Assembly: GCA_944363675.1 (NCBI GenBank)
Contig: CALVUT010000081.1
Coordinates: 1 to 35,128 of the forward strand
Direction of reading: 5' to 3'
Length of the DNA: 35,128 bases
Origin: an uncultured Bacilli bacterium
GTDB taxonomy: Bacteria > Bacillota_I > Bacilli_A > RF39 > UBA660
Shown: positions 1 to 35,128 of the stretch, piece after piece
Layout of the letters: each line of letters starts with the position of its first letter
Numbering within the stretch: position 1 is the first letter of the stretch
Translations under genes and position numbers: made by a program
The notes under the pieces: model-generated
What the model was told of the DNA's origin: nothing
The model's database searches: none
The model's input: only the letters and a program-made list of their open reading frames with translations

Positions 1-2
1 AG

Positions 3-79
3 TGGTGGACCTCGTAGGACTCGAACCTACGACCGACCGGTTATGAGCCGGTTGCTCTAACCAACTGAGCTAGAGGTCC
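3..79 (-). tRNA. tRNA-Ile2 (anticodon CAU)
   Basis: Complete cloverleaf on the minus strand with encoded CCA. The acceptor stem GGACCTC pairs with GAGGTCC, and the anticodon loop is CTCATAA. A CAU anticodon in that loop, in a body close to the Bacillus minor isoleucine tRNA, indicates the tRNA-Ile whose C34 is converted to lysidine by TilS to read AUA. An elongator tRNA-Met is the alternative and is less likely, because those usually carry TTCAT in the loop. Confidence 0.88.
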
Positions 80-91
80 AACGACTACTTA

Positions 92-120
92 AGTATACAA
101 TAGTTTTTTTTAAATTACAA
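92..120 (-). promoter_or_regulatory. promoter of tRNA-Ile2
   Basis: Minus-strand -35 TTGTAA (115-120), 17-bp spacer and -10 TATACT (92-97), placed 12 bp before the tRNA 5' end. Housekeeping sigma-factor type. Confidence 0.7.
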
Positions 121-162
121 GGAAAAATCAAAAAAAAGATGGAATTTTTTGTTTATCTACGT

Positions 163-168
163 TATAAT
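163..168 (+). promoter_or_regulatory. -10 box of tRNA-Gln
   Basis: TATAAT 17 bp upstream of the tRNA-Gln 5' end. No convincing -35 box is visible. Confidence 0.5.
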
Positions 169-184
169 ACTTATTGAAAGACAT

Positions 185-260
185 TACCCTGTCGCCAAGT
201 GGTAAGGCAATGGGCTCTGACCCCATCATTTCGCCGGTTCGAATCCAGCCAGGGTAGCCA
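185..260 (+). tRNA. tRNA-Gln (anticodon CUG)
   Basis: Acceptor TACCCTG pairs with CAGGGTA, followed by G73 and an encoded CCA. The anticodon stem ATGGG/CCCAT encloses loop CTCTGAC, giving anticodon CUG. The T stem GCCGG/CCAGC holds one C-A mismatch at its middle pair (235 with 247), which is unusual. It is the only plus-strand tRNA here and has its own terminator. Confidence 0.88.
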
Positions 261-271
261 ATTAGTATTTT

Positions 272-302
272 AAGAATCATACTTTGATGTGATTCTTTTT
301 TT
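272..302 (+). terminator. terminator of tRNA-Gln
   Basis: Eight-bp hairpin AAGAATCA/TGATTCTT with a 10-nt loop, continuing into a T run, 11 bp after the tRNA CCA. Confidence 0.75.
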
Positions 303-328
303 ATACGTAATCTCACTGAGTCACATAC

Positions 329-368
329 GGGATTTGAACCCTAGACCCACTGATTAAGAGTCAGTTGC
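329..368 (-). pseudogene. tRNA-Lys(CUU) 3'-half fragment
   Basis: Forty bases match the anticodon arm, variable region and most of the T arm of the intact tRNA-Lys gene at 458-497, with a single difference in the T loop. The D arm, 5' acceptor strand and true 3' acceptor strand are missing, so it cannot fold as a tRNA. It is a direct repeat of the neighbouring gene about 129 bp away. It may be the scar of an element that integrated into tRNA-Lys, or of a failed tandem duplication. Confidence 0.8.
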
Positions 369-406
369 CATTTTGTTTTTATAGAAGTATTAGAACATAT
401 ATTCTG

Positions 407-432
407 AAAAAAACCTTGTAAATACAAGGTTT
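407..432 (-). terminator. terminator of tRNA-Lys
   Basis: Hairpin of AAACCTTG with CAAGGTTT around a 6-nt loop, followed on the minus strand by a T run (407-410), 12 bp after the tRNA-Lys CCA. Confidence 0.75.
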
Positions 433-444
433 TATGATCATAAC

Positions 445-520
445 TGGTGTCCCCTTAGGGATTCGAACCCTAGACCCACTGATTAAGAGTCAGTTGCTCT
501 ACCAACTGAGCTAAGGAGAC
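445..520 (-). tRNA. tRNA-Lys (anticodon CUU)
   Basis: Complete cloverleaf with encoded CCA. The acceptor GTCTCCT pairs with AGGGGAC (one G-U pair). The anticodon stem ACTGA/TCAGT encloses CTCTTAA, so the anticodon is CUU, reading AAG. Part of the gene is duplicated at 329-368. Confidence 0.92.
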
Positions 521-538
521 AACTTACTGACATGATTA

Positions 539-547
539 ATTATAGCA
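539..547 (-). promoter_or_regulatory. extended -10 of tRNA-Lys
   Basis: TGCTATAAT on the minus strand, 18 bp upstream of the tRNA 5' end. The -35 region is weak, which fits an extended -10 promoter. Confidence 0.6.
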
Positions 548-568
548 CACTTTTGGAAAAATGGAAGT

Positions 569-594
569 AAAAAAAGTGATTTTCTATAAAATCA
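569..594 (-). terminator. terminator of the ABC-F operon
   Basis: Stem TGATTTT/AAAATCA with a 4-nt loop, then CTTTTTTT on the minus strand, starting about 10 bp after the ABC-F stop codon. Confidence 0.75.
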
Positions 595-603
595 TGTCAA
601 TTT

Positions 604-2148
604 TTAAGAAGCAAGGGAACGAATATCTACTATTCTGGTCGCTAAATCTTTATAAAAACTTTCTTCGTGCGATACTAATATGATTGTTCCTTCGAATTCT
701 TTTAAAGCTTTTTTCAATACTTCTTTGGCTTCTACGTCCAAATGGTTGGTTGGTTCATCTAATATCAGCATATTGCATGGAGTTAGGACTAACATGCACA
801 GTTTTACTTTTGCTTGCTCTCCACCACTTAAGGTAGTTATTTCTTGAATCATATGTTCATTTTTAATCGCAACACTTGCCAAGGCAGAACGGATTTGTTT
901 CTGATTTAATTTAGGGAAGGCTTCGGATAAAATATGTAAAGGTGTATCTTTGGGATTATCCCAGTTTAAATCTTGTTCAAAATAGCCAATTTGTTTGACG
1001 CTTTCTCCAAAATGAAACGTTCCACCACGCGATGGAATTTGACCTAAAAGCGTTTTTAATAGTGTACTTTTGCCGATGCCATTAAAACCGGTAATCACTA
1101 ACTTGTTTTGCCTGCGAACTTCAAAGCTTAAAGGAGGTAGTAAAGTGTAATAATAACCTACTTCAAGGCGGGTTACATCTAATAAGACTTGACCTGTTGT
1201 CTGTAAATATGAAAAATGAAAATGAGGCTTGGACACTGTTGTTGGTTTAGCTAATTTTTCCATTTTATTTAATCTTTTTTCTCTACTCTTGGCCATATTG
1301 GCAGTTGAAGCACGAACTTTATTTTTAGCAATATAGTCTTCTAGCTTTTTTATTTCCTTTTGTTGGAATTCGTATTGTTTTATGTATTCTTCACGATTTG
1401 CTTCCTTTTGTTTTAAAAACTTTGAATATGGACCTTTATATTTTTTAATTCGAGAAAATTCGATATCACAAATACATGTCGTAACCTTTTCTAAAAAGTC
1501 ATAATCATGGGAAACGATAATAAAGGAGGCGGGTGTTGACTGTAAGTAGTTGGCTAACCAAGAAATGTGCTCTTTATCTAAAAAATTCGTTGGTTCATCT
1601 AAGATGAGAATATCAGGAGAAGATAAAAGCAATTTTACCAATATGACTTTGGCTCTACTTCCCCCACTTAAGTTTTTGAGAATGGTATCCATACCAAGAG
1701 CACTTACTCCTAAACCACTTGCGTACTTTTGAATGGTGCTATCAATGGCATAAAAGTTACGTTTTTCTAAAATATCTTGATAGTATGCAACTTGCTTTAA
1801 TAGGGCATCCGTACAATTTTCGGCCATTTGATTATAGAGGTTATTTAGTTTAGTTTCCATCTCGTATAGGTCTTGAAAAGCCGTGCGCAAGTAATCAAGG
1901 ATAGTTAAATTTTGATTGATGATGGCATATTGATCTAAATGGCCAATGGTAACATTATTTTGCCATTTAACGCTGCCTTTATCCGGAATAACTTCATTTA
2001 AAAGAATTTTTATTAAAGTACTTTTTCCAGTTCCATTTTGACCGACAATTCCCATATGTTCGCCTTTATATAGTTCAAAAGAGGCATCTTGATATAAGAT
2101 TTTATCTCCGTAGGAATGAGATAGATGTTCCACTTCTAGTAATGCCAT
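604..2148 (-). CDS. ABC-F family ATPase, YfmM-like
   Basis: A 514-residue soluble protein with two ABC ATPase domains and no membrane segment. Domain 1 has Walker A GQNGTGKST (about residue 36), signature LSGGSRAKV and Walker B ILILDEPTNFLD. Domain 2 has GFNGIGKST, LSGGEQAKV and MLILDEPTNHLD. A basic linker lies between them. ABC-F proteins bind the ribosomal E site and adjust translation or protect against antibiotics; they do not transport. Length and sequence resemble B. subtilis YfmM more than Uup or EttA. An AAAGGAG ribosome site overlaps the end of the preceding gene, one base away, so the gene is the last of the pepC operon. Whether it gives drug resistance cannot be read from the sequence. 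Confidence 0.9.
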   Translation of the reverse strand: MALLEVEHLSHSYGDKILYQDASFELYKGEHMGIVGQNGTGKSTLIKILLNEVIPDKGSVKWQNNVTIGHLDQYAIINQNLTILDYLRTAFQDLYEMETKLNNLYNQMAENCTDALLKQVAYYQDILEKRNFYAIDSTIQKYASGLGVSALGMDTILKNLSGGSRAKVILVKLLLSSPDILILDEPTNFLDKEHISWLANYLQSTPASFIIVSHDYDFLEKVTTCICDIEFSRIKKYKGPYSKFLKQKEANREEYIKQYEFQQKEIKKLEDYIAKNKVRASTANMAKSREKRLNKMEKLAKPTTVSKPHFHFSYLQTTGQVLLDVTRLEVGYYYTLLPPLSFEVRRQNKLVITGFNGIGKSTLLKTLLGQIPSRGGTFHFGESVKQIGYFEQDLNWDNPKDTPLHILSEAFPKLNQKQIRSALASVAIKNEHMIQEITTLSGGEQAKVKLCMLVLTPCNMLILDEPTNHLDVEAKEVLKKALKEFEGTIILVSHEESFYKDLATRIVDIRSLAS

Positions 2149-2149
2149 A

Positions 2150-3442
2150 TTATTTCTCCTTTCTGTAACTTAAGGTTAGCTCATTTTGCTCTTTTGTTAG
2201 ATTTGCTCCCATCTTTTTTAAACAAGCCTCCACAGAAGGCCTTTGTTCAAGATAATTTTGGAGATAAAAAGCTATCTTGCTGCACCATTGATAGTATTTC
2301 TGCTCTTTTATCATGGATTTTTTTATTCCTTGATTTTTATGGTAAGCAGTTAATAATTGTTGATGTGTTTGGATTTCACGAACTACTTTTTGTTTGTATT
2401 CTTCTAAAGTAACTTTTTGAATTTCCCTTATGCATAATTGTTTAATACTCTCGGGAAATACTTTAGCACCGCAAGCAATGCTTTGACGATAGGTTTGAAA
2501 ACTTTGCTGTAATTCATCTTTTTTTTCCAAGATGTTTTTTAATTCCATTATTTTTTGCCGTGCATAGGCCAGCTCTTCTTCTTTGGGCTGAACGTTTTGT
2601 AATTGCTTGTGTGTTTCGGTTAATAAACTTTGAGTGACTTGCTGAAATTGAATAGTTTGTTCCCAAATCTGGTCAAAAGAATACTTTTCTACTTTAGAGA
2701 GAATATAAATTGTTATAGCAAATAGCTCTGCCAATGACTTTAATTCGCTTTCAGGATAAAAAAAGATAAATTCTTCTAGATTCTTATATAGCCATATGCT
2801 TCTAAATTTAACCGGAATTTTAGACATAATGGTACGAAAAAGAAACTCGTAAACATTATACGTGTATGAACCGATTGCATTTTGAGCCAGATTTTTTTGA
2901 GGATCTATAAGATTTACATTATAATCTGCCTCGCCTTCGCTGAGCAATAAGTTGAATTCCTTTGCAAGAGGCAAGAAAGAGTCTATATGATAAAATCCTC
3001 TTTGCATTTGAATGCTATGAAACAATTCATGATGGAAATCAAAACATAGTGATTTTAGAGCGTTTTCTACTAGATAAATGTTGTTTTCTTTTGAATTGTA
3101 GCAGGCAGATACCGATAAATAATAACTTCCTTTTGAATCCACAACATATTTATTATTTTCTTTTTTAAACCGGAATGGTTGCACTCCTTCGGAATCACTT
3201 CTTATGATTTGATCATGAAAATATCTTGTTATTTCGTCTGTTGGAGCTATTATATCGGCAATAGATAGAATGCGCAGATCATTTAACTTTAATAAAGCAT
3301 ATAAACATTTGCTTTTATATTTTTCCTTTGAAGTCCGCTCTAATAAATTTTTTTGGGGATCATAAGTTTGTAGTTGCTTTAACCAAGCAAATACCAGAGA
3401 TTAATTTAATACAAATAAGCTTTTTTGACTCATACTGACCAT
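2150..3442 (-). pseudogene. HExxH metallopeptidase-like gene with an in-frame stop
   Basis: The frame starts at ATG 3442 behind a GAAGGA ribosome site, reads 13 codons (MVSMSQKSLFVLN), meets TAA at 3401-3403, and then stays open in the same frame to 2150. The 72 codons between the stop and the first later start (GTG 3184) look protein-like but contain no ATG, GTG or TTG. That GTG has its SD-like GAAGGA directly abutting it, too close to work well. Intact, the product would be about 430 residues. The motif HHELFHSIQ carries HExxH, typical of zinc peptidases, and GEADYN further on could supply a third ligand. The C-terminal half is helical and charged. Family not identified. It lies between pepC (9-bp gap) and the ABC-F gene (1-bp gap). 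Confidence 0.65.
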
Positions 3443-3451
3443 TTTTTCCTT

Positions 3452-4762
3452 CTATAGTTCGTGAATGCCGATAATTATAGGTTCTTGATTAAGACATTTC
3501 TTTATTTTTTCTGTTAAGTACTTTTTGTGAATAGCTACAGAAGTCACTTTCTGTTCAAAATAATTATTATTCATGACAATAAACTGTTTAAAGTCTTTTT
3601 CGGCTCCCCAACTATTTTCTACTTTCCAACGAATAGGTTTTTCCTCCACAAGGTGAACACCTACAAAAGACATAGCGTGACTCGAAGGAAGTTCCCAGAA
3701 AGCATATTGTGTTTTACGATCCATCCGCTTCATATTTAGTAGCGCTTCATAATTATAATTGCGTATGTCTAAAATCCATTCTTTGCGATTCCAAAGTTTG
3801 TTTGTCGGACACGTAAACCAGACTGGTACATTATCCTTCAATTGTTTTATAGTGGCCTTTTGCATTTCTTCCATGGGAACATTGATGTATTGTCTTGCTT
3901 TTTCGGCAGAGCCAAATACTCTATCCTCTTGATATTTTTGGAAATATTTCTTCTTGTCGTGTTCAATACTTTTTAGTATTACAAAATCGTTTACATTTAA
4001 AGTTAAGTATTTTTCTTTAAAACTTATTGGCGTCATATTTTCCACACGGATGAAATTTTTATCCTTATCTTTATATTCTAGAGTAAACTTTTGAGGGGGC
4101 TCCCCTAATACTTTACATAAAATCTCATATACTTCAGCAAGCATACTTTCTTTTACTTTTCTTAATTCCGTTAGCGATTTGTTTTGTTTACGCAGTTCAA
4201 TAATTGTATGTGCATCATATTTTAATTTTTCTTGTAAAATGGTGTTCAATCTTCCAGATGAAACACTGTCGTGAGATTCTGGCATTATATCACTAGAAAC
4301 TAACCCGTATTTGGCAACAAGATGAGCGAAATCCGTATACCATCCTCCCTCACTACACATAAAATAATACTCTTGATTTAAATAATCACAATCTAAATTT
4401 TCGACTGTGAAAAAATTCTCATAAGCATGATTAAACTTTTCTAAACGATCATAAAAAGTTAAATAGACATTTGATAAACTTATATCTTTAATATCAACAT
4501 TCATATTTTTAGCAATATTTCCACGGATCATATTTATTCCTGCAAAACACCAGCACCGGCCACTTTGCTTTTGGTTTTGAACGCTTCCTAAGTCTGTTTC
4601 CACATTAAATAAGTTTTGATTTTCTAATAGAGTTTCTCGATTAAAGCAAACTTCATCAATGCCAACCCGAGTAATAGCATTTTCAATTAGTTTGTTATTA
4701 GGGTCCTGATGATATTGTTCTTTAAAAGCTTTTAATTCTGTTATGGTGATTTCTTTTTCCAT
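3452..4762 (-). CDS. pepC: aminopeptidase C (bleomycin hydrolase family)
   Basis: A 436-residue cytosolic cysteine aminopeptidase of family C1B, normally a hexamer that removes N-terminal residues from peptides. The papain-like catalytic residues are visible: Cys in QKQSGRCWCFAG, His in SSHAMSFVGV and Asn in VENSWG. Length is normal for PepC. I start it at ATG 4762, because AGGAGGA lies 8 bases upstream and an extended -10 promoter follows; the open frame runs on to 4816 without a ribosome site. It is the first gene of an operon with the broken metallopeptidase-like gene and the ABC-F gene. Confidence 0.95.
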   Translation of the reverse strand: MEKEITITELKAFKEQYHQDPNNKLIENAITRVGIDEVCFNRETLLENQNLFNVETDLGSVQNQKQSGRCWCFAGINMIRGNIAKNMNVDIKDISLSNVYLTFYDRLEKFNHAYENFFTVENLDCDYLNQEYYFMCSEGGWYTDFAHLVAKYGLVSSDIMPESHDSVSSGRLNTILQEKLKYDAHTIIELRKQNKSLTELRKVKESMLAEVYEILCKVLGEPPQKFTLEYKDKDKNFIRVENMTPISFKEKYLTLNVNDFVILKSIEHDKKKYFQKYQEDRVFGSAEKARQYINVPMEEMQKATIKQLKDNVPVWFTCPTNKLWNRKEWILDIRNYNYEALLNMKRMDRKTQYAFWELPSSHAMSFVGVHLVEEKPIRWKVENSWGAEKDFKQFIVMNNNYFEQKVTSVAIHKKYLTEKIKKCLNQEPIIIGIHEL

Positions 4763-4784
4763 ACTATAAATCCTCCTAGAAAAG

Positions 4785-4793
4785 ATTATAGCA
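4785..4793 (-). promoter_or_regulatory. extended -10 of the pepC operon
   Basis: TGCTATAAT on the minus strand, 22 bp upstream of the pepC ATG. No good -35 box at the usual spacing. Confidence 0.6.
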
Positions 4794-4830
4794 TAATTAT
4801 GTTTAAAAAGAAACAAGATTGTTTTATTAT

Positions 4831-4859
4831 AAAAAAACCTATAATCATAAGGACTATAG
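4831..4859 (-). terminator. terminator of the Ser-Ile-Glu tRNA array
   Basis: Eight-bp stem CTATAGTC/GATTATAG (one G-U pair) with a 5-nt loop, followed by a T run on the minus strand, 16 bp after tRNA-Glu. It separates the array from the pepC promoter. Confidence 0.65.
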
Positions 4860-4874
4860 ATTTAATATTTAAAT

Positions 4875-4951
4875 TGGTGACCCGTACGGGATTTGAACCC
4901 ATGAATGCATGCGTGAAAGGCATGTGTGTTCAACCACTTCACCAACGGGCC
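4875..4951 (-). tRNA. tRNA-Glu (anticodon UUC)
   Basis: Acceptor GGCCCGT pairs with ACGGGTC, followed by encoded ACCA. The anticodon stem CATGC/GCATG encloses CTTTCAC, anticodon UUC. Last gene of a three-tRNA transcript. Confidence 0.93.
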
Positions 4952-4959
4952 AAACAAAA

Positions 4960-5036
<77 letters not shown>

Positions 5037-5150
5037 ATTTTGTCAACCGACTATTACATTGTACATGATAAAGTCTTTTTTGACAAGTATTTTTTTCATT
5101 TTTTGAAAAAAACTCTATATATAAACCAATACTGGATTATAATCTATAAA

Positions 5151-5241
5151 TGGCGGAGCAGGAGAGATTTGAACTCTCGCGCCGGTTACCCGACCTACAC
5201 CCTTAGCAGGGGCGCCTCTTCAGCCTCTTGAGTACTACTCC
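5151..5241 (-). tRNA. tRNA-Ser (anticodon GCU)
   Basis: A 91-nt class II tRNA with a long variable arm. Acceptor GGAGTAG pairs with CTGCTCC, then G73 and CCA. The anticodon loop CTGCTAA gives GCU. First gene of the Ser-Ile-Glu array. Confidence 0.93.
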
Positions 5242-5263
5242 ATTACCAAGTGGTTACTAGTAA

Positions 5264-5292
5264 ATTTTACTATAATTCCGTTTATTAGTCAA
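5264..5292 (-). promoter_or_regulatory. promoter of the Ser-Ile-Glu tRNA array
   Basis: -35 TTGACT (5287-5292), 17-bp spacer, -10 TAAAAT (5264-5269), 22 bp before tRNA-Ser. Confidence 0.8.
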
Positions 5293-5303
5293 CCACAAAA
5301 AGT

Positions 5304-5603
5304 TCATTTCATCTTTTTTACCGCAAATTGATTCAAACATTTTCCTTTAAGGATAATTGCACCAGTAATAAAAACAACCGAAAAGATCATTAATATAATT
5401 GCCATAGCCCATGTTGCCCAATTAATTTCATTTGAAATGTAGCCACTTATTATTAAAAAAATGGCAAAAGCTATACCTAAAATCCCAATAATTTTTAAAC
5501 GAAGAAAGCGTATTTTCATTTCTTTGCCTTTTGATGTTGCAAAATACTTTTGTTGACATTCTTTCTTTTCTTCTTTCGTCATTCTTTGGTATTTGTTTTT
5601 CAT
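5304..5603 (-). CDS. small two-helix membrane protein
   Basis: A 99-residue protein of unknown function. The first 40 residues are strongly charged (KEEKKECQQKYF region), followed by two hydrophobic helices separated by a short loop (ISNEINWA) and a basic C terminus. I chose ATG 5603 because AGGTGG sits 6 bases upstream; ATG 5609 is also possible, and the frame remains open to 5651. It stands alone between the tRNA array and a divergent membrane gene. No family recognised. Confidence 0.65.
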   Translation of the reverse strand: MKNKYQRMTKEEKKECQQKYFATSKGKEMKIRFLRLKIIGILGIAFAIFLIISGYISNEINWATWAMAIILMIFSVVFITGAIILKGKCLNQFAVKKMK

Positions 5604-5692
5604 TTTCATCCACCTCATTCTTATGATATCAAAAGCCGTATTAAAAAGCAAAAGAATTCTTCTTGTTTTGTAAAAACGGCATATGTTTTAAT

Positions 5693-6070
5693 ATGGATAA
5701 TATTCTTAAAAATTTAAAAGAACTGGAAATTGAAGATTTAATTTGGATCATCACCTTATTTACAGCAAGCTTTGCAATTGTATCCAATAAATTAGAACGA
5801 GATTATCTTTTTACAGGCGATTTAACTAAACAAAAAAAGTTTAAGACCATCAATATTACTTTGTTATCTATCGCCTTCTTTATCTATCTGTATTTTGTCC
5901 TACTCGCTTATTCTCGTATTAAAATGAACAATCCTAATACTTCTTTTAAACAAATGCGTATTCGTGAAGCAAATTTTATTGCGGCTATTTTGGTTCTTTT
6001 AGCTACTTTAATTTATCTTGTTACTTCTATTTTAAGCGATGATAATACAGATATTGATTTATTAGCTTAA
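5693..6070 (+). CDS. small membrane protein, unknown function
   Basis: About 125 residues with three hydrophobic helices (near residues 18-33, 57-75 and 95-114). The first follows an acidic amphipathic stretch, and the tail is acidic (SDDNTDIDLLA). No family recognised. There is no clear ribosome site before ATG 5693; a TTG at 5663 could extend it by 10 residues. One of the few plus-strand genes, divergent from the small membrane gene at 5304-5603 and convergent with the next one, sharing the hairpin at 6075-6097. Confidence 0.6.
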   Translation: MDNILKNLKELEIEDLIWIITLFTASFAIVSNKLERDYLFTGDLTKQKKFKTINITLLSIAFFIYLYFVLLAYSRIKMNNPNTSFKQMRIREANFIAAILVLLATLIYLVTSILSDDNTDIDLLA

Positions 6071-6097
6071 AAAAACAAGGATTATTCTTTTCCTTGT
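6069..6097 (-). terminator. terminator of the 140-residue gene
   Basis: ACAAGGA/TCCTTGT stem followed on the minus strand by a long T run. The TAA stop codon of the gene (6082-6084) is inside the loop. The hairpin could also act on the convergent plus-strand gene. Confidence 0.75.
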
Positions 6098-6504
6098 AAC
6101 ATATTTAATAAATCAATTTTAAACATATCTTTAGAAGCGTTCGTTTTGCTAATCATTATTCCTTTATAAGTTCCTAATTCTGAACGATGTCCTTCTAATA
6201 AAATATCTTTTGGTGTGATTTCGTTTAACATTACCGTTTCTTCTTTTTTGTATACAGTATAAATCAATTTGACTTCACCATGAACTTGAGCAAACATTGG
6301 ATCACTAGGCAATTTTAATTCATAAGTGACTGTTCCAGCTTTTTTATTTTGACTAATAATTTCACCATCAAATTGACCGGCTCTTAATTCTGGATAATAA
6401 TCAAAGCTTAATTTTTTATAAGCTCTCATATTATATCTTTTTAAGGCTCTTTCTAGTTTACGAAATTCATTTTCATTTACATAGTCTAACACATAACTTT
6501 TCAT
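6082..6504 (-). CDS. conserved-looking soluble protein, unknown function
   Basis: A 140-residue protein with no signal peptide or membrane helix. A helical, basic N-terminal third (ENEFRKLERALKRYNMRAYKK) is followed by a strand-rich part ending in a helix. I do not recognise the family. The start at ATG 6504 has AGGGGG 7 bases upstream. Two consensus promoters lie in tandem upstream, so it is probably well expressed. The stop codon lies in the loop of its own terminator. Confidence 0.65.
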   Translation of the reverse strand: MKSYVLDYVNENEFRKLERALKRYNMRAYKKLSFDYYPELRAGQFDGEIISQNKKAGTVTYELKLPSDPMFAQVHGEVKLIYTVYKKEETVMLNEITPKDILLEGHRSELGTYKGIMISKTNASKDMFKIDLLNMLQGKE

Positions 6505-6537
6505 TTCTATACCCCCTATAACTCTTTTCGTACTTTA

Positions 6538-6566
6538 ATTATAGCACAAAAATTCCCAAATGTCAA
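6538..6566 (-). promoter_or_regulatory. consensus promoter, proximal
   Basis: TTGACA (6561-6566), 17-bp spacer ending TGC, TATAAT (6538-6543). An exact match to both boxes plus an extended -10, 34 bp before the ATG of the 140-residue gene. Confidence 0.88.
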
Positions 6567-6623
6567 ATTCATGTCTACTACCCTAAACTTACTTCTGATC
6601 TTACTATTCTCAATTGGGATTAC

Positions 6624-6652
6624 ATTATACCATATTCGACAAAACTTGTCAA
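6624..6652 (-). promoter_or_regulatory. consensus promoter, distal
   Basis: TTGACA (6647-6652), 17-bp spacer ending TGG, TATAAT (6624-6629). A second exact promoter on the same strand, 86 bp upstream of the proximal one. Its transcript would have a leader of about 110 nt. Confidence 0.85.
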
Positions 6653-6673
6653 ATTTGGACCCTTTGCTTATGC

Positions 6674-7141
6674 TTAGCAGTCAAATTTCTTTTTATTTTT
6701 TTGAATCAAATTTTTACGAATCCATAAAAATTCTAGTGCCCAATTCCAAAAATATATGGCATATGGTGTAAAAAGGACTCTATAATATGGATTTTTTTGA
6801 ATATAAATCGCCGCTAAAAAAAGGCCTAAACCCAACAAGAAATATCCTAATGCATATAACCAAAGGCGCTGCTTACGGTATTTTGGTCTTTTTCCTTTCC
6901 AGCTAATATTATAGATTTGAATTCTTTTTTTATCCTTTGTTTCCCAATATATTCTTGGAACAGGTTTGTTTCTTTTATAACAATATATACTACCTATAGG
7001 TGCAAAGAGAAAAAAACTTATTAAAAAGTTTAGGAGGAAAGTATGAGGCGACCATAGGTGTGTAAGCACTAAACCAACCATTGATCCTACTACATATCCA
7101 TGATACAAATTGTATTTATTCTTTTTTGTCCATTTTTTCAT
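6674..7141 (-). CDS. four-helix membrane protein, unknown function
   Basis: A 155-residue basic protein with four hydrophobic helices in two pairs (near residues 14-27, 34-52, 95-113 and 124-141), joined by a cytosolic-type basic loop containing RIYWETKDKKR. No family recognised. There is no ribosome site before ATG 7141, and the promoter places the predicted transcription start on the A of the ATG, so the mRNA is probably leaderless. Confidence 0.65.
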   Translation of the reverse strand: MKKWTKKNKYNLYHGYVVGSMVGLVLTHLWSPHTFLLNFLISFFLFAPIGSIYCYKRNKPVPRIYWETKDKKRIQIYNISWKGKRPKYRKQRLWLYALGYFLLGLGLFLAAIYIQKNPYYRVLFTPYAIYFWNWALEFLWIRKNLIQKNKKKFDC

Positions 7142-7147
7142 AACTTA

Positions 7148-7176
7148 ATTATTTCAAACGCTTAAAAAGGTGTCAA
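7148..7176 (-). promoter_or_regulatory. promoter giving a leaderless mRNA
   Basis: TTGACA (7171-7176), 17-bp spacer ending TGA, AATAAT (7148-7153). The A of the ATG at 7141 is the seventh base after the -10, the usual position of the transcription start. Confidence 0.7.
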
Positions 7177-7193
7177 GAGGATTTTACATAATT

Positions 7194-7226
7194 TAAAAAG
7201 GACAAAAGTTGTTCGTTACTTTTGTC
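7194..7226 (-). terminator. terminator of the pfkB-smr operon
   Basis: Nine-bp perfect stem GACAAAAGT/ACTTTTGTC with an 8-nt loop, then CTTTTT on the minus strand, 14 bp after the Smr stop codon. Confidence 0.75.
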
Positions 7227-7240
7227 TATAATTTCTTTAT

Positions 7241-7507
7241 TTACTTTTCTTTTTCTAGTTTTAAATGAACGATCGTTTGGCCTAAATTGAAAGGATCCAG
7301 ATGAAAGTCTAGAACTCTTGGATCTTGTTTCAAAATTTGATGCACTTCCTTTTTTAATACTCCAGTTCCTTTACCATGAATTAGGATAAGGTATTCTTCT
7401 TTTAATTTAATTTGATCTGTAATAAAATTATGAACAACCGTGTATGCTGTAACTACATATTCTCCATGTAAATCTAGTTTTGGATATTGGTTTTCATATA
7501 GATGCAT
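7241..7507 (-). CDS. Smr-domain protein
   Basis: An 88-residue stand-alone Smr (small MutS-related) domain. The two signatures LDLHG (near residue 11) and HGKGTG (near residue 44) are intact. Smr domains are nucleases or RNA- and DNA-binding modules; free-standing ones act in RNA quality control or DNA processing, but the role of this one is not evident. Its ATG overlaps the stop of the upstream kinase gene by one base (TAATG), so the two are translationally coupled, and it ends the operon. Confidence 0.88.
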   Translation of the reverse strand: MHLYENQYPKLDLHGEYVVTAYTVVHNFITDQIKLKEEYLILIHGKGTGVLKKEVHQILKQDPRVLDFHLDPFNLGQTIVHLKLEKEK

Positions 7508-8538
7508 TAGGGATTACCTTGGTTTTTATTGTTGTTTGGTTGAACAGGAACTTGATCGGGCACTGGCTGTTGTACTGAATTGTTTGTTTCTGGAGATGGC
7601 GCTTGACTTTGAACGGCATCAATCGGTCCAAATCTTTGCTCATATTCGTGAATTACATCTGACAAAAGTGGTACAGATGCTTTGGCTCCATATTTCGTTG
7701 TTGAAAGTGCGGCAGCGATGTTGGCAATTCGAAGACATTTTTCTAGGTCATATTCTTTGTCTAACCCATAAATGAAGGCACCATCAAATATATCTCCAGC
7801 TCCGGTACGATCAATTTCCTTTACTTCGATTGTTGGCATTACACGGACCGCGGTATCTATCGCGTACAAAACACCTTGATTGTGCAATGTAACGATGTTA
7901 ATGCTGTTTGGAAACTTTTCTTGTAGTTCTTTATAAAGATTGAAGAGATGGCTTCCATTTGTAGGATCCACAGTCATTCGAGTTACCTTACATGCAAATT
8001 CTAAAGAAAAGATAACGTATTTGGCATATTTGGCTAAAGCAACTACTTCTTTTTCATCCGCATAATTTAAGCCAGCACCTAAAATACTAATTGCATTTGG
8101 AAATTTATTTAAAGCGGCCTGGGTTGCCGAATACTCATATCCATCTGAATAAATGATTTCTGGAGTTATATCGTAATCATATTTCTTTAGATGATATACT
8201 TCGGGTTCAACCATTAGTTGCGTTCTAGAGTTATTTGCCTTATTGGCTAGGATAATTGTCGTTGTTGTCTTTTTTTCATAGTTGATTTCCATAAAGTTGG
8301 TATGAACGTGATTCGTGTCCAGTTCTTTTTTTATGTTGGTGCCATTTTCATCGTAACCAACAATACCAGCAAAATAAGAATCCACATTCCACTTAGCTAA
8401 TAAATAAGCAACATTAGAAGCGCTTCCTCCACTTGCTTCTAGCTTTTCGTTTAGAATATTTTTGGAATTTTCTACAGGAAAATTATCCATAGGAATAGTA
8501 GTGTCATAAGTTACTTTCCCAATATTTAGTGCTATCAT
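7507..8538 (-). CDS. PfkB-family sugar or nucleoside kinase with a Pro/Gln/Asn tail
   Basis: A 343-residue ribokinase-fold kinase. The N-terminal sugar-binding signature is ASGGSASNVAYLL (near residue 35). The C-terminal signature DRTGAGDIFDGAFIYG (near residue 238) carries the anion hole and catalytic Asp. The substrate cannot be assigned. After about residue 310 the sequence becomes a low-complexity tail rich in Pro, Gln and Asn, which the family does not need and which looks disordered. Start ATG 8538 has GGTGAT upstream. A -10 TATAAT lies at 8571-8576. First gene of the operon with smr. Confidence 0.88.
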   Translation of the reverse strand: MIALNIGKVTYDTTIPMDNFPVENSKNILNEKLEASGGSASNVAYLLAKWNVDSYFAGIVGYDENGTNIKKELDTNHVHTNFMEINYEKKTTTTIILANKANNSRTQLMVEPEVYHLKKYDYDITPEIIYSDGYEYSATQAALNKFPNAISILGAGLNYADEKEVVALAKYAKYVIFSLEFACKVTRMTVDPTNGSHLFNLYKELQEKFPNSINIVTLHNQGVLYAIDTAVRVMPTIEVKEIDRTGAGDIFDGAFIYGLDKEYDLEKCLRIANIAAALSTTKYGAKASVPLLSDVIHEYEQRFGPIDAVQSQAPSPETNNSVQQPVPDQVPVQPNNNKNQGNP

Positions 8539-8570
8539 AAATCACCATATCTTTCTATCTTTCATTTCTT

Positions 8571-8576
8571 ATTATA
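8571..8576 (-). promoter_or_regulatory. -10 box of the pfkB operon
   Basis: TATAAT on the minus strand, 32 bp before the ATG, with a weak TTTTCA 17 bp further upstream. Confidence 0.5.
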
Positions 8577-8635
8577 CAATATTTTATAAGTCTTGAAAAG
8601 AAAAATGAAAATGGGAAGTCAAAATCCTTTTCCTA

Positions 8636-8669
8636 CTAAAAAGAAACTCCACTAAATGTTGGGGTTTCT
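8636..8669 (-). terminator. terminator of ppdK
   Basis: AGAAACCCCAAC pairs with GTGGAGTTTCT around a short loop, then a T run on the minus strand, about 20 bp after the ppdK stop. Confidence 0.75.
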
Positions 8670-8687
8670 CTCTATTTTTCATTCAAT

Positions 8688-11315
8688 TTAAAGTTGCTTT
8701 TGCTCTTCGATAACCGCTTTAGCTGCAGCAAGTCTTGCTACAGGAACACGATATGGTGAACAAGAGACGTAATCTAGGCCTATTTTATGGAAGAATGCTA
8801 TGCTATGCTCTTCCCCACCGTGTTCTCCACATACGCCAAGTTCAATGTCCGGACGGACTTGTTTTGCTTTTTTAATTGCAATTTGCATAAGACTACCTAC
8901 ACCACTTTCATCCACTCTTGCAAAAGGATCTTGAGTGAATATGTGTTTGGCATAATAGTCTGTCAAAAACTTGCCTGCGTCATCTCGGGAAAAACCATAG
9001 GTCATTTGTGTTAAATCATTTGTTCCAAAAGAGAAAAATTCTGCTTCTTTAGCTATTTTATCTGCTTCTACGCAGGCTCTTGGAAGTTCGATCATTGTTC
9101 CAATTTTATAAGGAATGGTCATGTTTTCTTCAGCAAAGAGTTTGGAAATGGTTTCGGTAATGATCTTTTTGAGATAAAGCAGTTCTTGTTCATCGCCTAC
9201 TAAAGGCACCATGATTTCTGGATGGACTTGTTTATTTTCTTTGGCTACTTCTATAGCTGCCGATATAATGGCTTTGGTTTGCATTATGGCAATTTCAGGA
9301 TAAGTAATTGCTAGTCTACAGCCGCGATGGCCCATCATGGGATTAAATTCTTTTAAAGCGTCAATACGAGCTTCTAGTTGTTCTAAAGATATATGTAATT
9401 CTTTGGCTAGTTCTTTTTTTTCTTTTTCTTCTTTTGGCAAGAATTCATGCAATGGAGGATCTAGCAAACGTATTACTACTGCTCTAGGGCTCATGACTTC
9501 AAATAAAGCCTTAAAATCTTCTTTTTGATAAGGCATTATCTCATCTAAATAATGGCTGCGTTCTTCGGGTGAAGTTGCTAAAATCATTTTACGGAAATGA
9601 AGAATACGGTCGGTTTGAAAAAACATATGCTCTGTTCGACATAGACCAATTCCTTCGGCGCCAAATTTTAGAGCTACTTCGGCATCGTGTTTGTTGTCCG
9701 CATTGACCCGAACTTGCAAATGCCTTATTTCATCAGCCCAATTCATAAAGGTGGCAAATTCCCCACTAATGTTTGGCTCTGTTTTTTCAAGGCTTCCGTC
9801 ATAAACAATGCCTGTAGATCCGTCTAAGCTGATCGCATCTTTTTCGTGATAAACGTGACCTTCTTTCGTTGTTAATGTCTTTTTTTCTTCATCGATTTCT
9901 AGATCAGAACACCCCGTTATACAACAAACACCCATTCCTCTTGCTACAACTGCCGCATGAGAGGTCATTCCCCCACGAACAGTTAAAACTCCTTCAGAAT
10001 GGTTCATTCCTTCAATGTCTTCTGGAGAAGTTTCAAGACGAACTAAGATGACCTTTTCGCCATTTTGGTGGGCCTTGATTGCTTCTTTGGCATGAAAATA
10101 GATACTTCCTGATGCGGCACCAGGACTGGCAGCTAGACCATGGGCGATTTCTTTCGCACTTTGTAAGGCCGTTAAATCAAAAGTTTTATGTAAAAGATTA
10201 TTTAGATCATTTGGGTCTACCCTTAGTAAAGCTTCTTCTTTGGAAATTAAGCCTTCACTTACCATATCGACAGCAATTTTGATTGCAGCTAAGGTTGTTC
10301 TTTTCCCAGATCTTGTCTGAAGCATGTAAAGTTTGCCGTTTTCAATTGTAAATTCCATATCTTGCATATCACGATAGTGGCTTTCGAGCATTTTCGCGTA
10401 CTTATGAAATTCTGTGTAAATAAAAGGCATCTTTTCTTTTAATTTTTCAATATTTTGAGGTGTTCTTACGCCAGCGACGACATCTTCTCCTTGAGCATTC
10501 ATTAAATATTCGCCGTATAAAATATTTTCTCCGGTAGCAGGGTTTCTAGTAAAAGCAACACCGGTTCCAGAATTTTCTCCCATATTACCATAGACCATTT
10601 CTTGAACATTCACTGCTGTTCCCCAAGAATCCGGAATATGATTTAATTTACGGTAGTAAATAGCTCTTTCGTTATTCCAACTTTCAAAAACGGCTTTTAC
10701 GGCTTCTAATAATTGTGTTTTTACATCAGTCGGAAACTGTTCATGGACTAAGGATTGATAAATTTTTTTAAACTCAACGGTTAATATTTTTAAGTCTTCG
10801 GCTGTTAAATCTAAATCTGAAGCATACTCTTTTTGTTTTTTATAGTTATCTAAGTAACGTTCATAGTTATCTTTGGATACTCCTTTTACGACATCACTGT
10901 ACATTTGGATTAGACGGCGGTAAGAGTCGTATACGAAGCGTTCACTTGTTTTTTGACTTAAAGAAATAGCCACCTCATCATTTAAGCCGAGGTTTAAAAT
11001 CGTATCCATCATTCCAGGCATACTTGCTCGAGCGCCACTGCGAACACTAAGAAGTAATGGGTTTTCTTCCGAACCAAAGTTTTTTCCCGTTTCTTTCTCT
11101 AATTTTTCCACACTGGAAAGAATTTGACTTTTCATTTCGTCAGTCAGGTTTTTAGCTTGCTCATAATAATCATTGCAAGCTTGTGTTGTGACCGTGAATC
11201 CTTTTGGAACGGGCAAGCCCATGTTCGTCATCTCGGCTAAATTTGCTCCTTTCCCCCCTAACAATTCTTTCATTGTTTGACTACCTTCATGAAACATATA
11301 GACGTATTTATGCAT
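8688..11315 (-). CDS. ppdK: pyruvate, phosphate dikinase
   Basis: An 875-residue cytosolic enzyme interconverting ATP, phosphate and pyruvate with AMP, pyrophosphate and phosphoenolpyruvate. The usual domain order is complete: nucleotide-binding N-terminal part beginning GGKGANLAEM, swivelling phosphohistidine domain GGMTSHAAVVARGMG with the catalytic His, and a C-terminal PEP/pyruvate barrel with LGVCGEHGG carrying the catalytic Cys. Length matches the family. No PPDK regulatory protein gene lies nearby. Start ATG 11315 has AAAGGAGA 8 bases upstream. It is a single-gene unit with its own promoter and terminator. Confidence 0.97.
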   Translation of the reverse strand: MHKYVYMFHEGSQTMKELLGGKGANLAEMTNMGLPVPKGFTVTTQACNDYYEQAKNLTDEMKSQILSSVEKLEKETGKNFGSEENPLLLSVRSGARASMPGMMDTILNLGLNDEVAISLSQKTSERFVYDSYRRLIQMYSDVVKGVSKDNYERYLDNYKKQKEYASDLDLTAEDLKILTVEFKKIYQSLVHEQFPTDVKTQLLEAVKAVFESWNNERAIYYRKLNHIPDSWGTAVNVQEMVYGNMGENSGTGVAFTRNPATGENILYGEYLMNAQGEDVVAGVRTPQNIEKLKEKMPFIYTEFHKYAKMLESHYRDMQDMEFTIENGKLYMLQTRSGKRTTLAAIKIAVDMVSEGLISKEEALLRVDPNDLNNLLHKTFDLTALQSAKEIAHGLAASPGAASGSIYFHAKEAIKAHQNGEKVILVRLETSPEDIEGMNHSEGVLTVRGGMTSHAAVVARGMGVCCITGCSDLEIDEEKKTLTTKEGHVYHEKDAISLDGSTGIVYDGSLEKTEPNISGEFATFMNWADEIRHLQVRVNADNKHDAEVALKFGAEGIGLCRTEHMFFQTDRILHFRKMILATSPEERSHYLDEIMPYQKEDFKALFEVMSPRAVVIRLLDPPLHEFLPKEEKEKKELAKELHISLEQLEARIDALKEFNPMMGHRGCRLAITYPEIAIMQTKAIISAAIEVAKENKQVHPEIMVPLVGDEQELLYLKKIITETISKLFAEENMTIPYKIGTMIELPRACVEADKIAKEAEFFSFGTNDLTQMTYGFSRDDAGKFLTDYYAKHIFTQDPFARVDESGVGSLMQIAIKKAKQVRPDIELGVCGEHGGEEHSIAFFHKIGLDYVSCSPYRVPVARLAAAKAVIEEQKQL

Positions 11316-11342
11316 TTTATCTTCTCCTTTTATTCTAAATTC

Positions 11343-11371
11343 ATTATAAAGAATTTAAAAAAAAGAATCAA
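11343..11371 (-). promoter_or_regulatory. promoter of ppdK
   Basis: TTGATT (11366-11371), 17-bp spacer, TATAAT (11343-11348), 28 bp before the ATG. The -35 box lies within the terminator hairpin of the upstream glycosyltransferase gene. Confidence 0.75.
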
Positions 11372-11387
11372 TGAAAACTCATTCTTT
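11357..11387 (-). terminator. terminator of the glycosyltransferase operon
   Basis: Stem AAAGAAT/ATTCTTT, 12-nt loop, then eight or so T residues on the minus strand; overlaps the ppdK -35 box. Confidence 0.65.
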
Positions 11388-11412
11388 TACAAAGTACAAA
11401 GTAAACAAGTTT

Positions 11413-12624
11413 TCATAAATTCTCTTTGGAAATTTCTTCAACTTCGCTTGTTTCGTGTTTAATTACTTCCCAGTTTAAATTTCGTTTTAACATAGCTCTT
11501 AGAAAGGCATGAATATAGGAAAGCAAAAAAATGGGATGGTAAAACAAGACTTGAAGATATAGTTTTCTATTTAGTTTAAGCGCCTTTGAAACTAAAGTTA
11601 GGATGTAAGCTGTAACGATGATTAAAACAAGGTAAATAAATGCGATTAGAAGAAAAAAGGAATAAGCATTTGTTATATTTACACCTAGAAGGAACAACAA
11701 GCCTAAGACAATACATAAAGCCGGAAGAACACCAATGCGCATACCAATGATTGCTCCTTTATTGTCGGGGTGCTCTCTAAGTTTTTGTTTGAATTGTTTT
11801 TGATAAGCTAGATAGTTTTGGAAATAGCCCTTGATCCACCTACTTCTTTGGATAATGCTTTTTCGATAATTTTCTGGTTGTTCATCATAAAATATAGCTT
11901 TATCCTGATAATGCGTGCTAATGTTATGTAAGGCATAGTACAAAGAACTTTCATAGTCTTCGGTTAGAGAATGGAACGGAAAGGTTTTCCATTTTCTGAT
12001 ATAATCGCCATGAATATAATACCCTGTTCCGGATAAAAGCATGCTGCCATTTTTCTTGGACACATTGCGATTACGAATTTCATTGATAAAATAGAAAGTT
12101 AAACCAGCGCTGATTGGAAAATAATGGTTTCTATTTTTTAAAGCACGGTAGCCTGTTGAAACAGCATAACCGGCTTGATAATCTTCTAACATATAACGGA
12201 TAAAATCCTTATCTAAAATGTTGTCGGCATCGAAAATAAAGTATAAGTCATAGTATTCTTTTTTCTTTTCTAAATCTTCAATTAGTTCTTGTAAAGCATA
12301 TCCTTTTGTTTTTAAATTTAGTTTTTGACGAATAAAGTACTGCATATGATATTTCCTTGCTAACGCGATAGTGGGATCGGTTTCTTTTTCTACGATAATA
12401 TACACTTGCTCAGGAGCAATTGAAACGCTTTGGACAAGAATACTTTTTAAAAGCGGTTCGATCACTTTGGATTCATCACGCGCGGGTATCAAAATGGCTA
12501 TTTTAGGATTTTTTACATGCTTTGTCTCTAGATGTATTTTGTTTTTATTCGCTGTGAACTGCACACGAAAAAGAAGTAAAAAGCCAAGACATAGCAACGC
12601 ATAGGCAAGATAAACGATGATCAT
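11413..12624 (-). CDS. membrane glycosyltransferase, family 2
   Basis: A 403-residue processive-type GT2 enzyme. An N-terminal membrane helix is followed by the catalytic GT-A domain: IAILIPARDESKVI (near residue 43), DADN metal-binding motif, TEDYE acidic motif and QRSRW, the QxxRW signature of cellulose synthase- and hyaluronan synthase-like enzymes. Two or three helices follow (about 290-370). It probably adds sugars to a surface polysaccharide or lipid from the inner face of the membrane; the sugar is not determinable. ATG 12624 overlaps the stop of the CmpB-like gene (ATGA), so the two are coupled. Confidence 0.85.
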   Translation of the reverse strand: MIIVYLAYALLCLGFLLLFRVQFTANKNKIHLETKHVKNPKIAILIPARDESKVIEPLLKSILVQSVSIAPEQVYIIVEKETDPTIALARKYHMQYFIRQKLNLKTKGYALQELIEDLEKKKEYYDLYFIFDADNILDKDFIRYMLEDYQAGYAVSTGYRALKNRNHYFPISAGLTFYFINEIRNRNVSKKNGSMLLSGTGYYIHGDYIRKWKTFPFHSLTEDYESSLYYALHNISTHYQDKAIFYDEQPENYRKSIIQRSRWIKGYFQNYLAYQKQFKQKLREHPDNKGAIIGMRIGVLPALCIVLGLLFLLGVNITNAYSFFLLIAFIYLVLIIVTAYILTLVSKALKLNRKLYLQVLFYHPIFLLSYIHAFLRAMLKRNLNWEVIKHETSEVEEISKENL

Positions 12625-13301
12625 TTATCCACCTCGATTACTACCATATTTGTATAGCTTTCTTTCAGTTTTTCATCTGGATAATACTTATCAAAGAATT
12701 CACCTACAAAGGTGATTGGTTCTATTCCATTATGACGCATAGTTTGCCGAATTAGAGCCCCCCAGGATATGGTAAAATCTATGGCTAGTAAGACAATGAG
12801 GATATTGGTTAGAATTTTACCAAATTTTAAGGGAAAGTTTTCGACAATGGCTGAGATGGTTGGATAAAATATTTTGACTAAAACTAAGGCGAGCAAGCCC
12901 CATACTAAAGCATATGGAATCGTTGTCCGGCCGTTGATATTTAAAAACTCATTCGTGTAATCCCAAGAAACTGTTCCTAAAAACGTTTCTTGTAAGAAAC
13001 TGATTAAGTATTCAAAACCACCGCCAATTAAAGCACCATACAAAATCGTTAGATAGTCTGGTCTTTTTTTCCTTCCAAGTAAACCAATCATCAAAACAGC
13101 TCCAAAACCATATATGGGAGAAATTGGTCCATAGATTACACCACGGCGAAGTTGCCAAACAAGTTCATGATGATAATGATAATGAATGACTAAGTTTAAT
13201 ATCTCTTCGTAATAGGCTCCAAACACACATCCCACTAAAAAAATCCAAAATAGTTTGTAAAAACACATGCCTTCGGCAAACTTTTTTTTCTCTTTTTGCA
13301 T
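12621..13301 (-). CDS. CmpB-like putative ABC transporter permease
   Basis: A 226-residue integral membrane protein with about five or six helices. The segment RRGVIYGPISPIYGFGAV and the later FLNINGRTTIPYALVWG are typical of the Pfam ABC_trans_CmpB family, which despite its name has no proven transport role and no ATPase partner here. GAGGT precedes ATG 13301. The gene leads a two-gene operon with the glycosyltransferase, suggesting envelope polysaccharide or glycolipid work, which is an inference. Confidence 0.8.
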   Translation of the reverse strand: MQKEKKKFAEGMCFYKLFWIFLVGCVFGAYYEEILNLVIHYHYHHELVWQLRRGVIYGPISPIYGFGAVLMIGLLGRKKRPDYLTILYGALIGGGFEYLISFLQETFLGTVSWDYTNEFLNINGRTTIPYALVWGLLALVLVKIFYPTISAIVENFPLKFGKILTNILIVLLAIDFTISWGALIRQTMRHNGIEPITFVGEFFDKYYPDEKLKESYTNMVVIEVDK

Positions 13302-13324
13302 AAAAATACCTCAATCTAATTTTC

Positions 13325-13353
13325 ATTTTATCATAGTTTTGACATAAAGTAAA
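13325..13353 (-). promoter_or_regulatory. promoter of the CmpB-like operon
   Basis: TTTACT (13348-13353), 17-bp spacer ending TGA, TAAAAT (13325-13330), 24 bp before the ATG. Confidence 0.6.
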
Positions 13354-13365
13354 ATTACAGTTTTG

Positions 13366-13392
13366 AAAGAAAAAAGAAGTTTAGACTTCTTT
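13366..13392 (-). terminator. terminator of rlmN
   Basis: Eight-bp stem AAAGAAGT/ACTTCTTT with loop CTAA, then T residues on the minus strand. The rlmN TAA stop is in the loop. Confidence 0.75.
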
Positions 13393-14394
13393 GCTTCGCA
13401 ATTGACCACAAGCAGCCGAGATTTTACTACCAAATTCACGACGAATTGTCACATTGATTTTTTCTTGTTTTAAAATATTAAAGAAGCGATCAATGTTTTC
13501 TTTAGAACTTTTCTTAAATTCAATGTGGTTGGTTTCATTGTATGGAATCAAATTGACATAGGCATTCATGCCTCGCAGTAAAGAGGCTAATTCATGGGCA
13601 TGCGTTTCTCCATCGTTTACTCCTTGCAATAAAATATATTCCATAGTTACACGACGATGAGTTAAAGCTATATATTCTTTTAAAGTATTCATTAATTCTT
13701 TTAATGGATAAGCCTTGTTGATAGGCATGAGTTTACTTCTGAGTTCATCGTTTGGAGCATGTAAAGAAATGGCTAAGTTTATTTGGATTCCTAAGTGACT
13801 TAATTCTTTTATTTTCGGAATAAGGCCACAAGTAGACAAAGTAATATGACGGGCACCAATAGCAAGCCCTTTCGGATGGTTAATGATCTTTATAAATGTA
13901 ATGACGTTATCATAATTATCTAGGGGTTCCCCTATTCCCATGATCACAACGGAATGAATTTCTCTTTCTAATAATTCTTCGATCGTAAGGACTTGAAGAA
14001 CTATTTCATGAGCTTCAAGATTGCGAACTTTTTTGAGACGGCCTGATTCACAAAAAGCACAGCCCATATTACAGCCGACTTGTGAGGATACGCAAACGCT
14101 TAATCCATAGTTGTGTTCCATTAAAACCGCTTCGATTTTCTCGCCATCTTCAAGTAAAAACAAAAACTTTTGAACATCTTTGTCGATTTCTCGTTTAATG
14201 ATCTCAGGTCTTTTTACCGAAAAGTCTTGTTTTAATTTTTCACGTAATTCTTTTTTTAAATTCGTAAATTCATCTATGTTAGAATTCTTTTTTTGATATA
14301 ACCATTCATAGACTTGTATGGCTTTAAATTTCTTTTCCCCGATGCTTTCAAAATATTTTTCAAGATCTTCTATAGTCATTTGATAAAGATTCAT
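13381..14394 (-). CDS. rlmN: 23S rRNA A2503 / tRNA A37 C2-methyltransferase
   Basis: A 337-residue radical SAM methyltransferase that methylates C2 of A2503 in 23S rRNA and of A37 in some tRNAs. The cluster motif CNMGCAFC lies at residues 108-115, the conserved Cys in CVSSQVG at 101, and the methyl-carrying Cys in SAACGQLRS near the C terminus. The sequence is full length. ATG 14394 is preceded by AAAGGAGTG. It has its own promoter. Cfr, the resistance homologue that modifies C8, is less likely in this ordinary chromosomal setting. Confidence 0.95.
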   Translation of the reverse strand: MNLYQMTIEDLEKYFESIGEKKFKAIQVYEWLYQKKNSNIDEFTNLKKELREKLKQDFSVKRPEIIKREIDKDVQKFLFLLEDGEKIEAVLMEHNYGLSVCVSSQVGCNMGCAFCESGRLKKVRNLEAHEIVLQVLTIEELLEREIHSVVIMGIGEPLDNYDNVITFIKIINHPKGLAIGARHITLSTCGLIPKIKELSHLGIQINLAISLHAPNDELRSKLMPINKAYPLKELMNTLKEYIALTHRRVTMEYILLQGVNDGETHAHELASLLRGMNAYVNLIPYNETNHIEFKKSSKENIDRFFNILKQEKINVTIRREFGSKISAACGQLRSKEV

Positions 14395-14411
14395 AATATC
14401 ACTCCTTTTTT

Positions 14412-14440
14412 ATTATCCCATAAAAAAGAAAAAGAAACAA
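14412..14440 (-). promoter_or_regulatory. promoter of rlmN
   Basis: TTGTTT (14435-14440), 17-bp spacer ending TGG, GATAAT (14412-14417), just upstream of the ribosome site. Confidence 0.6.
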
Positions 14441-14455
14441 ATATTTTGTCCTTTT

Positions 14456-15349
14456 TTATTTACGTCGACTTAAGTGATTTGTAATATTAACAAGTGCTTT
14501 TAAATCTTTGGCGTTTTCTCTTTTTTCCATTTCTTCTAAAAGCATTTTACTTGTCGCGATTAATTGCTTTTTGCTGTAAAGCGACAGCGTTGAATCGTTA
14601 TTTGCCTGATTTCTTATTACATAGAAATCATTCTTTTTTAATTCCTCATTTTGTTTAGTTTCTTCAGACAGAGATTCATTATTAAATACTAGATAAGCAT
14701 CTATTAGTTTTGAATAACTAGCATATGAATACCCCAATTCAATACATTTTTCTAATATCTCTTCGAGATTGTGATAATCTTTGACGCTTTCATATAGACG
14801 GCTATCATATAATATCATGTCTTTTTTCCTCTTGTCTTCTTCCGCATCGATGCAAGGTTCTTCGGAAACTGTTTGGAAATTATAAGCTTTTGATAGTAAA
14901 TTGGTTAAAAAAGTTAATACTGCATCTGCTGTGATTATGGAATGCTCCATATCGTTTCCAGTTTGTATCTTTTCTTTTTGTTTTAAAATCATCTCTAATT
15001 TTTCGGAAATAAATTGATATTCTTTTAATTTATTGTTATAACTACTTTTCGTTATTTTTTTATTCTCTGTTTGAAATAACCTATATAAAAGAATATCTGC
15101 TACATTTTGAACATTAAATATAGCTGTTTCTAGAGCACTTATGTTCTTCATTTCACTGTGAATTTGCGTCATTTTAGCTTTTTCTTGCATTCTTTTTCGC
15201 AAGTTCATTTTGGCCATCAAACCTTTAAGCCCTGATTTTTTTTGAGCATTCAGCGCTGAGCTAAATGAGACGCGTTCATCCATTAATAATTTTGAGTATT
15301 GTTGGTCTAAGTTCTCCATTATTTTTTTTATTTCATTATAATTTTGCAT
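14456..15349 (-). CDS. coiled-coil cytosolic protein, unknown function
   Basis: A 297-residue, Lys/Glu-rich protein without signal peptide or membrane helix. It is predicted largely helical, with coiled-coil-like stretches near residues 5-60 and 85-130. I do not recognise a family. I start it at ATG 15349, with AAGGAAGG about 10 bases upstream, rather than at 15382. An extended -10 (TGTTATAAT) lies at 15385-15393, between the gene and the insertion sequence, so expression should survive the insertion. Before the insertion it was the next gene after fmt, about 73 bp downstream. Confidence 0.7.
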   Translation of the reverse strand: MQNYNEIKKIMENLDQQYSKLLMDERVSFSSALNAQKKSGLKGLMAKMNLRKRMQEKAKMTQIHSEMKNISALETAIFNVQNVADILLYRLFQTENKKITKSSYNNKLKEYQFISEKLEMILKQKEKIQTGNDMEHSIITADAVLTFLTNLLSKAYNFQTVSEEPCIDAEEDKRKKDMILYDSRLYESVKDYHNLEEILEKCIELGYSYASYSKLIDAYLVFNNESLSEETKQNEELKKNDFYVIRNQANNDSTLSLYSKKQLIATSKMLLEEMEKRENAKDLKALVNITNHLSRRK

Positions 15350-15384
15350 ATATAACAAACCCTTCCTTTTTCTTTGCGCCAAAA

Positions 15385-15393
15385 ATTATAACA
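15385..15393 (-). promoter_or_regulatory. extended -10 of the coiled-coil gene
   Basis: TGTTATAAT on the minus strand, 35 bp before ATG 15349. It lies outside the insertion sequence, on the gene side. Confidence 0.55.
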
Positions 15394-15506
15394 TAAAAAA
15401 AGAAAATAGGCAAATTTCTCTCTAATTCAATAAGGCAATCGCATAAAAAATAATCCGTAAAAAATGGTACAATATATTTTTTTCTCTTAAAAAATCCTGT
15501 ATTCTA

Positions 15507-15512
15507 TATAAT
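15507..15512 (+). promoter_or_regulatory. -10 box of the transposase gene
   Basis: TATAAT within the element, 20-25 bp upstream of the transposase start. No clear -35 box. Confidence 0.5.
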
Positions 15513-15531
15513 TATAGGATGTGTGATAAAT

Positions 15532-16659
15532 ATGAAAACATTATTAAATCATTTTGAAGTATTAGAAGACCCTAGAGATATTAGAGGAAAAAGACATGAA
15601 CTAAAAGACATTTTTGTGTTGACTATCTACGGCACATTATGTGGTTATACCGATTTTGTTAACATGGTAGACTTTTTAACTCTTCATGAGGACTATTTTT
15701 CTGATTTATTAGATCTTAAATATGGTATTCCATCTCATGATACCTTTTCAAGAGTTTTTTCTATAATTAACCCTAATGAGTTTATGAATGCTTTTATTGG
15801 TTGGATTAAAGAGATAACCGGTTCAAAAGGACTTCATGTTGCAATTGACGGGAAAGCCATAAAAAGTGCAAGAAATAAGGTGAATAATGGGAATGTTCCT
15901 TATATTCTTTCTGGGTTTCTTTGTGATCTTGGTATTTCTATCGGACAAATAAAAGTGGATGATAAATCCAACGAAATCACCGCCATCCCATACCTTTTAG
16001 ATTTCATTGACGTAAAAGGAAAAATTATCACAATTGATGCAATTGGTACTCAAGAAGAGATTGCTAATAAAATTGTATATGAAAAAAAAGCTGCCTATAT
16101 CTTAAAAGTAAAAGATAATCAAAAAGATTTAAAAGATGATATAAAAACATATTTTGATTTAGAATTAAAGAAAGATTCTACCGAACTAGACATTTTAGAA
16201 ACGAACTTCGAAAAAAATCACGGTCGAATTGAAAAAAGAACTTATTATATATCTTATAATACAGAATGTATTCATAAGAAAAATAAATGGAAATCTGTGA
16301 AAGCTATTGGAAGGATAGATGTATATCGAGAAGAAAACGGAAAGGTGTCTATTACAAGAAACTATTATATTCTTAGTCAACAATTTTCTATGGAAATGTT
16401 TAAAAATATTACAAGAGAACATTGGAATATAGAGTGCTCTCTCCATTGGAGATTAGATGTGATCTTAAATGAGGATCATTCAACGAACAAAAAAGACAAT
16501 TCTATTGATAATCTAGCGATTATCAGAAAAATTGTCTTTAACTTAGCAAGACTTGACTCTTCTATGGGAAATCTCACTTTAAAGAAGAAGCTCACTCGAT
16601 ATGCGTTTGACTTTAAAAATATTGAAAATCTACTTTTTTGTATTATCCCTTCTATCTAA
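15532..16659 (+). CDS. ISAs1-family transposase
   Basis: A 375-residue DDE transposase. The N-terminal DUF4338/DDE_Tnp_1-associated part includes DPRDIRGKRHELKDI and IPSHDTFSRVF. Catalytic acidic residues fit VAIDGKAIKSAR, ITIDAIGTQEEIA and the HWNIECSLHWRLDV region, whose pattern is typical of this family. The frame is open from 15523 (GTG), but ATG 15532 has better spacing from AGGA at 15517-15519. No frameshift or stop, so it should be active. Opposite in direction to its neighbours. Confidence 0.93.
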   Translation: MKTLLNHFEVLEDPRDIRGKRHELKDIFVLTIYGTLCGYTDFVNMVDFLTLHEDYFSDLLDLKYGIPSHDTFSRVFSIINPNEFMNAFIGWIKEITGSKGLHVAIDGKAIKSARNKVNNGNVPYILSGFLCDLGISIGQIKVDDKSNEITAIPYLLDFIDVKGKIITIDAIGTQEEIANKIVYEKKAAYILKVKDNQKDLKDDIKTYFDLELKKDSTELDILETNFEKNHGRIEKRTYYISYNTECIHKKNKWKSVKAIGRIDVYREENGKVSITRNYYILSQQFSMEMFKNITREHWNIECSLHWRLDVILNEDHSTNKKDNSIDNLAIIRKIVFNLARLDSSMGNLTLKKKLTRYAFDFKNIENLLFCIIPSI

Positions 16660-16697
16660 TTCTTTACGTCAAGTTTTTATGCGATTGCCTTACTAAT

Positions 16698-17630
16698 TCA
16701 ACGAATTTGCCACTTTAAAACTTCTTCTTTTTTCACACCATTCAAATAATCTTTTACAGGCATAATCCGTTTGCCGAAAGGTTTTATTTTGGTTAGATAG
16801 ATGGTCCCATCTAGAACATCTATGCCTATTGCATCTTTTCTCACTTCGCACACACGACAAGGTACAGATGAAGTTCTCTCTTCGAAATACGCTTCTAAAA
16901 TTTTATATTCTTCTCCGTTGACTAAGATATTTGCCATTGGCCATGGATTTAATCCACGTATTTTATTTAGAATGTTTTTTCCCGTGTCCTTTAAGTCTAA
17001 GTGCTCTTCTTCTCGTTGGATATTATAAGCAAAAGTTACTTTACTTTCATCTTGTTTTGTTCGGTTATTTGTGCCCTCAATGATACTTGGTAATGTTTCG
17101 ATCAAGAGTTTTGCTCCCATTTGCGATAGAATTTCATGTAGGGTACCGACATTGTCGTCTTTTTTTATTGAATATTCTTTTTGACTAACAATATCACCTG
17201 CATCCATTTTCTTTTCCATATACATGATTGTCACTCCGGTTTTTTCATCGCCATTGATTAAACAGTGATGAATGGGTGCGCCACCTCTGTATTTAGGAAG
17301 CAAGGATGCATGAACATTAAAAGCGCCTATTTTAGGGATTTGTAAAACCATTTCCGGAATAATTTGCCCATATGCACAAGTAATAATTAAATCTGGCTTA
17401 ACTTTTATAATTGGATCGTAATCCGTTTTAATTTTTTCTGGTTGAAAGACCGGGATATGATGCTTTAGGGCCACTTCTTTTACTGGTGTTGGTTTTATCT
17501 CATGTTTTCTGCCGACCATACGGTCAGGTTGGCTTACGACTAAGACAACATGGGTATGCTCAATTAAGCTTTCTAAAACAGGAACGGCAAAATCTGGTGT
17601 TCCCATAAATACTACACGAATTTCTTTCAT
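16698..17630 (-). CDS. fmt: methionyl-tRNA formyltransferase
   Basis: A 310-residue enzyme that formylates initiator Met-tRNA using 10-formyltetrahydrofolate. The N-terminal Rossmann-type domain begins VVFMGTPDFAVPVLESL. The catalytic signature HASLLPKYRGGAPIHHCLINGD has the essential His, with the family Asp in KKMDAGDIV. The C-terminal domain with GLNPWP binds tRNA. Length is normal. GAGGAGG precedes ATG 17630. The TGA stop at 16698-16700 lies in the target duplication of the insertion sequence, and the protein end appears unchanged. def or priA usually sit beside fmt, and priA is two genes upstream here. Confidence 0.96.
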   Translation of the reverse strand: MKEIRVVFMGTPDFAVPVLESLIEHTHVVLVVSQPDRMVGRKHEIKPTPVKEVALKHHIPVFQPEKIKTDYDPIIKVKPDLIITCAYGQIIPEMVLQIPKIGAFNVHASLLPKYRGGAPIHHCLINGDEKTGVTIMYMEKKMDAGDIVSQKEYSIKKDDNVGTLHEILSQMGAKLLIETLPSIIEGTNNRTKQDESKVTFAYNIQREEEHLDLKDTGKNILNKIRGLNPWPMANILVNGEEYKILEAYFEERTSSVPCRVCEVRKDAIGIDVLDGTIYLTKIKPFGKRIMPVKDYLNGVKKEEVLKWQIR

Positions 17631-17654
17631 ATTTTTTTCCTCCTCGATAAGGAT

Positions 17655-17663
17655 ATTATAGCA
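17655..17663 (-). promoter_or_regulatory. extended -10 of fmt
   Basis: TGCTATAAT on the minus strand, 24 bp before the fmt ATG, directly after the weak hairpin and T run that end the upstream gene. Confidence 0.55.
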
Positions 17664-17689
17664 AAGAAAAAGAAAAAAAGCATCTAGGC

Positions 17690-18361
17690 TTATTTTCTTA
17701 AGGTTAAATTTTGGGTTGTTTCTAAAGAATAATCCATATTATTGAAATATTCATTCAATAAATACTCTAGTTCTTTTGTACTGTATTTTTCTTTTCGCTC
17801 TTCTGGAGGCAAAAGCTGCATAAAATCAGTGATTCGACCATATTCTGCAGTGGTTTGTTCATCATATAAATAATCTTGATCTAAATCGATGTAGTTTAAG
17901 CTGAATGTTTTAGTTTGATAATCTAGCCATGTTTCCATAGTAAAACGTTGGTCCTCTTCACTGGACAAAATATACATTTCACGAATTTCTGCTTTAGCGC
18001 GGTTAGTACTTGAAGACGAAATGGTGTGGCCATATTCATCATAGTAATAAGTCCATTTGAATTTCACGTGTTCTTTGTATACGAAGAAGTAGTCGCGTTG
18101 TTCATCAGGATTTTTATTTGGAACTGTGGTAATTAGCCAAAGTGATTCTGGTTTCCACATTTCGATTTCTTTAGCAGCATCGCCTACTTGGGATGTGACT
18201 CCGCTAATTTTTTCGTCAATTTGTTCGAAGTAATCTAGGATACTCTTGCTTTCTTTTTCTGGGTTTGCAGAAGATGCATTTACAACTAAGGGATTTGAAA
18301 GTGAAAGTGATCCAACAAGTGCATAGGTTCCAATTCGTTTGATTAGTTTATGTTTTGGCAT
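17690..18361 (-). CDS. secreted protein, unknown function
   Basis: A 223-residue protein with an N-terminal signal peptide: basic start MPKHKLIKR, hydrophobic stretch YALVGSLSLSNPLVV and a likely cleavage after VNASSA. There is no lipobox Cys. The mature part is acidic, rich in Tyr and strands, with no Cys; family not recognised. AAAGGGGC precedes ATG 18361. It lies between priA (41-bp gap) and fmt, so it is inserted into what is often a priA-fmt gene order. Confidence 0.7.
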   Translation of the reverse strand: MPKHKLIKRIGTYALVGSLSLSNPLVVNASSANPEKESKSILDYFEQIDEKISGVTSQVGDAAKEIEMWKPESLWLITTVPNKNPDEQRDYFFVYKEHVKFKWTYYYDEYGHTISSSSTNRAKAEIREMYILSSEEDQRFTMETWLDYQTKTFSLNYIDLDQDYLYDEQTTAEYGRITDFMQLLPPEERKEKYSTKELEYLLNEYFNNMDYSLETTQNLTLRK

Positions 18362-18402
18362 TTTCTTTGCCCCTTTCTTTTGGTAATTTTATCGTAGCAA
18401 AA

Positions 18403-20583
18403 TCAACTTAAAAAATCAATATCTAGTGCAATCTTACTGTTAAGTAGACACATTTTGTCTAATTCTTTTAAAGCTCTTATGAGTTTTTCATCTGTTTTGT
18501 ATTTAATAAGTATTTCAAAATGATAGACTTTGTTTACTAAAAACATATTGGCTGTCGTTGGACCTAAAAGTATGCTCAATTTGTCTAATCTTGTTTCTAA
18601 AAATTCTTTAGCTTTACGTGCTTCTTTTAATGCTTCTTCGTAGTCTTTAGAACGAATGGTCAAGTTGCATAAGTAATAAAATGGCGGATATTTTAAAGTT
18701 TTGCGAATGTTTAGCTCATATTTACAAAACTTTTGATAGTTTTGTTCTTTGACACACTGCATGATAAAGTTTTCAGGATAAAAGGTTTGGATAATAACTT
18801 CGCCAGTAGTGTCTTTTCGACCTGCTCGACCACTTGCTTGACAAAGTAAACTGAATGTCCGTTCGTTACTGCGGTAATCGGGAATATTTAAAGAGGCATC
18901 GGCATTTAAGATGCCAACTAAAGACACATGAGGAAAATCCAGTCCTTTACTTACCATTTGCGTTCCTAGTAAAATATCGTATTTATGCTCATAGAAATCA
19001 CGGATAATTTTTTCATGCATTCCTTTGTTTGTGGTACTGTCACGGTCCATGCGAATAATCCGGGCAGTTGGAAAGACATTTTCTAAGTATTCTTCTAGTT
19101 TTTCGGTACCTAATCCTAAATAGTTTAAAGCATCTTCGTGACAATTCGGACATTTATCCTCTTTATATTTTGTATATCCACAGTAATGACAACGAAGCTG
19201 ATTTGAAGACTTATGATACGTCAAGGAAATGTCACAATGTGGACAGCGATAAGTAAACCCGCAGTTACTGCAAGTGATGGTGGTCGAGTGGCCACGCCGA
19301 TTTAATAGTAGCATAACTTGTTCGTTTTTATTTAACTTTTCAATAATTTTACACTCTAATTCTCGACTTAAAATGGGATGACGGTTTTGAACTTCTAAAG
19401 CCATATCGACAATTAAAATATTCGGAAGTTTTTTTTGATTGGCTCTTTCTAATAAAGGAACGTATTGATAGACTCCTTTAATAGCCCTAGCTATCGAACT
19501 CAGTGAAGGAGTAGCACTACCTAAAAGGACAGGACAATGATGCGTCCCGGCCCTTTTTTTGGCAATATCTAGAGCATAATATCTTGGGTTATTTTCTTGT
19601 TTATAGGATTCAGAATGCTCTTCATCCATTATGATAATTCCAATGTTTTTTAAAGGTGCAAAAACAGCACTTCGAGCGCCAATAACGATAGAAACTTCTT
19701 CTCTTAATATTTTGCGCCATTCGTCGTAGCGTTCCGCATCCGATAGTCCTGAATGTAAAACAGCAATGTTGTGCCCAAAACGTTTATGAAATCTTTCAGT
19801 TAATTGGCTGGTTAAACTAATTTCCGGCACTAAAACTAAAGCTGTTTTGCCCATGTCTAAAACATCTTCAATGAGTTGTAAATAGATTTCGGTTTTTCCA
19901 GATCCGGTCACCCCATGAAGAAGAAAGACTTTATCGTTATCTAACCCCTCTTTTATTTTTTGATAAGCCTTTTCTTGAGCAGGAGTAAAGATTTTTTTGG
20001 CTTCGGTTTCGACTTCTTTTAGTTGGTAACGATAGACTTCTTCTTCTAGTTCTTCAAGATACTCTTTTTTTAACATTGTTTTGACGGCTGAGGCGCTAAT
20101 CTTGTTGGCTTCTTTTTTTAATACTAATGCTTCTTTTTGAAATAATTCTAAAATTCTTTTTTGACTATCTGATGTTAATTCTTTATATACTTCTTCATAA
20201 CTCATGGCGAGCTTCAAATAACTTACCATTTTTTTCTTTAATGTTACACCCTTCTTAGCTTTTAAGGCTTTTGGAAGCATTGCTCCATAACAAGCACTTA
20301 AACTTGCTAAAGTCTTTTCTTGAACAAAGGTACCCAAAGCCATCATTTCTTCATTTAAAACTGGTTCTTCATCAATAACTTCTAGAATTTCTTTGGCCTC
20401 AATATCACTAGCGTCTTTCTGATTTATAATATATCCTTCTAATGTCATTTTACCAAAAGGCACAGCAACCCGTTTACCTACTTCAATATCTTTTTCTAAA
20501 GTATCTGGCGCCTTATAAGTAAAAGTTTTATCTACATGTTTATTTTTAATTTCTACTAAAACATCTACATACATATTCATCAC
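18403..20583 (-). CDS. priA: primosomal replication helicase PriA
   Basis: A 726-residue 3'-5' superfamily 2 helicase that reloads the replicative helicase at stalled forks. It shows the N-terminal DNA-binding domain (MYVDVLVEIKNKHVDKTFTYK), Walker A GVTGSGKTEIYL (near residue 224), DEEH motif, and the zinc-binding region with paired Cys in CSNCGFTYRCPHC and CHYCGYTKYKEDKCPNCH. Motifs V and VI (GTQMVSKGLDFPHV, QASGRAGR) are intact. No ribosome site is visible; GTG 20583, ATG 20580 and ATG 20574 are all possible starts. A TGATACAAT extended -10 close upstream would give a very short leader. Confidence 0.95.
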   Translation of the reverse strand: MMNMYVDVLVEIKNKHVDKTFTYKAPDTLEKDIEVGKRVAVPFGKMTLEGYIINQKDASDIEAKEILEVIDEEPVLNEEMMALGTFVQEKTLASLSACYGAMLPKALKAKKGVTLKKKMVSYLKLAMSYEEVYKELTSDSQKRILELFQKEALVLKKEANKISASAVKTMLKKEYLEELEEEVYRYQLKEVETEAKKIFTPAQEKAYQKIKEGLDNDKVFLLHGVTGSGKTEIYLQLIEDVLDMGKTALVLVPEISLTSQLTERFHKRFGHNIAVLHSGLSDAERYDEWRKILREEVSIVIGARSAVFAPLKNIGIIIMDEEHSESYKQENNPRYYALDIAKKRAGTHHCPVLLGSATPSLSSIARAIKGVYQYVPLLERANQKKLPNILIVDMALEVQNRHPILSRELECKIIEKLNKNEQVMLLLNRRGHSTTITCSNCGFTYRCPHCDISLTYHKSSNQLRCHYCGYTKYKEDKCPNCHEDALNYLGLGTEKLEEYLENVFPTARIIRMDRDSTTNKGMHEKIIRDFYEHKYDILLGTQMVSKGLDFPHVSLVGILNADASLNIPDYRSNERTFSLLCQASGRAGRKDTTGEVIIQTFYPENFIMQCVKEQNYQKFCKYELNIRKTLKYPPFYYLCNLTIRSKDYEEALKEARKAKEFLETRLDKLSILLGPTTANMFLVNKVYHFEILIKYKTDEKLIRALKELDKMCLLNSKIALDIDFLS

Positions 20584-20625
20584 ATAAACAATTGTATCAT
20601 TAATGAGTCAAAGAAAAAAGAAGAA

Positions 20626-20917
20626 TTTTTTCATGTCTTTCACCTAACATTAGAAAGAATAAAAGATTTGAATTTTGCAATAAATGCCTTACCTGGTGTT
20701 TCTCGAACTAAAGCATTAAAAACTATGCTAAATGATAATTATAGAAATGCAACAAAAAAAGAATCCTGAACCAGAATTCATTGATTTATACATACGCTGT
20801 TTAAACAAAAATATATCTTTATTACAAAGGCTTGATTTATTACAATTTTTATATCAAATTACAATTCAAAATATATCTTTTAATAAAAATGTACATAGAA
20901 TTATACTAAAAAAATAA
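20626..20917 (+). pseudogene. frameshifted ORF remnant beside priA
   Basis: Plus-strand frame 1 reads ERIKDLNFAINALPGVSRTK and ends at TGA 20767. A second frame continues from the A7 run near 20753 with NPEPEFIDLYIRCLNKNISL and ends at 20917. Joined across the A run they give one Leu/Ile-rich helical protein of about 90 residues. No start codon or ribosome site survives in the first part. I do not recognise the family. It marks the left edge of the accessory region; otherwise 20584-20964 holds nothing I can name. Confidence 0.5.
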
Positions 20918-20964
20918 ATTTTTTTGAAATGTATCTTTTATGTTTTAAATAATATAAATGCTTT

Positions 20965-21684
20965 TTAATATAAAGGGCTGTTCATTTTTCTGTTTTTAGT
21001 TAGCTTCATTTGAGAATTACCCACAAATATCGTTGAAAATGAATGAATCCTATTATAAGGAAGTTTAGATAAGTTAGTTACTATAATATTTTCTTCTTTA
21101 CATCCAATATTATTAGCTATACCAATAATTGGATCTTCTTTTTTTACACTTAATAAAATTTCCTTAGCCAACAACAAATTAGAAATATCTGGATTGCAAG
21201 GACTATAAAATACAATATTAAAATTAGCTAAAGCAGCGTATCTTACTTTCTTTTCTATATCTTGTTTATTTCCAAAGTTATTACTTAAACTTATAACGAC
21301 AAAATCTTTTGTTAAAGGAGAGCCTAGTAACGCTGCGCCTGATATTGCAGAGGTTATTCCTGGAATAATTTCTAATTCTAATGTATCATCAATTTTATCC
21401 AACTTGTCTAAAATTATATTAGATATTCCATATATTCCCGTATCTCCACTGCCTAAAATAGAAACCACATTATTTTTTAAAGCTTTCAATATGGCATTAT
21501 TGCATCTTTCATTAGTTGCATTATATGAATTCGGTAATAATTTATCATTAAAATATAAGCAGAGTTTTTGATACAATAATTCATCACAATAAATAAACTC
21601 AGATTCCATTAACACTTTATTAGCTTTAATAGTTAAATCTTCAAAATTGCCACTACCTACTCCAACTATATATAATTTTTTCAT
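20965..21684 (-). CDS. CobJ-like tetrapyrrole-fold SAM methyltransferase
   Basis: A 239-residue member of the tetrapyrrole methylase fold, closest by motif to precorrin-3B C17-methyltransferase (CobJ/CbiH). It shows LYIVGVGSGN (residues 4-13), LGSGDTGIYGI near 77, and PGITSAISGAALLGSP followed by LTKDFVVISL near 108. No other cobalamin gene is present. It is the last gene of the operon that starts with a small peptide and a radical SAM enzyme, overlapping the HAD gene by ATGA. In that setting it may methylate the peptide, as the same fold does in borosin N-methyltransferases; that is an inference. A stray cobalamin gene is the alternative. Confidence 0.82.
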   Translation of the reverse strand: MKKLYIVGVGSGNFEDLTIKANKVLMESEFIYCDELLYQKLCLYFNDKLLPNSYNATNERCNNAILKALKNNVVSILGSGDTGIYGISNIILDKLDKIDDTLELEIIPGITSAISGAALLGSPLTKDFVVISLSNNFGNKQDIEKKVRYAALANFNIVFYSPCNPDISNLLLAKEILLSVKKEDPIIGIANNIGCKEENIIVTNLSKLPYNRIHSFSTIFVGNSQMKLTKNRKMNSPLY

Positions 21685-22238
21685 TCAGCATTCCTTACTA
21701 TATCAATTATTTTTTCAAAAAGATTATCATCATTTCTATTTACTTTTAAAGTTGTAATTCCCATCTCAGATGCACTATTAATATTTTCTTCATTATCATC
21801 TATAAATAATAAATCTTTAGGTTGAATACTATATTTATCTAAAATGTGATTGTAAAAGTCTTTATTTGGTTTAATTTTATGAATTTCAGCAGAAATAAGA
21901 ACATCGTCTAAATACTGAACTTCCAAATTTTCTCCAATAAAATTTCTGATATACGATACATGATTTGTTGCAATTATCAAACGAATATTTGGATATCTTT
22001 CTTTGATTCTTCTAAATATATTTTTTTCTGTACATTCGTATAATTTATTAATTAAACACTCGGTTATATCCATTATTGTAGAATCTTTGGATATAATTTT
22101 TCTTGCCTCCATTAAATAGTCTGAATCGTACAAATTTGGCCCAAACATTCTTTCTAATTTACTTTCTTCATCAGTTAAATCAATATCCTTTTCATGTACC
22201 AATACCCCTACTAAATCAAAAGCTATTATTTTTATCAT
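21681..22238 (-). CDS. HAD-superfamily hydrolase with altered first motif
   Basis: A 185-residue haloacid dehalogenase-fold protein of the YihX or soluble epoxide hydrolase N-domain type. Motif 1 is AFDLVGVLV: the nucleophile Asp is present, but the usual second Asp (DxD) is Val. Motif 2 is LIIATNH, the motif 3 Lys lies in HKIKPNKDF and motif 4 is LLFIDDNEEN. Enzymes lacking the second Asp can still hydrolyse C-halogen bonds or have weak phosphatase activity. AGAGGAA precedes ATG 22238. It sits between the C39-like peptidase and the CobJ-like gene, overlapping the latter by ATGA. Confidence 0.82.
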   Translation of the reverse strand: MIKIIAFDLVGVLVHEKDIDLTDEESKLERMFGPNLYDSDYLMEARKIISKDSTIMDITECLINKLYECTEKNIFRRIKERYPNIRLIIATNHVSYIRNFIGENLEVQYLDDVLISAEIHKIKPNKDFYNHILDKYSIQPKDLLFIDDNEENINSASEMGITTLKVNRNDDNLFEKIIDIVRNAE

Positions 22239-22241
22239 TTT

Positions 22242-22766
22242 TTATTCCTCTTTCTTTAATAATATTCTCCAAGAACCACAATTTTCACAGCATTGTATAA
22301 TAAATTGTGGATCAACATCAGATATTTCATATTTTTCCTTTTGAGGATTTATCATTTCTATTTTTTCATTCTTTAGCCTCAAAATAACATAATGATTACC
22401 TGACAATTGTTTATCATTATTTAAAATTGCAGAACTAACAGAAACTATCATAAACTCATATTCTTTTAGCTCTTTCAATAGTTCCTTCTCCGTCAATTTT
22501 CTTTCAAATATGTGAAGACCTTTTTCTTCCAATATTCTTATATATATAAAACCATCACAGGCATCAATATTATTGGCTTTTTTATATTCGCTATTTAAAG
22601 TGCTATTAAAACAATATATTTTAATACCTTTTGAAAAATACTTGTATAAATATAAGGCTATTTCAGGAACCCAAAATAAATTCTGATTGAGTTTTTCTTC
22701 AGAGATACTATAATGATTTAATATGTATCTTACACAAGCACTTCCACATAATATTTCATTCTTCAT
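22242..22766 (-). CDS. C39-like cysteine peptidase, stand-alone
   Basis: A 174-residue soluble protein. Near the N terminus, LCGSACVRYILNHYSI matches the Cys-containing start of C39 and C39-like papain-fold peptidases. SGNHYVILRL near residue 128 supplies the His, and MINPQ the following Asn or Asp position. C39 domains cut leader peptides from bacteriocins, but they are usually fused to an ABC exporter; this one is free and has no membrane part. CENCGSW near the C terminus carries a further Cys pair. One base separates it from the HelD-like gene and no ribosome site is visible, so translation is probably coupled. Likely leader protease of the cluster (inference). Confidence 0.68.
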   Translation of the reverse strand: MKNEILCGSACVRYILNHYSISEEKLNQNLFWVPEIALYLYKYFSKGIKIYCFNSTLNSEYKKANNIDACDGFIYIRILEEKGLHIFERKLTEKELLKELKEYEFMIVSVSSAILNNDKQLSGNHYVILRLKNEKIEMINPQKEKYEISDVDPQFIIQCCENCGSWRILLKKEE

Positions 22767-22767
22767 A

Positions 22768-24807
22768 TCACTTTTTTAATCTTTCTAATTTTAGCTCTGG
22801 CTGATTATATACTGTTAAAGCATGTTGTGCTCTTGTACACACTACATAAAACAGATATTTTTCTTGTTCTTTATAACAATTTTCTTTTAAAACACATGAA
22901 ATGACTCCGTCAAATTCTAACCCTTTAGATATATAAGCTGGCAAAACAACTACACTTTCCTCTTTACCAAAATTTGGCTCTGATACTAAACAAACGTCTG
23001 ATAAAATCGGTTTAAGCTTATTATAAAATTCTAACATTTCTGAATGATTTTTAACGATTATAGCTATTCTTTTCATTCCATTGTCTTTCATTATAGCTAT
23101 ATCTTGAATTAATTGTGTAATAATTTTTTCTTTTTCAACATTTCTTAATAATACTGGAATAGAGTTATTCCTTCGAACAGCACAACCATTTTCAATGCCT
23201 AAAATATGATTAGTATAATCTATAATTTCAGCACTCGAGCGATAAGTTTTTGTCAATTCTAAATATCTGCCTTTATTTTCAAAAACTTTATTCATTTCAT
23301 TTAAAGACGAATATCTATAAAAAGGATTTATTGTTTGATGAACATCTCCAAGAATAGTAAACGAAGCTTTATAAAAGATTTTTTTTAACATTTCCATTTG
23401 CATCAAAGTATAATCTTGTGCCTCATCAATAACAACATGTTTTATACTTGTATCTTTAGGATACCCCCATAATTCAAAATACAAATACATTATTGGTACT
23501 AAATCTTCAAACTGTAATAGCGATTTACTATTAAATATCATACCATTAGACTCTAAAATTCTTGAATAAAGCTCGAAAGCATTAGTAGATAATGATATTA
23601 GAGATAAAAGTTTTTCGTAAATTACATTTCTATTTTTTGAAACCGAAATTAAATTACTTTCACATAGATACTCTGATATATAATGTAATCTGCCAAATAA
23701 AGGGATTGACGAAAATCTTCTATGTAATAAGTCATTTAACAAATTCACATCAATTTTTTTATCGTTAATTACTATTCCACTTTTAAATTTAAAGGAATAT
23801 TGCAAATCATGTAGCGCTGAATCCAAAACAGTTTTGAATTCATTTGACATTTTAAAACTACATTCTTTTTTTTGAATTTCTGTACTAGCATACTGATAAT
23901 ATCTTTCTATATAATCTGTAAAGCTTTCAACTTTTTTAACCTCTTTAATGTATGATCTTGCAAATTCAGAAAAAGTTGTCTGTAAAACATTTTCTTCTCC
24001 TAACTCTGGTAAAACATTTGATATATATTCAGAAAAAATATCGTTAGGTGAAAAAATTAAAACATTATTCGAATTCAAATCTTTTTCACTATACAATAAA
24101 TATGCTATTCGATGCATAGCTACGCTTGTTTTTCCTGAACCAGCGATTCCTTGAACAATTAAATAACGATCTTTCATATTTCTAATAACATCATTTTGCT
24201 CTTTTTGAATTGTATTCACTATATTGGTCATTTTATCTGATGAAGAAGTAGCTAGAATTTCTTGTAGATAATCATCATCAATATTCAAATCATTATCAAA
24301 ACATCTTTCAATTTTTCCATTATTAATTTTATATTGCCTTTTTTTTGTAATTATGCCCTCAATTTTACCAGCAGGTGCTTCGTAATATGCACTTCCCTTT
24401 CCAAAATTATAAAATAAACTTGCAATAGGAGTACGCCAATCAAAAACATAATAATTATGTTTGTCTCTTATACCATTTATACCAATATATATCTTATCAA
24501 TATCATAATCACATTCAAAATCCACTCTACCAAAATAAGGATTTATCAAAGATTTTTTTAATTTCAATAATTGCTTTAATCGCTCATTTGCTTGAGATAC
24601 TTGATTATTAACATTATACATGCTGCTTGAAATTTCTACATCATCTAATTCTGCATTATTTTCCCAAATATATCTTTTCATTTCCGTAATATCATTCATA
24701 TTTATTTGAATTCCTTCAGTATCCTTTGCAATTTGATTCTGTATTATTTCTAAAGTTTGTAAAAGATATTCTTTTTCTTTTCGTAATTCTTCAGATGAAA
24801 TATTCAT
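22768..24807 (-). CDS. HelD-like RNA polymerase recycling ATPase
   Basis: A 679-residue UvrD/Rep-type superfamily 1 ATPase of the HelD family. HelD frees stalled RNA polymerase, and its actinobacterial relative HelR displaces rifamycins from the enzyme. The N-terminal coiled coil (1-90) and the family sequence YFGRVDF, FDWRTPIASLFYN, YYEAPAGKI and TIQKEQNDVIR are present. Walker A is GIAGSGKTS (220-228); DEAQD, LGDVHQTIN, TKTYRSS and VVCTRAQHAL follow, so all ATPase motifs look intact. I chose ATG 24807, with AAAGGA 8-9 bases upstream and 4 bp after the previous stop; the frame is open to 24933. Its place within a peptide-modification operon is unusual. Confidence 0.88.
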   Translation of the reverse strand: MNISSEELRKEKEYLLQTLEIIQNQIAKDTEGIQINMNDITEMKRYIWENNAELDDVEISSSMYNVNNQVSQANERLKQLLKLKKSLINPYFGRVDFECDYDIDKIYIGINGIRDKHNYYVFDWRTPIASLFYNFGKGSAYYEAPAGKIEGIITKKRQYKINNGKIERCFDNDLNIDDDYLQEILATSSSDKMTNIVNTIQKEQNDVIRNMKDRYLIVQGIAGSGKTSVAMHRIAYLLYSEKDLNSNNVLIFSPNDIFSEYISNVLPELGEENVLQTTFSEFARSYIKEVKKVESFTDYIERYYQYASTEIQKKECSFKMSNEFKTVLDSALHDLQYSFKFKSGIVINDKKIDVNLLNDLLHRRFSSIPLFGRLHYISEYLCESNLISVSKNRNVIYEKLLSLISLSTNAFELYSRILESNGMIFNSKSLLQFEDLVPIMYLYFELWGYPKDTSIKHVVIDEAQDYTLMQMEMLKKIFYKASFTILGDVHQTINPFYRYSSLNEMNKVFENKGRYLELTKTYRSSAEIIDYTNHILGIENGCAVRRNNSIPVLLRNVEKEKIITQLIQDIAIMKDNGMKRIAIIVKNHSEMLEFYNKLKPILSDVCLVSEPNFGKEESVVVLPAYISKGLEFDGVISCVLKENCYKEQEKYLFYVVCTRAQHALTVYNQPELKLERLKK

Positions 24808-24811
24808 GTCA

Positions 24812-25444
24812 TCAATCCTTTCTTCTTCGATATACCAAACTATTAATTTTATCAAAACTTTGATAAAAAGTTCCAAAAGCATTTTCTGGATGAACTGCTC
24901 CCAAAAAAGATATGTTATTTTGAAAATCAGCAATATTATAATCGGTTTTTGGAAATTCTATTTCGTCTAAAATTACTATACAATCTTTATTAATAATTTT
25001 TTCCTTTTCCATTAATATTAGAACAAGAATTATTTGTTGTGCCAATAGATTATATAAATTTCTATAATATCTATAACCCTTTATTTCTCCTGTTAGCTCA
25101 TATATTTCATGTCCTTTTTCTAAAAAAAACGATAAATCAAAACACATTGTTTTTTCCAAACTTTGCATTATTTCATTAAATGGATAAAAATTTTGATAAT
25201 TCATTACAAACTCTTCGAGCGAAAGTTTTCCTAATACTACATTATTAACTTCACGCATATCGGAAACTATTGAATCAGGGAAGGTTTTTATAAATTTTTT
25301 TAATAATGATTTTTCAACATGTTCAGTAGCAGAATCTAATATAAACAATGGTAAACCCCTACTTTTACATTTTACAGCTTCAGTATAAAGATATGTAGTT
25401 TTGCCAACTTCTCTTTCATCAATTATTAATTGGTTGTTTATCAT
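24812..25444 (-). CDS. small P-loop-like NTPase, unknown function
   Basis: A 210-residue protein without membrane segments. IIDEREVGKTTYL at residues 7-19 resembles Walker A with the first Gly replaced (DEREVGKTT), and CIVILDEIEFP near residue 155 is a good Walker B. ATP or GTP binding is therefore likely, but the family is not recognised. It starts inside the end of the radical SAM gene (26-bp overlap) with AAGGAA upstream, and ends 4 bp before the HelD-like gene. That arrangement suggests it works with one of them, perhaps as a partner or regulator of the HelD-like ATPase. Confidence 0.65.
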   Translation of the reverse strand: MINNQLIIDEREVGKTTYLYTEAVKCKSRGLPLFILDSATEHVEKSLLKKFIKTFPDSIVSDMREVNNVVLGKLSLEEFVMNYQNFYPFNEIMQSLEKTMCFDLSFFLEKGHEIYELTGEIKGYRYYRNLYNLLAQQIILVLILMEKEKIINKDCIVILDEIEFPKTDYNIADFQNNISFLGAVHPENAFGTFYQSFDKINSLVYRRRKD

Positions 25445-27014
25445 TAGTAAGTTCCTTGTTACTAGAATGCTTTTTTAACCAAGCTTGCATTAAATAAATG
25501 TACATTTGTCTGCGATCAATACACTGTGGATCTTCTCGATATATATCTCCGAATTTACCATAAGCTGAATAGCAACAAGAACAACACATACCTCTAAATA
25601 AACATTTACTACATTTTTCTATTGTAGAAGCCGTCCGATTTCTTAATTTTATAATTTCTGGTTTTTTTAACATTTCTTCGATAGTTTCATTTAACACATT
25701 TCCCATCACAAATTTTGATTCACCTTTAAATCCATCACATGGGAATACATCACCATTTGGATTTACAGATACTAATTCTCGTGCAGCTCCGCATGGATAT
25801 CTCAAACAAATATAATCTCTAATAGGAGTGTACACATTTTCTTCAAAAATATGTATTGAAAAGTTTTCAACATCAACTTCATCCTGCATCTCATACATTT
25901 CTTTAAAACATTTTGCCCATTCTCCAGGCTTCGTAGTCAAATGATTTTCTTTTTCACGACCTAAAATATTTACTGGTCTTGGTTTAAAATTCATACCAAT
26001 ATCATCAAAAAACCTCATTATTTGTTTTGGATAGTGAACATTATGCTGACCAATTGTACACACAGCTCCATCAATATAAATACCATTATCTCTTAATTTT
26101 TTAATTCCTTTTGCAATTCTATCAAAAGCACCTTTTCCATTAATATCTACTCTAGTTTGATCAGTCATTTCTTTTGGGCCATCTAAACTGACTCCTACAC
26201 TAACATTGTAGGTTTTTATTAAATCAATTAAATCTTCTGTTACTAGTATACAGTTTATTTCTGTCCTATACTTAACTAATTTATCATAATTAACCTTGAT
26301 CTTTTCAGCCATTTCAATAAATTTTCGCATTCCTGGAACATTTGTTGAAGCCTCGCCACCTTGAAATTCAAAAGTTATAACCTTTACTTGTGGCATTGAG
26401 AGCATACTATGTATAGTTGCTTCCATCACTTCTTCAGTCATATTTTCCCCTTTAAACGGTCCGCAATCTGCGAAACAATATTTACATCTTAAATTACATC
26501 CCGTTGTAATATTAACAACAATAACACTTGGATAATCAGCAGGTAACGGAAAATCTAAATCAACCTCTACATTATTTTTTTCTTCAGCCAAACCTCTGAT
26601 AAAAAGGCTAAACCACTCATCATTAGTTAATACATCATTATTATAGCGTTCGAATTCTTCTTGATTTAAAGCCATCCAAGATCCGAGTTCTGGATTAATT
26701 AGTATTTGATAATTATGCTTGTCAACTTTCAAAGGAAAACTCTGAACTCTTTTAGATTTCACAAATTTCATTTCGTCTATGTTTAGGTCTGGAGAAATAT
26801 CAATTTCTTCACAATTTTTATCCTTAGCTAATCCTTTATAATATAATTTTTCCCATTCTATTTCATTAAGATGATTTTGCTCATACTTCTCATATTCACT
26901 TTCATTTAAAATTACAGTATTATTTTTGCTAGATAAAACATATTTGTCATTTATTTTTTTGATTTTAACATCATGTTTTTTTTCATATTCTCTGCTTAAC
27001 CAGGGACTTCTCAT
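25419..27014 (-). CDS. radical SAM/SPASM peptide-modifying enzyme
   Basis: A 531-residue enzyme. The radical SAM cluster motif is CNLRCKYC (Cys 173, 177, 180), with a further Cys at 184. FEFQGGEAS is the GGE motif. The C-terminal SPASM region has Cys 403, 408, 426, 468, 471, 477, 478, 480, 481 and 498, enough for two auxiliary Fe-S clusters. Relatives cross-link or oxidise ribosomal peptides. The first 150 residues contain two similar units, each a strand pair, then EW.. and a GLA-K/E-KN ending (about 24-67 and 101-147), a likely peptide-binding region. GGAGG lies 6 bases before ATG 27014. It follows the 44-residue peptide gene by 74 bp. Confidence 0.92.
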   Translation of the reverse strand: MRSPWLSREYEKKHDVKIKKINDKYVLSSKNNTVILNESEYEKYEQNHLNEIEWEKLYYKGLAKDKNCEEIDISPDLNIDEMKFVKSKRVQSFPLKVDKHNYQILINPELGSWMALNQEEFERYNNDVLTNDEWFSLFIRGLAEEKNNVEVDLDFPLPADYPSVIVVNITTGCNLRCKYCFADCGPFKGENMTEEVMEATIHSMLSMPQVKVITFEFQGGEASTNVPGMRKFIEMAEKIKVNYDKLVKYRTEINCILVTEDLIDLIKTYNVSVGVSLDGPKEMTDQTRVDINGKGAFDRIAKGIKKLRDNGIYIDGAVCTIGQHNVHYPKQIMRFFDDIGMNFKPRPVNILGREKENHLTTKPGEWAKCFKEMYEMQDEVDVENFSIHIFEENVYTPIRDYICLRYPCGAARELVSVNPNGDVFPCDGFKGESKFVMGNVLNETIEEMLKKPEIIKLRNRTASTIEKCSKCLFRGMCCSCCYSAYGKFGDIYREDPQCIDRRQMYIYLMQAWLKKHSSNKELTNDKQPINN

Positions 27015-27088
27015 TATATACCTCCATTAAATTTCTATACAACATAGGTATAAAATACATCAAAAGATTTATAAGTTACTTATGGATT

Positions 27089-27223
27089 TCATTTATGAGT
27101 GTGAGTTCCACATCCATCATATCCTAAACCGATTTTGTTTCCAAATGAAATTTTAATTTGATTTTTTGAAATTTTTGCTTTCAAATTTTTAACAATATCG
27201 TTTTTTATTTCTCTTTTTTTCAT
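27089..27223 (-). CDS. candidate RiPP precursor peptide
   Basis: A 44-residue peptide. A basic leader (MKKREIKNDIVKNLKAKI and following) ends near a Gly-rich C terminus, GLGYDGCGTHTHK, with one Cys, two His, two Thr, one Tyr and one Asp. ATG 27223 has GGAGGG 7 bases upstream; the longer open frame to 27292 has no ribosome site. It is the first gene after the consensus promoter, with a leader of about 82 nt, and sits directly before the radical SAM/SPASM gene, the standard place for a substrate. I do not recognise the C terminus as that of a known precursor family. The cleavage site is not evident; G-L or K-I before GLGY are candidates. Confidence 0.8.
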   Translation of the reverse strand: MKKREIKNDIVKNLKAKISKNQIKISFGNKIGLGYDGCGTHTHK

Positions 27224-27256
27224 AACTTCACCCTCCTTTCCTATTTTATTATTTAA

Positions 27257-27274
27257 AACATAGAAACCTATGTT
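27257..27274. promoter_or_regulatory. palindrome in the precursor leader, possible operator
   Basis: AACATAGAAACCTATGTT, 7-bp perfect arms around 4 bp, lies between promoter and precursor ATG. ACATAGG-type sequence recurs at 27040-27048 (CAACATAGG, other orientation, before the radical SAM gene) and at 27378-27385 (CCTATGTA, before the first regulator). It could be the operator for one of the XRE regulators or an RNA hairpin in the leader. Confidence 0.45.
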
Positions 27275-27310
27275 GCATAGTCGACTAAACATATAGAATA
27301 CTTGGTTTTT

Positions 27311-27339
27311 ATTATAAATTTATCACACTAAAATGTCAA
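27311..27339 (-). promoter_or_regulatory. consensus promoter of the RiPP operon
   Basis: TTGACA (27334-27339), 17-bp spacer, TATAAT (27311-27316): exact match to both boxes on the minus strand. It drives the precursor and presumably the six genes behind it. Such a strong promoter is likely to be held back by a repressor. Confidence 0.85.
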
Positions 27340-27431
27340 CGAAAAGCAAACATCCTCCAAAAACAAGTGGCTACTAGCCTATGTATAAATAATACTTTTT
27401 AATGGACAATATTTGTATGCTGGTGGTACGT

Positions 27432-27683
27432 ATGAAAGAAACGTCTTTTCTTCATGATGATGAATATTATTACCAAATCATTCGTCAAAATCTAAAAAAG
27501 ATACGTTTGCAACAAAAATTAACTCAGCAAGATTTAGCAGATATGATAGGCATGTCTCGAGAATATATTTGTGATATTGAAAATGAAAAAAGAAAGAAAC
27601 ATGTAACTATCGCTGTTTTGGGAAGAATTGCAGATGCTTTGAATATAGATATACGAGATTTCTTCAAAACATCTGCTCAATAA
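27432..27683 (+). CDS. XRE-family regulator 1
   Basis: An 83-residue protein consisting almost entirely of a Cro/CI helix-turn-helix domain: IRQNLKKIRLQQKLTQQDLA, then MSREYICDIENEK as recognition helix, and VLGRIADALNIDIRDFF. I take ATG 27432 because GGTGG precedes it; ATG 27417 or 27402 would add 5 or 10 residues. It is divergent from the RiPP operon and shares its upstream region, so it is the best candidate for its repressor. No sensor domain is present. Confidence 0.82.
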   Translation: MKETSFLHDDEYYYQIIRQNLKKIRLQQKLTQQDLADMIGMSREYICDIENEKRKKHVTIAVLGRIADALNIDIRDFFKTSAQ

Positions 27684-27699
27684 TAGTGTAATTATTGCA

Positions 27700-27869
27700 C
27701 TATTTTTTCTTTTCTTGAGTATCATTTATAGTTACCATCAGTTTTCTTTTTGATTTTTTTATAACAATTGAAGCCTCTGGATGATCTGTTAACCTAATCG
27801 TAACTATCTCATTCAAATTAAGAAAAATTTGTCTTTCTTTTGTTTTTTTATGTCTGCTATTTTAGTCAC
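27700..27869 (-). pseudogene. broken small gene between the two regulators
   Basis: On the minus strand GGAGG (27869-27875 region) is followed 8 bases later by ATA GCA GAC, where an ATG would be expected, and the frame ends after 15 codons. In another frame the coding sequence continues as IFLNLNEIVTIRLTDHPEAS and ends in NDTQEKKK at TAG 27700-27702. Joined, the product would be about 53 residues with a helical basic start and a strand-rich middle. Both the start codon and the frame appear lost. Family not recognised; small genes of this kind are common on integrative elements. Confidence 0.5.
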
Positions 27870-27903
27870 CTCCTCTTTACTATATATAATACCATAAATA
27901 TAG

Positions 27904-27932
27904 TTGAGTGCATTTATTAAATGTGGTACATT
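27904..27932 (+). promoter_or_regulatory. promoter of XRE regulator 2
   Basis: TTGAGT (27904-27909), 17-bp spacer ending TGG, TACATT (27927-27932), 40 bp before the TTG start. Confidence 0.6.
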
Positions 27933-27971
27933 TAACATATCTTCATTAGATAATTGTGCTAGGTGATCAAA

Positions 27972-28211
27972 TTGAAAATAAATAAAAACGATAATAAATA
28001 TATCTATGTTATCGCTGGAAAAAATATCAAAAGAATACGAGAAGAAAAAGGTTTAACTCAAGTTCAATTAGCTGATTTAACAAAATATAGTGAAGGTACA
28101 ATTTCCAATATAGAAAATGATAGCTTTCAAACATTTAGTTTAGAATTTTTATATATTATTTCAAAAAAATTAGAAGTACCTATGAATGAATTTTTCAAAA
28201 AAATAGATTAA
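27972..28211 (+). CDS. XRE-family regulator 2
   Basis: A 79-residue single-domain Cro/CI helix-turn-helix protein: AGKNIKRIREEKGLTQVQLA, recognition helix YSEGTISNIEND, and a C-terminal helix IISKKLEVPMNEFFKKID. TTG 27972 is the likely start, with AGGTG 6 bases upstream; GTG 27963 overlaps that ribosome site. It has its own promoter and a strong terminator. It may be a second regulator of the island or a leftover of the mobile element that carried it. Confidence 0.8.
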   Translation: MKINKNDNKYIYVIAGKNIKRIREEKGLTQVQLADLTKYSEGTISNIENDSFQTFSLEFLYIISKKLEVPMNEFFKKID

Positions 28212-28271
28212 ACTAATTTTTCGCTGTATACATCATCAAAAAATTTTTATCAAATTAACAATATAAATAGA

Positions 28272-28299
28272 CCCCCTGCCTAAATTGCAGGGGCTTTTT
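28272..28299 (+). terminator. terminator of XRE regulator 2
   Basis: Seven- to eight-bp G+C-rich stem CCCCTGC/GCAGGGG with a 7-nt loop and a T5 run; the clearest hairpin in the island. Confidence 0.85.
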
Positions 28300-28389
28300 C
28301 TACAATAATATTTACTTGCCAGCTATTTTGCTTAGTCGTAGTTGTACTCTTGTTAATGTCAATATAAAAATGTACAAAAAAGGGAAAAT

Positions 28390-28551
28390 AAGCGTGTACA
28401 GAGCAATAACTCTTAATTGCATTTTCATCAATTTCAAAAAAAGATAATCCCATAATCATCAATAATCCCATTTCTTTTAATTTCTGTAGAACCTTTTCTG
28501 GCTACCGATGCCACTAAAAAATATGCCTACTTTTATTTCTTTATTTGCCAT
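28390..28551 (-). pseudogene. remnant of a cytosine-5 DNA methyltransferase
   Basis: On the minus strand ATG 28551 starts MANKEIKVGIFFSGIGSQK, with the FSGIG motif I of C5 DNA methyltransferases. The frame then shifts, and the next frame reads EKVLQKLKEMGLLMIMGLS followed by FFEIDENAIKSYCSVH, matching the family's EID..A..SY..vH segment after motif I. The rest of the enzyme (PC motif onwards) is absent. It is therefore a frameshifted N-terminal stub, probably of a lost restriction-modification gene at the right edge of the accessory region. Confidence 0.72.
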
Positions 28552-28577
28552 TCTATCAACCCACTCTTTTAGACAAA

Positions 28578-28604
28578 TAAAAAAGCTACAAAATATGTAA
28601 CTTT
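28578..28604 (-). terminator. hairpin with T run, possible orphan terminator
   Basis: AAAAG-TAC pairs with GTA-CTTTT with one mismatch and a T run on the minus strand. No intact minus-strand gene lies directly upstream, so it may be left from a deleted one. Confidence 0.4.
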
Positions 28605-28680
28605 TCTTTCATTATTGCAAATAAATTACTAAAATAATCAAAAAAACAACTTAAATTAAAACAACATTAAAAATGAAATA

Positions 28681-28737
28681 TCCCCATAAAACCTAGTAAT
28701 ATTAAGCGTTTTCAACTTAATTAACTTCCGCTGGGGA
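28681..28737. repeat. nested imperfect palindrome in the right-hand intergenic region
   Basis: TCCCCA (28681-28686) pairs with TGGGGA (28732-28737). Within it TTAAG (28702-28706) pairs with CTTAA (28716-28720). No T run follows. The stretch 28552-28765 holds no gene. This could be a structured RNA element, an extrachromosomal-element end or a protein site. Confidence 0.4.
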
Positions 28738-28765
28738 TAAGTTCCATAGCCCCTGTTGTCAAATC

Positions 28766-29335
28766 TTATTTTGAAAAACGTTTGACTACACCATTTTTTA
28801 CCAAAAAGACATTTTGGGATATTGCCATTAAAGGTCTATCATTTTGCGAATCAGTATAAAATTTTTCAATTTTTCGATCCTTATAATATTCTCGATACGC
28901 TTTTACCTTGTTTTCATGAAAATTTAAAAAAAGAATTTTACCTTGATCTAAATCCGTCTTTGTCGAAAGAATATGATCTGTAGGAATAATATCTCTTATT
29001 TCATTAATCAAAAAATCTGGACAAGTTGTGATGATCACGTCATCTTCATGGATCATTTTTAACATATGCGGATAAATACGATCAATATTTTCCTCCCAAA
29101 AGTCTTTTACACATTCTAAGATAAAATCTTTGTTTTTTAGAAGTTGTTTCGTGTATTTATCTAATTTGGCTTGAAATTGAGTTGCATCCATCCGGGCCAC
29201 CTTATATAAACATAACAACCATAAACAGGAAGGAAAAAAACGAATCAAACTTTTCTTCCTTTTAAGCAAAAATAAAGCAAAATCAAAGGTGCTTTCCCCC
29301 TTATAAATTGTGTTGTCAAAATCAAAGACTTTCAC
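28766..29335 (-). CDS. HAD-IB family phosphatase
   Basis: A 189-residue haloacid dehalogenase-fold hydrolase of the phosphoserine phosphatase-like class. Motif 1 is VFDFDNTIYKGES with both Asp present (DFDNT), motif 2 IITTCPDF, and motif 4 FYTDSQNDRPLM. The all-helical cap lies between residues 20 and 90. The substrate is not predictable; relatives act on small phosphates, including glycerol phosphate headgroups. It starts at GTG 29335, overlapping the stop of the upstream gene by one base (TAGTG). Last gene of the trmD operon, at the right border of the accessory region. Confidence 0.85.
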   Translation of the reverse strand: MKVFDFDNTIYKGESTFDFALFLLKRKKSLIRFFPSCLWLLCLYKVARMDATQFQAKLDKYTKQLLKNKDFILECVKDFWEENIDRIYPHMLKMIHEDDVIITTCPDFLINEIRDIIPTDHILSTKTDLDQGKILFLNFHENKVKAYREYYKDRKIEKFYTDSQNDRPLMAISQNVFLVKNGVVKRFSK

Positions 29336-29781
29336 TAACGTCTCATCCCTCTTTCTTCTTTCTGTTCATAGTATAGCATTTCTCTTATTTGTTTTTGATA
29401 GATATATTTATCTTCGACTTCCTTTTGTAAGAAAGCCAAATGTTTAAAGAAATCACGATACTCCTTCATGTTTTTTTCATGTGCATATTTGTCTTTTAGG
29501 ACCTGTTTTGCTCGTTTTATTTCACTTAAAACGATTTTGTAGTCTCCATCGGAAGCGTTTTCATCGCAGACCATAGCCATTTTAAAAAGACGTCTTAAAA
29601 CAACTTGAAATTGTTTTTTTAAAGCGATACTCTTTAAGTCTCTATTATAAATATAAATTTCTTTAACTTCAATCAAGTTTGGCGCAGGCTTAATTGAAAT
29701 TCGCAAACGAAAGCCTTCTTGATTGTTAGGCGTTTCCATTTTTTTCTTTTTTCTTTTTTTCACTACTTTGTATGGTTGCAT
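29335..29781 (-). CDS. conserved-looking basic protein, unknown function
   Basis: A 148-residue soluble, very basic protein. After the poly-Lys start (VVKKRKKKK) there is a strand-rich stretch to residue 50, then long charged helices to the end. Family not recognised. AGGAGG precedes ATG 29781. It lies 9 bp after trmD and overlaps the HAD phosphatase gene, so it belongs to the trmD operon; a nucleic-acid-related role is possible from charge and context only. Confidence 0.65.
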   Translation of the reverse strand: MQPYKVVKKRKKKKMETPNNQEGFRLRISIKPAPNLIEVKEIYIYNRDLKSIALKKQFQVVLRRLFKMAMVCDENASDGDYKIVLSEIKRAKQVLKDKYAHEKNMKEYRDFFKHLAFLQKEVEDKYIYQKQIREMLYYEQKEERGMRR

Positions 29782-29790
29782 AAAAACCTC

Positions 29791-30453
29791 CTATTTTAGC
29801 AAGTCCGCACGCCTTTTTTTCGTGTTTTCAATGGCTTTTTGATGACGCCACTCGGCAATTTTGGCATGGTCCCCCGATAGTAAAATGGGTGGAACATCCA
29901 TTCCTTTATAACTTGCTGGTTTCGTATAGGTTGGATAATCTAATAAGTTCTCTGTGAAAGAATCTTCTTTGGAAGAAGAACTCTTTATGACTCCCGGAAT
30001 AAGTCTTGTAATTGCATCGGTTATAACCATACTAGGGAGTTCTCCCCCTGTTAAAACATAGTCTCCTATAGATATTTCTTCGTCGACAAAGGAGCGGATT
30101 CGCTCATCAAAGCCTTCGTAATGGCCACAGACTAGGATTATGTGGCTTTCCTGAGCAAGCTCTCGAGCTTTTGCTTGTTTAAATGGTACTCCTTGAGGAC
30201 ACATTAAAATTACTTTGGTTTTTTCTTTTTTGTAATGCAGAATGGCTTCGATTAAAGGTTCAGGTCGCAAAACCATCCCTCCTCCCCCACCATATGGTGT
30301 GTCGTCTACTTGATGATGAGGAAGATGAGAAAATAGACGAAAATCAATGACATTAATTTCAACTTGTTTTTTTTCGATGGCTCTTTTTATGATTGATTCT
30401 TGGAGAAATCCATCAAACATTTTAGGAAATAGTGTTAAGATATCAATTTTCAT
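29791..30453 (-). CDS. trmD: tRNA (guanine-37-N1)-methyltransferase
   Basis: A 220-residue SPOUT-class enzyme methylating G37 of tRNAs with 36G, which prevents frameshifts. DILTLFPKMFDGFLQESI at the N terminus, PYGGGGGMVLRPEPL near residue 53, CGHYEGFDERIR near 113 and the knot segment SIGDYVLTGGELPSMV are all present. The C-terminal tRNA-binding part is short but within family range. Overlaps rimM by ATGA, the classic rimM-trmD pairing. Confidence 0.97.
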   Translation of the reverse strand: MKIDILTLFPKMFDGFLQESIIKRAIEKKQVEINVIDFRLFSHLPHHQVDDTPYGGGGGMVLRPEPLIEAILHYKKEKTKVILMCPQGVPFKQAKARELAQESHIILVCGHYEGFDERIRSFVDEEISIGDYVLTGGELPSMVITDAITRLIPGVIKSSSSKEDSFTENLLDYPTYTKPASYKGMDVPPILLSGDHAKIAEWRHQKAIENTKKRRADLLK

Positions 30454-30929
30454 ATGATCAAACCCTTTGCCTGTTTTACTAAAATTGTTTGGTCTTGTGC
30501 AATGACTTTCTCAATAAATTCTTTTCGGTACGGAATATAGAAAATCCTATCGTTTTTGACCTTTAATAAAACTCCACCTTTATTATACACAATCTGGATA
30601 ACTTTTCCAAGTAATTCTTCGCCTTCTTTAACAAAGAAGCCTGGAAGTTCTTCTAGTAAAACTTCATCTTTTTTTAAAGAAAGATCTTCTTTTTGGATAT
30701 AGACTTTTTGGTGGCGAAGATTTTCAACGCGATTGATGTCTTCTAAATCTTCGAATGAAACCAAATAATGATTTTGATGAAAGCGAACGTGGCTAATTTT
30801 TAAAGGAATATTTTGAATATACAGTGTAAATCCGTTAGTTAGAACTTGTTTTTGCATGGAAAAATCGGTATAAAGTTTCAGTTCTCCTTTTAAGCCATGC
30901 GTACTGGTCGTATAGCCAAAGTAAATCAT
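30450..30929 (-). CDS. rimM: ribosome maturation factor RimM
   Basis: A 159-residue 30S assembly factor that helps form the 16S head domain together with S19. YFGYTTSTHGLKGELKLYTD is the RimM N-terminal signature. The PRC-barrel C-terminal half has LPGFFV and IPYRKEFI. Length is normal. ATG overlaps the stop of the upstream methyltransferase (ATGA). In most Bacillota rpsP precedes rimM; here a TrmH-like gene does. Confidence 0.93.
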   Translation of the reverse strand: MIYFGYTTSTHGLKGELKLYTDFSMQKQVLTNGFTLYIQNIPLKISHVRFHQNHYLVSFEDLEDINRVENLRHQKVYIQKEDLSLKKDEVLLEELPGFFVKEGEELLGKVIQIVYNKGGVLLKVKNDRIFYIPYRKEFIEKVIAQDQTILVKQAKGLII

Positions 30930-31657
30930 GGTGACTGCACCTTCTTATATTCATACATGATAATACTGCCACTTACAGAAGCGTTTAAAGATTCACAGTT
31001 TTTATTCATGGGAATGTATATCGTTTCGGTTGCTAAATTGGCTATTTCAGGACGTACACCATTTCCTTCGTTGCCAATAATAAAAGCAGATTTTTGAGGG
31101 AAAACGACATCTTTTAAATGTTTCCCGGTAAGGACATTGGTCGAATAAATTGTATAGCCTTCTTCCTGTAGTTTTGGCAATGTGGCCTGTAAGTCTTGAC
31201 GAATTAAATTGACATAAAAGTGCATCCCTTCGGTACTGCGAATGACTTTGGGATTGTAATAGTCAACTGTGTCTGGGCTGGCAAGTATCGTTTTCACATC
31301 AAAAGCAACAGCACTGCGAATCAAAGTTCCAAGATTGCCTGGATCTTGAAGGCCATCTAAAATAAGAACCGCGCCAGAAATAGCTTGTTCTTTGTTTTTT
31401 AGACATACAGCGATGACATTGGGAGGTGTTACTTGACATGAAAGATGCTTTAAAATTTCTTTTGTCACGATGAAATTAGGAAGGGAACAGTTTTCAATAG
31501 GTTCTAAAGAAAGAATTTCTAAAACGGTGTTTGCTTTAAGAGCCTCTTGCAGTAAATGATCGCCTTCAATTAGATATTGGCCTGTTTCATCACGGTATTT
31601 CTTTTCTTTTAATTTTACCCAATTTTTTACTTTTTCATTTTGTAATGATGTGATCAT
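30926..31657 (-). CDS. SpoU/TrmH-family RNA methyltransferase
   Basis: A 243-residue RNA 2'-O-ribose methyltransferase. The N-terminal substrate-binding domain (KVKNWVKLKEKKYRDETGQY) is followed by the SPOUT knot with its three motifs: LDGLQDPGNLGTLIRSA (near residue 99), FIIGNEGNGVRPE (near 193) and IPMNKNCESLNASVSGSI. The target base is uncertain; YsgA/RlmB-like enzymes are the nearest by layout. Overlaps both neighbours by ATGA. Confidence 0.92.
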   Translation of the reverse strand: MITSLQNEKVKNWVKLKEKKYRDETGQYLIEGDHLLQEALKANTVLEILSLEPIENCSLPNFIVTKEILKHLSCQVTPPNVIAVCLKNKEQAISGAVLILDGLQDPGNLGTLIRSAVAFDVKTILASPDTVDYYNPKVIRSTEGMHFYVNLIRQDLQATLPKLQEEGYTIYSTNVLTGKHLKDVVFPQKSAFIIGNEGNGVRPEIANLATETIYIPMNKNCESLNASVSGSIIMYEYKKVQSP

Positions 31658-32286
31658 TCTCTTAACCTCCTTCTGGCCTCTTTATAATACGGATAAAATT
31701 CACTGACATGCCGCCAAAAACGGTCGGAATGATTGGCTTCATAAAAATGACACAGTTCATGGATAATGACATAGTCCAGTAAATCTAAATCCTTTTTTAA
31801 AAGTTCACTATTTAAAGTAATCGTGTTACTCCCCCGGTTATTTACGCCCCAACGTGTTTTCATAGCTCTTATTTTTAAGGTAAAAAATGGAATATTCTTA
31901 AAGCTAGGCAAAATACGTTCTAGTTCGCTTTGAAAAACCCGAAAGCATTCTTTTTGATAAAATTTTTGTAAGGCTTTTTCATCTTTTGCATAAATATGTG
32001 TCCCATCAAAATATGGTATTTTACTTATCTCATCTAAAACGGGAATGTAAGGTTTTCCAAGGTACCAAAAGTAGGCCTTTTTCTCTTCTTCTTTCCGTTT
32101 TATATCCAACATTTTTTGAATGGCTTTTTCATTTGTTTCGATTAGTCTTTCAATATCTTTTTCTAAAACGCGTCGATTACAAGTCACTTTAATCGTGTGC
32201 GCATCCACGGCTCGAATATAAATGTTTTTATTTTGTTTTCGTTCAATTAACACATCTATGGCTTTATGATCTATAATTCTTTGCAT
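31654..32286 (-). CDS. YgjP-like metal-dependent hydrolase (DUF45)
   Basis: A 210-residue protein of the YgjP/WLM-related metallohydrolase family. Its zinc motif HELCHFYEANHSDRFW carries HExxH and a third His, preceded by KTRWG and the TLNSELLKKDLDLLDYVI segment that is typical of the family. The biochemical role is unsettled; nucleotide pyrophosphatase activity has been reported for YgjP. I start it at ATG 32286, where AGGTGG lies 6 bases upstream, not at 32331. First gene of the operon running to the HAD phosphatase. Confidence 0.88.
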   Translation of the reverse strand: MQRIIDHKAIDVLIERKQNKNIYIRAVDAHTIKVTCNRRVLEKDIERLIETNEKAIQKMLDIKRKEEEKKAYFWYLGKPYIPVLDEISKIPYFDGTHIYAKDEKALQKFYQKECFRVFQSELERILPSFKNIPFFTLKIRAMKTRWGVNNRGSNTITLNSELLKKDLDLLDYVIIHELCHFYEANHSDRFWRHVSEFYPYYKEARRRLRE

Positions 32287-32302
32287 ATTACCACCTGAAT
32301 TT

Positions 32303-32331
32303 ATTGTAACAAAAATGAAATCTTTAAACAA
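32303..32331 (-). promoter_or_regulatory. promoter of the ygjP-like/trmD operon
   Basis: TTGTTT (32326-32331), 17-bp spacer, TACAAT (32303-32308), 16 bp before the ATG. The -35 and spacer lie inside the terminator hairpin of the upstream DUF2207 gene. Confidence 0.55.
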
Positions 32332-32342
32332 GATTTCATTTT
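32311..32342 (-). terminator. terminator of the pilin-like/DUF2207 operon
   Basis: Twelve-bp perfect stem AAAATGAAATCT/AGATTTCATTTT with a 7-nt loop and a T run on the minus strand. The TGA stop of the DUF2207 gene (32336-32338) is in the stem. Confidence 0.8.
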
Positions 32343-34108
32343 GTCATTTGCCTGCCATTTAATAAGAGAGCATATTTTATTTTTTCGTTTACAGCATTTA
32401 AAGTGGTCAATTCTCCTTTTACTTTCTTCACCCCAATAAATTTTGTCGTTAAGGCATTTATCATTGCTTCATAAGTCGAATTTCCAATTCCAAATAAACT
32501 TGCATAGCTATAATAGCTTGCCCAGGTTTTTGGATTTGGAAGCTCTTTAAAGGAAAATTTTTGGAAATCTTGAAGGAAGTTTTTTAAAGCTAGACAGTTT
32601 GTATATAATTCTTGACCATATTTCGTTCGTTTGTGAATCATGAAACAATAAATACAAAATAATAAAGTTAAGACGAACCCGCACCATGGTAAAATGGTAT
32701 TTAATTTAAAGTAAACTCCGGCAAACAGAACAAAGATCATGAGTAAAAGGCAAAATATACTGCTGATAATTGGTAACCCGTTTTTCTCATAAAAGTCTTG
32801 TCTATCTGCTTCTTTTAAAATACATCTTGTCCAGTTGGAATAAAAGTTGGCAAAAGTACGTGAAGATTTCTCAGCAGTCAAGTATCTTTGAAATGCATTT
32901 AGGGTAACGGTTTGATTTGCACCTATTTTTTCAAAGAGAAAATCAAGCATAAGTTCTTCTGTGTATGTGAGATTTTTTTTAGACATTAAACTTAGACGAT
33001 AATCGTCACTTTCAAGTTTGGTTACTTTCAGATTCTTTTTCTCAATGAGTTGGATCAAAGTTGCACAGAATGCATCATAGGATACTTCATTATTCATTAA
33101 TACATCAATAAGAGGTAAGGATAAGTTTACTTTAGTATTTCTATACTTTATACTTTTTTTTCTTGGCAAAGTAAAATGATAACGAAAGAAAACAAATAAC
33201 CACCAACAACCTAAGAAAAAGAGGTAACCAATACAAAAGGATTGGACGGTATTTAGAATACGAGAAGTTCGTTCATAGGTTTCTTTCTCTGTCTGAAAAC
33301 GTTCTTCTTCTAAAGCAATAATTTGATTGTAGTTTTCCTGATTGGTTTGCTTTGTCTCATTAATTTCAGTAAGGTTGGTATCGGCAAAAACAACCCGTAA
33401 GGAAATATCTGTATTGGAAGAGACTTTCGTAAAGGATGCTTCTAAACTATCAGGATAAATGGGTTCAATGTTTCCAGTAATATCTCCATGGATAAAGTAA
33501 TGGGTTTGTTCATCTAGTTTACAAGGCAAGTGCAGATTAATTTTATATTGAGCTATAGGCTCCTCAAAATTGTTCCGTAAAAATGGCCAATAAATCTCAG
33601 CAGTATCCGTATGTAAAACGACAACATCGGTGATGGTGTAAGTTAATAGAAAAGCAATGCGTTCGTTTTGGCTGTTGTAATACATTGTAATTGTTTTTCC
33701 GTCTTGAATGCTTGATTCTACATATTCATAAGGCAGAGCATCTTCTTTATAATAGGTCCTTTCAAATGGGGTGAAAGTTTGTTCCATTAGGCTATAATCT
33801 ATTTCTTCTTTGGCTAGTTTTCGATATGATACAGTTACATCTTTAAGACCTGTTCCGTTATAAATCGCATCGTCATATATTTTGGGAGGTTCGTGAGATT
33901 CTAAGCGACTATCCTTATAAGTTAAAGATCTTTGAAAACTAGTGAAATTGCCGTTTACAACAATTAATTCCTTTATTTTCATATCTCCGTTTTCTTGGAT
34001 ACTGGCATCAACAAGCATGGCTTCGAGATCATAAGATGCTGCATGGGCTGTGAGGGTAAAAAGAAAGAGACTACAAGAAAAACAAACGATTTTTATGAGC
34101 ATTTTCAT
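32336..34108 (-). CDS. DUF2207 family membrane protein
   Basis: A 590-residue protein. A signal peptide (MKMLIKIVCFSCSLFLFTLTAHA) is followed by an extracellular strand-rich DUF2207 domain to about residue 270 (IQENGDMKIKELIVV is the usual start). A membrane helix lies near 290-310, then a cytosolic part, and a helix pair near 450-490. Function of the family is unknown; it is widespread in Bacillota. ATG 34108 overlaps the upstream stop (ATGA), and ATG 34102 with AAAGGA upstream is equally likely. The stop codon lies within the terminator hairpin. Confidence 0.85.
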   Translation of the reverse strand: MKMLIKIVCFSCSLFLFTLTAHAASYDLEAMLVDASIQENGDMKIKELIVVNGNFTSFQRSLTYKDSRLESHEPPKIYDDAIYNGTGLKDVTVSYRKLAKEEIDYSLMEQTFTPFERTYYKEDALPYEYVESSIQDGKTITMYYNSQNERIAFLLTYTITDVVVLHTDTAEIYWPFLRNNFEEPIAQYKINLHLPCKLDEQTHYFIHGDITGNIEPIYPDSLEASFTKVSSNTDISLRVVFADTNLTEINETKQTNQENYNQIIALEEERFQTEKETYERTSRILNTVQSFCIGYLFFLGCWWLFVFFRYHFTLPRKKSIKYRNTKVNLSLPLIDVLMNNEVSYDAFCATLIQLIEKKNLKVTKLESDDYRLSLMSKKNLTYTEELMLDFLFEKIGANQTVTLNAFQRYLTAEKSSRTFANFYSNWTRCILKEADRQDFYEKNGLPIISSIFCLLLMIFVLFAGVYFKLNTILPWCGFVLTLLFCIYCFMIHKRTKYGQELYTNCLALKNFLQDFQKFSFKELPNPKTWASYYSYASLFGIGNSTYEAMINALTTKFIGVKKVKGELTTLNAVNEKIKYALLLNGRQMTK

Positions 34109-34944
34109 CCTTTGATCACCTCAATTACTGGATAAATAAAGGCCGCTGTATTTGATGCAACAGCTTGTACCTGATTAGATGTGTTATAAATATAAACTTC
34201 TTTCTCACTTGGGCTGTTTAGTAAGTGAAACGGTTTGGATAAGGTAGATGCAAAAGATGCATTAGACGATATTTCGCTCGTTAAAAGAGTCCGAACATAA
34301 ATATTACTTTGCCCAGTTTGGGGATAATTAAAGAAACCATCTGAGAAGGTAAAGGCTTGTAATTTGTTTTTATTTAAAGCTCTTTGTAAACCTTGATGAT
34401 AACTAAACCAATAGTCTAAAACAGCACTAACAATGGTTCTTCCATAGCCAATTATATCGACTTCTACTTGATCAGCGGTTGGACGCCACGCAGGTCTACG
34501 ATAAAGATTGGTGTTGGCTGAATACAAATAGCAAAATTCTTGACCAGCATAATAATCCTGACAAGCCCTGACCATACAAGAAGTGGTAGTACAAGTTCCA
34601 TAAAATTCAGAATTTGAAGATTCGCGATTCAGGCTCATGACAATTTCTGTTTGAGTTAAACTGCGATTTAAAATAAGTAAAACTGTCCCACCTTTATCTT
34701 GTGCTACTCGCCATGTTTCATTAGCATAGTTAACAAGTTCATTTACCGTATAGGTTTTGTTCTCCAAGGTATCTATGATAAAGCCACTTTGTTCATTCAT
34801 CTCATTTCTTATATCTTCTTGAATATTTCTGACTAAAAGACGATTTTCAACGCTTTTAGCAAGAATGGCTGCCATGAGTAAGCCAAAGACTAGAAAAAAT
34901 GAATAGATTATTGATGTAGCAATGAACCCATTTTTCTTACGCAT
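34105..34944 (-). CDS. type IV pilin-like/pseudopilin protein
   Basis: A 279-residue surface protein with a class III-like signal: MRKKNG followed by FIATSIIYSFFLVFGLLMAA, suggesting cleavage between Gly and Phe, with a long hydrophobic helix and then the amphipathic ENRLLVRNIQEDIRNEMNEQ. The position-5 Glu of true pilins is not present. Globular part with four Cys (CTTTSC, CQDY, FCYL) in an extracellular segment could form disulphides. No assembly genes lie in the window. GGGGTGG precedes ATG 34944. Coupled to the DUF2207 gene. Confidence 0.65.
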   Translation of the reverse strand: MRKKNGFIATSIIYSFFLVFGLLMAAILAKSVENRLLVRNIQEDIRNEMNEQSGFIIDTLENKTYTVNELVNYANETWRVAQDKGGTVLLILNRSLTQTEIVMSLNRESSNSEFYGTCTTTSCMVRACQDYYAGQEFCYLYSANTNLYRRPAWRPTADQVEVDIIGYGRTIVSAVLDYWFSYHQGLQRALNKNKLQAFTFSDGFFNYPQTGQSNIYVRTLLTSEISSNASFASTLSKPFHLLNSPSEKEVYIYNTSNQVQAVASNTAAFIYPVIEVIKG

Positions 34945-34973
34945 ACATCCACCCCTTACTCTCTTTATTTTTT

Positions 34974-34982
34974 ATTATATCA
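34974..34982 (-). promoter_or_regulatory. extended -10 of the pilin-like operon
   Basis: TGATATAAT on the minus strand, 30 bp before ATG 34944. The -35 region is weak. Confidence 0.6.
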
Positions 34983-34988
34983 AATATT

Positions 34989-35128
34989 TTATAATAATGG
35001 GCCAAATATTCGCAAAATTCTTCCTAAAAAGATTTTTCCTTTGCTTATTTTTTTGATTTCCTCCAAAGTGATCTTTTTTGATGAGGCAATCATTCGTTCA
35101 TAATCTTCCTTGATTTTTTGAATTTCCC
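34989..35128 (-). CDS. C-terminal end of a gene running off the window
   Basis: Open minus-strand frame from the window edge to TAA 34989-34991, about 46 codons. It reads EIQKIKEDYERMIASSKK, then ITLEEIKKISKGKIFLGRIL and RIFGPLL. Charged helical start, then basic and hydrophobic end. Too short to identify. Confidence 0.6.
   Translation of the reverse strand, partial: EIQKIKEDYERMIASSKKITLEEIKKISKGKIFLGRILRIFGPLL

Follow-up and report, generated by a model that had tools for sequence, protein, structure and literature searches.

Gene content of the locus

The locus lies in an assembly of 1.34 Mb (102 contigs, 92% complete) of an uncultured Bacilli bacterium. Coordinates are those of the window, i.e. 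the whole stretch of 35,128 nucleotides of contig CALVUT010000081.1 that was analysed. The genes, lettered A to G along the minus strand, and their surroundings are as follows.

20584..28765, no strand: inserted island between priA and a HAD gene, two genes that abut in L071-L073
27311..27339, minus strand: promoter TTGACA-17-TATAAT, matching the consensus at 12/12 positions
27089..27223, minus strand: gene A, precursor peptide of 44 amino acids, present once in each of 10 genomes
25419..27014, minus strand: gene B, radical SAM/SPASM enzyme (PF04055 at 7.8e-19, PF13186 at 4.7e-12)
24812..25444, minus strand: gene C, small P-loop ATPase of the ASCE (HerA/VirB4-like) type, with invariant GKTT and DEIE
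22768..24807, minus strand: gene D, a HelD of 679 amino acids, the motor that recycles RNA polymerase (NF041464, 485 bits against a cut-off of 419)
22242..22766, minus strand: gene E, C39-like cysteine protease without a membrane part, assigned by its fold and by the C39 match in homologues
21681..22238, minus strand: gene F, HAD-IA family hydrolase (TIGR01509, 45.7 bits against a cut-off of 29.4)
20965..21684, minus strand: gene G, CobJ-like protein of the tetrapyrrole-methylase fold (PF00590 at 9.1e-31), an optional member

The original prediction placed seven tightly spaced minus-strand genes behind an exact promoter, and all of the open reading frames were found at the position and on the strand given there, with intergenic spacings of 74 bp (A>B), -26 bp (B>C), 4 bp (C>D), 1 bp (D>E), 3 bp (E>F) and -4 bp (F>G). 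The start of gene D was set by its homologues at ATG 24807; the mechanical open reading frame begins at a TTG farther upstream. The promoter was confirmed at 27339-27311, and this 12/12 match is the sole such site in the scanned region, where 9-of-12 matches are frequent in shuffles of the AT-rich DNA.

In the window, priA and the HAD gene lie 8.2 kb apart, and the two are abutting in three congeneric genomes (L071-L073). The segment 20631-27879 is common to the window and locus L009, its near twin, at 96.6% identity over 7.25 kb, and the DNA outside this block differs. The cassette is a mobile, island-like insertion between priA and the HAD gene in the window. A fourth congener, L069, carries a different insert of 2.9 kb at the same junction (504-3396). 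With inserts that differ across genomes of the genus (window 20584-28765; L069), the priA-HAD junction is a possible insertion hotspot.

Recurrence of the cassette

Of 243 genomes sampled in the family, 8, among them that of the window, have close relatives of B; in the order the figure is 7 of 288 genomes, every one from the same family. Besides the window's own genome, no match to B at E 1e-70 was found in 395 genomes of the class, and the exact peptide pattern was absent from 295 genomes of the phylum, two results that bear on close versions only. Plasmids and viral contigs gave no match to B, and viral contigs none to the peptide pattern or to C. A contig scan yielded extra loci, partly from the same genomes, for a total of 14 loci representing about 12 lineages of one family.

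The original prediction had proposed co-occurrence in other genomes as its own test. Genes A to F recur in the 14 loci, being present in every locus whose contig spans them, while the flanking genes are different at every one. Gene order is constant except in L022, where F sits upstream of A (8458-9309, oriented). In L019, the gap between E and F is 581 bp long (7713-8293, oriented as the cassette). Several of the partner proteins are down to 34-60% identity. The pairwise divergences among the seven proteins correlate at 0.62-0.90, a sign that these genes are passed on together. The claimed association of seven genes therefore holds for A to F, HelD included, as a conserved cassette, and G is only an optional partner. 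A divergent regulator was considered as a part of the system and dropped, since it adjoins A only in the window and in L009.

Gene G adjoins the cassette in seven loci (the window, L009, L012, L018, L022, L025 and L055, the last of genome G065) at about 49-54% identity to the window copy, L009 aside. In genome G217, G is found on another contig than the cassette, with no cassette gene beside it (L079:7730-8473); L014 has no adjacent G, and none was found at E 1e-8 in genomes G330, G052, G001 and G186. G reaches 175 bits against the CobJ model, whose cut-off is 246, and no other TP_methylase turned up in the window genome (92% complete), so that cobalamin synthesis is unlikely. On these two grounds a role as the cobalamin enzyme CobJ/CbiH was rejected.

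Precursor peptide and radical SAM enzyme

27092..27151, minus strand: conserved C-terminal region of A, ISFGNKIGLGYDGCGTHTHK (I25-K44), presumed core plus junction
26541..26987, minus strand: candidate leader-binding region of B, a module repeated in tandem at the N-terminus (residues 10-80 and 81-158), identified by hhalign

The tail of A from I25 to H43 reads ISFGxKIGLGYDGCGTHTH, and 18 of its 19 residues are invariant in the 14 loci, position 29 being the one that varies. All 19 codons nevertheless vary synonymously, with at least two forms each. The leader half is more variable and keeps K7 N8 D9, V11 and N13 L14. The short peptide is under strong selection. In L022, CGTHTH is followed by 13 extra residues instead of the final Lys, which means that a precursor does not have to end at the tail. 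No family model matched the peptide. A adjoins B in 14/14 loci, a conserved pair of short precursor and maturase.

The assignment of B as a radical SAM/SPASM enzyme in the original prediction is borne out by the Pfam matches and by the motif cysteines, all of which are invariant: C173/C177/C180 for the radical SAM motif CX3CX2C, and C408, G421, C426, C468, C471, C477, C481 and C498 for the SPASM set, tested as CX9-15GX4C - CX2CX5CX3C - C. The two halves of the N-terminal module of B align with each other at a probability of 98.5 and 32% identity over 56 columns (hhalign). The best PDB match of B is the CteB structure 5wgg. None of the NCBIfam models among the matches shown reached its cut-off, HxsB being nearest.

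The ATPase, the protease and the question of export

No family model matched C at threshold. Its motifs GKTT and DEIE are invariant across homologues, and the structure model (pLDDT 79.9) gave weak PDB matches to the packaging NTPase B204, VirB4 and HerA, none at E 0.001 or better. P-loop proteins of about 350 amino acids with a weak likeness to the N-terminal part of C lie beside MerR-type regulators elsewhere (L051:7710-8762, L052:2755-3804, L053:5683-6729).

A PDB sequence search with C and E returned nothing useful. For E, the proposed C39-like identity was upheld by the Pfam C39 model (PF03412), which matched 11 of 13 homologues at E values up to 0.1 (lowest 4.6e-6), and by a modelled papain-like fold (pLDDT 93.6) whose Foldseek matches are papain-like and C39-like proteins. 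The window copy itself scores 17.4 against PF03412, under the 22 of the model, and the homologues are 34-46% identical to it, L009 aside. C7 and H125 are invariant; position 140, the candidate third catalytic residue (Asp/Asn in C39), is Asn in most copies and Ile in L022 and L025.

The highest 19-residue hydropathy among the seven products is 1.45, and none has a likely membrane span. The conserved genes of the cassette include no exporter, transporter or membrane protein, so a secreted antibiotic is not the first reading that suggests itself.

The HelD protein

The match of D to the B. subtilis HelD structure was at 1.2e-103. The DWR motif is found in all operon copies of D, as DWR[TSA]P, and the ATPase motifs are present. 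All operon copies also carry a stretch WENN..LDD.E or LDE.E, which aligns with WEDVKVNFDDAHE of B. subtilis, the D56/D57 region at the acidic tip of the arm. This stretch is absent from seven other HelD copies examined, three in the window genome and four in congeners. Judged by these motifs, D is a full-featured HelD.

In B. subtilis HelD, protection against rifampicin is reported to depend on the tip residues D56, D57 and E60 (PMC12802891). HelD proteins are common, move horizontally and are frequently multicopy (PMC8655204), and the window genome has three more HelD genes besides D. These three, L044, L045 and L046 (G000 contigs 67, 20 and 16), have a shortened N-terminal arm, and two of them lie beside NUDIX-like genes.

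An RNA element around the precursor gene

27267..27279, minus strand: upstream arm of a long-range RNA stem, TATGCAACATAGG, which pairs with 27036-27048
27036..27048, minus strand: downstream arm, CCTATGTTGTATA, just 5' of the ribosome site of gene B, nearly invariant in the 14 loci
27257..27263, minus strand: CTATGTT, which can pair locally with the upstream arm in an alternative leader hairpin whose pairs are kept

The original prediction had missed an RNA stem around A, which is added here. The sequence TACACAACATAGG upstream of A has its reverse complement, CCTATGTTGTGTA, in the gap between A and B. In all loci whose contig spans both arms, these 13-nt sequences enclose the precursor gene and are likely to form a long-range stem of 13 bp between the leader and this gap. 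Over 12 loci, 154 of 156 base-pair cells are standard pairs, L018 having been left out of the count as the contig end cuts the locus. The changes comprise one compensatory replacement of C-G by U-A in the line of the window and L009, and G-U changes at three pairs. The downstream arm occurs once per locus on the cassette strand, and the paired motif once in the genome of the window. The window leader is predicted to fold through the long stem (z -2.80), and the local hairpin of the upstream arm keeps 5/5 counted pairs in 12/12 loci.

The tolerance of G-U favours pairing in RNA over a DNA operator, as far as a few changes and modestly exceeded shuffled controls may be read. Rfam matches, sought in six sources, were tRNAs only, and the stem was not among them.

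Most other loci have a terminator-like hairpin preceding the upstream arm. It is absent in the window, L009 and L022, where the promoter is nearer to A. The hairpin, with its T-run, lies between promoter and precursor at approximately L012:8680-8735, L014:8650-8720 and L021:7850-7890 and in similar loci, and a competing stem of the GTGTTTGCC/GGCAAGCAC type is possible in L010, L015, L019 and L025. Hairpin and competing stem look like a transcription attenuator.

Proposed function

What was observed is the gene content, the co-inheritance, the constraint on the peptide, the paired RNA arms, the island insertion and the intact HelD motifs; we infer all of the chemistry, and the target. The preferred reading, to which we give a probability of about 0.4, is that of a self-contained RiPP cassette whose product acts on RNA polymerase and in which HelD serves as dedicated protection.

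Gene A would be translated into the 44-residue precursor. B would bind the leader, probably via its tandem N-terminal module, and modify the conserved tail GLGYDGCGTHTH by radical SAM chemistry, the modification probably being a cross-link that involves the single Cys, Tyr or His. The leader would be removed by E, a soluble enzyme whose fold and invariant Cys and His are those of a C39-like cysteine protease. F may tailor the product, as may G where present, for which SAM-dependent methyl transfer is the most likely activity, and C would supply ATP-driven handling. D would enter RNA polymerase via the secondary channel and keep the cell's own polymerase working despite the product. The 13-bp RNA stem may set the expression of A apart from that of B-G and compete with the leader hairpin.

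RiPP pathways are known for many targets. Given D as a dedicated HelD that protects the polymerase, the product would most likely act on RNA polymerase, a tentative assignment that draws on the known action of HelD and on the kept arm tip. A fuller version is possible and rather doubtful as a whole: a new radical-SAM RiPP class directed at the secondary channel or active-site region of RNA polymerase, carried on a mobile island, whose HelD is kept specifically to protect the target and whose RNA stem governs precursor dosage. Against the preferred reading, the cassette has no conserved exporter, the invariant tail of A is unusual for an arms-race toxin, and HelD might serve transcription and not immunity.

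The absence of an exporter together with the invariance of the tail makes an intracellular role a strong rival. The product would then be no antibiotic but a regulator, a metal ligand or a cofactor, of the kind that PQQ and mycofactocin represent, and HelD and C would be effectors or would link its level to transcription. A near-invariant tail with a Cys and two His, one precursor per genome and a cassette devoid of exporter or membrane protein all agree with such a product. However, HelD is no obvious partner for a cofactor, no dedicated cofactor-using enzyme is conserved beside the cassette, and its presence in only 8 of the 243 family genomes argues that it has no essential role; we regard an intracellular product as less likely than the preferred reading.

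The sporadic, island-like occurrence, with a different insert at the same site in another congener, would also suit a defence island against phages or other elements, where the modified peptide, the ATPase and HelD shut down or guard transcription on infection. An ATPase, a superfamily 1 motor and a cysteine protease make up a familiar defence-like mixture. The PADLOC models, however, yield only generic matches of UvrD and viperin type, on which ground a known defence system was rejected, and as no neighbours are conserved beyond the cassette, no defence genes recur alongside it. A defence function is in our judgement distinctly improbable.

The RiPP pathway could also be confined to A and B (with E), leaving D, C and F as passengers, or in an unrelated role, kept by operon drift. 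HelD is indeed widespread and often multicopy (PMC8655204), with three more copies in the window genome, but no locus whose contig covers D, C and F lacks them, and they diverge in a correlated manner while the flanks all differ; we consider such an arrangement very unlikely. That the operon is a chance one and the small open reading frame not a gene is hardly credible, even with a peptide that no family model matches, since across the 14 loci its amino acids are fixed while the codons vary, i.e. the variation found is synonymous only.

If D protects the polymerase from the product, as in the preferred reading, self-protection by HelD would be a marker for genome mining of polymerase-directed peptides, and resistance of the HelD/HelR type would have a possible natural origin. 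With a near-invariant 19-residue tail and a seven-gene set small enough for reconstitution, the idea is directly testable.

Comparison with known systems

The original prediction knew of no described class that combines these genes, and within the searches run neither a curated family model nor a paper to the contrary was found. The literature search, which was limited and in which 'HelD' also matches 'held', found no paper on this gene combination and no description of a RiPP operon with a HelD protein.

Among curated families, B is most like HxsB (TIGR03978), its best NCBIfam match at 170 bits over residues 101-521, and the cassette peptide shares a His-containing tail with the Hxs system. 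The score is far under the cut-off of 370, however, B carries a tandem copy of the N-terminal module, the cassette has one radical SAM gene and no second one (HxsC), and A has THTH, in the tail CGTHTH, without His-Xaa-Ser repeats. Membership of the Hxs system was rejected on the score, the missing HxsC and the missing repeats. The maturases of ranthipeptides, SCIFF peptides and dynobactin (PapB, CteB, DynA) likewise combine radical SAM and SPASM domains and adjoin a short precursor, but B is below their curated cut-offs, and SCIFF identity was rejected because A has a single Cys. To our knowledge, these systems include neither HelD nor C nor F.

The likeness to borosins, which the original prediction had drawn, lies in the fold family of G and was not sustained. 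G resembles CobJ/CbiH most, its PDB matches to E 0.01 include no borosin enzyme, and a 44-residue precursor has no room for the borosin binding domain, which measures 53 residues in the description of SonA; borosin membership was therefore rejected.

Microcin J25 is a lasso peptide inhibitor of RNA polymerase, and the secondary channel would be a common site of action if the preferred reading is right, by analogy only. The cassette has no lasso cyclase or protease, and its precursor is unrelated. D resembles HelD class I and HelR in its DWR motif, arm tip and ATPase motifs; compared with other HelD copies, it is shorter in the stretch that follows the first helicase motifs, and it is fixed within a peptide-modification cassette. 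That the pathway is a radical-SAM RiPP pathway is well supported; of the described classes found, none matches it, and it is of a known kind with the HelD partner as its new element.
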